Assembly: GCF_000384235.1 (NCBI RefSeq) | Contig: NZ_KB913033.1 | Span: 2,115,164 to 2,179,163, forward strand | Length of the DNA: 64,000 nucleotides | Direction of reading: 5' to 3' | Source of the DNA: Hydrogenovibrio halophilus DSM 15072 | GTDB taxonomy: Bacteria; Pseudomonadota; Gammaproteobacteria; Thiomicrospirales; Thiomicrospiraceae | Shown: positions 1 to 64,000 of the stretch, one piece after another | Layout of the letters: every line of letters starts with the position of its first letter | Position numbering within the stretch: the stretch's first letter is position 1 | Notes under the pieces: model-generated | The model's database searches: none | What the model was told of the DNA's origin: nothing | Seen by the model: the letters and a program-made list of their open reading frames with translations, nothing else | Made by a program: the position numbers and the translations under genes

Positions 1-45
1 AAGGCCACCGCCTTTTTCATTCGCGACAATCCAGCATTACAGTGA
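1..45 (+). CDS. IS3 orfA, C-terminal fragment
   Basis: Only the last 14 codons and the stop are in the window (KATAFFIRDNPALQ). A KKATAFF-type end is typical of the helix-turn-helix OrfA of IS3 elements. Its TGA at 43-45 overlaps the GTG of orfB at 42-44, the usual arrangement in which OrfAB is made by programmed frameshifting upstream. Confidence 0.7.
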   Translation, partial: KATAFFIRDNPALQ

Positions 46-896
46 TTGGGCAGATGAAAAAGGCAGACCCAAAACTGACCACTCACCAGCTGTGCAGGCT
101 GTTTGACGTGGCGATCTCGACCTACTATTACCAGATGCAAACGAAACCCGCCAACCGATCAGATCAAGAGGTCATCCAAGCGATGCACAGGCTTCATGAA
201 CAGACCCATGGCACCTATGGTCGCCGACGCATGAAAATCGCTCTGGCGCTGGACGGGATGCAGGTGGGGCACTTTAAAATCAGTCGGTTGATGAAAGAAC
301 AGGGACTGGTTGCCAAGGCACCTAAAAAGCCCCATTACTACCGCGGCGGCAATGCACACCCGACGACCGCCAACCTTTTAGACCGTCAATTTAATCCCGG
401 CACCGTGAACACCCACTGGGTTGGTGACATCACCTACATTCGAACGCATCAAGGCTGGAGTTACCTGGCTACTGTGATGGATCTGGGCAGCAGAGAAGTT
501 GTCGGTCACGCTCTGTCGACAACGCCAGATGCTCATCTGGCCAAACAGGCATTGACGGATGCCATTACCCGAATACAGCCTAATACCAGAAACCTGATGT
601 TTCACTCAGATCAGGGCGTGCAATACAGCGCCACAATCTTTACCAATGCTTTGGCATGGCACGAAATTACCCCCAGCATGAGCCGACGGGGCAACTGTTG
701 GGATAATGCCGTTCAGGAACGATTCTTTCGCAACCTGAAAACCGAGCGTTTAAACGATCTGAGTTTTATCAACCACCAATCTGTCGTGACGGCTGTTGAG
801 CAATACATTCGATTTTACAACTATCGCAGATTAAATTCCGCCATAGGTTACTTGACGCCAAACATGAAGCGGCAGGAAATGGCCAATGCGGCTTAG
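42..896 (+). CDS. IS3-family transposase OrfB
   Basis: A 284-residue DDE transposase subunit that catalyses strand cleavage and transfer, normally as an OrfAB fusion made by -1 frameshifting. The N-terminal HTH_21-like part carries the YGRRRMKIAL stretch. The integrase core (rve) follows, with the first Asp in WVGDITYI, the second in FHSDQGVQY and the Glu in NAVQERFFRNLKTE; the last part has YNYRRLNSAIGY, a strong IS3 hallmark. Length is normal for the family and the frame is intact. The start is uncertain because the natural product is a fusion; the GTG at 42 overlaps the orfA stop. The IS is probably recent or still functional, but its left end is not visible. Confidence 0.93.
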   Translation: MIGQMKKADPKLTTHQLCRLFDVAISTYYYQMQTKPANRSDQEVIQAMHRLHEQTHGTYGRRRMKIALALDGMQVGHFKISRLMKEQGLVAKAPKKPHYYRGGNAHPTTANLLDRQFNPGTVNTHWVGDITYIRTHQGWSYLATVMDLGSREVVGHALSTTPDAHLAKQALTDAITRIQPNTRNLMFHSDQGVQYSATIFTNALAWHEITPSMSRRGNCWDNAVQERFFRNLKTERLNDLSFINHQSVVTAVEQYIRFYNYRRLNSAIGYLTPNMKRQEMANAA

Positions 897-925
897 AACG
901 CTTCCAAAAAAACTTGACCATTACA

Positions 926-1321
926 GAAGCGGACGCATGGTTAAACGGGTTTATCAAAAAGCATGGCCTGGGCACGGTTTACGAGCGTTTTAGCGATTCT
1001 TTGCCGCATACTGCAAGCGAGTTTGTGGATTGGGTGATTGAAAACTACAACGCCGCCAATCAAGGCCCATTCGCAAATCTGGGGAACATCTCAAATATTG
1101 TATTTGACAGCGTTTTAGAGCATGACGGCCAGTATCATCTGCTAAAGCCTGACATTGTGCTAGATCAGTGGATTGACACAAATTTGAGCATTTCAGAACG
1201 CGCGGCCATGCGCAAAAAGAAGCCAGAATTGCGGGAACTCATTTCAGGAGACGGAAAAGGCACTACTGTCAGAACTATAAACGGAAAAACAAGGCGCACG
1301 GTTCTTTTAAAAACGGCCTGA
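926..1321 (+). pseudogene. hypothetical element gene truncated by the IS
   Basis: An open frame of about 131 codons runs from the IS right end to TGA at 1319-1321. It has no start of its own: the first possible TTG (914) lies inside the IS end, so I read it as the 3' part of a gene whose 5' part is left of the IS. The product has an acidic and aromatic N-terminal half (EFVDWVIENYNAANQG) and a basic tail (KTRRTVLLKTA). I do not recognise a family. A clean terminator follows at once, so this was the last gene of its transcript. Confidence 0.6.
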
Positions 1322-1339
1322 GCAAACCCACTAGACTGA

Positions 1340-1360
1340 CCCCCGCAATGGGGGTTTTTT
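1340..1360 (+). terminator. Rho-independent terminator
   Basis: CCCCC (1340-1344), loop GCAAT, GGGGG (1350-1354), then six T. It lies 18 bp after the truncated gene. Confidence 0.8.
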
Positions 1361-1368
1361 GTGTCTGA

Positions 1369-1640
1369 ATTACATATCCCAATCAAAATTACATGCCAAT
1401 TACATGGCAGACGTAATTCTCTAGCCCTTGCTGGTGGCGGGTTTCAAGCGAAAATTACATATTTACATGGAAAACCGCAATTCCCACTTCTTTTTTTCTT
1501 TTCTCTTAATTTTTTTATTTTTCACAAATTTAGAAAATTGATGTAAATATGTAATTTCAGCCTGAAAGCCCCATCTGGAGCGGGTTTCAAAATTACATGG
1601 GGCACGTAATTTAGACGTAATTGATGTAATTGATGTAATT
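1369..1640. repeat. iteron-like array of ATTACAT / ACGTAAT motifs
   Basis: About twelve copies of a short motif occur in 270 bp in both orientations: AATTACAT near 1369, 1387, 1399, 1453 and 1591; ATTTACAT near 1461; ATGTAAAT or ATGTAATT near 1541, 1549, 1623 and 1632; ACGTAATT near 1411, 1604 and 1615. Several are spaced 9-12 bp apart, near one helical turn. A T-rich stretch (about 1488-1540) lies in the middle. The arrangement suits binding of a replication initiator or element repressor; no protein here is an obvious partner. It may be an origin or a control region. Confidence 0.55.
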
Positions 1641-2098
1641 TCACAACCAACGCACGGCTAGACCAAAACCCCCAGATCCAACCACCCCGACCAGATCCCG
1701 CTATATGGCCCTGAATCGAGATGCACCCCCAGAGTGGGCCTGAGTTTATTGGTTCAATATGCACCGTAATAAATAATTCAGACCAGAAAGCAATCATTGT
1801 GCCAGCGTGTAAATACTTGTTTATGTTAGCTTATGTGACATTGGCACAAGTAATGCTTGCGCACCATAATAGACAAGCGCCCCACGCCTGAGACCGCCGC
1901 AAAGCCCCATATTGGCGTTATTTGAGAGGGTGGCCCAATTAGACAACACGCAGGCCCATTCTGCAAAAGGGATCTAAAATCCCGCACCAAGCCCACCACA
2001 GCGCCCACGGTCAAACCAGTTGCGTTTGCAGATGCATAAAACCCCATAAATCGACAGCGAAAAAACTCAATAAATTGTTGATTTTACTCGGTTTTTGC
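1641..2098. other. non-coding stretch of the integrated element
   Basis: No convincing gene on either strand. Short open frames lack ribosome-binding sites and recognisable products. It separates the iteron-like array from the promoter of the small-gene cluster. Confidence 0.5.
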
Positions 2099-2126
2099 TT
2101 GTTTTTTGTGTCTGTCTATGTACAAT
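2099..2126 (+). promoter_or_regulatory. sigma-70-like promoter of the small-gene cluster
   Basis: TTGTTT (2099-2104), 16-bp spacer, TACAAT (2121-2126), about 46 bp before the first start codon. A GGAGA ribosome-binding site at 2161-2165 follows. Confidence 0.5.
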
Positions 2127-2172
2127 AGTAAGTGTAAGCTATTGATTTAATTCATTTATTGGAGACATGGAC

Positions 2173-2895
2173 ATGAAACAAGAAACCGTACAACCAGCAG
2201 CAATAAGCCACCCAGCGATCACAGACCGCTATGCTGACACCATCGGCAATACGCCCGAATTTATGGAAAATAAACGAGCAATAAAAACCGGTTGGGAATC
2301 ATTGCAGTCACTGAATAAGCTGATTGAGCAGCCTAATCCAAGTTTGCCAGCAGGCCAGCGCCTTGAGACGATCCAGACGCGCGCCAAGCAGATTGAGCAG
2401 GCCACGGGCCTAGGATTGGAGAGAGCAGTTAAGAACGGTAAAAGCTTGCGCGACAAAGTGGAATCAGAGATCAACGAATCTTTGGACATTAAGCCACGCG
2501 GAACCGATTCCGAGACACGGGCCGCCTTGCGCGAAATGTCAGAAACTGAACGAGAAAAGGCTATTGCAAATGCAATCGAAGCGGCTGATTCTGAGATCTT
2601 GGGCGCAATCATTCAGGGCAACATGCTCACCACTGGATTGGATGACGCGAACAGAGATAACGTGCGTACTCGTTTTTTGATGAAGAAGAACCCAGACTTG
2701 CTGCAAAAGCAGCGCGACGCAGCAGCCGCGAGCGATAAAGCCGAATCCGCCCTGATGGAACTTTACAGCACTGCAAAGAGAGCGCAAGACACCGAGACGC
2801 TGGCCAGAGCAAGGGCGGCGCAAGATAAATGGGCAAAAATTGATCAGCAAATTAAAGACGCAGGCTTAACAGGTTGGGGGCAAGAGAATGGCTAG
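2173..2895 (+). CDS. hypothetical coiled-coil protein of the element
   Basis: About 240 residues, charged and almost wholly helical by composition, with long Ala/Glu/Lys/Arg/Gln stretches (residues 60-110 and 190-235) suggesting coiled coils. No signal peptide or membrane segment. I choose ATG 2173 because GGAGA at 2161-2165 is 7 bp upstream; the ATG at 2167 is only one base from it. First gene after the promoter; its end overlaps the next start by 8 bp, so the cluster is probably translated as a coupled operon. Not recognised. Structural phage proteins or DNA-associated accessory proteins can look like this, but nothing specific supports either. Confidence 0.7.
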   Translation: MKQETVQPAAISHPAITDRYADTIGNTPEFMENKRAIKTGWESLQSLNKLIEQPNPSLPAGQRLETIQTRAKQIEQATGLGLERAVKNGKSLRDKVESEINESLDIKPRGTDSETRAALREMSETEREKAIANAIEAADSEILGAIIQGNMLTTGLDDANRDNVRTRFLMKKNPDLLQKQRDAAAASDKAESALMELYSTAKRAQDTETLARARAAQDKWAKIDQQIKDAGLTGWGQENG

Positions 2896-3277
2896 ACCTA
2901 AAGGAAGCATTAATGCAGCAAACGCAGACCAGCGCGCCCTCAAGAGCTTAAAGTCTTCCGGCGTGATAATCGCCACAAGCGTAATTGAACAGGCCCGTGC
3001 TGGATGCGTACAGAGCCAGAAAATGGTCATGGACAAGCTTTTGCCTAATCTGAAAGCTGAATCCAGACCGATTAATTTTGAACTGGACAACAGCGGCAGT
3101 CTAAGCCAGCAGGCCCGCGACATTCTAAAGGCGTGTTCAGATGGACACATCTCCCACGAAGCCGCCGCCAGTTTAATCGGTTCATTGTCTGGGATTTTGA
3201 AAATTCGGGAAATCGAAGAACTGGAAGCGCGGCTAGATCAACTGGAAACGAGGTTGGCAGAAAATGAAAAAGTCTAA
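2888..3277 (+). CDS. hypothetical protein with RPKGS N-terminus (DUF5681-like)
   Basis: 129 residues. It begins MARPKGSINAANADQRALKS, resembling the RPKGS basic start of DUF5681-type phage proteins, where it can act as a small DNA-contacting tail. The middle is hydrophilic and the C-terminus (residues 100-127) is a heptad-like helix, EIEELEARLDQLETRLAENE, a likely coiled coil. GGGGG lies about 8 bp before the ATG. It overlaps the gene before it by 8 bp and the next by 14 bp. A DNA-binding or packaging-related role is possible but only inferred. Confidence 0.65.
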   Translation: MARPKGSINAANADQRALKSLKSSGVIIATSVIEQARAGCVQSQKMVMDKLLPNLKAESRPINFELDNSGSLSQQARDILKACSDGHISHEAAASLIGSLSGILKIREIEELEARLDQLETRLAENEKV

Positions 3278-3452
3278 TGATGAAGTGGACTATGTCCAAA
3301 CGACTAACGGAAAACTCACTATGGCGATGATCGGACATTGGCTTGTATTCCGGCAGGATCACGAATCCGAGGAGGGATTCAAGGCCCGTGTTCATCTGGA
3401 GCAGGTGGAACTGTCCAAGTTTGATGAGCCATCCGAATTGAACGGCATGTAG
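3264..3452 (+). CDS. small hypothetical protein
   Basis: 62 residues, acidic, with no membrane segment. It starts inside the end of the preceding gene and its TAG at 3450-3452 touches the next start, so it is part of the tightly packed cluster. The sequence NGKLTMAMIGHWLVFRQDHE is the most hydrophobic part. Similar 'x-GEx-F-AR' wording (EEGFKARVHLEQ here, VGDFTARIEADC in the 3615 gene) hints at distant relatedness within the cluster. Function unknown. Confidence 0.55.
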   Translation: MKKSNDEVDYVQTTNGKLTMAMIGHWLVFRQDHESEEGFKARVHLEQVELSKFDEPSELNGM

Positions 3453-3454
3453 TG

Positions 3455-3652
3455 ATGACTGGATCCACTGGCGGACATTCACGACAAGAGGTGGCCGAGG
3501 AATTGGGCCTTACCCCTCAACGGATCCGGCAAATTGAAGCAGAGGCCTTGCGTAAACTTGCAAACTATTGCGAGCGCCGAGGAATCCAGCCCGCCGACTT
3601 AATGGAGGCATCAGATGAGCCAACTCACAAAAAAACGACTAGCCGCGCTTGA
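3455..3652 (+). CDS. small sigma-70 region-4-like HTH protein
   Basis: 65 residues from ATG 3455 (GTG 3452 is also possible and overlaps the preceding TAG). Residues 8-37 read RQEVAEELGLTPQRIRQIEA followed by EALRKL, almost the helix-turn-helix of sigma-70 region 4.2, which contacts the -35 element. No region 2 or 3 is present, so it cannot be a whole sigma factor. It may be a transcription regulator or anti-sigma-like decoy of the element. It overlaps the next gene, which starts at 3615 behind a GGAGG site. Confidence 0.7.
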   Translation: MTGSTGGHSRQEVAEELGLTPQRIRQIEAEALRKLANYCERRGIQPADLMEASDEPTHKKTTSRA

Positions 3653-3884
3653 TCGTCGGATCGTCGCAAAGAAAGATCGACGGTTGTTTGTGTATTTAAC
3701 GGACAATCCCGAAGAAGAAGCGACCATTGCCGCCCATAATGAAGCCTTGCAGCTAAATTGGCAACGTGGGGAAAATGAGCCAGTTGGTGATTTTACAGCG
3801 CGCATCGAAGCGGATTGCGTCGAGCAGAACCCCGAAGCTATCTTATTTACAATCGAAACGGAGACACGACAATGCGAAAACTAG
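3615..3884 (+). CDS. hypothetical protein, paralogue of the next gene
   Basis: 89 residues, start ATG 3615 with GGAGG at 3603-3607. The N-terminus, KKRLAALDRRIVAKKDRRLF, matches the start of the following protein (RKLAALEKRIAFMEQ), and both continue with a short beta-like segment and an acidic half, so the two look like diverged tandem duplicates. The first 38 bp overlap the sigma-like gene and the last 13 bp overlap the next. No known family. Confidence 0.6.
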   Translation: MSQLTKKRLAALDRRIVAKKDRRLFVYLTDNPEEEATIAAHNEALQLNWQRGENEPVGDFTARIEADCVEQNPEAILFTIETETRQCEN

Positions 3885-4066
3885 CAGCACTTGAAAAGCG
3901 AATAGCGTTTATGGAACAGACAAACGACAGCGGAATCCGAATATTCAAGTACGATCCAGAGAGTGAACTCACACCGAACGAGCAACTAGATCAGGCTAAA
4001 GAGTCAGAACCCAACCGCTGGCCGAACGCTGGGCTTGTGGTCCTGACTTGTGCAGATCGTGACTAG
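3872..4066 (+). CDS. hypothetical protein, paralogue of the preceding gene
   Basis: 64 residues; ATG 3872 chosen because GGAG lies 9 bp upstream and the N-terminus then aligns with the preceding protein (KLAALEKRI against RLAALDRRI). The last part (NRWPNAGLVVLTCADRD) differs. Hydrophilic, cytoplasmic by appearance. Function unknown. Confidence 0.55.
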   Translation: MRKLAALEKRIAFMEQTNDSGIRIFKYDPESELTPNEQLDQAKESEPNRWPNAGLVVLTCADRD

Positions 4067-4067
4067 G

Positions 4068-4190
4068 ATGGGTTTTTGTGTCCAAATCTGGCGCTTTCTG
4101 AATGCTTTTATATTAGCCGCGCTTGGTTGGTATCAAAGCCAAATTAAACAGCGACAGCGGCAAAGCATGGAGCGATTAGAGCCACTTTAA
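4068..4190 (+). CDS. small putative membrane protein (40 aa)
   Basis: ATG 4068 follows the preceding TAG by one base; TAA at 4188-4190. The product starts MGFCVQIWRFLNAFILAALG, a single hydrophobic helix, and then has a basic, glutamine-rich tail (SQIKQRQRQSMERLEPL). Such a one-helix peptide with a cytoplasmic basic tail fits small phage or element proteins. The ribosome-binding site is weak, so translation would rely on coupling. Confidence 0.4.
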   Translation: MGFCVQIWRFLNAFILAALGWYQSQIKQRQRQSMERLEPL

Positions 4191-4192
4191 TG

Positions 4193-4348
4193 AATGCACT
4201 ATGAATGCAATCGCGCTTGTAAGTTGTTGATTTTTGGTTGCTGAAAATTGCACCCCCTGATCCTACCGAATGCACACCCAATGCAGTTTTTCCCTTGAAA
4301 TATCCGACATAGATGCTTGCATTTCAAACTACAACGGAATAAAATGCA
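4193..4348 (+). repeat. five direct copies of AATGCA beside the attachment scar
   Basis: AATGCA occurs at 4193, 4204, 4269, 4280 and 4343. The first two and the next two are each 11 bp apart, one helical turn. This is the place where integrase arm-type or excisionase sites lie in tRNA-integrating elements. The stretch otherwise holds no gene. Confidence 0.5.
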
Positions 4349-4382
4349 GACACTTCAAACAACGGAAGCGCTTAAAGAATCA

Positions 4383-4429
4383 GGATTGCAAATCCGTGTA
4401 CCTCGGTTCGACTCCGGGTTCCGCCTCCA
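4383..4429 (+). other. attR scar: 3' half of tRNA-Cys
   Basis: The sequence from GGATTGCAAATCC (anticodon stem-loop, anticodon GCA) through the T arm, acceptor strand and CCA is a normal 3' half of tRNA-Cys. The 5' side has no D arm and no GGCGGAA strand to pair with TTCCGCC. This is what a tRNA-integrating element leaves at its far end, so the intact tRNA-Cys should lie left of the window at the other junction. The next gene is tRNA-Leu(UAA), as in cysT-leuZ of enterics. Confidence 0.85.
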
Positions 4430-4465
4430 TATTTACTTGTTCCATCCTCTTCATACCCAATCCCG

Positions 4466-4555
4466 GCCCAGGTGGCGAAATTGGTAGACGCAAGGGACTT
4501 AAAATCCCTCGGAGTTAATAACTCCGTGCCGGTTCGATCCCGGCCCTGGGCACCA
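4466..4555 (+). tRNA. tRNA-Leu (UAA)
   Basis: 90 nt with encoded CCA. Acceptor strands GCCCAGG and CCTGGGC pair fully. The anticodon loop is CTTAAAA (anticodon TAA) in a GGGA/TCCC stem. The long variable arm GGAGTTAATAACTCC marks a class II tRNA. It lies 36 bp after the tRNA-Cys scar. Confidence 0.95.
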
Positions 4556-4597
4556 CTTATCCCTCATCACATCTTAAGCTTTCTTTTACAAGTTCCT

Positions 4598-5839
4598 TTA
4601 AAAAGCGACCACACAGTTTCGGCCTTTGTTTTTGGCTTGATAGAGATTGTTGTCGACACGTTCAATGAGGGCATCGATGGGTTCCTGTTGTTGATAGGCG
4701 GTGACGCCGAGGGAACAGTGAACCTCAATCTCCTTGCCGTTTTTGTCCAAACACAACTCTGCCGTTCTTGTGCGAATGCTCTCGGCAATCCGAGCGGCTT
4801 GCGGTAACGAACGTTGCGGAAGCACGATCATGAACTCCTCTCCGCCCCAACGCACACACATGTCCTCCTGGTGCGTGACTTGCCGAAGCAAATGGGCCAG
4901 GGCTTTTAAAACCTCATCGCCAAACAGGTGACCATAGGTGTCGTTAAGGTCCTTGAAATGGTCTATGTCAATCATGATCAATGCCGTGTCCGGGTTTTCC
5001 TGCAAAATACGATGCAGTTTGTCCTTCAGGAAACGGCGATTATCGAGTGAGGTTAGCGGGTCTTTGTGCGACAGCATTTGATCGGTGATGTCATGACGGA
5101 TTGCGATGAATTCGATTAAGGCTCCGTCTTCATCGTAATAGGGAAGGATCTCGGTTTTGGCGATGAATTCACCGCCATATTTGGTACGATTTTTTATGAT
5201 GCCATTCCATTGATGCGCTTCGTTCAGTTGCTGCCACATCTGCGCAAAAAACGCATCGGTCATTTCTTCATGACGAAGAATGGCATGGGTTTTGCCAATC
5301 AACTCGTCAGGTCGATAACCGCTCAGGTCGCAATAAGCGTCCGTGACGTAAGTGATGATGCCTTCCGGGTCGGTTTTGCTGAGCGCCAAATGCTCTTCAA
5401 TTAATTTTGCATGAAAGTGAAACCGTTTATCCTGTAGCATTTTTTGGTGGCTGTAGAGTTTGATCATTTCATACAGATTCTGGTCCATGATCGTTGCCAC
5501 GGTTTGTACTTCTTTATGGACGACGTGTTGGCTGTAAAGCGTGTGAATGATGATGTTTTTCAAGGTCGTACAATTCAGAAACACATCTTCGGCGTGCATG
5601 TCAGAATCCAGAAAGGTCTCTACCAGTTTGCGCATCGCCGGACAGTCGGGTTTTTTGGTTTGGGTTAGCAGCATTTCGGACAGGTAGTCGAATACCGGTT
5701 CTGCGACTTGCGTTTGATAGTGGCTCTTTTCAATGCCGAGGGTATTCAAAATCAGACCCAAAGGTTCCGATTCAACCCAGTTCGACAGAATTTCATGGCG
5801 TGATGAATCAAGGGTTTGGTGCGCATTGGCAAGGCTCAC
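4598..5839 (-). CDS. diguanylate cyclase with PAS sensor
   Basis: 413 residues. Residues 1-140 form a helical region that I do not recognise. A PAS domain with PAC tail follows (about 145-265; ITYVTDAYCDLSGYRPDELIGK, AIRHDITDQ). The C-terminal GGDEF domain (about 265-413) makes c-di-GMP from two GTP; the signature is GGEEF in RWGGEEFMIVLP, an active variant. The inhibitory RxxD site five residues before it reads HQED, so product inhibition is probably weak. No membrane segment: a soluble sensor. ATG 5839 has AGGAG shortly upstream. It stands alone, facing the tRNA genes. Confidence 0.92.
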   Translation of the reverse strand: MSLANAHQTLDSSRHEILSNWVESEPLGLILNTLGIEKSHYQTQVAEPVFDYLSEMLLTQTKKPDCPAMRKLVETFLDSDMHAEDVFLNCTTLKNIIIHTLYSQHVVHKEVQTVATIMDQNLYEMIKLYSHQKMLQDKRFHFHAKLIEEHLALSKTDPEGIITYVTDAYCDLSGYRPDELIGKTHAILRHEEMTDAFFAQMWQQLNEAHQWNGIIKNRTKYGGEFIAKTEILPYYDEDGALIEFIAIRHDITDQMLSHKDPLTSLDNRRFLKDKLHRILQENPDTALIMIDIDHFKDLNDTYGHLFGDEVLKALAHLLRQVTHQEDMCVRWGGEEFMIVLPQRSLPQAARIAESIRTRTAELCLDKNGKEIEVHCSLGVTAYQQQEPIDALIERVDNNLYQAKNKGRNCVVAF

Positions 5840-6005
5840 AATAGGCTCCTTTTAAGCGCGCTAGTCTTGTCATTCTGACATTTTTCGACCGGAATCACCA
5901 TGAAAAGGTAAGGGAATTGAGCACCATAAAAGAAAACTGTGTGTGCCAAGGCGTGTCAACGGCTGCTAGGTGGCAGGTTTTTCGTTTGTTTTTCTAACAG
6001 CTGCG

Positions 6006-7208
6006 TTAAACGCCGGTTTTTGTTTTGTTGGCATACATCCGCAGGTCAGCTTGGTGCAACAGGGTTTCGATGGTGGCGCCATCCTCCGGGTAAACGGCGA
6101 TGCCCTGACTCAAACTGGGAGTGAAAGGTTGGTTTTGGACAGTAATCGGCTCGCTGACGGCATGGTGAATTCTGTCAGACAAACAGGTTATATCGTCTGC
6201 TTCAGTGAGCTGGAACAGTATGACAAACTCATCACCGCCCAAACGTGCGACCGCATCGGCCCCTTGTAAATGATGTTTTATGCGCAATGAAACATGGGTG
6301 AGCAGTTGATCGCCGACGTTATGGCCATAGGTGTCATTGATGGTTTTGAAATTGTTCAGGTCAATGTAAGCCAACACCAGTTTACGGTGGTTGCGCCGTG
6401 CCTGTGACATGGCGGATGCCAGATGTTGAAAAAAAGCACGTCGGTTGAGTAAGCCCGTCAGTTCATCGTGACTGGCCTGGTGTTCCAGTTTTTCACTGAG
6501 TTGTTCCAGCTTTGACGCTTTATCATGCAATTGACGGCTCAGTTTCTGCAATGCGCGCGCGGTCAGCCAAGCCATCAGCAGCGCCAATAGAACAATGATG
6601 CCACCCAAGCTCAGTGTCAGAGTTTGGCTCCTGTCTGCAACCTTGTGCGCCCGTTCTGAAGCGAGTGCCATCCCTTCGCGTTCATAGCGGCGCAGTGCCT
6701 CGATACGCTGGTCAAATTTTCGATCCAAATCAAATCATTCCTGGCTGATGATCTTTTGAGCCGGTTCTACTTCTTCGTTTGCCAACAAGGTCACCACCTT
6801 GTTCTGCAATTCGACAATCCGCGGGATTAACGCATCTTGTTTCGCCATCATCGTCAACTCGGTTGGATCATCCAAATGCGCTCTTAACTCGCGCCGTATG
6901 CTACCGACTCGATTTCCCCATTTGTCAAATTGCTGGCGGATGGCATCGCGTTCGAATGGGTCGTCGGTAAGCAGTTGGTTGATCAAGCTTTGGTGGCGAT
7001 TGTAGGCGGCTTCCAGCAAGTCGGTTGACAGTTGAATACGCTGAGCACGTTCATCGGTGATGTGTTCGAGTTCCTGGATGAGTCGTTGATTTTGCCAAAG
7101 GCTGTTGCCGATCACCACAAAAAGAGCGATCAACAACAGGGTCATGACGACCAATAGCCGGGTGCCGGTGTGGTTGGTGGCATGATTCAGAAACTGGGTT
7201 AAGTGCAT
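6006..7208 (-). pseudogene. membrane-anchored GGDEF protein, broken by an in-frame TGA
   Basis: One reading frame encodes an N-terminal membrane helix (residues 19-36, RLLVVMTLLLIALFVVIG), a helical periplasmic sensor, a second membrane helix, a coiled coil and a GGDEF domain (ARLGGDEFVILF). The frame is interrupted by TGA at 6735-6737 between IISQE and FDLDRKFDQ. Both halves keep full coding character and lie in the same frame, so this is a single substitution (for example TGG or CGA to TGA) or a sequencing error. If real, the N-terminal fragment ends in the periplasmic domain and the cyclase has no anchor unless it restarts near 6728. Confidence 0.8.
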
Positions 7209-7226
7209 TGAACTGATACTCGATCA

Positions 7227-7254
7227 TTTTTATAGGGCCCTTTGCACGAGATCA
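7227..7254 (+). repeat. left copy of a 28-bp inverted repeat
   Basis: Matches the reverse complement of 12425-12452 at 26 of 28 positions by hand alignment; the shared core is GCCCTTTGCACGAGATCA. It has the look of an IS terminal repeat. The pair brackets the copper oxidase to dbpA segment. Confidence 0.6.
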
Positions 7255-7875
7255 AAAGACGGCTAAAAATGGGCCTTCAAAAAAGTGGCAAAACAGGTCA
7301 ACCCCATTCACTTGTCTCGCATTGTCACGAATGTTATGTAAATTAACATATGAAAGTCTCAGCAAAATCTCAAAACAAAAAAAACTCATGAGCGTTTTGT
7401 ATGGCTGACCCACTTCTTTTCGCCAAATCGAATCTCGCATTCTCTTCCGAATTTCGGGCATCCCAAACCCGTAGGCCTTGATTTCAAGGTCTTTGAATGA
7501 CCAGTTGCAGAGCCCGCCCTTAATTGGCATGGTCGGCTTCAGCACCGACTTGTACAAAGGTACTCATATGTTTTGTCAACTTTAGATAAATCACAAACCC
7601 TGAATCGTCTTATGTAAAAATCAACAGCTTATGAAACCTTTTGGCGTTGCCTTTAACATGAAGAAAGGCACCAAGTCGTTTTAAAAACAAGGCGTTATAA
7701 GGGCCTTTTCCTTTACATTGGCGGCTTTTGCAGGCACTGTTGACGCAGAAGCTTTTTCAAAACCATCATCGCGTTGGGCTCAGATCTGAGTTGGCGCACC
7801 GTGTTACGGGGGTGACCCCGTTCAGTCGATGCTCTGGCCGCAGTCACGGTGTATTCGCGCTAAAGGATTTCAAAA
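7255..7875. other. intergenic stretch upstream of the copper oxidase
   Basis: About 620 bp with no recognised gene. A minus-strand open frame at 7252-7557 has no family resemblance that I can see and no ribosome-binding site. The base composition is more AT-rich than the core genome, in line with remnant or acquired DNA. Confidence 0.45.
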
Positions 7876-9399
7876 ATGAAAAGACGTGATTTTTTGAGGC
7901 AAGGGTTGGGGCTGACTTCCGGTCTGATCACGGCGGCGCATGCGCCTTTTGCCCTTGCGCAAACAGACAGCCAAGCCGCATTTTCAGGCCGTTCTGTTCC
8001 ACTCAATGATTTTAATTTGCCCGCACTGGAAGAAGGCCAGTCCATTCAAGGCAAACAGGTGTTTACACTGAGTTTGCAGCAGGGCGAAGCGCAAATATTA
8101 GGTGACAGGCGCACCGAAACCATCGGCATCAACCAGGGGTTTCTGGCCCCGGTGTTAAGAATGAAAAAAGGTCAGCAGGTCAGGATGGAAGTGCGTAATC
8201 GCTTGAATGAAACCGCTGCGATTCACTGGCATGGCATGGTTTTACCGGCCACAGAAGACGGCGGTCCCCATCAGGCGATTGCGCCAAATGACACCTGGGT
8301 GGCAGAGTGGAAAATACTCAATGAGCCGTCCACCTTGTTTTATCACTCGCATACGCATAACCAAACGGGCCAACAGGTTTGGCGTGGTCTGGGCGGTCAG
8401 ATGCAGATTGTGGACGAAGATCGGGATGCCGACCTGGGGATTCCGCATCAATATGGCGTAGACGATTACCCGGTGATCGTGATGGACAGAGCCTTTGATG
8501 ATTCCGGCCAATTCTATTACAACAACACGCGCATGGGTAAAATGCGCGGTATGCACGGCGATGTGATGTTGGTTAATGGCGTCGCCCACTCCTTGCTCAA
8601 ACCCGGAAAGACGCTGGTTCGACTGCGTTTGCACAATGCTTCAAACGCCCGTTTTTATCACCTGGCGTTTTCGGACAACCGACCGTTTCAGCTCATTGCC
8701 TCGGACGGTGGGATGCTGGAAAACCCAACGACGCTACGCCAAATCCGCCTGGCACCATCCGAACGCGCCGAAATACTGGTCGATCTTTCCGACCGGAAAC
8801 CCATCACCTTGAAACATTTGAAAGGCTATGGCAACTTGTCCATGGGCATGATGGGAATGGGGATGATGGGTGGAAACGGTTCCGACGATCTCGACCGGGA
8901 TTTTGATTTGTTGCATATTGACCCGGCCCAGTCCGAGCGTGTGCCAGGGTTTCAAGCCAAACCGTTGGCAACCTTGCCGGACTGGTCTGGCGTAGCGATC
9001 GCGACAACCCGGCAAATGAATCTGGAAATGCAGATGGGGCCACAGATGATGTTCGGTTCCGGTGGTTTCACCATCAATGGACAGGCCATGGACATGGACG
9101 TCATCAATGAGGTGGTTCAAGCCAATACTTTTGAGATATGGGAGCTGACAAACCCGTCGATGATGCACCACCCATTTCATGTACACAATACGCAATTCAG
9201 GGTTCTGGATCGCGACGGTAAAGCGCCTTACCCCTGGGAAAACGGGTATAAGGACGTGGTCACGGTTCACAAAGACGAAACCGTGAGAATTTTGTTTCCA
9301 ACCGGTCCCTATCGCAATGAGTCCGTGCCTTATATGTACCACTGTCACATTCTGGAACACGAAGATGCGGGCATGATGGGGCAATTTACTGTGGTTTAA
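7876..9399 (+). CDS. cueO: CueO-type multicopper oxidase, Tat-exported
   Basis: 507 residues. It starts MKRRDFLRQGLGLTSGLITA, a twin-arginine signal peptide, so it is folded with copper before export to the periplasm. All copper-binding segments are visible: HWHGM (about 116), HSHTH (about 155), HPFHVH near 435 and HCHILEHEDAGMM at the end, with the type-1 Met. Methionine-rich segments (MGMMGMGMMGG near 325 and MNLEMQMGPQMM near 380) fit the cuprous-ion-binding insert of CueO. The family oxidises toxic Cu(I) to Cu(II) with O2. AAGGA lies 9 bp before the ATG. It is followed by a SHOCT-domain protein. A related laccase role cannot be excluded. Confidence 0.9.
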   Translation: MKRRDFLRQGLGLTSGLITAAHAPFALAQTDSQAAFSGRSVPLNDFNLPALEEGQSIQGKQVFTLSLQQGEAQILGDRRTETIGINQGFLAPVLRMKKGQQVRMEVRNRLNETAAIHWHGMVLPATEDGGPHQAIAPNDTWVAEWKILNEPSTLFYHSHTHNQTGQQVWRGLGGQMQIVDEDRDADLGIPHQYGVDDYPVIVMDRAFDDSGQFYYNNTRMGKMRGMHGDVMLVNGVAHSLLKPGKTLVRLRLHNASNARFYHLAFSDNRPFQLIASDGGMLENPTTLRQIRLAPSERAEILVDLSDRKPITLKHLKGYGNLSMGMMGMGMMGGNGSDDLDRDFDLLHIDPAQSERVPGFQAKPLATLPDWSGVAIATTRQMNLEMQMGPQMMFGSGGFTINGQAMDMDVINEVVQANTFEIWELTNPSMMHHPFHVHNTQFRVLDRDGKAPYPWENGYKDVVTVHKDETVRILFPTGPYRNESVPYMYHCHILEHEDAGMMGQFTVV

Positions 9400-9428
9400 C
9401 CGCACCTGAAAGTGTAGGAGAGAACGTT

Positions 9429-9647
9429 ATGAACTGGGAATTTGGATCGATGCATGGATTTGGCGGAGGCGGTATGTGGTTTTTCTGGCTGATATTATTG
9501 GTCGTGATCGTTTTTCTGATTAAGGCATTTATGAATCAGTCAGGTGACAGTCAGACACCGATGCAGATACTGGAAAAACGCTTCGCAAAAGGCGAAATCA
9601 CCCAAGAGCAATTTGAAGAACAGAAAAGAATTCTGCAATCGAATTGA
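9429..9647 (+). CDS. small SHOCT-domain membrane protein
   Basis: 72 residues: a Gly/Trp/Met-rich N-terminus, one membrane helix (about 17-35, FFWLILLVVIVFLIKAF) and a C-terminal SHOCT motif (ILEKRFAKGEITQEQFEEQK). SHOCT proteins of this size often accompany copper-resistance genes, but their biochemical role is not known. It starts 29 bp after cueO with a GGAGAG site and is probably in the same transcript. Confidence 0.85.
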   Translation: MNWEFGSMHGFGGGGMWFFWLILLVVIVFLIKAFMNQSGDSQTPMQILEKRFAKGEITQEQFEEQKRILQSN

Positions 9648-9744
9648 GATTTGTAAAAGTCGCCGAACTGGGCTTTTTCGCGATCAAATCCTACAAAACC
9701 ACTCGGCGGCGCGAAAAAGACTGAGTCAGTACACCTGAATCCGG

Positions 9745-10236
9745 CTAATCAATCCGAATGGTGGCAAAGCCCTGGTTTTCGTATCCCATGATGGACAGGA
9801 AGGTGTTGCCGACCAGGGTGATGCCGGTTAATAAATCTCTTTGTACCAGATCAAAACGTCGTGTCGCAATCGAGCAGGCTTCCATGTGTGTGCCGTCGAG
9901 TTGTTGGATGTCTGCAATCCGGTCATGCAGCCTTTCTATTTTGGCCGCTCGATCCATGTCCAGCTGGCCCGTATCTTTTGCGATCAATCCAGCCGCGCCC
10001 CCGCGAAAGGCAAACACCATTTTCGGTTTCAGGCCCTGGCGAACCATGTCCTGATGGGTTTCTTCAATCACCTCCAGTCGTGCGATCAAGCGCTCAGGGT
10101 CGGCAATGGTCACGTCCCAAAGGATTTTCCCAGTGTCCATGCCGGTTATGGCACGGGCATCGTTGGGTTTGTCGCCCAGAGCTAGGGTCGGTACCAGGGC
10201 GATGAGCAGCATCAGGCGCGTCAAAATGGCTGTCAT
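9745..10236 (-). CDS. periplasmic DsrE/DsrF-like protein
   Basis: 163 residues from ATG 10236, chosen because AAGGAGGA lies 5 bp upstream and a signal peptide follows directly (MTAILTRLMLLIALVPTLALG). The mature part has the DsrE-like fold pattern (ILWDVTIADPERLIARLEVI, KMVFAFRGGAAGLI). DsrE-family proteins act in sulfur transfer, using a cysteine; one Cys (HMEACSIATRRFD) lies where a catalytic residue could be. An exported version suggests periplasmic sulfur or thiol chemistry, which fits a sulfide oxidiser, but the substrate is unknown. Confidence 0.75.
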   Translation of the reverse strand: MTAILTRLMLLIALVPTLALGDKPNDARAITGMDTGKILWDVTIADPERLIARLEVIEETHQDMVRQGLKPKMVFAFRGGAAGLIAKDTGQLDMDRAAKIERLHDRIADIQQLDGTHMEACSIATRRFDLVQRDLLTGITLVGNTFLSIMGYENQGFATIRID

Positions 10237-10296
10237 GGTCTCCTCCTTGTGGAAGTTGTCATATTTCAGCATAGCAAAATTGTGCGGATGAGATGA

Positions 10297-10692
10297 TCAG
10301 GCTTTGGGTTTTTGTTTGAGCCGGGTCTGGTCAAACTCGCTCAACAGATCGTACACAAACAGATTGCGCTTGCGGTGACGCCCGACGTCGCGTTTACGCG
10401 GATAAGGCTTGGGACTGTGACAAGCTGGGTGACGGGTCCAGGCGGGAGAGCCAAGTGCCAAGCATTCACACAGTTCATCCACTAAGGCGGCAAACAGTGC
10501 AAGGCTGGTAGGGTGGCGCTGTCTGGCTGCATTGACCTTGAAGTCGTTCAAATTTTTTTCAATCTGCGCCCGCGTAGCCATTAACAGCAAGCCGTTGAGG
10601 TATTCCCGGTTGGCTGATGGCGCATTGATGGGGTCCGTTTCCAGAAGATCAATGTACTGGTCAAAAGTGTGTTCCAGGCTTTGAATGTGCAT
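10297..10692 (-). CDS. hypothetical protein
   Basis: 131 residues from ATG 10692 (a TTG at 10731 would add 13 residues). Mostly helical, no signal or membrane segment. The C-terminal third is basic and has HxxC/Cys-His elements (TRHPACHSPKPYPRKRDVGR) that could bind DNA, RNA or metal. It is transcribed toward the DsrE-like gene with a 60-bp gap. I do not recognise it. Confidence 0.6.
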   Translation of the reverse strand: MHIQSLEHTFDQYIDLLETDPINAPSANREYLNGLLLMATRAQIEKNLNDFKVNAARQRHPTSLALFAALVDELCECLALGSPAWTRHPACHSPKPYPRKRDVGRHRKRNLFVYDLLSEFDQTRLKQKPKA

Positions 10693-10909
10693 GAGGGAGA
10701 CTATATCAAAAACCGGCTCAAAGCAGCACAAAATAAAAAAATATTGGGTGAAATACCCATTGTAAGCAATTGAAATGAAAGATTAAAAAATGCTGTTTTT
10801 ACTCTGCTTTGACCGTTTTAAAACGCTACAATAGCCCACAGTTTAACCCCATTACTTTTCAGCCTGTGTTCCCCTTTTGTGTGGCGCACGTCAGCACAAA
10901 GGACATTTC

Positions 10910-12308
<1,399 letters not shown>

Positions 12309-12625
12309 GTCCCCCAAAACCATCGCCCGGCGGCGCGGTGTCAGAGTGCTGCCTGTTTTTCTGTTTTTTTCACGCTGCCAGCCAGTTAGCTCACGGTCCG
12401 ATAAAAAGCTCATTACGGTGTTTCTGATCTCGTGCAAAGGGCGCCATAAAAAGTTGGCCGGGGGAGAAAAAACCAGCGCACCAAAGTGGCTAAGGAAGGA
12501 AGGTATGGCTGTGCGCTGGGAACACTTGAAATGAAGCAACAACTTCATACGATTTTTATTTTACGGTTTTTTGTTTCTTGTACAAGTGTTGTATATGAAA
12601 AAGATCGAGTTTTGACCAGGCCTGG
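12309..12625. other. intergenic stretch after dbpA
   Basis: No gene. It contains the right copy of the 28-bp inverted repeat (12425-12452) and ends in a palindrome copy at the pxpBC stop. A T-rich tract near 12355-12370 could end dbpA transcription but has no clear hairpin. Confidence 0.5.
12425..12452 (-). repeat. right copy of the 28-bp inverted repeat
   Basis: Inverted partner of 7227-7254 (26/28). The two mismatches are in the outer third; the inner 18 bp are identical. Confidence 0.6.
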
Positions 12626-12626
12626 T
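12615..12626. repeat. palindrome ACCAGGCCTGGT, copy 1
   Basis: Intergenic; perfect symmetry extends outward through TTTTG on the left and CAAAA on the right, giving 22 bp. Its last base is the first of the pxpBC stop codon (read on the minus strand). Confidence 0.9.
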
Positions 12627-14365
12627 CAAAAATAAGATTTGTTGGCCCAGAAACTGAGCCAGTGGTGTTGTTTCAGTTCGGCGGCCCGAGCGCTGATCGG
12701 TTGGAGTTGAATGCGGGTGCCGGGTTGCGCCTGGGCCAGTCGGTACAGGTCTTGTGGCAGGACCGTGCCGATTTTGGGGTAGCCACCGATGGTAGGACGG
12801 TCGGCCTGCATCACAATCGGTTCGCCGTTGGGCGGGATTTGAATGCTGCCATCGGCCATGGGCTCGGACAGCAATTTTTGATAGGGCACCTCAATCGGCT
12901 GTTCGGGTTTCAGGCGGGTCGCAATGCGGTTGCTCTGTGACGACACCCGAACGTTTTGCTGTAACAGGCTCTGTTGCGACGATTTTGAAAAGTCCTGCCA
13001 TTGAAACGCGGGCACAAAGCGCAGAGTCAGCTCGGAGGACGGCAGGGTCATCAGGCTGGCAGGCAGTTGGCGCTCTGGCCATGTCTGACTGGGAGGTACT
13101 TGATTGGACAGAAGCGGCAGTCTGTCCTTGAGTTGCAACGGTTGGCCCAGGTTTTCCCGTCCATTGAACGAACGGCTTTGAAAAAACACCGGCGTTTGCC
13201 AGCCGCCGCTGACCGCAAAATAGGCGAACAGGCCCTGTCTGGGTCTGTGCCAGTGCAAGCGGTCGCCGGGGTGGATGGCAAATGCCTGGTATCGCGGCTG
13301 GGGATGGCCATTCACGCGAAGATCCAAATCGGCTCCGGTGACCACGCCAAACGTGCTGGCTTTCGCCTCCAGCTCACAGCCACCCATTGGGATTTCCAGC
13401 ACGGCACAGTCCAGCGGTTGATTCAGCAGCCAATTGGCCGCAAACAGGGCGGTCTTGTCGAGCGCGCCACTGGGTGCCAGCCCTTGGTGTTGCAACCCGA
13501 TGCGTCCGTCATCCTGAATGCTGGCACCGAAGGCATTGCGCTTCACCCTAAACCCGTTTGTTGTGTCCTTGATTCTGGTTGGCGTGGCGGCCTCGGTTTT
13601 CATAGGTTGTTCGGATTGAATCCGATCAAATGTGGCCCGGTCGATGGGCTGAAAACGCACCCGGTCGCCCACCTGAAACCGGTCCAGATTGTCAGGGTTG
13701 TTCAGGCTGAAATCCAAAGGGGTGCGCCCAATGATCTGCCAACCCGCCGGGGTGTCGATGGGATAAACCGCGGTTTGGCGGTCGGCGATGGCGACGGAAC
13801 CGGCGGGAACCGTCAGCCGTGGTTCGGCGTGGCGCGGCGCGGCCAGGTCTTCCGGCAATTGGCCCAGATAGGCAAAGCCGGGGCTGAAGCCAATGGCATG
13901 GACCTGATAGGTCTGCTCGGCATGGCGTTGCGCCAGTGCTTGCGGTGTGGTGTTCTTGGCGTCGGCCAGCGCTTTCAGGTCAAAGCCGAAGGCCGGGTCG
14001 TAACAGACGGGCAGTTCAATCAGGCGGCCGTTGTCAGGATTCTCGTTTTCAAGGATTTCGTGATCATAAACAGGTGCTTGCAGCAGAGAGTCAAGACGGT
14101 GTGTGATGGAGGCAAGCGTGGTTTGCGTCAGGTCGCACTGCAACCACAGGCTGGCGTAAGCGGGCACCAGATTGACAAACGTGCCCGCTGGAAACGCCTG
14201 TTGCAAGCGCTGGCGAAACGCTCGGATGCGTTGCGGAAGCGCCTCCTCCATCATCGGCCGGGCCTGCGGTTGTGGCCGCCAGGTCAGCAAAAGGCTGTCG
14301 GCGGACACCGTTTGCCAGTCGATCTGCCAGTCAGTTCGATGATTCTGCGGGTCGGTTTGGCTCAT
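12626..14365 (-). CDS. 5-oxoprolinase subunits PxpB and PxpC fused
   Basis: 579 residues. Residues about 15-255 are PxpB (KipI family: GFSPGFAYLG, LTVPAGSVAIA, TPAGWQIIGRT), and about 270-570 are PxpC (KipA, carboxyltransferase-like: GIQDDGR-type SIQDDGRIGLQ, LEIPMGGCELEA, TGADLDLRVNG, GRENLG, PTIGGYPKIG). With PxpA they hydrolyse 5-oxoproline to glutamate with ATP. The two are separate genes in E. coli; here a linker near residue 260 joins them. The start overlaps the end of pxpA by 4 bp (ATGA), so stoichiometric translation is likely. Confidence 0.92.
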   Translation of the reverse strand: MSQTDPQNHRTDWQIDWQTVSADSLLLTWRPQPQARPMMEEALPQRIRAFRQRLQQAFPAGTFVNLVPAYASLWLQCDLTQTTLASITHRLDSLLQAPVYDHEILENENPDNGRLIELPVCYDPAFGFDLKALADAKNTTPQALAQRHAEQTYQVHAIGFSPGFAYLGQLPEDLAAPRHAEPRLTVPAGSVAIADRQTAVYPIDTPAGWQIIGRTPLDFSLNNPDNLDRFQVGDRVRFQPIDRATFDRIQSEQPMKTEAATPTRIKDTTNGFRVKRNAFGASIQDDGRIGLQHQGLAPSGALDKTALFAANWLLNQPLDCAVLEIPMGGCELEAKASTFGVVTGADLDLRVNGHPQPRYQAFAIHPGDRLHWHRPRQGLFAYFAVSGGWQTPVFFQSRSFNGRENLGQPLQLKDRLPLLSNQVPPSQTWPERQLPASLMTLPSSELTLRFVPAFQWQDFSKSSQQSLLQQNVRVSSQSNRIATRLKPEQPIEVPYQKLLSEPMADGSIQIPPNGEPIVMQADRPTIGGYPKIGTVLPQDLYRLAQAQPGTRIQLQPISARAAELKQHHWLSFWANKSYF

Positions 14366-15075
14366 GCGCGTCCTTGACCGGTGTCATTGAGTTGAACCAG
14401 CGCCGCCACCGAGGCCGGGTTGTCGGAATGAAAACACAGGCTTTGCGCCTGCATCGGATGGTTTGGGTCCCGGGTCTGCTGATGAAACAACCAGGCCTGG
14501 TCAATAATGGTTTGGGGCGCGTCATAGAGACTGTGGGCTTCGCTTCTGGGTGCGAGTTGGCCGTCTGTCTGATAGCGCCGGTCGGCAAAGGCTTCCCAGA
14601 TCAGCGGAATCGCCTTACGTTGGGCAATGGTTTCAAACGCCTCGGATTCGGGCAGCCATTGCACCATCAGCGCCACCCCGGGAAAACGCGCGCTCACCCA
14701 GTCGGTCAGTCGTTCAAACAGGGCTTCGGAGCGCATCATGTCCAGATAGAGCGCGCCGTGGGGCTTGATGTGATGCAAGGGCTGGTCATGGGCCTCGGCC
14801 AGCCGGAGCAGACAGCTGACCTGCTCGGTCAGGGTCTGTTCCAGTTCCGGCCACGGAAGGGGCAAAGAGCGGCGGCCAAAATGGGTTTTGTCGGGATAGC
14901 TGGGGTGGGCGCCAATCGCCACCTGGTGCTCCGCTGCCAGCTTGAGCGTGCGTTCGATGGTTTCGACGTCGCCTGCGTGACCGCCGCAGGCAATATTGGC
15001 CAGATCAATGTGAGCCATCACTGCAGCATCGATGCGGGCGTCGGCGTGTTCGCCCAGATCGCAATTTTTCAGCAT
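14362..15075 (-). CDS. pxpA: 5-oxoprolinase subunit A
   Basis: 237 residues, LamB/YcsF family. Hallmarks: NCDLGE at the start, ANIACGGHAGD (about 27-38), GAHPSYPD (about 55) and HIKPHGALY (about 102). It supplies the 5-oxoproline-cleaving subunit that works with PxpB and PxpC, clearing a damage product of glutamine and glutathione. First gene of the pair, divergent from minC. Slightly shorter than E. coli PxpA (244). A perfect ACCAGGCCTGGT copy lies in the coding sequence (IDQAWLF). Confidence 0.93.
   Translation of the reverse strand: MLKNCDLGEHADARIDAAVMAHIDLANIACGGHAGDVETIERTLKLAAEHQVAIGAHPSYPDKTHFGRRSLPLPWPELEQTLTEQVSCLLRLAEAHDQPLHHIKPHGALYLDMMRSEALFERLTDWVSARFPGVALMVQWLPESEAFETIAQRKAIPLIWEAFADRRYQTDGQLAPRSEAHSLYDAPQTIIDQAWLFHQQTRDPNHPMQAQSLCFHSDNPASVAALVQLNDTGQGRA
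14490..14501. repeat. palindrome copy 2, inside pxpA
   Basis: Read in frame as CAG-GCC-TGG (Gln-Ala-Trp) on the minus strand. Confidence 0.9.
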
Positions 15076-15199
15076 GGCGATTGCCTCGTCCTTGGGTGGG
15101 GTGGGTTGAACCGCTTGGGGCCTTATTGGGTCTTTACTGTCAACGCCCGCTCAAGTAATATGGCCGTTTTTCAGCCAACTGCGAGCAAACGCCTATTCT

Positions 15200-15898
15200 A
15201 TGAGCAAAATAATCGATTTGAAAGGGTCCATTTTGTCGTTGACGGTGTTGAAGCTGTACGACGACCGGTTTGAGGTCACGCGCGATGCCCTGGAACAGAA
15301 GGTGGCGCAGGCCCCGGATTTTTTTGTGGGCATTCCGGTGGTGCTGGAGCCGCAGGTGGCGCTGGCGGATGCGACCTTTTTGGCGTTGCTGGTGGAGTTT
15401 CTGCATCAGAAGCGGATGATTCCGATTGGGGTTCGGACCGAAGACGAGCAGATCAAGGAACAGGCCGAATACGCGGGGCTGGCGATTTTCCCCAATACGC
15501 CGGACAAACCGGCCCGTCCGGAAAAACCCCGGGCCGCATCGAGCGAAGACGAAGCCGGATTGAAATCGGCGTTGATGATTGCAGGCTCGGTCCGGTCGGG
15601 GCAGCAGGTATACGCCAAAGATCGCGATGTGGTGGTGATGGGCTCGGTCAATCCGGGTGCCGAAGTGGTCGCAGATGGCCACGTGCATGTGATGGGCACG
15701 GTCATGGGCAAGGTGTTTGCCGGTTCGTCCGGAGAAACCGGCGCGCGGATTTTTGCCAATCGCCTGAACCCGGAACTGGTCTGCATCGCCGGAATGTATC
15801 AGTTGGCCGAAGACATTGACGATCAGTTCAAGAACGGGTTTATGGAAGTGCGGCTGGAAAACGACAAGCTGGTTTTCAACCCGGATTGTTTGAATTAA
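15200..15898 (+). CDS. minC: septum-site inhibitor MinC
   Basis: 232 residues. N-terminal domain (1-105: LKGSILSLTVLKLYDDRFE) acts on FtsZ; a variable Ala/Pro/Glu linker follows (about 108-125); the C-terminal beta-helix (about 128-225: DVVVMGSVNPGAEVVADGHV, GARIFANRLNPELVCIAG) dimerises and binds MinD. With MinD it blocks Z-ring formation away from midcell. ATG 15200 lacks a good ribosome-binding site. A 120-bp gap with its own promoter-like sequence separates it from minD. Confidence 0.96.
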   Translation: MSKIIDLKGSILSLTVLKLYDDRFEVTRDALEQKVAQAPDFFVGIPVVLEPQVALADATFLALLVEFLHQKRMIPIGVRTEDEQIKEQAEYAGLAIFPNTPDKPARPEKPRAASSEDEAGLKSALMIAGSVRSGQQVYAKDRDVVVMGSVNPGAEVVADGHVHVMGTVMGKVFAGSSGETGARIFANRLNPELVCIAGMYQLAEDIDDQFKNGFMEVRLENDKLVFNPDCLN

Positions 15899-15993
15899 GG
15901 CGAACTGAAACCGTTATAATAACGTCCAAATTAGGATAATACGCGCCTTTCGCAGAGCTCAGAAACGCTTTCTGGGTTTCGCGGGCAAGGCGC
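15890..15993 (+). promoter_or_regulatory. candidate promoter and structured leader before minD
   Basis: TATAAT at 15915-15920, with TTGAAT at 15890-15895 as a poor, 19-bp-spaced -35. Downstream, GCGCCTT (15943-15949) pairs with AAGGCGC (15987-15993), enclosing a second hairpin CAGAAA-CGC-TTTCTG (15960-15974). No T run follows, so it is not a terminator. It may stabilise or regulate a minDE-specific transcript. Confidence 0.4.
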
Positions 15994-16018
15994 CTGAAAT
16001 CGAACAGGAGAATGGAAG

Positions 16019-16831
16019 GTGTCACGAGTCATTGTTGTTACCTCGGGGAAAGGCGGTGTGGGCAAAACCACCACCAGCGCAAGTTTGGCGGCCGGACTGG
16101 CCAAAAAAGGCTACAAGGTCGCCGTCATCGACTTTGATGTGGGGTTGCGCAACCTGGATCTGATCATGGGCTGTGAGCGCCGTGTGGTCTACGACTTTGT
16201 CAATGTGGTGCAGGGCGAAGCCAATCTGAAGCAGGCTCTGATCCGGGACAAGCGGGTCGACAACCTGTACATTCTGGCGGCGTCTCAGACGCGCGACAAA
16301 GACGCCTTGACCGAAGAAGGCGTGGGCAAGGTCATTGACGATCTGAAAGCCGACGGCTTTGATTTCATTGTCTGTGATTCGCCGGCCGGGATCGAGAAGG
16401 GCGCGCAACTGGCACTGTATTATGCCGACGAAGCCATTGTGGTGACCAACCCCGAAGTGTCTTCCGTGCGTGACTCGGACCGGATTCTGGGCATTCTCCA
16501 GGCCAAATCGCGTCGTGCCGAATCGGGCGATGCGCCGATCAGTGAGCATCTGGTACTGACCCGTTACAACCCGGAACGCGTCGACAGCGGCGACATGCTG
16601 GCCGTGGACGATGTGGTGGATCTGCTGAAGGTGCCGCTGTTGGGCGTGGTGCCGGAATCGCAACAGGTGCTGAACGCGTCCAACGCCGGGGAACCGGTGA
16701 TTCTGGACGAAGAATCCGACGCGGCACAGGCCTACATGGATGTGGTGGACCGTTTTCTGGGCGAAGAAAAGGAACACCGCTTTCTGACCGCCGAGAAAAA
16801 AGGCCTTTTCTCGAAATTTTTTGGGAAATAG
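16019..16831 (+). CDS. minD: septum-site ATPase MinD
   Basis: 270 residues starting at GTG 16019, with AGGAG about 9 bp upstream. Deviant Walker A SGKGGVGKTTTSAS (about 9-22), switch region DFDVGLRNLDL, Walker B FIVCDSPAGIEKGA. The C-terminus EKKGLFSKFFGK is the amphipathic membrane-targeting helix. ATP-bound MinD dimerises on the inner membrane, recruits MinC and is released by MinE, making the pole-to-pole oscillation. minE follows 9 bp later. Confidence 0.97.
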   Translation: MSRVIVVTSGKGGVGKTTTSASLAAGLAKKGYKVAVIDFDVGLRNLDLIMGCERRVVYDFVNVVQGEANLKQALIRDKRVDNLYILAASQTRDKDALTEEGVGKVIDDLKADGFDFIVCDSPAGIEKGAQLALYYADEAIVVTNPEVSSVRDSDRILGILQAKSRRAESGDAPISEHLVLTRYNPERVDSGDMLAVDDVVDLLKVPLLGVVPESQQVLNASNAGEPVILDEESDAAQAYMDVVDRFLGEEKEHRFLTAEKKGLFSKFFGK

Positions 16832-16840
16832 GGGGCGGAC

Positions 16841-17113
16841 ATGGCATTATTAGACTATCTGTTGGGACAGAAAAAGCAAAAATCCGCGAGCATGGCCAAA
16901 GACCGCCTGCAAATTCTGCTGGCGCATGAGCGTGGGGATCGACGTGCGCCGGAATACCTTCCGCAGATGCGCGAAGAGATCATGCAGGTGATCGCCAAGT
17001 ATGTGACCGTTGATCAGGAGCAATTGCAGATTTCGATTGACGAAGCCAATGGTTTTGAAGTGCTGGAACTGAACCTGGTGTTGCCGGACGAGCAGAAATC
17101 CGCCAAATCATAA
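16841..17113 (+). CDS. minE: MinD-activating topological factor MinE
   Basis: 90 residues, normal length. The N-terminal anti-MinCD segment includes ALLDYLLG and SASMAKDRLQILLAHERGDR; the C-terminal dimerisation domain has GFEVLELNLVLPD. It stimulates MinD ATPase and keeps the division inhibitor from midcell. GGGGGCG lies before the ATG. Last gene of the min operon; a strong terminator follows at 17187. Confidence 0.96.
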   Translation: MALLDYLLGQKKQKSASMAKDRLQILLAHERGDRRAPEYLPQMREEIMQVIAKYVTVDQEQLQISIDEANGFEVLELNLVLPDEQKSAKS

Positions 17114-17153
17114 ATATGATTGGCGGGGCGCAGGCCCGAAACCCACAAAACTG

Positions 17154-17165
17154 ACCAGGCCTGGT
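17154..17165. repeat. palindrome copy 3, after minE
   Basis: 41 bp downstream of minE and 22 bp before its terminator; flanks CTG and GAAAA. Confidence 0.9.
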
Positions 17166-17186
17166 GAAAACCGGTCGCAGAAAAAC

Positions 17187-17223
17187 AAAAACCGCCTATG
17201 CAAACGCATCAGGCGGTTTTTTT
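17187..17223 (+). terminator. minCDE terminator
   Basis: AAAACCGCCT and AGGCGGTTTT form a 10-bp stem around a 13-base loop, with seven or more T at its foot. It can work in both directions. Confidence 0.9.
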
Positions 17224-17311
17224 ATGTCTTTTAAAGGTCATGCAAACGCTTGGCAAGCTGTCCCGTCGGCAAAAGTCTCTTCGGCTTCGCTCAGGGTGAC
17301 AGTGTATTTTG

Positions 17312-17323
17312 ACCAGGCCTGGT
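17312..17323. repeat. palindrome copy 4
   Basis: In the minE-csiV gap; left flank TATTTTG, right flank GGTTTTG. Confidence 0.9.
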
Positions 17324-17460
17324 GGTTTTGTTGATGATTCAGCCAAGTTGATTGTTGTGCTCGCTCTTTTTTACAGCGCAAGAGCAGAGATGTTCATTTT
17401 TTACTTGTGTAAAAAACGAACCAAAAAAACACACCCAGCACACGCTTTCTGTGCGTTCTA

Positions 17461-17531
17461 GGCCTTGCCACAGGGCCCTTGCGAACTCGCTTCGCTCGGA
17501 CAGCGCAAGGAACATTTCCTGTGGCAAGGCC
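17461..17531. repeat. 71-nt hairpin with 14-bp arms
   Basis: GGCCTTGCCACAGG (17461-17474) is perfectly complementary to 17518-17531. Inside, CTTGCG (17478-17483) pairs with CGCAAG (17504-17509) around CTCGCTTCGCTCG, which can itself fold (CGAACTCGC / GCGAAG-type). No T run. It could be a REP/BIME-like element or a structured RNA. Confidence 0.6.
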
Positions 17532-17723
17532 AAGAAGCACAACGAAATCTTTGTGATGGGACCCTGACAACCCCAGCAGTTGATCACCGGTTTTTTTCGG
17601 TTGGTATTGGGTTTTGGTATCGCGACCGAAGAGGAGGAATCTTTTAGAGGGCGTACGCTGATCGGGCAATCTTTCGGTTTCGAGTGAATGCTTGGGCAGA
17701 TTGGGCATTTCGTCCAAACAGAC

Positions 17724-18395
17724 TCATTCGCCGAGATACTGAATCTGCACCAGTGCGCCGAAGATGGGGTGGTCGAAGTAATGCAGTTCGCCCGATTTGA
17801 TTTTGCGCGCTTCTTTCAGCTGGAAATGCCAGTAATCGGGCAGAAGCTCAAGCTCGGTTTGCTGCTGCTCGGCAAAGGCTTCCCGCACTCGGCTGGGAAT
17901 GCGGCGTTCCAGCCCCAGGTTCAGGCGAACATGTGCATAGCGCGATTTGTAAAAGGTGATTTTGCCGAACAGTCGCGATTGATAGGCATTGCCTGGCAAC
18001 ACTTCGATTTTAAAGGGTTCGCTTTGATCCTCCGGTTCGCCCGTGATCACCCAGGCCTGGTGAAAAAGCTTGTTATAGCCTTTTTCCCGGGTCATTTTTT
18101 GGGCTTCCTCATCCAGGCGGTGCACTTTGGGGTTGAGCGGGGTGGGCATGGAACGCAGCTTCGGCCAGTTGGGCAGAATGTCTTCGGCGGTTTTCCGGGG
18201 CCAGTATTCTTCGGTCCAGCCTTTCAGTGCCAGGGTTTCAAACACAATGATTTCCACATGGTATCGCGGCAACTTTTCTGCGGCGTGGCTCTGGCTGACC
18301 ATCAGAAAGGCGGCCAGCAAAGCGGACAGCCCGGCCACCATCATTTGGCGAAAACGCTGATCTCCCCGCGCGGACAGTCGTGTGAACAATGGCAT
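17724..18395 (-). CDS. CsiV-family exported protein
   Basis: 223 residues. A signal segment (about 17-38, MMVAGLSALLAAFLMVSQSHA) precedes a mature domain with YHVEIIVFE, KLFHQAWVI, YKSRYAHVRLNLGL and KIKSGELHYFDHPIFGALVQI, features of the CsiV peptidoglycan-binding family described in Vibrio. It would act in the periplasm. It lies 17 bp downstream of mfd in the same direction, the usual neighbour in gammaproteobacteria. Whether it inhibits wall synthesis here is unknown. A one-mismatch palindrome copy (18050-18061) is in the coding sequence. Confidence 0.75.
   Translation of the reverse strand: MPLFTRLSARGDQRFRQMMVAGLSALLAAFLMVSQSHAAEKLPRYHVEIIVFETLALKGWTEEYWPRKTAEDILPNWPKLRSMPTPLNPKVHRLDEEAQKMTREKGYNKLFHQAWVITGEPEDQSEPFKIEVLPGNAYQSRLFGKITFYKSRYAHVRLNLGLERRIPSRVREAFAEQQQTELELLPDYWHFQLKEARKIKSGELHYFDHPIFGALVQIQYLGE
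18050..18061. repeat. palindrome variant CCCAGGCCTGGT, in the csiV-like gene
   Basis: One mismatch (first base). Read as CAG-GCC-TGG, Gln-Ala-Trp, like four other genic copies. Confidence 0.7.
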
Positions 18396-18412
18396 AGTCG
18401 GTTCCTTGTCGG

Positions 18413-21400
18413 TTATCGGTTGTCTGCCGGGCGCAAACTGGCGGCAATGGTTTCAATCGCGGCAATGCGTTCGTCCACTTCCGGCATCTCTGCAAAATAT
18501 TTTAATTCACTCTGGCCTTTGAGTTGGTAATACTTTGGGTGCGCCTGAATCAATTGAATCAACGCCGTCGGGTCGATATTGGGGTGCGCGCCGAATTGAA
18601 AGCGAATCAGGCTGTCGTGGGCTTCGACCTTCTGCAGATTCAGCGGGGCCAGTTTCAGCTTGAGCGCGGTGGCTTCCAGCAGGTGGTAAACCTGAGTAGG
18701 GAGCAGGCCGAAGCGGTCAATCATTTCCACTTTGAGTTCGTTCAGGGCGGCTTCGGTTTCGGCGCTGGCAATGCGTTTGTAAAACACCAGCCGTGTGTGG
18801 ATGTCGGGCAGATAGTCTTCCGGAATCAGCGTGGGCACGCCCAGGGTGACTTCCACGCCGGCATTCTGAGCCTGATCCAGACTCAGCGTCTGACCCGATT
18901 TGAGCGCCTTGACCGCCCGCTCCAGCAATTCGGAATAAAGGGTGAAACCGACTTCCTGAATCTGGCCGGATTGGCCGTCGCCCAGCAGTTCGCCTGCGCC
19001 CCGAATTTCCAGATCGTGACTGGCGAGCATGAACCCGGCCCCAAGGGTGTCGTGTTTGGCAATCGCTTCCAGACGCTTGCGTGCATCGTCGGTGATGGCG
19101 CGCGCGCCGGGCGTGAACATGTAAGCGTAGGCCTTGTGGTGCGAGCGTCCGACGCGACCGCGCAGCTGGTGCAACTGGGCCAGCCCGAATTTGTCGGCAC
19201 GGTGAATCAGAATGGTGTTGGCGGTGGGAATGTCGATCCCGGTTTCGATGATGGTGGAGCACACCAGTATCTGGAAACGACGATGATAAAAATCCTGCAT
19301 CACCCGTTCCAGTTCGGTTTCGTGCATTTGCCCGTGTGCGGTGCGGACCCGGACTTCGGGCAGCAGCGTTTGCATGTCTTCGGCCATGGCTTCGATTTTG
19401 TCGACTTCGTTGAAGAGCACATACACCTGGCCCCCGCGCCGGATTTCACGCAGACAGGCTTCGCGTACCACGTCCCGGTTCCATTCCTGGACAAAGGTCT
19501 GCACCGCCAGGCGCTTGGCAGGGGCGGTGGCAATGATCGACAGATCGCGCAGGTCGTTCATGGCCATGTTCAGAGTGCGTGGAATCGGGGTGGCGGTCAT
19601 GTTCAAAACATCGACCGAGGCGCGCAGCTTTTTGAGCTGTTCTTTCTGGCGCACGCCAAAACGGTGTTCTTCGTCGATGATGATCAGTCCCAGGTTTTTA
19701 AACGCCATGGTTTTCTGGATCAGTTTGTGGGTCCCGATCAGAATGTCGACGTCGCCCTTTGAGACGGCTTCCATAATCGATTTGGTTTCCTTGGCGCTCT
19801 GAAAACGCGACAGGCCTTCAATCCGCATCGGCCAGTCGGCAAAGCGATCGCGAAAGCTTTCCATGTGTTGTTGCGCCAGCAGAGTGGTCGGCACCAGAAT
19901 CGCCACCTGTTTGCCGCTGTAGGCGGCAATGAATGCGGCGCGCATGGCCACTTCGGTTTTGCCGAAACCGACGTCGCCGCAGACCAGACGGTCCATCGGG
20001 CGTTCGGCCTGCATGTCGGCCTCGACGGCCTCAATCGCCGCTTCCTGATCCGGGGTTTCTTCAAACGGAAAGGCGGCGGCAAAACGGGTGTAGGCGTCTT
20101 CGTCGGTTTCAAAAGCGTGGCCTTTGCGCGCTTCGCGCTGGGCGTAGATGTCCAGCAGTTCGGCGGCGACATCGCGTACCTTTTCGGCGGCTTTTTTCTT
20201 GGCTTTTTCCCACTTGTCGGAGCCCAGTTTGTGCAGCGGGGCGGTGTCGGCGTTGGCGCCGGTATAACGGCTGATCAGGTGCAGCGAGGTCACCGGCACA
20301 TACAATTTGGCTTCGCCCGCGTATTCGATCATCAGAAATTCCTGATCTTCGCCCTGAATCGACATGGTTTCCAGCCCCAGATAGCGGCCGACACCGTGGT
20401 CGTAGTGCACCACCGGCTGGCCGATGTCGAGTTCGATCAGGTTGGCGACCGCCTGGTCGAATTCGCTGTGTTTGCGTCGGCGGCGACGCTTCTGGATCAC
20501 CGTCTGCCCGAAAATGTCGGCTTCGGCAATCAGGGCCAGATCGGGCGTGACCAGCGAATGTTCCACCGGCCCGATCACCACCCGGTAAGGTGCGGTATCG
20601 GCCAGGGCCTGGTCCCAGTTCTTCGGTTGGCTGAGTTCGCCGGACGCCACCAGTTTGTGACGTTTGAGCAACGTGACCAGCGTTTCGCGGCGCCCGGCCG
20701 ATTCGGCAATGAAAATCACCGGCGCATGATGGTCCTGTCGGTATTGGTCCAGAAACGCATTGAGCCGCGCCAAAGGGTAGTCGCTGTCGGACTGGATCTG
20801 CAGCGGCGGCACGGTCAGCCATTGAAATTCGGCTCGGTGCTTGCGCGCTTTGGTGGACGCCGTTTCGTCGGAAACCAGCTGTACACGGGGTCTGGCAGCC
20901 AGTTCGCGCATCAGGGCGTCTTCGCGCAGAATCAGCTCCTGCGGCGGCAAAACCGGGTAATCGGGGTTGTGGCGGGCAATGTCGTAGCGTTCCTGAAAAT
21001 CGGCCCAGTTGAGTTCGATCGCATGGGTCAGGTCGCCGGTCATGACCACTCGGCTGGATTGCGGCAGGTAATCAAACAAGGTGGCGGTCTGTTCGAAAAA
21101 CAGGGGCAGGTAGTATTCCAGCCCATCCAGCGTCTGGCCGTTTTTGACGGTCTGATATAGCTGGCTGTCGCGGGCGTTGTCGCCGAAATGGGTCAGGCAT
21201 TGCTGGCGGAAATGGGCCCGGCCGGTGGCGCCGAGGTCGTATTCCTTGGCAGGCAGTAGCTCGATTCGTTCAACCTGATCGGTGCTGCGCTGGGTTTCCG
21301 GGTCAAAACAGCGGATGGTTTCGATTTCGTCGTCAAACAAGTCGAGACGATAGGGCCGTTCCGCGCCCATGGGAAACAGGTCGATCAAGGCACCGCGAAT

Positions 21401-21931
21401 CGCAAATTCGCCATGCTCCATCACCTGGGTCACCCGCTGATAGCCGCTCATTTCCAGTTGCTGGATCAGGGCGTCGATGTCCAGCGTCTGTTCGGTTTCC
21501 AGCAGAAAGGTGTATTGCTCGATGAAATCCGACGGCACCACTCGCTGCATCAGAGTGTTGACGGGCAACACCAGAATGCCCTGTTTGAGTCGTGGCAGTT
21601 GGTAAAGCGTTTTCAGACGCTGGGAGATGATGTCCTGATGCGGCGAAAACTGATCGTAGGGCAGGGTTTCCCACTCAGGGAAGCCGATCACCGGCAACGA
21701 ATCCGGGGCAAAGAAGCGCAACAGACGCGTCATCTGGTCGGCCCCGGTCATGTCCTGGGTCAGCAAAACCACCAGGCCTGGTGATTTTTGTGCCAGTGCG
21801 GTCACGGCCAGCGCCTGTTCGGGCGGATGGGGCAGATGCCACCATTGCTGGGTATGGTCGTCTGCCGGATTGGGCAGGTCGGACTGGATCAGTGAATGAG
21901 CGGTTTGTGACTTTTGCGGCTTTTGTGGCAT
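18413..21931 (-). CDS. mfd: transcription-repair coupling factor Mfd
   Basis: About 1172 residues from ATG 21931 (a start at 21973 would add 14). It releases stalled RNA polymerase from DNA lesions and recruits UvrA. Domains in order: UvrB-like module (about 20-350), RNA-polymerase-interacting domain (about 490-590; YDHGVGRYLGL), RecG-like translocase with GDVGFGKTEVAMRAA (Walker A), IIIDEEHRFGVRQKE (DEEH box) and QLRGRVGRS (motif VI), and the C-terminal autoinhibitory domain. Length is normal. csiV follows 17 bp later. One perfect palindrome copy lies near its 5' end (SPGLV). Confidence 0.97.
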   Translation of the reverse strand: MPQKPQKSQTAHSLIQSDLPNPADDHTQQWWHLPHPPEQALAVTALAQKSPGLVVLLTQDMTGADQMTRLLRFFAPDSLPVIGFPEWETLPYDQFSPHQDIISQRLKTLYQLPRLKQGILVLPVNTLMQRVVPSDFIEQYTFLLETEQTLDIDALIQQLEMSGYQRVTQVMEHGEFAIRGALIDLFPMGAERPYRLDLFDDEIETIRCFDPETQRSTDQVERIELLPAKEYDLGATGRAHFRQQCLTHFGDNARDSQLYQTVKNGQTLDGLEYYLPLFFEQTATLFDYLPQSSRVVMTGDLTHAIELNWADFQERYDIARHNPDYPVLPPQELILREDALMRELAARPRVQLVSDETASTKARKHRAEFQWLTVPPLQIQSDSDYPLARLNAFLDQYRQDHHAPVIFIAESAGRRETLVTLLKRHKLVASGELSQPKNWDQALADTAPYRVVIGPVEHSLVTPDLALIAEADIFGQTVIQKRRRRRKHSEFDQAVANLIELDIGQPVVHYDHGVGRYLGLETMSIQGEDQEFLMIEYAGEAKLYVPVTSLHLISRYTGANADTAPLHKLGSDKWEKAKKKAAEKVRDVAAELLDIYAQREARKGHAFETDEDAYTRFAAAFPFEETPDQEAAIEAVEADMQAERPMDRLVCGDVGFGKTEVAMRAAFIAAYSGKQVAILVPTTLLAQQHMESFRDRFADWPMRIEGLSRFQSAKETKSIMEAVSKGDVDILIGTHKLIQKTMAFKNLGLIIIDEEHRFGVRQKEQLKKLRASVDVLNMTATPIPRTLNMAMNDLRDLSIIATAPAKRLAVQTFVQEWNRDVVREACLREIRRGGQVYVLFNEVDKIEAMAEDMQTLLPEVRVRTAHGQMHETELERVMQDFYHRRFQILVCSTIIETGIDIPTANTILIHRADKFGLAQLHQLRGRVGRSHHKAYAYMFTPGARAITDDARKRLEAIAKHDTLGAGFMLASHDLEIRGAGELLGDGQSGQIQEVGFTLYSELLERAVKALKSGQTLSLDQAQNAGVEVTLGVPTLIPEDYLPDIHTRLVFYKRIASAETEAALNELKVEMIDRFGLLPTQVYHLLEATALKLKLAPLNLQKVEAHDSLIRFQFGAHPNIDPTALIQLIQAHPKYYQLKGQSELKYFAEMPEVDERIAAIETIAASLRPADNR
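21771..21782. repeat. palindrome copy 5, inside mfd
   Basis: Read in frame as CCA-GGC-CTG (Pro-Gly-Leu). Confidence 0.9.
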
Positions 21932-22029
21932 ATGGGCGCTGGAACTTTTATAAAATGGGCGCCATTCTACCAAAAGGCCGGTTGCAGACGCATGAAAACT
22001 TGCGTCCGTGCCGGCAAAGCGAGGCTACG

Positions 22030-23352
22030 ATGTCGTCACAAGGAATAGGCAATTGGGTATTTGTGCTCTGGCATTACCAGTGCTGGGCCACACGCGGGTT
22101 TGCTGTGGTTGCCGTGGGATTGCTTCTGGGGCTGGGGCATCTGCTGGACAGCCACAGTCCCTGGCTTTCGCTGTGGCAAAGTCCGCACTGGGGCTGGGGG
22201 CTGGCGGTGTTTGGGGTCACTTTTGCGGTCAGTGCCTGGTCACTCGATTCTTGGAAGGCGGCAACGCTGCTGTTCGGGATCACTTTGCTGGTGATGCTGA
22301 CCACCCTGGTCGGCGTCGGACTGCTGGTGCCGGACTTGTCAACGCAGGCACCAATGGGTCTGCAAACGCAGGATCTGTCGGCGATGCTGGCAATGTTGGC
22401 CTGGGTGGTGGTCTGGATGATGGCGCTCAGCAATGGGTTGCACATTATCATGACCTGGCTGCGCGAAATGGCGCGGGGTCTGTATCAGCACGATGCGCTG
22501 GCCGAAGCGCTGAAACTGACCATCGGCCCGGTCGCCCTGTCGAATCTGACCACCGCACTGGGGTTTGCCGCCGCGGCCTGGGTGGCACCAACGCTTTCGG
22601 ATATGGCCTGGGCCGTGGGGCTGGCGGCGGCGGTGTCGGTGCTGCTGTATCTGATCCTGTTCCCGTGGTGGGGCATGCGCGGGCAAATGCCATTTCGAGT
22701 GGGTCATACCGCCGACCGCCATGGACTGGTTCGCCTCACTCGCTGGATGCAGGCCTGGCCGCGGGTGTTTTACTGGCTGGGCTGGGGCGTCTGGGGGATG
22801 AGTCTGTTCTGGGTCGTCTGGCTGTTTGAGGCTTTGTTTGCGTTGACCGCCGTCTGGGGCCTGCTGCTGGCCAGCGGGCTGCTGTTATGGGCGTATTGGC
22901 AGAGTCTGCGGCTGAGTCTGCAGGTGGTGGCAACGGTGGCGGTGTCTTTGGTGTGGGTGCTGGCGGCTGTGACCGGCTGGCAGGCGTGGCAGGGCAGTAA
23001 TTTGGGTCTGCCGCTGGCTTTGCTGTTTGTGATCCCGATGGGCATGATTCTGGACGATGCGGTGCATTATTACACCCGTTATCGTCGCGCCCAACAGACA
23101 ACGCTGCTGAACACCGCAGAAGCCTGTCATCGCTATGCGCTCAGCTCGGTGGGACGCCCCATCTGGGTCACGTCGCTGGTGCTGGCCAGCGGGCTGGGCG
23201 TGCTGGCTCTGACCGGTGACCCCGTGATGGTGTCTCTGGCTCTGGTGACCGTCAGCGGACTGGTGATCACAGCGTATCAATTGTTGCTGTGGCAACCGGC
23301 ACAAGCCATGGCACGCAACCCTAAGCACAATCCCAGTGATCCGGCAAATTGA
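22030..23352 (+). CDS. compact RND/MMPL-like membrane protein
   Basis: 440 residues from ATG 22030, chosen because GAGG lies just upstream and no signal of coding precedes it. About ten or more membrane helices rich in Trp, Leu and Ala. Two RND-type repeats are visible: LSNGLHIIMTWLREMARG with LSNLTTALGFAAA (about 140-185) and MILDDAVHYYTRYRRA with WVTSLVLASGLGVL (about 335-395). RND/MMPL transporters carry large periplasmic loops between helices 1 and 2 of each half; here these are missing, so the protein is about half the usual size. Substrate unknown. Divergent from mfd. Confidence 0.7.
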   Translation: MSSQGIGNWVFVLWHYQCWATRGFAVVAVGLLLGLGHLLDSHSPWLSLWQSPHWGWGLAVFGVTFAVSAWSLDSWKAATLLFGITLLVMLTTLVGVGLLVPDLSTQAPMGLQTQDLSAMLAMLAWVVVWMMALSNGLHIIMTWLREMARGLYQHDALAEALKLTIGPVALSNLTTALGFAAAAWVAPTLSDMAWAVGLAAAVSVLLYLILFPWWGMRGQMPFRVGHTADRHGLVRLTRWMQAWPRVFYWLGWGVWGMSLFWVVWLFEALFALTAVWGLLLASGLLLWAYWQSLRLSLQVVATVAVSLVWVLAAVTGWQAWQGSNLGLPLALLFVIPMGMILDDAVHYYTRYRRAQQTTLLNTAEACHRYALSSVGRPIWVTSLVLASGLGVLALTGDPVMVSLALVTVSGLVITAYQLLLWQPAQAMARNPKHNPSDPAN

Positions 23353-23456
23353 AAATCGTTTATGCGGGTCATTGGTTTTTTTGATTTCTCATTGTGCCGG
23401 GACTGGGTATGATGAGATGTTCAGAAATTGATTTTAAATGCGTAGGAAGTGAGTAT

Positions 23457-24758
23457 ATGTCGACAATTGTGATTGTAGGGTCCAGCACCGGCGGTCTGCC
23501 GATGGCGTATGACGTGCGCAAGCATTTGGGAAAAGAACACACGGTAAAGGTCGTGAACGCGATTGATGAATTTCAGTTTGTGCCTTCCAACCCCTGGGTG
23601 GCGGTCGGCTGGCGCAAGCCCGAAGACATTTCGTTCAAGCTGGAACCGCATCTGACTCGCAAGGGGATTGAGTTTTTTCACCAGACCGTGACCGCGATGG
23701 ATCCCGACAAGAACACCTTGACGCTGGACGACGGTCAGGAAATGGAATACGACTATCTGATTCTGGCCACCGGCCCTTCGTTGGCGTTTCACGAAGTCGA
23801 AGGCATGGGTCCCAAGAGTCACGGCGGCAATACGGTGTCGGTCTGTACCACGGCACACGCCACCGAAGCCTTCGAAGAGTGGGAAGCATTCTGCGAAAAC
23901 CCGGGACCGATCGTGGTGGGTGCGGTGCAGGGCGCTTCCTGTTATGGTCCGGCTTATGAGTTTGCGATGATCATGGAAACCGATCTGCGCAAGCGCAAAA
24001 TCCGCGATCAGGTGCCGATGACCTATGTCACGTCCGAACCGTACATCGGTCATTTGGGTCTGGGCGGTGTCGGCGATTCCAAAGGTTTGTTGGAAGCGGA
24101 AATGCGCAACCGTCATATCAACTGGATTTGCAACGCCAAGGTCACCAAAATCGAAAACGGCATCATGTATGTGGACGAGCACAACAACCGTGGCGAAGTG
24201 ATTGACCAGCACGAACTGCCATACAAATATTCGATGATGCTGCCGGCGTTCAAAGGGACGCAATTCCTTCAGGATCAGGCGCAGGGCGATGACGGTGGTC
24301 CGCTGGTCAACCCACGTGGTTTTGTGAAGGTGGACAATCTCAGTCGCAACCCGACTTACCATAATATCTATGCGCTGGGTGTGGGCATTGCCATTCCGCC
24401 GGTGGAAAAAACCCCGGTGCCGGTGGGCACGCCCAAAACCGGTCTGATGATCGAGTCGATGGTCACGGCCATCTGTCACAACATCGAAGACAGTCTCAGC
24501 GGCAAGGAACCCACTTCGGAACCGACCTGGAACACCGTCTGTCTGGCCGACATGGGCGATACGGGGGCGGCGTTTGTGGCCTTGCCGCAGATTCCACCGC
24601 GTAATTTGACCTGGGCCAAGCGCGGTAAATGGGTGCATCTGGCCAAGATTGCCTTTGAAAAATACTTTATCCGCAATATGAAATCGGGCAATTCCGAACC
24701 GATTTACCAGAAGTACATAATGAAAATGCTGGGCATCAACCGCTTGAAAGACAAGTAA
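23457..24758 (+). CDS. sqr: sulfide:quinone oxidoreductase
   Basis: 433 residues from ATG 23457, with AGGAAG upstream. A two-dinucleotide-binding flavoprotein: an FAD site at the start (IVIVGSSTGGLPMAYDV), YDYLILATGPS (about 100) and a second FAD segment NIYALGVGIAIP (about 320). Candidate redox cysteines are in SVCTTAHATE, GASCYGPAYEF and NWICNAK. The C-terminal amphipathic part (KYFIRNMKSG) fits monotopic membrane binding. It oxidises sulfide to polysulfide sulfur and passes electrons to quinone. GASCYGPAYEF suggests one of the less common SQR types, which I cannot assign by eye. Stands alone, ending in a terminator. Confidence 0.85.
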   Translation: MSTIVIVGSSTGGLPMAYDVRKHLGKEHTVKVVNAIDEFQFVPSNPWVAVGWRKPEDISFKLEPHLTRKGIEFFHQTVTAMDPDKNTLTLDDGQEMEYDYLILATGPSLAFHEVEGMGPKSHGGNTVSVCTTAHATEAFEEWEAFCENPGPIVVGAVQGASCYGPAYEFAMIMETDLRKRKIRDQVPMTYVTSEPYIGHLGLGGVGDSKGLLEAEMRNRHINWICNAKVTKIENGIMYVDEHNNRGEVIDQHELPYKYSMMLPAFKGTQFLQDQAQGDDGGPLVNPRGFVKVDNLSRNPTYHNIYALGVGIAIPPVEKTPVPVGTPKTGLMIESMVTAICHNIEDSLSGKEPTSEPTWNTVCLADMGDTGAAFVALPQIPPRNLTWAKRGKWVHLAKIAFEKYFIRNMKSGNSEPIYQKYIMKMLGINRLKDK

Positions 24759-24791
24759 ACGCAAGACGTTCGCCTGTTTATGTGATGACGA

Positions 24792-24813
24792 CCCCGCTAC
24801 GGCGGGGTTTTTT
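24792..24813 (+). terminator. sqr terminator
   Basis: CCCCGC-TACG-GCGGGG followed by six T, 33 bp after the stop. Confidence 0.9.
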
Positions 24814-24834
24814 GTCTCTGACAATCGCTTTATG

Positions 24835-24846
24835 ACCAGGCCTGGT
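24835..24846. repeat. palindrome copy 6, after the sqr terminator
   Basis: Intergenic; right flank CAAAAG. It lies 47 bp before the next start codon. Confidence 0.9.
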
Positions 24847-24893
24847 CAAAAGTCCATCTGGCGTTGCGCACCCAAGCCCTTTATAATGCCGTC

Positions 24894-25523
24894 ATGACCT
24901 TGGCCATCACGTTACATTACCTCGATTTTCTCGGCACTGTGGCGTTTGCCATGACCGGATTGCTGGCGGCCAATCGCAAGCAGCTGGATCTGTTCGGGGC
25001 GATTGTGATTGCCATGGTCACGGCCGTTGGCGGCGGTACCTTGCGCGATTTGATTCTGGATCAGCCCGTTTTCTGGGTGGGGGAAAACCTTTACATCTAC
25101 GTGGTGGTGGTGACCACTCTGCTGATGTTCGCCTATGCCCGCCTGCGACCCATGCCGATGCGCTGGCTGATGTATCTGGATGCGCTGGGCCTGGCGACGT
25201 TCAGTGTGATCGGGGCTCAGAAGGCGATGGTCTTGGGGCATTCTGACCCGATTGTGATTATGGCGGGGATCATGAGTGGCGTGGTCGGTGGCATGATCCG
25301 CGATGTTCTGATGGGCGAAGTGCCATTGATTCTGCGTAAAGAAATCTACGCCACGGCTTCTTTTCTGGGGTTGAGTCTGCTATTGTTGCTGATCGATTTC
25401 GGGTTGCCCCAGGATTGGGCTCTGGTGGTCAGTGTGCTGACCATTCTGGCGTTGCGGGTGATCGGGTTGGTGTTCAATATCGGGTTGCCGGTCTTCCGAT
25501 TTGCGCCTCACGCAGACAAATAG
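24894..25523 (+). CDS. TRIC/UPF0126 family channel (YicG-like)
   Basis: 209 residues from ATG 24894 (an earlier ATG-like start at 24864 adds ten hydrophilic residues). Seven helices in two repeats of the glycine-rich signature: GTVAFAMTG...GGGTLRDLIL (about 15-60) and GLATFSVIGAQKA...GVVGGMIRDVLMG (about 100-145). Prokaryotic TRIC homologues are trimeric cation channels in the inner membrane; a glycine uptake role has been proposed for some. The lipoprotein-export genes follow after 44 bp, with no clear functional link. Confidence 0.88.
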   Translation: MTLAITLHYLDFLGTVAFAMTGLLAANRKQLDLFGAIVIAMVTAVGGGTLRDLILDQPVFWVGENLYIYVVVVTTLLMFAYARLRPMPMRWLMYLDALGLATFSVIGAQKAMVLGHSDPIVIMAGIMSGVVGGMIRDVLMGEVPLILRKEIYATASFLGLSLLLLLIDFGLPQDWALVVSVLTILALRVIGLVFNIGLPVFRFAPHADK

Positions 25524-25567
25524 GCCGTTGCGCCAAACGGTTTCAAAACAAAAGTCGATAAAACACA

Positions 25568-26818
25568 ATGTTTCAACTTCCTTATGAATTGCTCCTGGGG
25601 CTTCGCTATACTCGGGCCAAACGCCGTAATGGCTTCATCTCCTTTATTTCCTTCTCGTCCATGATCGGGATCGCCCTGGGCGTGACCGCACTGATTGTGG
25701 TGCTGTCGATCATGAACGGGTTTCAGAAAGAATTGCGTGACCGGATTCTGGACATGACCCCGCATATGACCCTGGCTGAACAGGGCGAACGCTTGTCCGA
25801 CTGGCCATCACTCTATGCTCAGGTGCAGACTTTGCCGCATGTGACCGGGGCTGCGCCCAATGTGTCCGGTCAGGGCATGTTGAGCCTGAATGGTCGGGTC
25901 AAAGGGGTGATGGTCAAGGGGATTCTGCCTGAGTTCGAGCCCGAGGTGGCCAGTCTGTCGGAAAAAATGGTGACCGGCGACATGGACACTCTGGCGGATC
26001 GGGATTACAACATGATCATCGGCATGGAGCTGGCCAATGCGCTGGGCGTCAGCATCGGTGACAAGATCACGCTGGTGGCTCCTCAGGGCTCGGTGTCGCC
26101 GCTGGGCATGATGCCACGGTTGAAACGCTTTACCATCAGCGGCCTGTTTGAAGTGGGCATGCACGAATACGATGCCGGACTGGCTTTTGTGCATATGGCC
26201 GACGCCCAGCGGGTGTTCAAACTGGGCGAACAGGTGTCGGCCCTGCAGTTGCGGCTGGACGACATGTTTCTGGTCAACCGGGTGCGCCAAAGCGTGGGCG
26301 TGAATGTGCCCAAAACGCTCTATGTGCGCGACTGGACCCAGCAGCATGCCAATTTTTTCCGCGCCATTGAAATGGAAAAACGCATGATGTTCATCGTGCT
26401 GGCGCTGATTATTATGGTGGCGGCCTTCAATATCGTCTCGACCATGGTGATGGTGGTCACCGACAAACAAAAAGACATTGCGGTGCTGCGCACGCTGGGG
26501 GCCAGCCCCAACAGCATTTCCATGATTTTTATGATTCAAGGTCTGGTCATTGGCGTGATTGGTGCCTTGCTGGGCGTGGCAGGGGGCGTTGCCCTGTCGT
26601 GGAACATCGATGTCATCATCCCGTTTATCGAAGGGGTGTTCGGTTTTGAATTCTTCCCGCCGGATGTGTATTACATTTCCAGCATTCCTTCGGACTTGCA
26701 TTGGGACGATGTGTATACCGTGGCGGGCGTGGCTTTTGTCCTGACGCTGCTGGCAACACTGTATCCGGCCAGACGGGCGGCCAAAACCCGACCTGTGGAG
26801 GCATTGCGTTATGACTGA
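25568..26818 (+). CDS. lolC: lipoprotein-releasing permease LolC/E
   Basis: 416 residues. N-terminal MFQLPYELLLGLRYTRAKRRNGFISFISF and a first helix (ALGVTALIVVLSIMNG), a large periplasmic domain (about 50-265) and three C-terminal helices of the FtsX fold, ending ATLYPARRAAKTRPVEALRYD. With LolD it extracts outer-membrane lipoproteins from the inner membrane and hands them to LolA. Overlaps lolD by 8 bp. Only one such gene is here, whereas E. coli has lolC and lolE; it may work as a homodimer (LolF-like), or lolE is elsewhere. Confidence 0.92.
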   Translation: MFQLPYELLLGLRYTRAKRRNGFISFISFSSMIGIALGVTALIVVLSIMNGFQKELRDRILDMTPHMTLAEQGERLSDWPSLYAQVQTLPHVTGAAPNVSGQGMLSLNGRVKGVMVKGILPEFEPEVASLSEKMVTGDMDTLADRDYNMIIGMELANALGVSIGDKITLVAPQGSVSPLGMMPRLKRFTISGLFEVGMHEYDAGLAFVHMADAQRVFKLGEQVSALQLRLDDMFLVNRVRQSVGVNVPKTLYVRDWTQQHANFFRAIEMEKRMMFIVLALIIMVAAFNIVSTMVMVVTDKQKDIAVLRTLGASPNSISMIFMIQGLVIGVIGALLGVAGGVALSWNIDVIIPFIEGVFGFEFFPPDVYYISSIPSDLHWDDVYTVAGVAFVLTLLATLYPARRAAKTRPVEALRYD

Positions 26819-27500
26819 TCGAATTCTGGAAGCCCACGGACTGAGCAAAACCTATCAGGACGGGGAGCACCGCACCACCGTACTGCAACCGCTGGATTTT
26901 TATCTGCAGCCCCGGGAAAAGGTCGCCATTGTCGGTGCATCCGGTTCGGGCAAAAGCACCCTGTTGCATTTGCTGGCCGGTCTGGATGCGCCGACAGAAG
27001 GGGAGATTGCTTTGATGGGCCAGCCGTTTTCGGCCAGGAGCGAAGCCCGCCGGGGCCGCATGCGCAATCAGTACATGGGGTTTGTGTATCAGTTTCATTT
27101 TCTGCTACCGGAACTCACCGCACTGGAAAACGTGATGCTGCCGCTGCGCATTCGTCGTACCGACACCGCCAAAAGTCGTCAAAAGGCGTTGACGCTGCTG
27201 GATCAGGTGGGGTTGGCGCATCGAAGCGCGCACAAACCTTCCGAACTGTCTGGCGGCGAACGTCAGAGAGTGGCGATTGCACGGGCCTTGATCACCGAAC
27301 CGGCCTGCATTCTGGCGGACGAACCCACCGGCAATCTGGACGACACCTCGGCGGCACAGATATTCGATTTGATGCTTTCCCTGAATGCGTCGCATCAGAC
27401 CGCTCTGGTGACCGTCACCCACGATTTATCCCTGGCCACACGCATGGATCGGATTTACCGATTGCACGACGGCCACATCACCTTATCTGAGTCGGAGTAA
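26811..27500 (+). CDS. lolD: lipoprotein-releasing ATPase LolD
   Basis: 229 residues. Walker A GASGSGKSTLLHLLAG (about 44), Q loop YQFHFLLPELTALENV, ABC signature LSGGERQRVAIARAL (about 145), Walker B ACILADEPTGNLDD and switch His in VTVTHD. It powers the LolC/E permease. Its ATG overlaps the lolC stop; the next gene starts one base after its TAA. Confidence 0.95.
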   Translation: MTDRILEAHGLSKTYQDGEHRTTVLQPLDFYLQPREKVAIVGASGSGKSTLLHLLAGLDAPTEGEIALMGQPFSARSEARRGRMRNQYMGFVYQFHFLLPELTALENVMLPLRIRRTDTAKSRQKALTLLDQVGLAHRSAHKPSELSGGERQRVAIARALITEPACILADEPTGNLDDTSAAQIFDLMLSLNASHQTALVTVTHDLSLATRMDRIYRLHDGHITLSESE

Positions 27501-27501
27501 T

Positions 27502-29460
27502 ATGCTGCAACTGACGGACGTCTCCCTTCGGGTCGGACCGGAACCACTGATTGAAAATGCGTCTCTGACGGTGCATCCCGGTCAGAAAATCGGCTTGATC
27601 GGGGCCAACGGCAGCGGCAAATCCACTTTGTTCAAAGCGATTTCCGGCCAGCATTCGCTGGACGCGGGTGAGATCACCCAGCCGCCGGGCTGGCAAATGG
27701 GGCAGGTGGAGCAGGAATTGCCGCCCACCGACGAACCCATGCTGGATTTTGTGATGCGCGGGGACGCGCTCTATGCCGAGGCGTCGGATCAGATTGCCGA
27801 GGCGCAATCCCGTTCGGATGACGATGCGCTGGCCCAGGCCTGGGACCGGATGGACCAGATCGATGGCTACCGGGTCGAACCCCAGGCCAAACAGATGCTG
27901 ATGGGGTTGGGATTCACAACCGATGATCTGGCTCGCCCGGTCCGAAACTTCTCCGGGGGCTGGCAGGTGCGCCTGAAACTGGCACGCGCCTTGATGCAGC
28001 GATCGGATCTGCTGTTGCTGGATGAGCCCACCAACCATCTGGACATTGAGGCCGTTGCCTGGCTGATTCCGTGGTTGCAGGGATTTTCCGGTGCTTTGCT
28101 GGTGATTTCGCACGATCGGCATTTTCTGGACGAGGTGGTTGAAGGGATTGCGCATCTGCAAAACCGGCGTTTGTATTATTACCGGGGCAACTTTGCCGCC
28201 TTTGAGCGGCAGCGACACGAACAGTTGATGCAGCAACAGGCGTTGCACGAAAAACAAAAGCAGCAGATGCAACATTTGCAGGGCTTTATTGACCGCTTTC
28301 GGGCCCAGGCGACCAAGGCCAAACAGGCACAAAGCCGGATCAAAGCCCTGGAGCGGATGGAAACGGTGGCGGCGGTTCAGGCCAGCAACCCGTTCCGATT
28401 TGAATTTTTTGCGCCGGCTCAGTTGCCGGACCCAATGTTGACCGTGTCGGAATTGCGGTTTGCCTATCAGGCTTCCGAGCCGCCCATTATTGACGGCGTC
28501 GATTTGACCTTGCGTGCCGGAGATCGCATTGGGCTGGTCGGGGTCAACGGGTCCGGCAAAAGCACGCTGCTGAAATGTCTGGTCGGCGATCTGATCCCGC
28601 AACAGGGCAAGGTCACCGAAGCCAGAGGCCTGAAAACGGCCTATTTTGCTCAGCATCAGCTGGAGGCGCTGCAGCTGGATCATACGCCGATGGCGCACCT
28701 GCAACAACTCAGGCATGAGGACGGTTCGCGGGTGACCGATCAGGAAGCGCGGAATTTTCTGGGGCAGTTCGGGTTCACCGGCGACAAGGCTCTGGGGCGG
28801 GTCAAAACCTTTTCCGGCGGTGAAAAGGCGCGTCTGTCGCTGGCGTTGATGGTGTTTCAGAAACCCAATCTGCTGATTTTGGACGAACCCACCAACCACT
28901 TGGACATGGAAACCCGGGACGCGTTGGACATGGCGCTGCAGGCGTTTTCCGGGGCCTTGATTCTGGTCACGCACGATCAACATCTGTTAAGCAGTCTGGT
29001 CGATCAGTTCTGGTGGGTGCATCACGGCAAAGTGAAGCCGTTTCACGGCGGTTTGGACGCTTATCTGCAACAACGATTGCAGGCTCTGAAAGCGCCGGCC
29101 GGGTCCGTCAGCGCAGAAGGCAAAAACGAGGGCAAAACCAAAGCCCCTTCGCAATCCAGAAAAGCCGGTCGGCAGCAAGCCGCACAAAAACGTCAGGCCA
29201 TTCAAAAACAACTGGCCCCCATCAAAAAACGTTTGTCCAAGCTGGAAGCCACGTTGCAACAATGTGAGCAGGCACTGGAACAGCTGCATCAGGAGATGGC
29301 CGATCCAGAACTCTATCAGGCCGAAAACAGTGCGCTTCTGCAAACGCAGTTGAAAAAAGAAGCCGAGTGGAAAAGCAAGCAGGAAAAAGCTGAAGAAGAC
29401 TGGCTGTCAGAACAGGACGTGTTTGAGCAGACCAAAGCCGAACTGGAACAGGCCGGTTGA
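27502..29460 (+). CDS. yheS: ABC-F ATPase YheS
   Basis: 652 residues with two ABC cassettes and no membrane part. Walker A sites GANGSGKSTLFKAISG (about 33) and GVNGSGKSTLLKCL (about 350); signatures FSGGWQVRLKLARAL and FSGGEKARLSLAL; Walker B LLLLDEPTNHLD and LLILDEPTNHLD. The linker (about 240-290, FIDRFRAQATKAKQAQSRIK) is the ABC-F P-site tRNA-interaction motif, and a long Gln/Lys/Glu coiled coil closes the protein (about 540-650). The layout matches E. coli YheS rather than Uup. ABC-F proteins act on stalled ribosomes. Starts 1 bp after lolD. Confidence 0.9.
   Translation: MLQLTDVSLRVGPEPLIENASLTVHPGQKIGLIGANGSGKSTLFKAISGQHSLDAGEITQPPGWQMGQVEQELPPTDEPMLDFVMRGDALYAEASDQIAEAQSRSDDDALAQAWDRMDQIDGYRVEPQAKQMLMGLGFTTDDLARPVRNFSGGWQVRLKLARALMQRSDLLLLDEPTNHLDIEAVAWLIPWLQGFSGALLVISHDRHFLDEVVEGIAHLQNRRLYYYRGNFAAFERQRHEQLMQQQALHEKQKQQMQHLQGFIDRFRAQATKAKQAQSRIKALERMETVAAVQASNPFRFEFFAPAQLPDPMLTVSELRFAYQASEPPIIDGVDLTLRAGDRIGLVGVNGSGKSTLLKCLVGDLIPQQGKVTEARGLKTAYFAQHQLEALQLDHTPMAHLQQLRHEDGSRVTDQEARNFLGQFGFTGDKALGRVKTFSGGEKARLSLALMVFQKPNLLILDEPTNHLDMETRDALDMALQAFSGALILVTHDQHLLSSLVDQFWWVHHGKVKPFHGGLDAYLQQRLQALKAPAGSVSAEGKNEGKTKAPSQSRKAGRQQAAQKRQAIQKQLAPIKKRLSKLEATLQQCEQALEQLHQEMADPELYQAENSALLQTQLKKEAEWKSKQEKAEEDWLSEQDVFEQTKAELEQAG
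27834..27843. repeat. palindrome core CCAGGCCTGG within yheS
   Basis: Only the inner 10 bp match (flanks are C and G). Listed as a partial copy; Q-A-W in frame. Confidence 0.4.
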
Positions 29461-29485
29461 GAAAGTGTGAGCAGAGCCAAATTTG

Positions 29486-29497
29486 ACCAGGCCTGGT
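29486..29497. repeat. palindrome copy 7, after yheS
   Basis: 26 bp after the yheS stop; symmetric through TTTG and CAAA. Confidence 0.9.
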
Positions 29498-29534
29498 CAA
29501 AACATGGTCACAAATTGGTCACGAAAGTCTTTGA

Positions 29535-29552
29535 CGCGGCCATTCGGCCGCG
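29535..29552. repeat. GC-rich hairpin between yheS and the DUF2892 gene
   Basis: CGCGGCC-ATTC-GGCCGCG. No T run in either direction, so it is not a classical terminator, but it lies between two convergent genes. Confidence 0.5.
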
Positions 29553-29576
29553 GGAATTTCGATTGACTGAGGCCGA

Positions 29577-29807
29577 TTAACCGATCTGGTTTTCGGCGTT
29601 GCAGCCACGGAAAGCACAGCCGTGCTTCAGGCCCAGCTTGCGCAGAATCAGCACCATCGGACAGAAGCCGGTAAAGCCGGAAATCAGCAGGTTCAGGCCG
29701 ATGAAAGCGGTCAGCAACAACCAAAGCGGCGAGAAGTAATAAGCCAGTACCGCCGACAGCAATACCATGGTTCCAACAATCAACATCATGACTTTTTCAA
29801 TACTCAT
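29577..29807 (-). CDS. DUF2892-type small membrane protein
   Basis: 76 residues from ATG 29807 (AAAGGA 6 bp upstream; the longer frame to 29882 has no site). Two hydrophobic helices (about 5-23 and 26-48, MLIVGTMVLLSAVLAYYF and LLLTAFIGLNLLISGFTGFC), then CPMVLILRKLGLKHGCAF. The 'FTGFCPM...LRKLG' wording is typical of the inner-membrane domain DUF2892, found next to or fused with rhodaneses in sulfur metabolism. No rhodanese is adjacent here. Convergent with yheS. Confidence 0.8.
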   Translation of the reverse strand: MSIEKVMMLIVGTMVLLSAVLAYYFSPLWLLLTAFIGLNLLISGFTGFCPMVLILRKLGLKHGCAFRGCNAENQIG

Positions 29808-29894
29808 AGAACATCCTTTTGCGGTGAGTTTCTGATCAATCCCGACAATCTTAATCAGGCTGGCGAAAATTGCAATCACCACATGGCAAAAATG

Positions 29895-29906
29895 ACCAGG
29901 CCTGGT
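29895..29906. repeat. palindrome copy 8, between DUF2892 gene and tig
   Basis: The only intergenic copy that lies between two divergent genes; flanks AAAATG and GATC. Confidence 0.9.
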
Positions 29907-29934
29907 GATCTTCCTGTCTCTTACCGGCGTTGTC

Positions 29935-29963
29935 TTTTCATTGCGCAGTAAAAACAGTATAAT
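29935..29963 (+). promoter_or_regulatory. candidate tig promoter
   Basis: TTTTCA (29935-29940), 17-bp spacer, TATAAT (29958-29963), leaving a leader of about 135 bases. The -10 is consensus, the -35 weak. Confidence 0.45.
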
Positions 29964-30102
29964 TTGCGGCTAATTTGAATTTTGTCGCAAACCGTTGATC
30001 TTTTGACGCTGTTTCGCGGCCGAGCAGGGGCTGGTCGTCTCGGTATCGGGTTTGGGCAAAGCGAACGAACAACACTTTTTAACCAATTTGAGATGGACGC
30101 CA

Positions 30103-31413
30103 ATGCAAGTATCAGTCGAAAAACCTCAGGAAGGTCTGGAACACACGATGAATGTCACGCTGCCGGCAGAAAGCCTGGACAGCAAAGTGGACAAGAAACT
30201 GGCCCAGATGCGCCGCAATGTGAAAATGGACGGTTTCCGTCCGGGCAAAGTGCCCATGAAAATCGTCAAGCAGCGTTATGGTCAGCAGGTTTTTCAGGAA
30301 ATGATGGGCGAAGCGGTCCAGGAGTCTTTCCAGGAAGCGATTCAGAAGGAGGACCTGAACATTGCCGGTCAGCCCCAGATTGATGAACTGGATCACAAGG
30401 ACGGACAGATTGTCTACACCGCACGCTTTGAAGTGTTTCCGGAAGTGACCCTGCCGGACTTCGCCAAGCTGAAGGTTGAAAAGATCGCGTCCGAAATCAC
30501 CGACAAGGATGTCGATAAGATGATTGACAAACTGCGTGAGCAGCAGGCTGCCTGGAAACCCGCCAACGGCAACAAAAAGGCGCGTGAAGGCGATCAGGTC
30601 ATCATGGATTTCGTCGGCAAAAAAGATGGCGAACCGTTTGAAGGCGGTTCCGCCGAAGACGTGCCGCTGGAGCTGGGTTCCGGTCGAATGATCCCCGGTT
30701 TTGAGGACGGCATTGTCGGCATGAAAAAGGGCGAAGAAAAAACCATTGAAGTGACCTTTCCCGACGATTACCAGTCCGAAGAATTGAAAGGCCAGACCGT
30801 CACCTTTGACATCACCGTGCATTCGGTGCAGACCAAACAAATGCCGGAAGTGGACGAAGAGTTTGTTAAGTCATTCGGTGTGGAAGAAGGCACCGAAGAA
30901 GCGCTACGCAAAGAAATCCGTGACAACATGGAAAAAGAATTGCAGCGCACGGTGGACAACAAAAACCGCAGCGCGGTGATGGACGCGCTGGCCGAAGCGG
31001 TCGACCTGACCGTGCCGCAATCGCTGATCGATCAGGAAGCACAGAGCCTGATGCAGCAGCAGATGCAGCAGTTTCAGCAGCAAGGCCTCAAGCCGGAAGA
31101 TCTGGGCATGACGCCAGAAACGTTTAAGCCAGACGCCGAAAAACGCGTCAAAATCGGCCTGGTTCTGGGCGATGTGATCAAAGAGCACAAGCTGCAGGCC
31201 AGCGACGAAGACCGTCGTGCCTACATCGAAGAACAGGCCGCGTCGTACGAAGACCCACAGGAAGTGATTGGCTGGTACGCCAAGAACCCGAACGCGCAGA
31301 AAGAAGTGGACGCGATTCTGGTGGAAAAACAGATCATGCAGATGGTGCTTGATCAGGCCAAGGCCAAAGAAGTGAAAAAGAGCTTTGACGAGGTCGTGGC
31401 ACCGGGCGCCTAA
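30103..31413 (+). CDS. tig: trigger factor
   Basis: 436 residues from ATG 30103. Ribosome-docking domain with GFRPGKVP (about 42-49), FKBP-type peptidyl-prolyl isomerase domain (about 160-245; GDQVIMDFVGKKDGEPFEGG) and the helical C-terminal chaperone domain (about 250-436). It binds near ribosomal protein L23 at the exit tunnel and shields nascent chains. First gene of the tig-clpP-clpX-lon-hupB block, a standard gammaproteobacterial order. Followed by its own terminator. Confidence 0.97.
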   Translation: MQVSVEKPQEGLEHTMNVTLPAESLDSKVDKKLAQMRRNVKMDGFRPGKVPMKIVKQRYGQQVFQEMMGEAVQESFQEAIQKEDLNIAGQPQIDELDHKDGQIVYTARFEVFPEVTLPDFAKLKVEKIASEITDKDVDKMIDKLREQQAAWKPANGNKKAREGDQVIMDFVGKKDGEPFEGGSAEDVPLELGSGRMIPGFEDGIVGMKKGEEKTIEVTFPDDYQSEELKGQTVTFDITVHSVQTKQMPEVDEEFVKSFGVEEGTEEALRKEIRDNMEKELQRTVDNKNRSAVMDALAEAVDLTVPQSLIDQEAQSLMQQQMQQFQQQGLKPEDLGMTPETFKPDAEKRVKIGLVLGDVIKEHKLQASDEDRRAYIEEQAASYEDPQEVIGWYAKNPNAQKEVDAILVEKQIMQMVLDQAKAKEVKKSFDEVVAPGA

Positions 31414-31446
31414 ACCCGTTCTCACGCTGCGCTGAAAGCGAAAGCC

Positions 31447-31488
31447 AATCCGCGTAATGGTCTGGTACTGTTGCGCGGATTTTTTTTG
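31447..31488 (+). terminator. tig terminator
   Basis: AATCCGCG (31447-31454) pairs with CGCGGATT (31474-31481), followed by eight T. Confidence 0.9.
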
Positions 31489-31598
31489 CCGCATTTATTT
31501 TTGTGCGGATAGCCGCTAAGATAAGCGCAAGACAGCGCGAATGCTGCAAACCGATTTTAATTTCGATTTAATGTCACAACACGCAAAGGAACCGATAC

Positions 31599-32201
31599 AT
31601 GTCATCCATGCCGATTCAAGATGCCCTGATCCCAATGGTGATCGAACAGACCAGCCGTGGCGAACGCTCGTTCGACATCTATTCCCGTCTTTTGAAAGAA
31701 CGGGTGATTTTTCTGGTGGGACAGGTGGAAGATCAGATGGCCAATCTGATCGTGGCACAGTTGTTGTTCCTGGAATCGGAAAACCCGGACAAGGACATCC
31801 ACCTTTACATTAATTCGCCTGGGGGCAGTGTTTCTGCGGGCATGGCCATTTATGACACCATGCGTTTTATCAAGCCGGATGTCAGCACCATGTGCATTGG
31901 CCAGGCGGCCAGCATGGGCTCGTTTTTGCTGTCGGCCGGAGCCAAAGACAAGCGCTTTTCCCTGCCCAATTCCCGCATCATGATTCACCAGCCTCTGGGC
32001 GGGTTTCAGGGGCAGGCTTCGGACATTGAGATTCATGCCAAGGAAATCATTCAGGTCAAAAGCCGCTTGAACAAGGCTCTGGCCGAACACACCGGCCAGC
32101 CACTGGACGTGATTGAGCGCGACACGGACCGAGACAACTTTATGAACGCCGAAGAAGCCTGCGAATATGGTCTGGTGGACAAGGTGATCACCCAGCGCTG
32201 A
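31599..32201 (+). CDS. clpP: ClpP protease subunit
   Basis: 200 residues. Catalytic Ser in [11 protein letters not shown], His in [11 protein letters not shown] and Asp in [10 protein letters not shown]. Oxyanion-region glycines in NSPGGSV. Fourteen subunits form the chamber fed by ClpX, or by ClpA. The first residues ([20 protein letters not shown]) are a short propeptide in the family, probably self-cleaved. AAGGAA lies before the ATG. clpX follows after 151 bp. Confidence 0.97.
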
Positions 32202-32352
32202 GGTTGAATTCGGCCAAAAACCCCCCAATATTACAGAAGAAGCAGTCTGGTGCGAGTGTGAAAAGCCGGTTGAAAAATGAGGCACGTTTTATTGTTTTCA
32301 ACCGTTTCAGCGCCAAAGCACCGGACTCCAAGAATTGAAAAAGGCAGTCTGA

Positions 32353-33612
32353 ATGAGTGGAAAAACCCTGTATTGTTCCTTTTGCGGCAAAGCCCAGGAC
32401 GAAGTCAAAAAACTGATCGCCGGTCCTTCCGTCTATATCTGCGACGAGTGTGTTGAATTGTGCAACGACATTCTCCAGGAAGAGTTCGGTGAAGAAGCCG
32501 ACGCCTCCGGTCTGGGATTTGAACTGACCGACCTGCCCACGCCGCAGGAAATCAGTCACATTCTCGGCGATTATGTGATCGGCCAGAATCAGGCGAAAAA
32601 AGTGCTGTCGGTGGCCGTTTACAATCACTATCGTCGATTACAGCAGGGCCACAAAAAAGACGATGTGGAACTGGATAAAAGCAACATTCTGCTGATCGGT
32701 CCGACCGGTTCCGGCAAAACCCTGCTGGCCCAGACATTGGCCCGACTGCTGGATGTGCCTTTTGCTATTGCCGATGCCACCACCTTGACCGAAGCCGGTT
32801 ATGTGGGCGAAGACGTGGAAAGCATCTTGCTGAAGCTGTTGCAGCGTTGCGACAATGACCCGGAAAAGGCCGAGCGCGGGATCATCTACATCGATGAAAT
32901 CGATAAAATCACTCGGAAATCGGAAAACCCTTCGATCACACGGGACGTGTCGGGCGAAGGGGTTCAGCAGGCTCTGCTCAAACTGATCGAAGGCACTGTG
33001 GCCAGCATTCCGCCACAGGGCGGTCGCAAGCACCCGAATCAGGACATGATTCAAGTCGATACGTCCAAGATTCTGTTTATTGTGGGCGGGGCTTTTGAAG
33101 GCCTGCAGAAAATCATTGAACAGCGCACGGAAAAAAATGCCGGGATTGGCTTTTCCGCCGAGGTGAAAACCAAAGAGCAGAAAAGCAAGCCATCCGAGGC
33201 ACTGCGCCAGATCGAACCGGAAGACTTGAACAAGTTCGGTCTGATCCCGGAATTTGTCGGGCGTCTGCCTGTGGTGGCGTCTCTGGAAGAACTGGATGAA
33301 AAAGCGCTGATCGAAATTTTGACCCAACCCAAAAACGCGCTGATCAAACAGTACGAAAAAATGTTTGAACTGGAAGGGGTGGAATTGCAGTTCCGTAAGG
33401 ACGCCCTGACTGAAATTGCCAAGTTGGCGATTGAACGCAAAACCGGTGCCCGAGGCCTGCGCTCCATTTTGGAGAAAACCTTGCTAGACACCATGTACGA
33501 ATTGCCCAGCCTGCAGAACCTGGAAAAGGTGGTGGTCAACAAAGGGGTGATTCAAGGTAAGAAAAAACCGGTATTGATGTATGCCGAATCCGCCAAAAAG
33601 GCTTCCAGTTAA
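32353..33612 (+). CDS. clpX: ClpX unfoldase
   Basis: 419 residues. N-terminal zinc-binding domain with CSFCGK (about 9-12) and CDECVELC (about 34-41). AAA+ module: Walker A GPTGSGKT (about 117-124), pore loop GYVG (about 150), Walker [11 protein letters not shown] (about 178-187), sensor-2 GARGLRSI near 365. It unfolds tagged substrates and feeds ClpP. Start has a weak upstream AAAGG. lon starts 18 bp after its stop. Confidence 0.97.
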
Positions 33613-33630
33613 AATCAAAGCGAGACCTTC

Positions 33631-36120
33631 ATGGACATAGAACAGATCGATTACAAAAACAATGTGTTTGTGCTGGCATTGAGAGACGTGGTGGTGTTTC
33701 CCGGCATGGTTGTGCCACTGTTTGTGGGCCGGGAAAAATCCATGAATGCGTTGAACGCAGCCATGAAGGCCGACAAACAGATTTTTCTGGTGACCCAGAA
33801 AGACGCAGGGGAATCGACCCCCGAACTGCAGAACCTTTACCAGACCGGGGTGATGGCCAACATCCTGCAGTTGCTGAAATTGCCCGATGGCACCATCAAA
33901 GTGCTGGTGGAGGGCATCAAGCGTTTCAAACTGCTGGGGTTGGAAGACAGCGGCGATTTCCTGACTGGCGAAGTCTCTGAGGTGGTTTCCGACGAAACCC
34001 TTGATCATGAAGTCGAGGCGCTGGTGCGCACCATTCAGACGCGGTTTGAAGAATACGCCGGGCTGAAACGGAAGATTCCGAGTGAGGTCAAAAAAACGGT
34101 TCAGAAAACCACCGATCCCAACCGTCTGGTGGACACCATTTCAGCGCACCTGAAACTGGGCATTGAAGAAAAGCAGGGGCTGCTGGAAATTCTATCGGTT
34201 CAGGCCCGGTTGGAGCACATTCTGTCCACGCTGGAAGTGGAAATCGACCTGCTGGAATCGGAAAACCGCATCAATCAGCGCGTCAAAAAGAAGATGGATC
34301 AGACCCAGCGCAATTTTTACCTGAACACCAAATTACAGGCGATTCACGAAGAATTGGGCGACGAATCCGAAGACGGCAAGACCGAAATGGCGCGCCTGCA
34401 GGAAAAAGTCGAACAGTCTGATATGAGTCAGGGGGCCCGGGATGCGGCCAAGGAAGAGCTGCGCAAACTCAAGATGATGCAGCCGCAGTCGCCGGAAGCC
34501 AATATTATCCGCACCTACATTGACTGGTTGCTGGCCTTGCCGTGGAAAAAGCGTTCACGGATTTCCAAGGATCTGACCAAAGCCGAAGCCCTGCTGGATC
34601 AGGAACATTACGGGCTGGAAAAGGTCAAGGAACGGATCGTCGAGTATCTGGCTGTGCAAAAACGGGTCAATAAAATCAAGGGGCCGATTTTGTGTCTGGT
34701 GGGACCGCCGGGCGTGGGCAAAACCTCGCTGGCGCGTTCCATTGCCGGAGCCACCCGGCGCAAGTTTGTGCGCATGTCTCTGGGCGGCGTCCGGGATGAA
34801 GCTGAAATTCGCGGGCACCGCAAAACCTATCTCGGGGCCATGCCCGGACGTATTATCCAGAAAATGAAAAATGCGGGCACTCGCAACCCGTTGTTTTTGC
34901 TGGATGAAATCGACAAGATGGGGCGTGATCACCGCGGTGACCCCGCCAGTGCCTTGCTGGAAGTCCTGGACCCGGAACAGAACGGTCGCTTCAATGATCA
35001 TTATCTGGAGGTGGATTACGACCTGTCGGATGTGATGTTTGTGGCCACCTCCAATTCCATGGACATTCCCGAACCCCTGTTGGATCGGATGGAAATCATC
35101 AATCTGTCCGGTTACACCGAAAATGAAAAAGCCCACATTGCCCGGGAGCACTTGCTGCCCAAGGCGATGAAAGACCATGGCGTCAAAGACGGCGAATTGT
35201 CGGTCACAGACGGCGCCATCAACGAAATCATCCGAAAATACACCCGCGAAGCCGGGGTGCGTCTGTTGGATCAGCAGTTGGCCAAAATCTGCCGAAAGGC
35301 CATCACCCGGCTGGTGACAGACAAGGCGCAGGCGCCGATTTCTGGGGATGTGGAAGCGCTCAACGATTATCTGGGGATTCCCAAATACCGCATCGGACTG
35401 GCCGATGAGCAAAACCGCATCGGTCAGGTCGCCGGTCTGGCCTGGACGCGTGTGGGCGGTGACCTGTTACGCATCGAAGCCACAGCGATGCCGGGCAAAG
35501 GCACCCACACCTCCACCGGGCAGTTGGGCAGCGTGATGGAGGAGTCCACCAAAACGGCCATGAGCGTGATTCGCAGCCGCTACAAGGAACTGGGGCTGGA
35601 CCCCGACTTTTATGAAAAACAGGACGTGCATCTGCACTTTCCGGAAGGGGCGACCAAAAAAGACGGGCCCAGTGCGGGAATTGCCATCTGCACCGCCATT
35701 GCTTCGGTGTTGACTCACATTCCGGTACGCCGCGATGTGGCCATGACCGGTGAAATCACGCTGCGAGGCGAAGTATTGCCCATTGGCGGTCTGAAAGAAA
35801 AATTGCTGGCAGCCGGTCGCGGTGGCATCAAAACGGTGCTGATCCCTTACGAGAACGTCCGTGACTTGAGCGAGATTTCGGAGGAGGTCAAAGCCGGTTT
35901 GGACATTCACCCGGTGCAGTGGATTGACGAAGTGTTTGCGATTGCGCTGGCGGATCTGCCGGAGGCATTCAGTGCTTATGCAGAAGCCGAAAATCCGGCT
36001 TTGCACGATCTCAGAGGGCTTTCTCTGGAAGGCCGTCTGCACGAAGCCGATGTCGGGTCCGCCGTCGCCAACCGCGATTTGAGCAAGGTTTCAGGCAAAA
36101 AAGAGCGCAAACACCACTGA
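33631..36120 (+). CDS. lon: Lon protease
   Basis: 829 residues. N-terminal substrate domain (about 10-205), a coiled-coil middle with the usual [20 protein letters not shown]+ ATPase with [16 protein letters not shown] (about 357) and [11 protein letters not shown] (about 424), and a C-terminal Ser-Lys protease: Ser in [10 protein letters not shown] (about 680), Lys in [10 protein letters not shown] (about 723). It degrades misfolded and regulatory proteins. The C-terminal tail runs about 40 residues past the conserved end and is hydrophilic ([14 protein letters not shown]), longer than E. coli Lon (784). Confidence 0.97.
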
Positions 36121-36146
36121 AAACAGCGGTTTTCGTGCATTGGCGC

Positions 36147-36176
36147 TTGACAGTAAATGTTTAACGCTGATATAAC
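36147..36176 (+). promoter_or_regulatory. hupB: hupB promoter
   Basis: TTGACA (consensus -35, 36147-36152), 18-bp spacer, TATAAC (36171-36176). It lies 62 bp before the hupB start. Confidence 0.75.
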
Positions 36177-36237
36177 TACCTTCAAGCCTGATCGAGGGTG
36201 GACAGAATACTTAAAAACTTATGGAGAAACTTGAATC

Positions 36238-36510
36238 ATGAATAAGACTGAACTAGTGAGTGCCATTGCAGACGAAGCCGGTTTGACCAAAGCAGATGCC
36301 GCCAAAGCCCTGGATGCCACCGTAAACAATGTCACCAAGGCGTTGACTTCTGGCGATTCGGTTGCGATTATCGGGTTTGGTACCTTTAAAGTGGGCGAAC
36401 GTTCTGCGCGCACAGGCCGCAACCCTCAGACTGGTGCGGAAATGAAAATCCCAGCTGCCAAAGTACCAAAATTCACCCCTGGTAAGGCTTTGAAAGAAGC
36501 CGTTAACTGA
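36238..36510 (+). CDS. hupB: nucleoid protein HU, beta type
   Basis: 90 residues, exactly HU length. Starts [20 protein letters not shown]; the flexible DNA-binding arm carries [22 protein letters not shown] with the minor-groove Pro. HU compacts and bends DNA without sequence preference. GGAGAA lies 7 bp before the ATG, with its own strong promoter. Standard neighbour of lon. Confidence 0.96.
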
Positions 36511-36552
36511 TCCGAATTTCCGTTGTATCGGAGCGTTCCGTTCACAGCGAGC

Positions 36553-36601
36553 ACCCGTCTGAAATGGCTTGTCAAATGCGGTCATATCGACGGGTTTTTT
36601 T
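36553..36601 (+). terminator. hupB: hupB terminator
   Basis: ACCCGTC (36553-36559) pairs with GACGGGT (36589-36595), followed by seven T; the loop is long. Confidence 0.65.
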
Positions 36602-36682
36602 ATGGGCGCTTTCCTCGCTCAAAGCCCCGTTTTCTTGCCTTTTCAGGCAGTCAAAAAAATGTAAAAAAAGCCGCAAAAGGGT

Positions 36683-36710
36683 TTGACAACCGGGGCTGGA
36701 ACCTTATAAT
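36683..36710 (+). promoter_or_regulatory. promoter of the tRNA-Val/Asp operon
   Basis: TTGACA, 16-bp spacer, TATAAT: both boxes are consensus. The discriminator reads ACGCCC, GC-rich, a mark of promoters shut down by ppGpp. Confidence 0.85.
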
Positions 36711-36800
36711 ACGCCCATCTGTTGAGCGAGGCATTCAAAAGATTCCAAGCGAGACACGAGCGCTTTTCGGTACTCGGAAAAGCATGCGATTTGACAGAAT

Positions 36801-36876
36801 GGGTGATTAGCTCAGTTGGGAGAGCATCGCCCTTACAAGGCGAGGGTCGCTGGTTCGAGCCCAGCATCACCCACCA
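36801..36876 (+). tRNA. tRNA-Val (UAC), copy 1
   Basis: 76 nt with CCA. Acceptor strands GGGTGAT and ATCACCC; anticodon loop CTTACAA (TAC). Identical to the copy at 36998. Confidence 0.96.
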
Positions 36877-36895
36877 TTCTTTTGAATTGCAATAC

Positions 36896-36972
36896 GGAGT
36901 GGTAGTTCAGTTGGTTAGAATACCTGCCTGTCACGCAGGGGGTCGCGGGTTCGAGTCCCGTCCACTCCGCCA
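36896..36972 (+). tRNA. tRNA-Asp (GUC), copy 1
   Basis: 77 nt with CCA. Acceptor strands GGAGTGG and CCACTCC; anticodon loop CTGTCAC (GTC). Identical to the copy at 37088. Confidence 0.96.
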
Positions 36973-36997
36973 TTTTATTTCGGATGTTGATTCATTC

Positions 36998-37073
36998 GGG
37001 TGATTAGCTCAGTTGGGAGAGCATCGCCCTTACAAGGCGAGGGTCGCTGGTTCGAGCCCAGCATCACCCACCA
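36998..37073 (+). tRNA. tRNA-Val (UAC), copy 2
   Basis: 76 nt with CCA, identical to the copy at 36801. The spacers on either side differ from those of the first pair. Confidence 0.96.
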
Positions 37074-37087
37074 TACAGTTTCTCTAC

Positions 37088-37164
37088 GGAGTGGTAGTTC
37101 AGTTGGTTAGAATACCTGCCTGTCACGCAGGGGGTCGCGGGTTCGAGTCCCGTCCACTCCGCCA
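37088..37164 (+). tRNA. tRNA-Asp (GUC), copy 2
   Basis: 77 nt with CCA, identical to the copy at 36896. Followed by a T-rich tract (37167-37205) but no clear hairpin. Confidence 0.96.
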
Positions 37165-37274
37165 TCATTTTTTGTCTTTTCCCTTTTAAATTCTTTTTCC
37201 TTTATAAATCAATACGTCTGCGTTCTTTTTTGATGCCGTTTCTCACTCAAGTCTCTTGTGAAACCTCTATTTTT

Positions 37275-37286
37275 ACCAGGCCTGAT
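37275..37286. repeat. decayed palindrome copy ACCAGGCCTGAT
   Basis: One mismatch in the right arm; left flank TTTT. It lies between the tRNA operon and selD. Confidence 0.6.
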
Positions 37287-37337
37287 TGTAACCCTCTTAA
37301 AATCGATTAAAATGTCGTGATTTACCCAGGCGAACCT

Positions 37338-38399
37338 ATGACCCAGACACCCGGCGCCCATTCCCCGATTCAGTTGACCGAATACAGCCACGGTGCCGGC
37401 TGCGGCTGCAAAATCTCCCCACAGCTGTTGGACCGGATGCTGGCGACACAGCAACCCCCGATCGCACACCCAAATCTCTTGGTCGGCAATGATGCCCGCG
37501 ACGATGCGGCGGCTTACGATCTGGGGGATGGCACGTCGGTGCTGAGCACCACCGATTTCTTTATGCCGATTGTGGACGACCCCTATACCTTCGGGCGGAT
37601 TGCCGCCACCAATGCCCTCAGCGATGTCTATGCCATGGGCGGTCGCCCGTTGATGGCGATTGCGATTTTTGGCTGGCCAGTGGACGCGTTGCCGCCTGAG
37701 GCCGGTCAGCAGGTGATCGAAGGCGGGCGGGCCGCTTGCGAAGACGCAGGCATCCCTCTGGCGGGCGGGCACTCGATTGACACCCCCGAACCGATTTTCG
37801 GTCTGGCCTTGACCGGTCAGGTGGAGAACCGTTACCTCAAGCGCAATACCGACGCCGAAGCCGGTTGTGAGCTGTTTCTGACCAAGCCGCTGGGCATCGG
37901 CGTGCTCACCACCGCGCAAAAGCAAAAGAAAATCCAGCCAGCGCACATGCAGATGGCGATTGAGACCATGACCACCTTGAATCGGATCGGCACCGATCTG
38001 GCCAGAATGGAAGGGGTGACCTGTCTGACCGATGTGACCGGTTTTGGTTTGCTGGGGCATCTGCTCGAAATCTGTGAAGGCAGTGACATTGGCGCACGGA
38101 TTGATTTCGACCAGGTGCCGGTGCTGCCGTCTGTGCAGGACTATTTGGCTCAGGGCTGTGTCCCCGGCGGTACTTTGCGCAATTTTGAAAGTTACGGCCA
38201 TCAGATCGGCTCGGTTCTGAGCGACGATCACAAACATTTGCTTTGCGATCCGCAGACGTCCGGCGGGCTGCTTGCCGTGGTGCGGCCCGAAGCCGTGGAG
38301 GCCTTCAAGGCCTGCGCCGCTTCTCACGGACTGACCCTTGCTTCCATTGGGCAGACACTGGCCCATGAGGCCGGTACGCCGCGGATTGAGGTGGAGTGA
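37338..38399 (+). CDS. selD: selenophosphate synthase
   Basis: 353 residues from ATG 37338 (GTG 37317 is also open). Makes selenophosphate from selenide and ATP. The catalytic Cys and Lys lie in HGAGCGCK (Cys22, Lys25); the catalytic position is Cys rather than selenocysteine. ATP/metal-binding segments include [25 protein letters not shown] and [12 protein letters not shown]. mnmH overlaps its end, so the selenium is meant at least for tRNA 2-selenouridine; no selA or selB is in the window. Confidence 0.95.
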
Positions 38400-39496
38400 T
38401 GACGGAACGGCTCCTGCCCACCAGTGACGACTTCCAGTCGATGGTATTGAATCAGACACCGCTGATCGATGTGCGTGCGCCGGTCGAATTTGCCCAGGGT
38501 GCGTTCGAACACAGTGTGAATCTGCCGTTGATGAACGATGAGGAACGGGAAAAAGTCGGTCGTTGCTATAAACAGCACGGTCAGACGGAAGCCATCAGGC
38601 TGGGCCATGAACTGGTCAATGACGCCGTACGCCAGCCTCGCATTCAGGCCTGGCAGGCATTTATGCAGGCGCACCCTCAGGCATTGCTGTATTGCTTTCG
38701 TGGTGGCTTGCGTTCAAAAATCGCTCAGCAGTGGCTGGCCGAGCAGGGCAGCTCGATTGTGCGTGTCAAAGGCGGCTACAAAGCGTTTCGTCGCTATTTG
38801 TTTGATTATCTGCAACGTCTGCCGGAAACGTTGGCAGAGCAGGGTACGCAGGTATGGGTAATCGCCGGACGCACCGGCTGCGGAAAAACGCGGTTGCTGG
38901 ACCGCCTGCCTCATACCGTCGATCTGGAAGGGCTGGCACATCACCGCGGGTCGGCTTTCGGGCGTCACGCCACGCCGCAGCCCAGCCAGATCGACTTTGA
39001 AAACCGTCTGGCGGCGGCCCTGATACGGCAATTGCACGCTTTTCCCGGGCGGCTGGTGGTGGAAGACGAAGCGGCGCACATCGGTTCGGTCAATCTGCCG
39101 CACTCGGTGCATCAGGCGTTTCAGGCCGGTGAGCGGGTGCGACTGGAAACCCCATTGGCGACGCGGATAGAAAACACCTTTGAAGAGTATGTGCTACAAG
39201 CCCAGCAGGAATACCCGGATCTGGCGGCCTGGACCGATTTCATGCGCCAGGCCTTTTTCCGCATCCGCAAACGACTGGGCGGGGAGCGTTATCAAAGGGT
39301 CATGGCCGCCTTTGATCAGGCACAGCAGACACAGGCGCAGCAGGGCGATCCCGGCGGACACCGAAGCTGGATTGAGATTCTGCTGACCGAATATTACGAC
39401 CCCATGTACGATTATCAGATGAAAAAACACCCGCAGACGTTTCGTTTTCAGGGAGACATGGACGACTTGCAGGCGTTTATGACGTCGGAAACGTAA
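38399..39496 (+). CDS. mnmH: tRNA 2-selenouridine synthase
   Basis: 365 residues from ATG 38399, which shares its A with the selD TGA (GTG 38396 is also open). N-terminal rhodanese domain with catalytic Cys99 in LLYCFRGGLRSK; C-terminal P-loop domain with GRTGCGKTRLL (about 160). It geranylates and then selenates 2-thiouridine at position 34 of tRNA-Lys, Glu and Gln. Also called SelU or YbbB. It needs the selenophosphate made by the gene just before it, so the pair is a complete functional unit. Confidence 0.95.
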   Translation: MTERLLPTSDDFQSMVLNQTPLIDVRAPVEFAQGAFEHSVNLPLMNDEEREKVGRCYKQHGQTEAIRLGHELVNDAVRQPRIQAWQAFMQAHPQALLYCFRGGLRSKIAQQWLAEQGSSIVRVKGGYKAFRRYLFDYLQRLPETLAEQGTQVWVIAGRTGCGKTRLLDRLPHTVDLEGLAHHRGSAFGRHATPQPSQIDFENRLAAALIRQLHAFPGRLVVEDEAAHIGSVNLPHSVHQAFQAGERVRLETPLATRIENTFEEYVLQAQQEYPDLAAWTDFMRQAFFRIRKRLGGERYQRVMAAFDQAQQTQAQQGDPGGHRSWIEILLTEYYDPMYDYQMKKHPQTFRFQGDMDDLQAFMTSET

Positions 39497-39544
39497 AGAA
39501 AAGGGAATGGAGAGAAGGAAAAAATCGTTTAAGGCCTGGTTTTT

Positions 39545-39556
39545 ACCAGGCCTGGT
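39545..39556. repeat. palindrome copy 9, between mnmH and fabI
   Basis: Between two convergent genes, 11 bp beyond the fabI stop; flanks GGTTTTT and GGTTTTT. A lone half site AGGCCTGGT lies at 39532-39540. Confidence 0.9.
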
Positions 39557-39567
39557 GGTTTTTGCCT

Positions 39568-40341
39568 TCAGCCTGCGGTGATGTTGTAGCCGCCGTCGAC
39601 GTATGTGATTTCGCCGGTGATGCCGGAAGCCAAGTCAGAGCACAGGAAGGCGGCGGTATTGCCGACTTCTTCGATGCTGACATTGCGACGCAAAGGCGTG
39701 GACTCGGCGGCTTTGTCGAGCATGCTGCGGAAATCCTTGATCCCGGAAGCCGCCAGCGTGCGGATCGGACCGGCGGACACCGCATTGACCCGAATGTTTT
39801 CCTGTCCCAGATCCGCTGCCAGATAGCGCACAGTGGCTTCGAGCGAGGCTTTGGCAATGCCCATCACATTGTAGTTGGGCACGGCTTTTTCGGCCCCCAG
39901 ATAAGACAGGGTGACAATCGAGCCTTGATTGGTTTTGAGCATGTCGTGACCGGCTTTGGCCAGGGCCGTCAGGCTGTAGGCGGAAATGTCATGCGCCATC
40001 GAGAAGCCTTCGCGTGTGGAGGCATCAATCATGCGGCCTTCCAGTTCGGCACGGGGGGCAAAGGCGACCGAATGCACCAGAATGTCCAGGCCGTCCCAGT
40101 GTGTTTTCAAATCGGCAAACACCTGGTCGATCTGCTCGTCGGAGGCCACATCCAGTGGGAACACCAGATCACTGCCCAGTTCCGTGGCAATCTTTTCCAC
40201 CCGGCCTTTGAGCTTGTCGTTCTGATAGGTCAGAGCGATTTCAGCGCCCTGCTCGTGCATTTGTTTGGCAATGCCGTAAGCAATCGACTTGTTATTGGCC
40301 ACGCCAACGATCAGTGCTTTTTTACCTGAGAGAAATCCCAT
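39568..40341 (-). CDS. fabI: enoyl-ACP reductase FabI
   Basis: 257 residues, short-chain dehydrogenase fold. NADH site [14 protein letters not shown], and the catalytic Tyr-x6-Lys in [26 protein letters not shown] and [13 protein letters not shown] are diagnostic for FabI. It performs the last reduction of each round of fatty-acid elongation and is the target of triclosan in relatives. GGAGA lies 5 bp before the ATG. Convergent with mnmH. Confidence 0.97.
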
Positions 40342-40513
40342 GCGGTCTCCTTTTGTCTTTGAATTGGATGGCCGCTATTATACTCGCATTGGCCGCTTGG
40401 CTGAAAGTTTGCCATTTGAGCACGACAGGGCTAAACTTGGTGTTTTGCTGAAAGGCCGGTTTCAAGGCCTTTCAAAAGGCGTTCCCAACCACTTCAAATC
40501 TTGAAAGGCGGCT

Positions 40514-42790
40514 GTGTTGTCAAGACCGGGTAGATTGCAAACATTCTCTGTCAAAGGGGTCTTCTGGCTGCTGTTGGCGCTCACCCTGCTCACTCTGACA
40601 GGCTGTTCCGAAGACGGCGTCTGGAACCGGCCTTATTCCGATGAGCAGGCCCGGACCAACACGCTTTTCAGCAATTTTGCCACACCGCCCAAGCATCTGG
40701 ACCCAGTGCGTTCCTACAGCGCCAATGAGTGGGCGATTATCTCTCAGGTGTACGAACCCCCTCTGCAGTACCATTATTTCAAACGGCCCTATACGCTGGA
40801 GCCGCTGACCCTCACCCAGATGCCGCAACAGCGGTTTCTGGATGCGCAGGGGCGTGAGCGCGAGGCGACTTCCGAAGACGTCGCCATGACCGAATACCAC
40901 TTTCATCTCCGCGACGACATTCGCTATCATCCCCATGCCGCGTTTGCCCGGGACGCTCAGGGGCGGTTTTTATACCATGCCCTGAGTGAACAACAGCTTG
41001 ATCGGATCAAACGCCCGGCGGACCTGCCGGAATCGGGCACACGCCGGTTGAAAGCCCAAGATTATACCTTGGCGATCAAACGCATGGCCATCACGGCCAA
41101 CCATTCGCCGATCCTGGGCACCATGCGTGAACTGATTGTCGGGCTGGCGGACTATTCGGATCGGGTATCGAAAAAACCATTGACCATCAAACAGTTGCGT
41201 GAATCCAGTGTGAAAGGGGTTGAGGTGCATTCGGACACCCATTTTTCGATTCGTATTCATGGGCGTTACCCGCAATTTCTGTATTGGTTGAGCATGAACT
41301 TTTTTGCGCCCATTCCCTGGGAAGCGCTGGCGTTTTACCGCCAACCAGGCCTGGTCAAAAAGAACCTGAGCCTGGACACCTACCCGGTGGGTACTGGCGC
41401 TTACCAACTGCTGGACAACAATCCCAACCGGCAAATGCGCCTGGTGCGCAACCCCCATTATCAGCACGGAACCTATCCTACAGAAGGGTTGCCGGATGAA
41501 GCCGATCCCGATTTGCTGGCCGATGGGGGCAAGCCGCTGCCGCTGATTGACGAGGTGGTGTATCTGCTGGAAAAAGAAAGCGTGCCATTGTGGAACAAGT
41601 TTCTGCAAGGCTATTACGATGCGTCAGGGGTAAGCTCCGACAGCTTTGATCAGGCCATTTCGGTGTCGTCGCAAGGGGATTTGAGCCTGACCAGCGAGAT
41701 GCAGCAAAAGGGCATCCAGTTTCTCAGTGCGGTGGAACCGACCGTGTTTTATCTGGGCTTTAATATGGACGATCCGGTCGTAGGCGGGTACGACAAAACG
41801 GCGCGCAAGCTGCGTCAGGCCATCAGCATCGCGGTGGACATGGAAGAATACATTTCCATTTTTCTGAACGGGCGGGGTGTGGCCGCACAGGGACCGATTC
41901 CTCCGGGCATTTATGGTTACGAACGCAACCGTGACCATTTCAATGATGTGATCTATCAGTGGAGCGACCATGGACCGGTTCGCCGACCACTGGACGAGGC
42001 CCGCCAGCTTCTGGCGGAAGCCGGCTACCCGGATGGCAAAACGCCGGAAGGAGAGCCGTTGACCCTGTATTACGACACGCCTGCCACCGGTCCGGACGCC
42101 AAGTCCCAATTGAACTGGTACCGCAAACAGCTGGCCAAACTGGGCATCGAGTTGGTGATCCGTGCCACCGACTACAACCGCTTTCAGGAAAAAGTGCGAG
42201 GGGCCAAAGTGCAGTTGTTTTCCTGGGGTTGGAACGCCGATTACCCGGACCCGGAAAATTTCCTGTTCCTGCTCAGTGGGGACCAGGCCGTCATCAACAG
42301 CAATGGCAGTGGGGTCAACGCGTCCAACTACGATCGGCCTCAATTCAATCAATGGTTCCAACAGGTCAAGCGCATGCCCAATGGGCCTGAACGTCAGGCC
42401 CTGATCCGCAAAATGGTCAAGCTCGTGCAGGAGGACGCGCCCTGGGTCTGGGGACTGCACCCCAAAAGCGTGTCGCTGTTTCATGACTGGTATCGCAATG
42501 TCTGGGCCAATCCCATGGCCAACAATACCCTAAAATACCATCGCCTGGAGGCGGCCAAGCGGGTCGAGAAACAGCAGGCATGGAACCAGCCTGTGGTCTG
42601 GCCGCTTTGGGTGCTGGCTCTGTTGATCATGGCTTCGGTTTACCCGCTGGTGAGCGCCTACCGGCGTCGACAGCGCCAGACCCTGGTGGGGAACACGGCT
42701 CAGAATGCCGTTCAAAACAGGGCGGCCGATGAGTCAAAAGCCGCGCCATCCACCAGCAGCCGGAAATCTGGGGAGGGACCGTCATGTTAG
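40514..42790 (+). CDS. ABC peptide importer: substrate-binding lipoprotein with C-terminal anchor
   Basis: 758 residues from GTG 40514 (AAAGGCGG upstream). A signal helix (FWLLLALTLLTL) and lipobox LTGC precede a family-5 solute-binding domain (about 50-680; ISIAVDMEEYISIFLNGRG, WNADYPDPENFLFLLSG), the class that binds peptides, opines or nickel. A second membrane helix (about 695-715, VVWPLWVLALLIMASVYPLV) followed by basic residues (RRRQRQ) anchors the C-terminus. Family members usually have about 520-600 residues and one anchor. The wording resembles YejA-type proteins. A perfect palindrome copy is in the coding sequence (QPGLVK). It overlaps the permease by 7 bp. Confidence 0.87.
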   Translation: MLSRPGRLQTFSVKGVFWLLLALTLLTLTGCSEDGVWNRPYSDEQARTNTLFSNFATPPKHLDPVRSYSANEWAIISQVYEPPLQYHYFKRPYTLEPLTLTQMPQQRFLDAQGREREATSEDVAMTEYHFHLRDDIRYHPHAAFARDAQGRFLYHALSEQQLDRIKRPADLPESGTRRLKAQDYTLAIKRMAITANHSPILGTMRELIVGLADYSDRVSKKPLTIKQLRESSVKGVEVHSDTHFSIRIHGRYPQFLYWLSMNFFAPIPWEALAFYRQPGLVKKNLSLDTYPVGTGAYQLLDNNPNRQMRLVRNPHYQHGTYPTEGLPDEADPDLLADGGKPLPLIDEVVYLLEKESVPLWNKFLQGYYDASGVSSDSFDQAISVSSQGDLSLTSEMQQKGIQFLSAVEPTVFYLGFNMDDPVVGGYDKTARKLRQAISIAVDMEEYISIFLNGRGVAAQGPIPPGIYGYERNRDHFNDVIYQWSDHGPVRRPLDEARQLLAEAGYPDGKTPEGEPLTLYYDTPATGPDAKSQLNWYRKQLAKLGIELVIRATDYNRFQEKVRGAKVQLFSWGWNADYPDPENFLFLLSGDQAVINSNGSGVNASNYDRPQFNQWFQQVKRMPNGPERQALIRKMVKLVQEDAPWVWGLHPKSVSLFHDWYRNVWANPMANNTLKYHRLEAAKRVEKQQAWNQPVVWPLWVLALLIMASVYPLVSAYRRRQRQTLVGNTAQNAVQNRAADESKAAPSTSSRKSGEGPSC
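41344..41355. repeat. palindrome copy 10, inside the binding-protein gene
   Basis: Read as CCA-GGC-CTG (Pro-Gly-Leu); right flank CAAAAAG. Confidence 0.9.
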
Positions 42791-43764
42791 CCTATATGGT
42801 GCGTCGATTGATCTATGCCGTGCCCATTCTGATTGGGGTCAATCTGATCACGTTTGCCCTGTTTTTTATGGTCAACACGCCCGACGATATGGCGCGGGCA
42901 CAACTGGAGGCCAAGCAGACCACCCCGGAAATGATCCAGGCCTGGAAACAGTCGCATGGCTATGACAAGCCGTTGTTTGTCAACAATGAGTCAAGCGGAC
43001 TGGACACCGTGACCGAGACCCTGTTTGTGCAGGAATCGCTCAAGCTGTTCATGCTGGATTTCGGTCAGGCCGACAACGGCCGTCAGATCAGCGAAGACAT
43101 TCAGGAACGCATGTGGCCGTCGCTGGCCATTGCGTTGCCGACGTTTCTGATCGGGCTGGTTACCAACATTGCGCTGGCATTGCTGATCGTGCTGTTTCGG
43201 GGATCGGTGCTGGACACCGCAACCATGATCGTGGCGGTGGCCATCATGTCGATTTCGGGGCTGTTTTACATCATTGCCGGGCAGGTGCTGTTCAGCAAAA
43301 TGCTGCACTGGGTGCCGATTTCGGGCTACGAATCGGGCTGGGAAATGTGGCGTTTTCTGATATTGCCGGTGGCCATCGGCGTGTTTGCCGGTCTGGGGGC
43401 CGGGGTGCGCTGGTACCGCAGTATTTTTCTGGAAGAAATCAATAAGGACTACATTCGCACCGCCCGGGCCAAAGGCCTGTCGGAAATCCGCTTGCTGTTC
43501 GGGCACCTGCTCCAGAACGGGTTGCTGCCGATTCTGACCGGGGTGGTGGTGATCATTCCGACCCTGTTCATGGGCAGCCTGATCATGGAATCGTTTTTCG
43601 GAATTCCGGGTCTGGGCAGTTACACCATCGATGCGATCAATGCGCAGGACTTTGGCATCGTCAAGGCCATGGTGTTTCTGGGCGCTTTGCTCTACATCAT
43701 CGGCCTGATCCTGACCGATCTGTCCTACGCCTTTTTTGACCCGAGAGTGAGGTTTGATCAATGA
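42784..43764 (+). CDS. ABC peptide importer: permease 1 (DppB/YejB type)
   Basis: 326 residues, six helices. MLAYMVRRLIYAVPILIGVN is the family's start; the cytoplasmic EAA loop, which docks on the ATPase, is IRTARAKGLSEIRLLFGHLL (about 222-241). It pairs with permease 2. Its start lies inside the binding-protein gene and its end overlaps permease 2 by 4 bp. Confidence 0.93.
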   Translation: MLAYMVRRLIYAVPILIGVNLITFALFFMVNTPDDMARAQLEAKQTTPEMIQAWKQSHGYDKPLFVNNESSGLDTVTETLFVQESLKLFMLDFGQADNGRQISEDIQERMWPSLAIALPTFLIGLVTNIALALLIVLFRGSVLDTATMIVAVAIMSISGLFYIIAGQVLFSKMLHWVPISGYESGWEMWRFLILPVAIGVFAGLGAGVRWYRSIFLEEINKDYIRTARAKGLSEIRLLFGHLLQNGLLPILTGVVVIIPTLFMGSLIMESFFGIPGLGSYTIDAINAQDFGIVKAMVFLGALLYIIGLILTDLSYAFFDPRVRFDQ

Positions 43765-45101
43765 TGGCCCCGCTTTGGAGCGATTACATGATCTGGTTGC
43801 TGGTGGTCGCCCTGTGGGGTTGGGGCCTGATTTTGCGGCGCTCCCCCCAGGTCAGGGAACAGTGGATTCAGATTTTTCAGTCCCGGATTGCGATGGTGTC
43901 GGCGATTATCCTGCTGGCCTACGCCTCGGTGGCTTTGCTGGACTCGGTGCGGTTTGACACAGCCCAGAAGGGCCAGATCACTCTGTTGGACATGGCCTTT
44001 GAGTCCATTGCCACCCAGTCCGAACGCACTTATTCCGCGCCGTTTGCCGATAGGGAATACAATCAGAGTCTGGTGACCCGCGACAACGGCGATGTGGAGC
44101 AGCAATACCTGCCATTGAAGTGGGTGCAGGCCGAGGTGTCCATTGGCTGGGCGACGCTTCAGGTGCTGTTGAGTGCGGCCTTGCTGACAGCGCTGCTGGT
44201 GGGGTTGCATCTGGCGTGGCGCGCCCGAGTGCACAAACTCGGATTGGCCGAGTATGGGCGCAACGTCTGGCGGGATCAGACCCGTCTGCCCTGGCGCACC
44301 GCTTATGTGACGGTGTTGCTGATGCTGTTTGTCTGGGGCTGGCTGGGGTATCTGAGCCAGTTTTATCATGTGCTCGGGACTGACAAGGTAGGACAGGATG
44401 TGCTTTACACCGCGATCAAAAGCATCCGTACCGGGGTGTTGATCGGGGTGTTGACCACACTGGTGATGCTGCCGCTGGCCCTGTTTCTCGGGATCAGTGC
44501 CGGGCTGTTCAAAGGCTGGGTCGACGATGCCATTCAGTATCTCTATACCACCCTCAATTCGATCCCAGGGGTTCTGTTGATTGCGGCGGCGGTGCTGGTG
44601 ATGCAGACCATTCTCAATAACAACCCCCAGTGGTTTGGTTCGACCGAAGAACGGGCCGATCTGCGCCTGCTGTTTTTGGTGTTTATTCTGGGGATGACCA
44701 GTTGGACCGGCCTTTGTCGTTTGTTGCGGGCCGAAACTCTGAAACTGTCTCAAGTGGACTTTGTCACCTCGGCTCGTGCATTTGGGGTCAGCCGCCTGAC
44801 CATCATTGTGCGCCACATCATGCCCAATGTGATGCACATTGTGCTGATTGCGGTGGTGCTGGATTTCAGCGGACTGGTTCTGGCCGAAGCGGTGCTTTCC
44901 TATGTGGGCGTGGGCGTGGACCCGACCACGCACAGCTGGGGCAATATGATCAATCAGGCCCGACTGGAAATGGCACGTGAACCCATGGTCTGGTGGTCGC
45001 TGTTTTCCGCCTTTGTGTTTATGTTTCTGTTGGTGCTGGCGGCCAACTTGTTTTCCGATCGGGTCCAGAAAGTGCTGGACCCGCGCACTCAAACGCGTTA
45101 A
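43761..45101 (+). CDS. ABC peptide importer: permease 2 (DppC/YejE type)
   Basis: 446 residues. The EAA loop is VTSARAFGVSRLTIIVRHIM (about 335-354), followed by AEAVLSYVGVGVDPTTHSWG, typical of the DppC group. It is about 100-150 residues longer than DppC because of an N-terminal extension with a periplasmic segment (about 70-120), as in YejE. Works with permease 1. Confidence 0.92.
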   Translation: MMAPLWSDYMIWLLVVALWGWGLILRRSPQVREQWIQIFQSRIAMVSAIILLAYASVALLDSVRFDTAQKGQITLLDMAFESIATQSERTYSAPFADREYNQSLVTRDNGDVEQQYLPLKWVQAEVSIGWATLQVLLSAALLTALLVGLHLAWRARVHKLGLAEYGRNVWRDQTRLPWRTAYVTVLLMLFVWGWLGYLSQFYHVLGTDKVGQDVLYTAIKSIRTGVLIGVLTTLVMLPLALFLGISAGLFKGWVDDAIQYLYTTLNSIPGVLLIAAAVLVMQTILNNNPQWFGSTEERADLRLLFLVFILGMTSWTGLCRLLRAETLKLSQVDFVTSARAFGVSRLTIIVRHIMPNVMHIVLIAVVLDFSGLVLAEAVLSYVGVGVDPTTHSWGNMINQARLEMAREPMVWWSLFSAFVFMFLLVLAANLFSDRVQKVLDPRTQTR

Positions 45102-45139
45102 AAGCCTGGTTGACGGGCTAACTCAAGGATTGTTTATTT

Positions 45140-46756
45140 ATGACGGCTGTGTTGGATCTCCGACAATTGACTTTGCAGGCAGGCTCCGAAGTTCTGGTGG
45201 ACTCGGTCAGTTTTGCGATCGAACCCGGTGAAATCTTTGCGCTGGTGGGCGAATCCGGCAGCGGCAAATCCCTGACCGCGATGGCGATTATGCGACTCTT
45301 GCCGGACGCCTTGAGTGTGACCGCCGGGGAAGCGCATCTGCACGGACAGAATCTGTTTGCCCTGCCCGAAATGGCCATGCAGAAGGTGCGCGGCAAAAAA
45401 ATCGCAATGATATTTCAGGAACCCATGACCTCGCTCAATCCGGTGATGACCATCGGCGCGCAGGTGAGCGAGGTATTGCGGCTGCATCTGTCGCTTTCCG
45501 GACGGGCGGCCAGACAAACCACCATTGACCTGTTTGAAGAAGTCGGCATTCCCAACCCGCATGAACGCTATGGCTGGTACCCGCACCAGCTTTCCGGCGG
45601 GCAGAAACAACGGGTGATGATTGCGATGGCGCTGGCCTGCGAGCCGGATTTGCTGATCGCGGACGAACCCACCACGGCTTTGGATGTGACCATTCAAGCA
45701 CAGGTACTGTCGCTCCTGAAACGTTTGCGTGACAGGCATGGTTTGTCGATTTTATTTATCACCCACGACATGGGCGTGGTATATGAAATGGCCGACCGGG
45801 TGGCCGTGATGCAGAAGGGGCGTGTGATTGAGCAGGCCAAAACGCAGCATTTTTTCGACCATCCGACCGAGCCTTACACCCAAAAACTGCTGGCCGATGC
45901 GGTGCCGGTGTCCGAATTCAAGCCGGTGCTTGAGCGCCCGCCTTTGTTGGAGGTGACCGATCTCAAGGTGCATTTCCCAATCAAAAAAGGCATTCTGCAG
46001 CGCACGGTGGATCACGTTCGTGCAGTCGATGGGGTGAGCTTGTCGATTGGCAAAGGCGAAACCCTGGCGTTGGTGGGCGAGTCCGGCAGTGGCAAGAGCA
46101 CCATTGGCCAGGCCATTCTGAAACTGGTCAAAGCCACCCATGGTCGCGTGGTGTTTCAACAGAACGCACAATCGCATGAGCTGGTGGCCTTGAAAGAGAA
46201 GCAAATGAAGCCGTTACGCCAGAAACTGCAAGTCATTTTTCAGGACCCGTTTTCGGCGCTGAACCCTCGAATGTCGGTGGGCGAGATCATTCGCGAAGGC
46301 ATGCAAAGCCTGAAAGTCGGTCCCAGAGACAAGGCCGGACAACAGAAACGGGTCAGCGAACTGCTGGAGCAGGTCGGCCTGTTGCCGGAGCACGCACAAC
46401 GCTATCCGCACGAATTTTCCGGCGGTCAGCGCCAGCGCATCGGCATCGCTCGGGCTCTGGCGGTGGAGCCCGAGTTGATCATCTGCGATGAGCCGACCAG
46501 TGCGCTGGATGTGTCGGTGCGGGCTCAGGTATTGTCGTTGCTGAATCATCTGCAACGCCAGTACCAGCTGTCGTTTTTGTTTATCACCCACGACTTGTCG
46601 ATCATCCCGGCCGTTGCCCACAAGGTGGCCGTGATGCAGGCGGGCAAAATTGTAGAGCAGGGCGAGGTCGAACAGGTGATGACCCAGCCACAGCACCCTT
46701 ACACTCGCCAGTTACTCGACAGCGCGCCCAGCCTGATTCGCAAGCGCTTGGCTTGA
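45140..46756 (+). CDS. ABC peptide importer: double ATPase (YejF type)
   Basis: 538 residues, two fused cassettes. Walker A sites [15 protein letters not shown] (about 35) and [15 protein letters not shown] (about 313); signatures [15 protein letters not shown] and [15 protein letters not shown]; Walker [13 protein letters not shown] and [12 protein letters not shown]. The fusion replaces separate DppD and DppF and matches YejF. With the genes before it, it forms a full peptide-type importer. Convergent with ppsA, 19 bp apart. Confidence 0.95.
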
Positions 46757-46775
46757 TCGTTTAAAAGCCGCCCCG

Positions 46776-49196
46776 TCAGGAGTCCTTTTCCAGCTTCAGC
46801 AATTGTTGCTGGGTTTTGAGCAGTGAATCGGGGTTAAGGCTGATGCTGTCGATGCCCAGTTCCATCAGAAAAGCGGCCATCTCGGGGTAGTCGGACGGTG
46901 CCTGACCGCAAAACCCGGTGTGCAGACCGCATTTTCTGGCTTTTTCGATCGCCATCCGAATCATCTGTTTGACGCCGTCCTGGCGTTCGTCAAAACGCCC
47001 GGCGACCTGCCCCGAATCCCGGTCAATGCCCAGCACCAGCTGGGTCAGATCGTTGGAACCGATGGAAATGCCATCAAAGTGGGGCGCGAACTGCTCCATC
47101 ACCAACACATTGTTGGGGATTTCGCACATCATATAGACTTCCAGCCCGTTATGGTGGCGGGTCAATCCGTTTTTGGCCATCACGGCAAGCGCGTCTTCCG
47201 CTTCCTCCACGGTGCGCACAAACGGCAACATCACTTTGAGATTGTTCAGGCCAAAGTCTTCGCGTACGGCTTTGATCGCCGCGCATTCCATGGCAAAGGC
47301 CGGGGCAAAGCTTTCGGATATATAGCGCGCCGCGCCGCGAAAACCGAGCATCGGGTTTTCTTCATGGGGTTCAAAAAAGCGCCCACCCAGCAGAGAGCGA
47401 TATTCATTGGATTTGAAGTCGGACAGCCGCAAAATGACCGGCCGCGGATAAAACGCCGCACACAAAGTGGCAATGCCTTCGCTGAGACGCTGAATGAAAA
47501 ATGCCTCGCCCTGGTCCGAGGCAAACCCGGCCTGCTTGAGCAAGGAGTGGATTTGTTCGCGGGTGTCGGGATCGGTCACGGATTCCGGGTGACACAACGC
47601 CAACGGGTGAATTTTGATCGATTCGTTGATCATGAATTCCATGCGCGCCAGCCCCACGCCCGCGCTGGGCAGAAACTGATGGGCAAAGGCCATGTCCGGG
47701 TTGGCCAGATTCAGCATCAGGTCGGTCTGGGTGGTTTCCAAATCGCTCAGATCGGTTTGCGTTTTTTCATAAGGCTGTTCTCCAGCATAGACTTTGCCGG
47801 TGTCGCCCTCCACGCAGGACACGGTCACTTTCTGCTCATCCAGGCCCATCAGATCGGTGGTCGCCTTGCCACAGCCGACGATGGCCGGAATCCCCAGCTC
47901 ACGCGCGATGATCGCGGCATGGCAGGTGCGTCCACCGCGATTGGTGACAATGGCGGCCGCTTTTTTCATAATCGGTTCCCAATCGGGCGTGGTCATGTCG
48001 GTGACCAGAATGTTGCCCGGTTCGAACCGTTCGATTTCGGCGACGTCTTCAATGATTTTAACCCGGCCCTGAGCCAGACGATCGCCGACAGCGCGGCCCG
48101 TCGTCAGCACTTTGGCGTCCGGCTCGGGGTGAATCTGGAACTGGGTCAGGCAGTGGCGGTTTTGCTGGGAACGCACGGTTTCCGGGCGTGCTTGAACGAT
48201 GTAGAGCTGACCGTCAATGCCGTCCTTGGCCCATTCAATGTCCATGGCCTTGGTCTCATCCTGGTCGGTGCTGTAGTGCTGCTCAATGCGCATCGCAAAA
48301 TCGGTCAATCGCAACACTTCTGCGTCATCGAGGCAATATTGCTGGCGTTCCTCGACCGTGGTCTGAATGTTTTTGACCGGCGATTTTTTCAGCCCGCTGG
48401 TGTCGTAAATCATTTTCAGTTTTTTCGCCCCCAGGTGGCGGCGCAGTACTTGACGGTAGCCCTGTTCAAACGTGGGTTTGTGCACATAAAATTCGTCCGG
48501 GTCCACGGCACCCTGCACTACGTTTTCCCCCAGCCCCCAGGCGCCGGTGACAAACACCACCTGATCAAACCCGTTTTCGGTGTCGAGCGTGAACATGACT
48601 CCGGAGCTGGCCAGATCGGAGCGCACCATTTTCTGCACGCCAATCGACAGACCGACCTGAAAATGGTCAAAGCCTTTGTCGATGCGGTAATGGGTGGCCC
48701 GGTCGGTAAACAGTGAGGCAAAACAGCGTTTGCAGGCTTCCAACAGGGCATCAAACCCTTCGATGTTGAGGTAGGTTTCTTGCTGGCCGGCAAAGCTGGC
48801 ATCGGGCAGGTCTTCGGCTGTGGCCGAACTGCGCACCGCCAGAGTGATGTCGCCTTCAAAGCGTTGATTGAGTTCCAACCAGGCCTGGTGAATTTCGGAT
48901 TGAATCGTGCGCGGCATCTCTGCGTGATAAATGGCTTCGCGAATGGCCTGGGTGCGTTTGCCCAGGTCGGCCACATTGTCGGCGTCCAGCGGGTCCAGCT
49001 GCTCATGCAGAAAGTCCCACAAGTCGTTGTCCGTCAGCAATTGGCGATAGGCTTCGGCAGTGACGGCAAACCCGTCCGGCACCGGGATGCCTTTGGGCGT
49101 CAACGCCTGAAACATTTCCCCCAGCGACGCGTTTTTGCCGCCGACCAGGGGGATGTCATCAATGCCGATTTCATTAAAAAAACGAATGTAGCGCAT
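46776..49196 (-). CDS. ppsA: phosphoenolpyruvate synthase
   Basis: 806 residues from ATG 49196, chosen because AAAAGGAG ends 6 bp upstream (the ATG at 49202 has no spacing). N-terminal ATP-grasp domain (GGKNASLGEM; VRSSATAEDLPDASFAGQQE), central phosphohistidine domain with the catalytic His in GGRTCHAAIIARELG (about 420), and C-terminal PEP/pyruvate domain. It converts pyruvate, ATP and water to PEP, AMP and phosphate: the gluconeogenic entry, useful to an autotroph. A palindromic MITE is inserted directly before its ribosome-binding site. A palindrome copy is in the coding sequence (HQAWLE). Confidence 0.96.
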   Translation of the reverse strand: MRYIRFFNEIGIDDIPLVGGKNASLGEMFQALTPKGIPVPDGFAVTAEAYRQLLTDNDLWDFLHEQLDPLDADNVADLGKRTQAIREAIYHAEMPRTIQSEIHQAWLELNQRFEGDITLAVRSSATAEDLPDASFAGQQETYLNIEGFDALLEACKRCFASLFTDRATHYRIDKGFDHFQVGLSIGVQKMVRSDLASSGVMFTLDTENGFDQVVFVTGAWGLGENVVQGAVDPDEFYVHKPTFEQGYRQVLRRHLGAKKLKMIYDTSGLKKSPVKNIQTTVEERQQYCLDDAEVLRLTDFAMRIEQHYSTDQDETKAMDIEWAKDGIDGQLYIVQARPETVRSQQNRHCLTQFQIHPEPDAKVLTTGRAVGDRLAQGRVKIIEDVAEIERFEPGNILVTDMTTPDWEPIMKKAAAIVTNRGGRTCHAAIIARELGIPAIVGCGKATTDLMGLDEQKVTVSCVEGDTGKVYAGEQPYEKTQTDLSDLETTQTDLMLNLANPDMAFAHQFLPSAGVGLARMEFMINESIKIHPLALCHPESVTDPDTREQIHSLLKQAGFASDQGEAFFIQRLSEGIATLCAAFYPRPVILRLSDFKSNEYRSLLGGRFFEPHEENPMLGFRGAARYISESFAPAFAMECAAIKAVREDFGLNNLKVMLPFVRTVEEAEDALAVMAKNGLTRHHNGLEVYMMCEIPNNVLVMEQFAPHFDGISIGSNDLTQLVLGIDRDSGQVAGRFDERQDGVKQMIRMAIEKARKCGLHTGFCGQAPSDYPEMAAFLMELGIDSISLNPDSLLKTQQQLLKLEKDS
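48878..48889. repeat. palindrome copy 11, inside ppsA
   Basis: Read as CAG-GCC-TGG (Gln-Ala-Trp). Confidence 0.9.
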
Positions 49197-49212
49197 GCCC
49201 ATCTCCTTTTAG

Positions 49213-49374
49213 CACGGAAATTTCATAAATTTGCGCCAAGATCGCTCAGGAACTTGTTTTCACAAGGAAATTTCTGAAGGAGTGTCGTATCAACGATTAC
49301 GACCGACTGAAGAAATATTTCTTGTGGAATCAAGGGGCAAGCGAGATGGTGCATAATTTTATGAATTTTCCGGG
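49213..49374. mobile_element. palindromic MITE, copy 1, upstream of ppsA
   Basis: 162 bp, flanked by TTAG at 49209-49212 and 49375-49378. The termini are inverted (CACGGAAATTTCATAAATTT against the complement of AATTTTATGAATTTTCCGGG). A second inverted pair lies inside (TTTCACAAGGAAATTTC and GAAATATTTCTTGTGGAA), and at the exact centre GTCGTA (49284-49289) and TACGAC (49298-49303) enclose an 8-base loop. The left TTAG runs into the ppsA ribosome-binding site. No transposase gene inside. Copy 2 is at 53996. Confidence 0.8.
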
Positions 49375-49389
49375 TTAGTACAAATAAAC

Positions 49390-49401
49390 ACCAGGCCTGG
49401 T
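49390..49401. repeat. palindrome copy 12, after slyX
   Basis: 19 bp beyond the slyX stop, between slyX and the MITE; flanks ATAAAC and CAATTTT. Confidence 0.9.
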
Positions 49402-49419
49402 CAATTTTGCAGACCAGCG

Positions 49420-49659
49420 TCAGTAGTGTGGTGGTGGCGTTTCCTCGCTGACGGGTTTGATGCCGCTTTGCTCTGATCTTAACGCTTTGAACGCATCCGA
49501 GAGAATATTGATTTGTTTTTGCAACAATTGCAATTGCTGATGTTGCTGACCCACGGTGCGATTGAGGGTGTCAATCGTGTCCTGCTGATAGGCGCAGGTC
49601 ATTTCCAGCTGTTCCAGACGTTGCTGGCCATCGCTCAGTTGCGTGATCTCATTGGCCAT
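49420..49659 (-). CDS. slyX: SlyX family protein
   Basis: 79 residues from ATG 49659 (GAGGA 9 bp upstream; the ATG at 49668 touches that site). A coiled coil (about 5-60, QQRLEQLEMTCAYQQDTIDTLNR) with the family's diagnostic end, PPPHY. Function is unknown in the family. Overlaps the end of the M61 peptidase gene by 25 bp in the same direction. Confidence 0.9.
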   Translation of the reverse strand: MANEITQLSDGQQRLEQLEMTCAYQQDTIDTLNRTVGQQHQQLQLLQKQINILSDAFKALRSEQSGIKPVSEETPPPHY

Positions 49660-51524
49660 GGGGTCCATTCCTCTGATGGTTGATCGTTTGAATCATGATA
49701 ACGCAGACTGACCCGATCCTGTGGCGGAGGCATCAATGTCAAGTCGGTGGTGTGCAGTTCATCACGCCGGAAATAGTGGCAACTCAGGGTGTCGCCCGGT
49801 TGATGGCGTGACAGATAGGTTTCCAACCGGCTCAACGACTCGATTTTGAAGCCATTGAGCGCAATCAGTTCATCGTTGGGGGCCAGTCCGGCGTTGACCG
49901 CGGCCTGTTCCTGCCAGATGTGGCGCACTTTCAGTGTGTGGTGTTCGGTTTGAACAAAGTTGGCACCCAACACCAGTGGGGCTTCAAATGGGGCTTCCAG
50001 ATCGTCCTCGTCTCCCAGATGACCGCCCATGTCTTTCAGATGACTGGGCGCGCGCAGGCGAAACTCGATGCCAACGCTGGCAAACAGGGCTTCAAACGGC
50101 AAATCTTCTGTCCCATCAAGATAGCGGGCAAAAAAGTCGGACAGGTCCAGGCCGCTGACGCGTTCGCACACCTGTTCAATTTCGCCTTCGCCCAGACCAG
50201 CCCCGGTGCGACCGTAATCGCGCCACAGGGCAAGCAGAACGTCGTCCAGACTGAGTTTGCCTTGGGTGTCGCGACGCAGGGTCAAATCCAGTCCCAATGC
50301 GATCAACGCGCCTTTGGTGTAGTAGTTGACGATGGCATTGGGCGCGTTTTCATCCTGCTGATAAAACTTGGTCCAGGTCAGGACGCTGGATTCGGCCACA
50401 CTTTGCTGAAAGCGGCCGGGCAGGCGATACACCTTGGTCATTTCCTTACTCAAACGCGTCAGGTATTGTTCGGCTGACAGGATGCCGGCGCGCCAGAGAA
50501 TGTTCAGGTCATAAAACGAGGTGATGCCTTCAAACCACCAGAGCTGGCGGGTGTAAACCGGTTCGGTCAGGCTGGGGCGCTGGTAAACCTGCGGTTGGAT
50601 GCGTTTGACGTTCCAGGTATGAAAATACTCATGCGAACACAGCTCCAGAAAATTCAGGTAGGCGTCCGGGTAAACGGTTTTTCTTCCCAGATAAGGCAGG
50701 TCGTCGCGGCTGATCATCAAGGCGGTGGAATCCAGATGTTCCAGCCCGCCGTAATCACTGGCGGTGACCATGACCTGGAACAGGTAGCGCTCAATCGGCC
50801 AGGGCGTGCCGAACAACGTGAGTTCGGTCTCGCAAATGCGGGTCAGATCGGCCTTCAATTGCTCGGTGTCGACACGGTCCCATTCGATCTTTCCGGTAAA
50901 CACGGCCTGATGGGCAATGCCGCAGGCTTCGAATTCCAGGCACTGGAAAGTGCCGATTTCGACCGGGTACTCAATCAGATCCCAGTAGTTTCGGGCCTGG
51001 AAACGCCCGAAGCCCTGTGCATTGGTGGCCAGAGCGGGCAGGGTGGTGGCCACTTGCCAGTCAGACTGAAACGCCTGTTGGCCCGGTTCCAGTATCACCT
51101 CTACCGGTTGGTCGCGCTGACCTTCCACCGCCAGAAACACACTGGTGCCATTGAAAAAGGCATGGGTCGCGTCGAAATGGGCACCGCGCACCGACAAATC
51201 CCAGGCATAGACCTGATAACGGACCTCGACCGGCCCCTCGGTGGGTTCGATCTGCCAATGGGCGGCGTCCAGCGGTGTGATCGCAAGTGGACGGGCATCG
51301 TGTGTCCGGGCGGACAGTCGATTGAGGTGTTTGGCAAAATCCCGGATCAGGTAACTGCCGGGAATCCACTTGGGCAAGGCAAGTGTCTGACCGGCCGGGT
51401 CGGGACGCTCAATGGTCAGCGTCACCTCAAACACATGGGCATGCGGGTCGGTCAGCTTGACCCGGTATTGGATTGAAAACGCATCGGCGATGGCCGCTTG
51501 AGGACGTGAGGCAAATAAGGTCAT
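49635..51524 (-). CDS. M61-family metallopeptidase with PDZ domain
   Basis: 629 residues from ATG 51524 (GGAGGA 12 bp upstream; GTG 51557 is also open). N-terminal beta domain (about 15-190), gluzincin catalytic domain with HEYFHTWNVKR (zinc His-His and the Glu between; about 298-308) and a C-terminal PDZ domain (about 520-610: NAGLAPNDELIALNGFKIES). Relatives are glycyl aminopeptidases. No signal peptide is obvious, so it may be cytoplasmic. Cotranscribed with slyX, divergent from gltX. Confidence 0.88.
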   Translation of the reverse strand: MTLFASRPQAAIADAFSIQYRVKLTDPHAHVFEVTLTIERPDPAGQTLALPKWIPGSYLIRDFAKHLNRLSARTHDARPLAITPLDAAHWQIEPTEGPVEVRYQVYAWDLSVRGAHFDATHAFFNGTSVFLAVEGQRDQPVEVILEPGQQAFQSDWQVATTLPALATNAQGFGRFQARNYWDLIEYPVEIGTFQCLEFEACGIAHQAVFTGKIEWDRVDTEQLKADLTRICETELTLFGTPWPIERYLFQVMVTASDYGGLEHLDSTALMISRDDLPYLGRKTVYPDAYLNFLELCSHEYFHTWNVKRIQPQVYQRPSLTEPVYTRQLWWFEGITSFYDLNILWRAGILSAEQYLTRLSKEMTKVYRLPGRFQQSVAESSVLTWTKFYQQDENAPNAIVNYYTKGALIALGLDLTLRRDTQGKLSLDDVLLALWRDYGRTGAGLGEGEIEQVCERVSGLDLSDFFARYLDGTEDLPFEALFASVGIEFRLRAPSHLKDMGGHLGDEDDLEAPFEAPLVLGANFVQTEHHTLKVRHIWQEQAAVNAGLAPNDELIALNGFKIESLSRLETYLSRHQPGDTLSCHYFRRDELHTTDLTLMPPPQDRVSLRYHDSNDQPSEEWTPWPMRSRN

Positions 51525-51658
51525 GGAAAAGCGATTTCCTCCGGTTTCAGTGGTCACTCACGGGAAGCGAGTGGAATTGGTTATAATGTCCCCCATTTTA
51601 CGCCATTTGCCTGCGCAAATGGTATCGGACTCATGAGTTTACGATGAAGGAGACGCTT

Positions 51659-53074
51659 GTGGTAAAAACGCGATTCGCCCCCAGCCCGACTGGCTTTCTG
51701 CATATCGGTGGTGTGCGCACTGCCTTGTTTTCCTGGCTGTATGCCCGCCAGCAGAAAGGGCAGTTTGTGCTGCGTATCGAAGACACCGACCGCGAACGCT
51801 CGACCCAGGCGTCGGTCGATGCGATCATGGATGGCATGCATTGGCTGGGACTGGATTATGACGAAGGTCCGATTTATCAGACCCAGCGTTTTGATCGTTA
51901 CAAAGCCGTGATCGATCAGCTTCTGGCCGAGGGCAAAGCCTATTACTGTTACGCCAGTCAGGAAGAACTGGACCAGATGCGTGAGGCGCAGCGCGAACGG
52001 GGCGAAAAACCGCGCTATGACGGCCGTTATCGTGACTTTACCGGCACACCGCCGCAAGGGGTCAAGCCGGTCATTCGCTTCAAAAACCCGCAGGAAGGCA
52101 GTGTGGTGATCGAGGATCTGGTCAAAGGGCCGATCACCGTGGCCAACAGCGAACTGGATGACCTGATCATTGCCCGGTCGGATGGCACGCCCACCTACAA
52201 CCTGACCGTGGTGGTCGATGACTGGGACATGGGCATGACCCATGTGATTCGCGGCGATGACCACATCAACAACACCCCACGTCAGATCAATCTGTATCAG
52301 GCACTGAATGCGCCCGTGCCAAAGTTTGCCCACATTCCGATGGTTCTGGGCAGTGACGGGGCGCGCTTGTCCAAGCGTCACGGCGCGGTGTCGGTGCTGC
52401 AATACAAGGAAGAAGGGTTTTTGCCCGAAGCCTTGTTGAATTATCTGGTCCGGCTGGGCTGGTCACATGGCGATCAGGAAATCTTCACACTGGAAGAGAT
52501 GGTGGCGCATTTTTCACTGGAAGCGGTCAATACGGCGCCGTCCACGTTCAACGAAGAAAAACTGCTGTGGATCAATCAGCAACACATCCAGACCACGCCC
52601 CTGAGCAACTTAACCGCCAACCTGAAGCCGTTCATGGACGAGCGAGGCCTGGATACCGAACAGGGCCCATCGCTGGCAGCGGTGGCCGATCTGTTGCGCG
52701 AACGGGCGCGCACACTGGTGGAAATGGCCGACTCAGCGCGTTATTTTTACAGTGAGTTTGACGAGTTTGATCCCGTCGCCACCAAAAAGCACCTGCGTCC
52801 AGTTGCGGAAACCCCGTTGCACACCCTTCGCGACAAACTGGCCCGGCTTGAAGACTGGTCGGCCAAACCGATTCATGAATGCGTTCAGACCACAGCGGCG
52901 GAGCTGGAAGTGGGCATGGGCAAGGTGGGCATGCCATTCCGGGTGGCGATCACAGGCGGGGGACAGTCGCCGTCGATTGACGCCACCGCGGAACTGATTG
53001 GCCAGTCGCGCTGTCTGGCGCGCATGGATCGGGCTCTGGCCGTGATTGAGGTGCGCAAGTCGCAGAACGGCTGA
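51659..53074 (+). CDS. gltX: glutamyl-tRNA synthetase
   Basis: 471 residues. I choose GTG 51659 because AAGGAG at 51647-51652 lies 6 bp upstream and the product then begins [18 protein letters not shown]; the ATG at 51644 would cover that site. Class I signatures: HIGG (HIGH box, about 13-16) and LSKRHG (KMSKS box, about 240). It charges tRNA-Glu; two tRNA-Glu genes lie just downstream. No C-x-C zinc site (the knuckle near residue 100-130 reads YCYASQEEL), as in some bacterial enzymes. Confidence 0.95.
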
Positions 53075-53182
53075 AAGGGCCTGGCATTTTGTGCGCATCG
53101 GGAAGGGGGTGAAACCGTAAGCATTTTTGGTTGCGTCAGACCCAGCGCACAGGATTCATTGTTAAAAAATTGTAAAAATGGC

Positions 53183-53210
53183 TTGACCGCCGCAGTCAGT
53201 TCCTTATAAT
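53183..53210 (+). promoter_or_regulatory. promoter of the tRNA-Ala/Glu/Gly operon
   Basis: TTGACC, 16-bp spacer, TATAAT, then ACGCACCC. The -10 region and discriminator match the tRNA-Val promoter at 36683 almost base for base (CCTTATAATACGC). Confidence 0.85.
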
Positions 53211-53229
53211 ACGCACCCATCAGCTCAGG

Positions 53230-53305
53230 GGGGCTATAGCTCAGCTGGGAGAGCGCAACACTGGCAGTGTTGAGGTCAGCGGTTCGATCCCGCTTAGCTC
53301 CACCA
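53230..53305 (+). tRNA. tRNA-Ala (GGC)
   Basis: 76 nt with CCA. Acceptor strands GGGGCTA and TAGCTCC with one G-T pair; anticodon loop CTGGCAG (GGC). Confidence 0.95.
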
Positions 53306-53345
53306 TTTTACTTAGGCCAAATGGTTATTCGAGTTGATATTTTGT

Positions 53346-53421
53346 GTCCCGTTCGTCTAGAGGCCTAGGACACCGCCCTTTCACGGCGGTAACAGGGGTT
53401 CGACTCCCCTACGGGACGCCA
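53346..53421 (+). tRNA. tRNA-Glu (UUC), copy 1
   Basis: 76 nt with CCA. Acceptor strands GTCCCGT and ACGGGAC; anticodon loop CTTTCAC (TTC) on a CCGCC/GGCGG stem. Confidence 0.96.
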
Positions 53422-53423
53422 TT

Positions 53424-53498
53424 GCGGGAATAGCTCAGCGGTAGAGCACAACCTTGCCAAGGTTGGGGTCGCGAGTTCGAACCTCGTTTCCCGCTCCA
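53424..53498 (+). tRNA. tRNA-Gly (GCC)
   Basis: 75 nt with CCA. Acceptor strands GCGGGAA and TTCCCGC; anticodon loop TTGCCAA (GCC). It starts 2 bp after tRNA-Glu. Confidence 0.96.
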
Positions 53499-53555
53499 GA
53501 TTCAAGATTGTTTGATCGCCTTCCTCTAGGCCGGATATCAAGCCTTCAAACAATC

Positions 53556-53580
53556 GCCTGCTTCGGCAGGCATTTTTTTT
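53556..53580 (+). terminator. tRNA operon terminator
   Basis: GCCTGC-TTCG-GCAGGC followed by ATTTTTTTT. It separates the first three tRNAs from the second tRNA-Glu. Confidence 0.88.
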
Positions 53581-53618
53581 GTCTGAATGATTTTTTTGTT
53601 TTGGCAAATCGCGACAAC

Positions 53619-53694
53619 GTCCCGTTCGTCTAGAGGCCTAGGACACTGCCCTTTCACGGCGGCAACAGGGGTTCGACTCCCCTACGGGACGCCA
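53619..53694 (+). tRNA. tRNA-Glu (UUC), copy 2
   Basis: 76 nt with CCA. Differs from copy 1 at two places: the anticodon stem reads CTGCC/GGCGG (a T-G wobble) and the base after it is C instead of T. It lies after a terminator, so it depends on read-through or its own promoter. Confidence 0.95.
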
Positions 53695-53701
53695 CATTAT
53701 C

Positions 53702-53737
53702 AACCCGCCAAACGCGTTTGTGTCTGGCGGGTTTTTT
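53702..53737 (+). terminator. terminator after the second tRNA-Glu
   Basis: AACCCGCCA and TGGCGGGTT pair around a 12-base loop and are followed by a T run. Confidence 0.9.
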
Positions 53738-53995
53738 CTTTCTGCTTCCCTGACGTGCACGCTTTTTTACCAGGCCTGGTAAGTTTTGGTGCCCCGACCG
53801 ACCTGTGGCGAATATTTTTACAGAGAAATTGCAGCAAATGGGTGTTGTCATGTGTGTTTTCCAAACAGGCGCTATCCTTGCTTTATGGCTGGCATGCCGG
53901 TGTCATCTCTATGCCATCTGTGGCTGGCATGATACCCTGTGCAACAAACAAAACACTCAGCGAACGCTTGATGCAAGCGGCAAGCTTTGCTTTAG
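53738..53995. other. intergenic stretch before the second MITE
   Basis: About 260 bp with palindrome copy 13 (53769). A short plus-strand open frame at 53805-54011 runs into the MITE and is not convincing. Confidence 0.45.
53769..53780. repeat. palindrome copy 13
   Basis: 32 bp beyond the tRNA-Glu terminator; flanks TTTTTT and AAG. Confidence 0.9.
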
Positions 53996-54158
53996 CCCGG
54001 AAATTTCATAAATTTGCGCCAATATCGCGCAGGCAATTGGTTTCACAAGGAAATTTCTGAAGGAGTGTCGTATCAACGATTACGACCGACTGAAGAAATA
54101 TTTCTTGTGGAATCAAGGGGCAAGCGAGATGGTGCATAATTTTTATGAATTTTTCGGG
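53996..54158. mobile_element. palindromic MITE, copy 2, upstream of gnd
   Basis: 163 bp, flanked by TTAG at 53992-53995 and 54159-54162. It matches copy 1 (49213) with about nine differences by hand alignment, most of them near the left arm. The outer 8 bp begin CCCGGAAA and end TTTTCGGG, better inverted repeats than in copy 1. The right end lies 37 bp before the gnd start, and TAGAAT at 54160-54165 (formed by the right flank) could serve as a -10 box. Confidence 0.8.
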
Positions 54159-54195
54159 TTAGAATAGGCTTTTACTTTTCAACAGGAGCAGACAG

Positions 54196-55650
54196 ATGTC
54201 TCAGGCAGAGATAGGCGTCATCGGACTGGCCGTCATGGGCCAGAATCTGGTATTGAACATGGCCGATCACGGTTTCAAGGTCGCGGTATATAACCGTTCT
54301 TACGACAAAACCGATGCCTTTGTCCGGCAGCGGGTGGAAGACCGCCCAATTGTCGGCGCTCAGTCTTTGACGGAACTGGTGGATCAACTGGCCAGACCGC
54401 GCAAAATCATGCTGATGGTCAAGGCCGGGGACGTGGTGGATCGATTGATCGATGACCTGATCCCGCTGCTGTCTGAAGGCGACATCATCATCGATGGTGG
54501 CAACTCGCTCTATACCGATTCCACCCGCCGCACCCAGCGTTTGAAAGCCGAGGGCCTGCATTTTATCGGCACCGGCGTGTCCGGTGGCGAAGAAGGGGCG
54601 CGAACCGGTCCTTCGATCATGCCGGGCGGAGACGTCGCGGCTTGGCCGGCGGTCAAACCCATTTTTCAAGCGATTTCTGCGAAATCCGATGGTCAGCCTT
54701 GCTGTGACTGGGTAGGGCCGGAAGGCGCTGGTCATTACGTCAAAATGGTGCACAACGGCATTGAGTATGGCGACATGCAATTGATCGCCGAGGCGTATCA
54801 TTTGATGCGTCAGGGACTGGGGCTGTCGGTGGATGCGATTCAGGCGGTGTTTGCCGACTGGAACCAAGGCGTTCTGGACTCTTATTTGATTGAAATCACC
54901 GCTGAGCTGCTGACCTTTAAAGATGACGACGGCGAGCCGCTGGTGGACAAAATTCTGGACGCGGCCGGGCAGAAGGGCACGGGCAAATGGACCGGCATCA
55001 GTTCGCTGGAATTGGGGGTGCCGGTGACATTGATCACCGAGTCGGTGTATGCCCGTTGCCTGTCGGCTCTGAAATCGGAACGCGAAGAGGCGGCTCAGCG
55101 CTATCCGGCCAGTGAGGTGCCTCCGTTGAGCGAATCGGAAACCCGGGCCATGATTGCGGCGCTGCATGACGCGCTCTATGCGTCCAAGATCATGTCTTAT
55201 GCTCAGGGTTATATGCTGATGCGCGAAGCGGCCAGCGAGTTTGACTGGGACCTGAACTACGGCGGCATTGCGCTGATGTGGCGGGGCGGGTGCATCATTC
55301 GCAGCCGTTTTCTGGAAAACATCAAACAGGCTTACGATCAGAACCCGAGTTTGAACAACCTGTTGCAGGCCGAATTTTTCGAGCAGGCGGTCAAGCAGTC
55401 CGAATCCAACTGGCGCAAAGCCGTGGCCTTTGCGGTCACGCAGGGACTGCCGGTGCCGGCCATGAGCTCGGCGCTGGCCTTTTTTGATGGCTATCGCAGT
55501 GCGCGCCTGCCAGCCAACCTGTTGCAGGCCCAGCGCGATTATTTCGGGGCCCACACCTATGAGCGCATCGATGCGCCCAGAGGGGAACGTTTTCATACCG
55601 ACTGGATTCATTCGGGCGGTCATGCCCAATCCGGCAGTTACGAGGTGTAA
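54196..55650 (+). CDS. gnd: 6-phosphogluconate dehydrogenase
   Basis: 484 residues. NADP-binding GLAVMGQNLVLNMADHG (about 9-25), substrate-binding GVSGGEEGARTGPSIMPGG (about 130-148) and catalytic Lys in HYVKMVHNGIEYGDMQLI (about 185). It decarboxylates 6-phosphogluconate to ribulose-5-phosphate with NADPH. AGGAG lies 7 bp before the ATG. First gene of gnd-zwf-pgl, the whole oxidative pentose-phosphate branch in reverse order of the pathway. The promoter region carries a MITE. Confidence 0.96.
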   Translation: MSQAEIGVIGLAVMGQNLVLNMADHGFKVAVYNRSYDKTDAFVRQRVEDRPIVGAQSLTELVDQLARPRKIMLMVKAGDVVDRLIDDLIPLLSEGDIIIDGGNSLYTDSTRRTQRLKAEGLHFIGTGVSGGEEGARTGPSIMPGGDVAAWPAVKPIFQAISAKSDGQPCCDWVGPEGAGHYVKMVHNGIEYGDMQLIAEAYHLMRQGLGLSVDAIQAVFADWNQGVLDSYLIEITAELLTFKDDDGEPLVDKILDAAGQKGTGKWTGISSLELGVPVTLITESVYARCLSALKSEREEAAQRYPASEVPPLSESETRAMIAALHDALYASKIMSYAQGYMLMREAASEFDWDLNYGGIALMWRGGCIIRSRFLENIKQAYDQNPSLNNLLQAEFFEQAVKQSESNWRKAVAFAVTQGLPVPAMSSALAFFDGYRSARLPANLLQAQRDYFGAHTYERIDAPRGERFHTDWIHSGGHAQSGSYEV

Positions 55651-55653
55651 ATC

Positions 55654-57132
55654 ATGGCTCAGGCCTGTACTTATGTGGTGTTCGGTGCCACCGGCAATTT
55701 GTCATTGACCAAACTGATGCCCAGTTTTTACCATCTGGAGCAGATGGGGCGGCTGGATGACAACATGCACATTCTGGCCATCGGACGCCGGGACTGGTCA
55801 CGTCAGGACTGGATTGATACCGTGCACTCGCATCTGTCGCCCAAAGCTCGTGGCGGTCTGGACGAGGCGGTGTTTGACCGGTTTGTGCAACGGTTGGATT
55901 ATTTCTGTATGGATATCAATGAGGCCGCTGCCTACGAGCAGTTGGGGCAGAAAATCCAGTCGGCCGGCTGGTCGGACAATGTGGCTTTTTATCTGTCGCT
56001 GGCTCCAGACTTTTTTGCCGAAGTGGTACGGCATCTGAGTAAGGCCGACCTGTTGCTGGAGCAGACCGGCTGGAAACGGGTGGTGCTGGAAAAGCCTTTC
56101 GGCTATGACTTAAACAGCGCCAAACACCTGCAGCGCGAACTCAACAAATACCTCAGGGAAACGCAAACTTACCGCATTGACCACTATCTGGGCAAAGGCA
56201 TGGTGCAGAACATCATGGTGTTCCGCTTTGCCAACCTGCTGATGGAACCGCTGTGGAACCGCAATTTCATCGAGCATGTGCAGATCACCCACGCCGAGGA
56301 CCGGCCCATTGGCACCCGTGCCGGTTATTACGACACCAGCGGGGCCATGCGCGACATGATCCAGAGTCATCTGCTGCAATTGCTGGCACTGGTGGCCATG
56401 GAGCCGCCGGCGTCGATGGAGGCCGAAGACCTGCGTGACGAAAAGGTGAAACTGCTCAAATCGATCCGTCCGATCCAGAAAAAGAACGTGTCGGCCCAGG
56501 CCTATCGTGCCCAGTACACGGCCGGAACCGTGCATGGCCAGTCGGTACCGGGTTATCTCGAAGAGCCGGGCGTGTCCCCGGACAGTGTGACCGAGACCTA
56601 TGCGGCGATGAAGCTGTATGTCGACAACTGGCGCTGGGCCGGGGTGCCGTTTTATGTGCAGACGGGCAAAAATCTGCCCAAAAACAAAACCCTGGTGTCG
56701 GTCTGTTTCAAACACCCGCCCAAGCAGTTTTTCCGCGATTCGCAGATCGAGAAAATGGAACCCAACTGGATCATTTTCGGGATCCAGCCCGATGAGTCGA
56801 TCAAGGTGGAAATGATGGCCAAACAGCCGGGGCTGGAGATCAATACCCAGCAGATCAGTCTGGACGCCGCGCTCAGGCCAGAAGAAGAGGACGCGTACGA
56901 CGCCTATGAGGAATTGTTGCTGGACGTGATCAAAGGCGACCGTTCGCTGTTTTTGCGTTACGACGAAGTCAAAGCGGCCTGGAATGTGGTCGATCCGGTG
57001 ATTGAGGCCTGGAGCACCCAGACCACCTACATCGATACCTACGAATCGGGAACCTGGGGCCCACAGGGCGCGAACAAACTGTTTGATTCGCCCGAGCAGA
57101 GCTGGCGCTATCACACTCATCCGGAGCATTGA
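55654..57132 (+). CDS. zwf: glucose-6-phosphate 1-dehydrogenase
   Basis: 492 residues. NADP site [17 protein letters not shown] (about 7-23), catalytic [21 protein letters not shown] (about 172; His and Lys). Oxidises glucose-6-phosphate to 6-phosphogluconolactone. It starts 3 bp after the gnd stop and ends 3 bp before pgl, so translation is coupled. The three genes supply NADPH and pentoses. Confidence 0.96.
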
Positions 57133-57135
57133 ATC

Positions 57136-57870
57136 ATGACCGAAATCAACAGCCTGCCCGACAATTGGGTGGTATTCGATCAGGCCGAAGAACTGTCAGA
57201 GGCCTTGTGTCAGAGACTGCTGACACTCGCTGAGGACGCCATCCGTCAGCGCGGAACCTTTCATCTGGTACTGGCTGGCGGCACCACGCCCTTGCAGACC
57301 TACCGCCGACTGGCGCAGGCAAAAGCCGACTGGTCACACTGGTATGTGTATCTGGGGGATGAACGGGTTCTGCCGGTGGACGATCCGGAACGCAACAGTG
57401 TGCAAATTGACCAGGCCTGGTTGTCCCGCGTACCGATTCCATCCCGACAGATTCATTGGATTCCGACAGAACTGGGTCTGACCCTGGCTCAGAAGGCCTA
57501 TCAGCATTCGATGGATCGTTTGCTGGCGACGCAGCCGTTTGACGTGGTGTTGCTGGGCATGGGCGAAGACGGCCATACGGCCAGCCTGTTTCCCGGACAC
57601 ACGCATGATCCGGATCAGAAGGTGGTTACCGAGTCCCATTCTCCCAAGCCGCCTTCGGAACGGGTCAGCCTCAACGACTGTGCCTTGGCGCAAACGCGTC
57701 ACTTGTTCAAGATCGTCACAGGTGCCAGCAAGCGTGATGCGGTGGCGGAATGGCTGGAAGGCGTTTCTCTGCCGATCAGCCGTATTAAGGCGGAACCTGT
57801 ACGCCAGAGCAACTGGCACGACGACTGTCAGGGCGAGACTCAGGTCTGGATCGATTCTCAGGCACTTTGA
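57136..57870 (+). CDS. pgl: 6-phosphogluconolactonase
   Basis: 244 residues, DevB type. AGGTTPLQTYR (about 46-57), LGDERVLPVDDPERNS (about 74-89) and LGMGEDGHTASLFPG (about 137-151) are the family signatures; the last contains the catalytic His. Hydrolyses the lactone made by Zwf. Its end overlaps relA, which runs the other way, by 13 bp. A perfect palindrome copy is in the coding sequence (IDQAWLS). Confidence 0.95.
   Translation: MTEINSLPDNWVVFDQAEELSEALCQRLLTLAEDAIRQRGTFHLVLAGGTTPLQTYRRLAQAKADWSHWYVYLGDERVLPVDDPERNSVQIDQAWLSRVPIPSRQIHWIPTELGLTLAQKAYQHSMDRLLATQPFDVVLLGMGEDGHTASLFPGHTHDPDQKVVTESHSPKPPSERVSLNDCALAQTRHLFKIVTGASKRDAVAEWLEGVSLPISRIKAEPVRQSNWHDDCQGETQVWIDSQAL
57410..57421. repeat. 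palindrome copy 14, inside pgl
   Basis: Read as CAG-GCC-TGG (Gln-Ala-Trp). Confidence 0.9.
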
Positions 57871-60059
57871 TCGCGGGCGTCGGTTCCGACGTCAATCGAA
57901 CTGGAGACCACATTCTGGACTTGCTCCAGCTGATCCAGCAATTCGCCCAATTGAATGCGTTGGTCCAGCTCCACCTGAAGGGTCATGCTGACCGAACCGT
58001 CCTCACGGTCGGTTTTGGTGTCGGACGACAGCAGGTTGATGTCCGCCTGTGTCAACAACGTCATCACATCTCGTAACAGGCCTTTTCGGTCGAACGCCAG
58101 CAATTGAATGTCCGCCTGTGTCGGCCGGGCGGCGGACGCCGGTTCGGAACCGGCCCAGGCGACTTCCAGTAAGCGTTTCTGCTCTTCGAATGTCAGATTC
58201 AGGATGTTGCCGCAATCCTGCCGATGCACGGTCACCCCGCGTCCGCGGGTCACATAGCCAATGATCTCATCACCCGTTTCCGGCTCACAGCAGGGGGCCA
58301 GATGAGTCCCGACCTGCGGGGCACCCACCACATAGACCCCGCTTTCCGGCACACCCGCTTCCGGCCAGTCCGGTTTTTCGGTCTGAGCAGGGCGCTCGCT
58401 GCGCTTTGGTTCATTCTGGCGGAGGGGTTGCAGCCAGCGTTGAATGGCATCGGTCAGCTGGCGTTCATTGATCTGGCCTTTGCCCAGATCCTCAAACAAG
58501 GCTTCGGCCGAGGGCAGACGAAAACGCTCGGCCAAGTTCAGGGCGCTGATGTCGGCATTGAGGCGTTTGCATTCTTTCTGAAACAATGCCTGTCCGGCTT
58601 CGATGTTGGCTTCTTTGTTCTGCTGATTGAACCAATGCCGTACTTTGGTGCGGGCGCGACTGGTGCCGAGATAATGCAGGTTGGGGTTGAGCCAGTTGCG
58701 GTTGGGCCCGCCGTTTTTGACCGACAGAATTTCAACCTTGTCCCCGGTTCTGAGCTGGTAGGTCAGCGGTCGGATTTTGCCGTTGATTTTTGCGCCCCGG
58801 CAGCTGTGGCCGAGATTGGTGTGAATCTGATAGGCAAAATCCAGTGCCGTCGCGCCCTGTGACAGGGTGATGACTTCGTTGTCCGGGGTCATCACATAAA
58901 TCTGTTCACTGAGCAGCTCGGTACTGATTTCATTGAGCAGGTCGGGATTGTCATTGTATTCCAGCATCTGGCGCACCAGGTTGATGCTTTTTTCCAATCG
59001 CTCATCCAGCCGTTTGCCGCCTTCCTTGTAGCGCCAGTGGGCGGCCACACCGTATTCGGCGTGGTAATGCATCTCGTGGGTACGAATCTGAATTTCCACT
59101 GGTTTGCTGCCATCGCCCAGTACCACCGTGTGAATCGACTGGTAGCCATTGTCTTTGGGGCTGGCGATGTAGTCGTCAAACTCGGTTTTGATGTAGTTCC
59201 AACGGCTGTGAATGATGCCCAGCGCTTCGTAACATTCGGACACGGAATTGACGTAAATCCGCACCGCTCTCAGGTCATACAGTTCCTCAATGCCCAAATG
59301 CTTCTGGGTCATTTTTTTCCAGATGCTGAAAATGTGTTTGGGTCGGCCGCTGATCTGACATTCGATGCGCGAATCGGCAAACAGTTCGCGCAGCCGCGCC
59401 ATAAAGCTTTCGATGTAGCATTCGCGCTGATCGCGTCGGGCATCCAGTTGGCGGGCAATGTCTTTGTAGGTGTCGGGCATCAGATAGCGGAATGACAGGT
59501 CTTCCAGCTCCCATTTCAATTGAGCGATGCCCAGACGGTTGGCCAGAGGCGCAAAGATCAGCTGGGTTTCCTGTGCGATTCGGTAGCGGGCCTCTTCGGG
59601 CGCGTCTTTGAGCTGGCGCAGTCGAATGACCCGATAGCCCAGCTTGACGATCATGATACGAATGTCGGAAATCATGGCCAGCAACATCTGACGCAGACGC
59701 TCGGTCTGCTCTTCGTTGGTCACGGCCACCGTTTGCAGCTCTTTGAACTGGTTCAGTCGGCGGATGCCTTTGACCAGTGCGGCCACGGTTTCGCCATAAC
59801 GGGTTGTCAGTTCGCCATCGGGCAGGCGCGCTTCCAGTGACGGATCACTGAGCAGGGTGGCGATCAGGGTTTCCCGATCCAGTTTGAGCTGGGCCAGAGC
59901 GCAGGCCACGTCGGCGCTGCGAACCGGAAATTCGTCGGACGTTGTCCTCGGCGCCGAAAGCGCCCAGTCGCAGGCTTCGTGTGCCAGTGCATCCGGGCTC
60001 TGGCCATCCAGATGTTTGAATATTTGTCTGTAGAGTCTGTCGCTGTCTTGTGCGCTCAT
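57858..60059 (-). CDS. relA: (p)ppGpp synthetase RelA
   Basis: 733 residues from ATG 60059 (60122 is also open). The N-terminal pseudo-hydrolase domain (about 25-185) has LLSDPSL where active hydrolases have an HD pair, marking a synthesis-only RelA. Synthetase domain about 230-350 (DLRAVRIYVNSV, SPKDNGYQSIHTVV, VEIQIRTHEMHYHAEYG), TGS domain (about 395-455, VMTPDNEVITLSQGATALDFAYQIH), a zinc-finger/CC domain (CCEPETGDEIIGYVTRGRG) and a C-terminal ACT domain. It makes (p)ppGpp on amino-acid starvation. Convergent with pgl. Confidence 0.95.
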   Translation of the reverse strand: MSAQDSDRLYRQIFKHLDGQSPDALAHEACDWALSAPRTTSDEFPVRSADVACALAQLKLDRETLIATLLSDPSLEARLPDGELTTRYGETVAALVKGIRRLNQFKELQTVAVTNEEQTERLRQMLLAMISDIRIMIVKLGYRVIRLRQLKDAPEEARYRIAQETQLIFAPLANRLGIAQLKWELEDLSFRYLMPDTYKDIARQLDARRDQRECYIESFMARLRELFADSRIECQISGRPKHIFSIWKKMTQKHLGIEELYDLRAVRIYVNSVSECYEALGIIHSRWNYIKTEFDDYIASPKDNGYQSIHTVVLGDGSKPVEIQIRTHEMHYHAEYGVAAHWRYKEGGKRLDERLEKSINLVRQMLEYNDNPDLLNEISTELLSEQIYVMTPDNEVITLSQGATALDFAYQIHTNLGHSCRGAKINGKIRPLTYQLRTGDKVEILSVKNGGPNRNWLNPNLHYLGTSRARTKVRHWFNQQNKEANIEAGQALFQKECKRLNADISALNLAERFRLPSAEALFEDLGKGQINERQLTDAIQRWLQPLRQNEPKRSERPAQTEKPDWPEAGVPESGVYVVGAPQVGTHLAPCCEPETGDEIIGYVTRGRGVTVHRQDCGNILNLTFEEQKRLLEVAWAGSEPASAARPTQADIQLLAFDRKGLLRDVMTLLTQADINLLSSDTKTDREDGSVSMTLQVELDQRIQLGELLDQLEQVQNVVSSSIDVGTDARDQSA

Positions 60060-60193
60060 AAGCCACCATTCTATCTCGTAAGGAACGATTTTAGACGATC
60101 GCCGCTCAGGGGTTAAGCTCAAAGTGTGAATTCCTTATGGATTCCATTGCGCTGTCCCGTGCGAATTGTCGGCGGGTCGGGTAAAATGACGTC

Positions 60194-61276
60194 ATGTTGA
60201 ATTCCCAATACCGTCCCGTGGATCAGGCCCGTAACAGTGCCCAGGCTTTCAGTGTGGCGCCCATGCTGGACTGGACCAATGCCCATTGCCGGGTGTTCCA
60301 CCGCATGCTTTCTGACCAGGCCTGGTTGTATACCGAGATGGTGACCACCGGGGCCATACTCTATGGCGACAATCTGCCGCGCTTTCTGGGGCATGATCCC
60401 AGTGATGCCCCTTGCAGTCTGCAATTGGGCGGCAGCGACCCGAAAGAACTGGCCCAATGTGCGCGCCTGGGCGAAGCCTGGGGCTATCAGGAAATCAACC
60501 TCAATGTCGGCTGTCCCTCTGACCGGGTGCAAAACAATCTGATCGGGGCCTGCCTGATGGCGCACCCTCAGCGCGTGGCGGAAGCGGTCTCGGCCATGAA
60601 AGCCGCAGTGACCCATATTCCGGTGACGGTCAAATGCCGCATCGGCATCGACGACCAGGAAGACTTTGAGACCTTTGCCGCCTTCATCGAGGCGCAAGTG
60701 GGAGCCGGTGTGGATGGCGTGATCGTGCATGCGCGCAAAGCCTGGTTGCAGGGGCTTTCGCCCAAACAGAACCGTGACATTCCCCCTTTGCGCTACGACT
60801 GGGTGCGCCGCCTCAAAGCCGCCTACCCGGATTTGTCGATTGCGGTCAATGGCGGCATCGTTTCGCCCGATGCGGGACGGGATTTTCTGACGCCCGATCC
60901 CGACACGTCTTTGCCAGGCCTGGATGGGGTCATGATCGGGCGTGCAGTGTATGAAAAACCGTTTCTGCTCACTCAGTTGAATCCGCCGAACCGCGGGATC
61001 TCACGTGCGCAGGTGGTGGAAAAAATGGCCCCTTACATTGAGGCGCATCTGGAACAGGGCGGCAAACTCAACCAGGTCACCCGACACATGCTGGGCCTTT
61101 ATGCCGGCTTGCCGGGCGGGCGCAAGTGGCGACGCTTTCTTTCCGAACAGGCGTTCAAACCCGAAGCCGATCTGTCCACCCTGTTTGAAGCGCGTCGCCT
61201 AGTGGAAGCCGAAATCGAGCGGATGCAGGAACGCGATCCCGACAAGACCCAACAGATGCTGGAGGCCGCGACATGA
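60194..61276 (+). CDS. dusA: tRNA-dihydrouridine synthase A
   Basis: 360 residues. FMN-dependent reductase: VAPMLDWTNAHCRVFHRML (about 20-38), catalytic Cys in NVGCPSDRVQNNLIGACLM (about 104), VKCRIGID (about 145) and a GGRKWRRFLSE end typical of DusA. It reduces uridines 20 and 20a in the D loop. Overlaps the next gene by 4 bp (ATGA). A perfect palindrome copy is in the coding sequence (SDQAWLY). Confidence 0.95.
   Translation: MLNSQYRPVDQARNSAQAFSVAPMLDWTNAHCRVFHRMLSDQAWLYTEMVTTGAILYGDNLPRFLGHDPSDAPCSLQLGGSDPKELAQCARLGEAWGYQEINLNVGCPSDRVQNNLIGACLMAHPQRVAEAVSAMKAAVTHIPVTVKCRIGIDDQEDFETFAAFIEAQVGAGVDGVIVHARKAWLQGLSPKQNRDIPPLRYDWVRRLKAAYPDLSIAVNGGIVSPDAGRDFLTPDPDTSLPGLDGVMIGRAVYEKPFLLTQLNPPNRGISRAQVVEKMAPYIEAHLEQGGKLNQVTRHMLGLYAGLPGGRKWRRFLSEQAFKPEADLSTLFEARRLVEAEIERMQERDPDKTQQMLEAAT
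60315..60326. repeat. palindrome copy 15, inside dusA
   Basis: Read as CAG-GCC-TGG (Gln-Ala-Trp). Confidence 0.9.
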
Positions 61277-62862
61277 TCCCATTGCAGGTGCCGTTTGCAG
61301 AAAAAGACGAGGCCAAGGCGCTGGGCGCACGCTGGAACCCGGCTCAGAAAATCTGGTACATTCCAGAGCATCTGGCCGATCAGACCGAACAATTCGGTCG
61401 CTGGTTGCCGAGTGAACAGGGCGAGCAGGGTGATGTCAGCACCATCGCCGCTTCGCCGCTGAGTGAATCGGCGGTGCCGGCCAATGATCAGGAAAAGGGC
61501 ATCTCGCTCAGTCAGTTGATGTTTCAGGTGCAGTCGGCTCTGCGCCAACAGTTTCAGGGCGGCATCTGGGTCCGGGCCGAAATCGCCAATCTGAATGAAC
61601 GCCGCGGGCATTTGTATCTGGAATTGTCCGAAACCGCCGAATCGGGGCAGCCGATCGCCACCAGTCGCGCCATGATCTGGCAGTCACAGGCCGGGCGTTT
61701 GCTCAGCCAGTTTGAGTCGGTCACCGGCGTGGCGCTGCAGCCGGGGCAAACGGTGCTGTTGCTAGTGGAGGTGAATTTTCATGAAAAATTCGGGTTTTCA
61801 CTGGTGGTGCAGGACATTGATCCCAGTTTTACTCTGGGCGAGATCGAAGCCAATCTGAATAAAATTCGCCAGCAGTTGAAGCAGGAAGGGTTGCTGGAAC
61901 ACAACAAGCGCTTTGCGCTGCCGATGGATTTTATGCGTCTGGCCGTGGTTGCGCCGCCCAATGCCGCCGGTCTGGGCGATTTCAAGGCCGACGCCGACCG
62001 TTTGCATCAGTTGGGCCTGTGTGAGTTTTTGTACTTTTATGCCAGCTTTCAGGGCGACAAAACCGAAACCGAAATGGGGCTGGCGTTCGATAATGTGATG
62101 GCTCTGCACAGTGAAAAACCGTTCGACGCCATGATTGTGATCCGTGGCGGCGGGGCCAAATTGGACCTGAATCCGCTCAACTGCTACGCCCTGGCCAAAC
62201 ATATCGCCGAGGCCCCCTTGCCAGTGTTGACCGGCATCGGACATGAACGTGACAACACCATTCTGGACGAAGTCGCCGCGGTGCGCTTTGATACGCCCAG
62301 TAAAGTCATTGCCGCCGTTCGCCATCAGATTGTGACCAGTGCGCAAACCGCCCGTCAACACTGGGAGCAGGTACAGCACCTCAGCCGCCGTTTTCTGGAT
62401 CGGCAGAAACAGCAGCTGCAAACGGCCGAACACAGCATTCAGCAACAGGCGCTGGTCTGGGTTCACCGACACCAATCCGTGCTGACGCCCTGGATGCAGA
62501 CCGTCCATGAACAGGCCAGAGCCAAAGTGCGTCATCAGGCCTATGAATTGGCTCAGCGCCACCAGTTGGTTCAAACCCAGACCCGGCATCGGCTGGCCAT
62601 GCACCAGCAAAGTCTGAGGCAATACTGGGAACGGTTGCATCAGGCACCGGAACAAATTCTGCAGCGAGCCAAAAAACACAACAAACAAATGATCGGCTAC
62701 ATTCTCAGCGCCGGGCCCAAAACCCAGCTGAGTCGCGGCTTTGCACTGGTGCGCGATGCCCATGGCCAGCCGGTCACCCGAGCCGAACAGGCACGTCATC
62801 AATCCCAGCTGGCGATACAATTCCGGGACGGCACGGTGAAAGCTTTGCCATTGGACGAATGA
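61273..62862 (+). CDS. xseA: exonuclease VII large subunit with extra N-terminal domain
   Basis: 529 residues. Residues about 80-520 are XseA: OB fold (ISLSQLMFQVQSALRQ, IWVRAEIANLNERRGHLYLEL), catalytic core (MIVIRGGGAKLDLN, VLTGIGHERDNTILDEVA) and a long coiled-coil region (350-440). With XseB it degrades single-stranded DNA from both ends. Residues 1-50 (PLQVPFAEKDEAKALGARWN, IWYIPE) form an added DUF5710-like small domain, which in other proteins precedes DNA-processing enzymes. The start overlaps dusA by 4 bp (ATGA); a later start would remove the domain, but no good ribosome-binding site precedes one. Confidence 0.93.
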   Translation: MIPLQVPFAEKDEAKALGARWNPAQKIWYIPEHLADQTEQFGRWLPSEQGEQGDVSTIAASPLSESAVPANDQEKGISLSQLMFQVQSALRQQFQGGIWVRAEIANLNERRGHLYLELSETAESGQPIATSRAMIWQSQAGRLLSQFESVTGVALQPGQTVLLLVEVNFHEKFGFSLVVQDIDPSFTLGEIEANLNKIRQQLKQEGLLEHNKRFALPMDFMRLAVVAPPNAAGLGDFKADADRLHQLGLCEFLYFYASFQGDKTETEMGLAFDNVMALHSEKPFDAMIVIRGGGAKLDLNPLNCYALAKHIAEAPLPVLTGIGHERDNTILDEVAAVRFDTPSKVIAAVRHQIVTSAQTARQHWEQVQHLSRRFLDRQKQQLQTAEHSIQQQALVWVHRHQSVLTPWMQTVHEQARAKVRHQAYELAQRHQLVQTQTRHRLAMHQQSLRQYWERLHQAPEQILQRAKKHNKQMIGYILSAGPKTQLSRGFALVRDAHGQPVTRAEQARHQSQLAIQFRDGTVKALPLDE

Positions 62863-62923
62863 GTTCTCACTGGCAAATCATCCGTCAAAAGTCATTAGCG
62901 ACACATTAGCGAAAGGCAACATC

Positions 62924-63142
62924 ATGAGCGAAAAAACCATCGAAAGTTATCAGAAGAATTATCAGACGCTGCAGCAGATCGCACAGAAACTGTCCCAGAC
63001 CGACGACATTGATATCGATGAGCTGGTGCCGATGGTGGACGAAGCCACCAAAGCCTATCAAATCTGTCAGTCACGGATTGAAGCGGTCGAAAAAGCACTG
63101 AATCAACGGCTGGGAAACGACGCGGAAACCGCGGCCGACTGA
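62924..63142 (+). CDS. xseB: exonuclease VII small subunit
   Basis: 72 residues, helical throughout. YQTLQQIAQKLSQTDDIDID, LVPMVDEATKAYQICQSRI fit the XseB pattern (E. coli 80 residues). It forms the helical arms that regulate XseA. 61 bp after xseA with a modest ribosome-binding site. Confidence 0.85.
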   Translation: MSEKTIESYQKNYQTLQQIAQKLSQTDDIDIDELVPMVDEATKAYQICQSRIEAVEKALNQRLGNDAETAAD

Positions 63143-63290
63143 AATCTGGCGTCTTACTCCTGCGAAAAAGATTGCCAATCAACCGTTAAGAGATGATCGG
63201 TTCCATCGGATCAAACGATCCTGCGCGGACGATTGAGTGAATATCACGACGGGTCACAGTGACCCGGCTCACAGGCAAGACCATAAACGG

Positions 63291-63302
63291 ACCAGGCCTG
63301 GT
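63291..63302. repeat. palindrome copy 16
   Basis: Intergenic; right flank CAAAAAG. Confidence 0.9.
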
Positions 63303-63433
63303 CAAAAAGCCTTTTTCGAATCTCAGACTTAAAATTATGAGTGCGGAATCCAGGTTCCGGGAAAACCGGAGACAGGGCAGTGATTGCAACGACGTGCAGA
63401 TGGTCAAATATTGAATTTAACATAATATACATT

Positions 63434-63571
63434 ATGCGAAGGTATTGCGGCAGCAAAACGGGGACGGAAACCTCTTGGTTGGCCTTGTTTTGTGTCTTAT
63501 TGGTGTTCGATATGGCCGTGTTTTGGGGGCTGATCGGTTGGTTCGCGTTTGGGGTTGATGTGACTGGCTGA
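63434..63571 (+). CDS. possible small membrane peptide (45 aa)
   Basis: ATG 63434 to TGA 63569-63571. One hydrophobic helix, WLALFCVLLVFDMAVFWGLI, after a short basic start (MRRYCGSKTGTET). No clear ribosome-binding site. AT-rich sequence (AATATACATTAT) directly upstream could be a promoter. Doubtful gene. Confidence 0.3.
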   Translation: MRRYCGSKTGTETSWLALFCVLLVFDMAVFWGLIGWFAFGVDVTG

Positions 63572-63594
63572 ATTCAGATTATGCACTTAACCTA

Positions 63595-63614
63595 ACCGGG
63601 TTTTTAAACCCGGT
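63595..63614. repeat. 20-bp inverted repeat ACCGGGTTT-TT-AAACCCGGT
   Basis: A perfect 9-bp stem with a 2-base centre. No T run after it on either strand. It lies 14 bp left of palindrome copy 17. Confidence 0.55.
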
Positions 63615-63628
63615 CAAAACAATCTTTA

Positions 63629-63640
63629 ACCAGGCCTGGT
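63629..63640. repeat. palindrome copy 17
   Basis: Symmetric to TTTA and TAAA (20 bp in all). Its last base is the first of the stop codon of the minus-strand gene, as at copy 1. Confidence 0.9.
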
Positions 63641-63981
63641 TAAAAATAAGCAAATTGCTCGTTGAGGACCATCAGCATCGGTCCCATGGAGACCACCGCC
63701 ATCAGAATCGGGACCCAGGCTTTTCGCTGTCGATTTTTCAAGCCAATGGCGCCTGCCACCACAGCCACCGGTGCAGCGATCCAGGAAATGGGCGGGAACA
63801 CAAAGGCGAAAAAGATGGCAATGATACCGGCGACCATGCCGGTTGTGACGGCGTTCCCAGGCCGGTAGTCACGGGTATTGCGCATGTCATCCGGCACGGC
63901 TCTGGCCGAGTGCAGGCGTGCCATAATGGCAGCCACATCGTCATCGGTCAAAGTGGACTTGGAAAGCTCCAGATCGGTCAT
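63640..63981 (-). CDS. small membrane protein, possibly longer
   Basis: 113 residues from ATG 63981, but the frame stays open to the window edge and no ribosome-binding site precedes this ATG, so the true start may be outside. An acidic/helical N-terminus (MTDLELSKSTLTDDDVAAIM) is followed by two or three membrane segments (about 48-85, GMVAGIIAIFFAFVFPPISW, PVAVVAGAIGL; and 92-108, ILMAVVSMGPMLMVL). The 'PISWIAAPVAVVAGAIGL' wording resembles DUF4190-like membrane proteins. Function unknown. Confidence 0.6.
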   Translation of the reverse strand: MTDLELSKSTLTDDDVAAIMARLHSARAVPDDMRNTRDYRPGNAVTTGMVAGIIAIFFAFVFPPISWIAAPVAVVAGAIGLKNRQRKAWVPILMAVVSMGPMLMVLNEQFAYF

Positions 63982-64000
63982 GCCCAGGGTGATTTTCTTG

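Follow-up and report, generated by a model that had tools for sequence, protein, structure and literature searches.

The window, a stretch of 64,000 nucleotides from Hydrogenovibrio halophilus DSM 15072, a bacterium of a sulfur-oxidising type (contig NZ_KB913033.1, positions 2,115,164 to 2,179,163), carries two copies of a palindromic repeat, one in the leader of ppsA and the other in the leader of gnd. The features of the locus, in window coordinates, are as follows.

46776..49202, minus strand: gene ppsA for phosphoenolpyruvate synthase, with copy 1 upstream of it
49209..49212: TTAG, target-site duplication on the left of copy 1
49213..49374, plus strand (the well-folding strand): copy 1 of the MITE, 162 nt, of subfamily A, in the ppsA leader and antisense to ppsA
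49284..49303, plus strand: apical stem of copy 1, GTCGTA, 8-nt loop TCAACGAT, TACGAC
49375..49378: TTAG, target-site duplication on the right of copy 1
53992..53995: TTAG, target-site duplication on the left of copy 2
53996..54158, plus strand (the well-folding strand): copy 2 of the MITE, 163 nt, of subfamily A, in the gnd leader and in the same direction as gnd
54067..54086, plus strand: apical stem of copy 2, GTCGTA, 8-nt loop TCAACGAT, TACGAC
54159..54162: TTAG, target-site duplication on the right of copy 2
54196..55650, plus strand: gene gnd for decarboxylating 6-phosphogluconate dehydrogenase, with copy 2 upstream of it

An earlier note on this DNA had described palindromes of 162 and 163 bp, about 95% alike and flanked by TTAG on both sides, with GTCGTA and TACGAC around an 8-base centre. 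Sequence and alignment bear this out, as the copies are 95% identical, both are palindromic and the central motif is seen in each. Their placement also agrees, copy 1 lying, by eye, immediately upstream of the Shine-Dalgarno sequence of ppsA and copy 2 ending 37 nt before the gnd ATG. Between 48900 and 54500 there are 2 promoter-like sites vs 3.2 expected, none of them inside the elements, and 9 terminator-like sites vs 6.8 expected, one of which falls within copy 2 (54013-54033).

The search for further copies that had been proposed with that description located the family at 40 separate places of this genome (the model matched 45 times, 5 of these being duplicates on the opposite strand) and at about 115 places in 11 of the 62 genomes of the order, in three of seven genera. 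The uninterrupted element measures 161-163 nt, has inverted ends (CCCGRAWRTTTCA) and holds no transposase gene; it is thus short, multicopy, transposase-less and bounded by terminal inverted repeats, as MITEs are. No match to it was obtained by blastn in plasmids and phages, nor by an exact 28-base core pattern in genome and viral contig collections, a pattern too strict to recover even the differing copies of Thiomicrospira sp. WB1. Among the open-licence papers listed by our literature searches, we saw none that deals with bacterial MITEs derived from IS1380 or with the repeats of these genera. The gene gaps holding 39 copies, classed from the gene calls of a simple script, are divergent in 17 cases, co-directional in 17, convergent in 3 and uncalled in 2; the excess of divergent over convergent gaps has a p of 0.003, uncorrected for gap lengths. 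Within the co-directional gaps, 12 copies are oriented as the genes and 5 are opposite (p 0.14).

The mobility of the family, at least in the past, is well supported, because its 4-bp duplications exceed those expected by permutation and a relative has empty sites. The 4-bp flanks, mostly YTAR, are identical in 20 of 39 copies vs 5.6 expected, and where YTAR stands on both sides they are identical in 17 of 21 vs 5.8 when permuted; the decayed copy L055 was left out of these counts and of the gene-gap counts. This agrees with a non-autonomous mobile element that has terminal inverted repeats and makes a 4-bp YTAR-type duplication, as first supposed. Both insertions are absent from Thiomicrospira sp. 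WB1 (G005); at its gnd site the two flanks, put together, align over the point where they meet, while its ppsA site is empty but lies in a diverged leader. Two other relatives, G002 and G009, carry at the same ppsA spot a copy of the other subfamily in reversed orientation, which is best read as a separate insertion.

The claim that the elements fold on themselves along their length was upheld by the predicted RNA folds, which reach -73.0 kcal/mol for copy 1 and -79.9 kcal/mol for copy 2 (z about -11, with none of 200 shuffles as good for either); folded as DNA, copy 1 gave -35.3 (z -7.7). In a fold alignment of 56 copies, from which L159, L161a, L167 and L169 had been removed, 97.5% of the cells are paired, although the copies are related and such cell counts exceed the number of independent events. 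Both sides have changed in 20 of 46 pairs vs 11.7 in shuffles and 6-8 when the pairing was slid. Among uninterrupted copies of the genus, the plus strand folds better in 40 of 40 (mean -71.6 vs -45.3 kcal/mol). Copies bearing inserts are outside all fold counts, and two near-duplicates, L033 (of L032) and L040 (of L037), were dropped from this strand comparison onward. Of 56 copies, 53 retain a tandem G·A loop, and in a second loop both sides have changed to give GC/AA in 6 copies from three genera. Compensatory changes on one strand, the mark of a structured RNA, are thus present, and they show, at the level of predicted structure, that one fold has been kept on one strand in three genera.

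The strand preference was also visible in the mismatches. In a strand-neutral register, G·U outnumbers A·C by 498 to 92 in 66 copies, with the decayed L237 and L238 left out of the test. Counted as types, G·U to A·C is 21:2 for those common to several copies and 36:27 for private ones (Fisher p 0.004), and an earlier version of the test gave 17:1 for shared and 10:14 for private types. The contrast varies with the set of pairs used, since with RNAalifold pairs and lineages pooled it was 18:8 shared vs 15:13 private (p 0.28, not significant). In one genome, G071, all private types are G·U (10 G·U, 0 A·C), which counts against unbiased private change there; without this genome, private types stand at 26:27. 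The bias of the shared variants suggests that selection may act within the spreading lineage. G·T wobble favours one strand of single-stranded DNA as well, so the folded strand may be RNA or a single DNA strand, and the data suggest that in one of these forms it could aid the element's spread.

The asymmetry could instead come from mutation bias or from template switching between the arms, with no selection on the folded strand, a reading that we regard as rather unlikely but worth weighing. Quasi-palindrome correction is a selection-free source of compensatory changes, and transcription-linked mutation may promote changes from C to T and from A to G in one of the strands; the shared/private contrast that is lost with RNAalifold pairs also fits such an origin. 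However, over all lineages the private changes show no clear bias of this kind (36:27, only G071 departing with 10:0), the shared G·U types come from A to G and from C to T alike, and correction between the arms would wipe out the G·A internal loop that nearly all copies keep.

It is improbable that the host maintains the element as a structured regulatory RNA, either a leader element or one processed by RNase III, which a transposase happens to spread and which serves as a control element at ppsA and gnd. The strand-specific fold with its compensatory changes, the position of copies near gene starts (as in the divergent and co-directional gaps above) and the fact that in G002 and G009 the ppsA spot was hit a second time speak for such an RNA. 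Against it, private changes show little overall strand bias, both sites are empty in WB1, and the good fold is antisense to ppsA here, the copy in G002 and G009 being reversed. Rfam searches also returned no match to the element, neither in the window at gathering scores, where tRNAs alone were matched, nor in the region of copy 2 up to an E value of 1.

Single-strand DNA transposition of the REPIN/RAYT type would explain a one-strand fold, since for REPINs both compensatory changes and ssDNA hairpins, by prediction, have been described (PMC3116915), yet we consider it very unlikely. The Y1 transposase (PF01797) is absent from this genome and from G005, G006 and G009, all of which bear copies, although it is present in G002, G041, G044, G053, G064, G071 and G072. 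Moreover, the element has a 4-bp target duplication, and its orientation shows no bias relative to the replication fork (17 of 40 copies, with the contig start assumed to be the origin).

The origin from an IS5-group transposon favoured by the earlier note, for which YTAR, the target of that group, does speak, is hardly credible and is not supported, as the ends match IS1380 elements instead and the one IS5-type transposase model searched for, PF01609, is absent from this genome and occurs in only one of 11 genus genomes (this one included), G003, which has no copies. The element ends match those of the IS1380 family (CCCG..TTTCA). In relatives, NF033539/PF13701 transposase fragments lie beside pieces of IS1380 whose ends read TAGCCCGGATATTTCATAAACCC, CCCGAATATTTCATAAA and CTAACCCGAATATTTCATAAA; the fragments L147-L150 and L171 have the same ends as the element. 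Among 12 plasmid-borne IS1380 elements of other bacteria, in a search that gave no credit for equal flanks, 10 have CCCG/CCTG..TTTCA-type or CCCGNATTTCTCA ends. CTAG stands on both sides in 7 of these 10, where, being its own reverse complement, it leaves a duplication inseparable from the terminal repeat; in the other 3, two of which are the same site, the sides are one base apart. Such flanks are compatible with YTAR. The PF13701 matches in the 62 genomes included no IS1380 element that is complete and has these ends, the group having fragments, and in this genome IS1380 is reduced to one decayed piece. L172 in G060, the only PF13701 gene of the group that is nearly full-length, was rejected as parent, no such end being found at up to 3 mismatches in its 3,008 bases.

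We propose with good confidence that both elements are members of a MITE family that occurs in the Thiomicrospira/Hydrogenovibrio group and is, or was, mobilised in trans by a transposase of the IS1380 family, with a fold kept on one strand and the plus strand favoured during spread. The transposase would act by cut-and-paste of double-stranded DNA, the folded plus strand would be favoured while the family spreads, its most likely form being RNA within transcripts that pass through the element, and a fixed copy would then decay almost freely. Nothing observed here points to either copy having been co-opted as a switch of ppsA or gnd. The strong folding of MITEs, whether a by-product of the palindrome or selected, thereby becomes testable, as the strands are distinguishable here and the signal is strongest in the variants that spread.

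Inside 11 copies, a nested 36-bp hairpin sits at TTT^C (at one site TTG^C), and the same hairpin is dispersed on its own account in related genera. A RAYT was rejected as its mover: PF01797 is lacking in this genome (G000) and in G005, both of which have the hairpin, yet it occurs in G003 and G007, where there is no such hairpin. Tentatively, the IS1380-mobilised MITE may also be a miniature RNA element that needs the plus-strand fold to multiply, with this UNCG-loop hairpin jumping into TTT^C sites within it. In that case the hairpin would, to our knowledge, be among the smallest mobile units. It resembles the very small mobile repeats of cyanobacteria, which Elhai reportedly presented in 2008 as tiny, dispersed and lying within other repeats. 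Copies with and without the hairpin represent aligned filled and empty sites and so offer a ready-made way to study mobile units of very small size.

Compared with known systems, the element shares with REPINs/RAYT the dispersed hairpins with compensatory changes (PMC3116915), whereas REPINs go with Y1 transposases, of which this genome has none, and the element has a 4-bp duplication and the ends of a DDE-type IS. With ERIC, YPAL, NEMIS and RUP it has in common a length of 100-200 bp, repetition, highly paired (for the element, predicted) transcripts and target duplication, as these are described in PMC2229807, where Table 1 lists ERIC, NEMIS and RUP with 5'-TA-3' termini and YPAL with variable duplications, and RUP is assigned to IS630-Spn1. 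By these descriptions, the combination of YTAR with IS1380 sets the element apart from the four. With the IS1380 family (ISPosp7, ISPa33, ISMaq4; NF033539, PF13701) it shares CCCG..TTTCA ends, the closest being CCCGGATATTTCAC of L244 and those of fragments in the Thiomicrospira group, and the CTAG-type flanks of that family fit its own YTAR; unlike IS1380 elements, it is 161 bp long, has no transposase, resembles the IS only at the ends and uses a broader target (YTAR). IS1380 is described as a distant relative of piggyBac, the eukaryotic transposon that also makes a 4-bp duplication, TTAA (PMC10140906), whereas the present element is bacterial and its target is YTAR, not TTAA alone. A bacterial MITE thus gains a likely parent family in IS1380, a prokaryotic relative of piggyBac.

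The two near-identical palindromes claimed in the earlier note were found in the leaders of ppsA and gnd, each flanked by TTAG repeats, and the sequence facts given there hold as far as they were checked, including the identity of the neighboring genes for phosphoenolpyruvate synthase and 6-phosphogluconate dehydrogenase. The claimed fold over the entire length is reproduced by RNA folding for both copies (z about -11), and none of 200 shuffles of each folded as well. In our reading, these are selfish MITEs that target YTAR, in many cases close to gene starts, and their one-strand fold matters during their spread.

Features of the window
12615-12626: 12-bp palindrome ACCAGGCCTGGT
49213-49374: element copy 1, -73.0 kcal/mol, well-folding (+) strand antisense to ppsA
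49390-49401: 12-bp palindrome ACCAGGCCTGGT
53346-53421 and 53619-53694: tRNA genes, 97% alike, in an array upstream of gnd
53769-53780: 12-bp palindrome ACCAGGCCTGGT
53996-54158: element copy 2, -79.9 kcal/mol, well-folding (+) strand sense to gnd

The 12-bp palindrome, of which three of 19 places are listed, has 17 exact and two one-mismatch occurrences in the 64 kb, compared with 0.15 expected. It also lies close to elements at several loci and occurs in G005 (probably Thiomicrospira sp. WB1). It could be a methylation or binding motif, or one resembling an uptake signal.

The search for further copies that the earlier note proposed gave 54 blastn matches, fragments and opposite strands included, in the one-contig genome of 2,356,686 bp. 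Searching with a covariance model of 56 copies gave 45 matches there; five of these repeat a place on its opposite strand, which leaves 40 distinct places. Across the order, the model matched 11 of 62 genomes and three of seven genera. With opposite-strand matches removed, the relatives carry 37 (G071), 12 (G072), six each (G009, G005), five (G041), four (G002), two (G006) and one copy each (G044, G053, G064). No copy was found by blastn in plasmids or phages; the exact core pattern gave no match in named genomes and viral contigs either, but it says little because it also missed the WB1 copies. Most of the 42 uninterrupted genus copies are 161 bp long. The genus has two subfamilies, GGAAA, which includes both window copies, and GAATGT. 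A 93-bp internal-deletion form in G009 (L060, G009:C1:446214-446306) retains both ends and its TTAA flanks.

Mobility is recorded in the flanks, which were analyzed for 39 of the 40 own-genome copies. Identical 4-mers flank 20 of them; random re-pairing of left with right flanks would give 5.6, and none of 20,000 such permutations reached 20. YTAR fits 27 left and 27 right flanks, and among the 21 copies with YTAR on both sides the flanks are identical in 17 (5.8 expected), the target duplication being demonstrated by the TTAG and TTAA cases. Against the genes predicted by a simple caller, the overlap of any of the 39 copies stays within 20 bp. Divergent gaps hold 17 of them, co-directional gaps 17 and convergent gaps three, and two are uncalled. 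On the empty sites that the earlier note asked for, the ppsA-gnd region of G005 is collinear with the window and contains neither insertion. When the window sequences on the two sides of the gnd copy are joined, they align with G005 through the insertion point (TTTGCTTTA[G/C]AAT); its ppsA leader has diverged, therefore a single TTAG cannot be read there. In G002 and G009 (L223, L224), the position of copy 1 immediately upstream of the ppsA Shine-Dalgarno sequence is occupied by an element of the other subfamily in reverse orientation, best read as a separate insertion.

The consensus of the 56 copies from three genera has 46 pairs, with 97.5% of cells paired. Both-side changes affect 20 pairs and 176 cells, compared with 11.7 and 46.5 in shuffles and with 6-8 pairs and 6-32 cells for slid partners, and entire stems differ across genera yet pair, e.g., CACAAGGAAATTT versus CCCAGTGCTTTTT. 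A cruciform would require both strands and would predict no asymmetry between them. The + strand folds better in all 40 uninterrupted genus copies (mean -71.6 versus -45.3 kcal/mol), and at one locus the covariance model gives it 192 bits and the other strand 71. The copies from G071, G041 and G044 were first turned to the better-folding strand, and their orientation then matched homology in the alignment; for the 12 G072 copies the model set the orientation, and 11 of these fold better on the strand it chose. In a strand-neutral register, four lineage consensuses hold 3, 8, 8 and 10 G·U pairs and one A·C each, and over 66 copies G·U outnumbers A·C by 498 to 92, being in excess in 65. At consensus-paired positions, variants found in at least two copies within one lineage number 21 G·U to 2 A·C and those private to one copy 36 to 27 (Fisher p 0.004); this contrast needs a larger sample, since private variants in G071 alone are 10 to 0 and a differently built pair set with lineages pooled gave 18 to 8 shared and 15 to 13 private (p 0.28). 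The tandem G·A loop is retained in 53 of the 56 copies, and the second loop is RA/GA in 47, GC/AA in six from three genera and other in three.

A scan of 60 loci (L001-L060) for inserts revealed a nested 36-bp hairpin with the core CTCGACTTACCCCTTCGGGCGTCGAG and a UNCG-type loop, a stable loop in RNA, in 11 copies (L011, L017, L018, L026, L039, L045, L051-L054 and L056), eight in the own genome and three in G005. It occupies three different places in the element (five, four and two copies), with insertion sites, in its own direction, of TTT^C at two and TTG^C at the third, and the outer arm of the element contains a shorter, similar insert. Outside the element, the core occurs in six of 11 genus genomes, with some tandem arrays of 36-bp period. 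With three variable bases open and all others fixed, it was found in 69 stretches of named genomes, all from Thiomicrospira, Hydrogenovibrio, Thiomicrorhabdus or an unclassified Thiotrichales MAG. The 74 cores there have A-T (56), C-G (11), G-C (4) or A·C (3) at the variable stem pair and TTCG (62), TACG (7) or TGCG (5) in the loop. The hairpin is also embedded in other, longer Thiomicrorhabdus repeats (among L064-L132, e.g., L088, L110 and L073), some of which are followed by GCTAATAGCTNGCTATTAGC-like palindromes. A Y1 transposase was rejected as its mover, as its presence does not track the hairpin.

As for the parent transposon, the IS5-group origin suggested in the earlier note was not supported by a search with PF01609, which is absent from the own genome and present in one of 11 genus genomes, G003, a genome without copies of the element. 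The family proposed here is IS1380. PF13701 exceeds its cut-off in four of 62 genomes of the order, and among the first nine genomes searched IS1380 remnants were found in two, the own genome and G071. Two G071 pieces bear the end CCCGGATATTTCATAAACCC on the 3' side of the transposase, CCCGAATATTTCATAAA lies on the 5' side, and the piece ends adjoin ATAG, CTAA and TTAT; a piece in G059 begins CTAA-CCCGAATATTTCATAAA, and the own-genome remnant has the degenerate end TTTAG-CCCAAATTTTTCATAAACCC. The four pieces tested are above the Pfam cut-off and are IS1380 by NCBIfam, each under the full-length cut-off, as expected of fragments. The sole near-full-length PF13701 gene of the group, L172 in G060, is without these ends. 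By eye, the decayed IS1380 transposase piece L147 (G000:C1:1273072-1273428) adjoins putative tRNA-like sequences and a putative small toxin-antitoxin-like gene pair.

Beyond the group, tblastn found relatives in 510 records of plasmids of other bacteria. When ends were sought in 12 plasmid-borne IS1380 elements without credit for equal flanks, two cases, both of one element, had no repeat at the threshold used, and ten had ends of the MITE kind, e.g., CCCGGATATTTCAC in Acidovorax, CCTGAATATTTCAC/CCCGCATATTTCAC in ISPosp7 and CCCGGATTTCTCAT in ISPa33 and ISMaq4. Seven of the ten have CTAG on both sides, which, being palindromic, fits YTAR without proving a duplication, and three have 4-mers one base apart (two are the same site). 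IS1380 is described in PMC10140906 as a distant relative of piggyBac, whose target duplication is TTAA.
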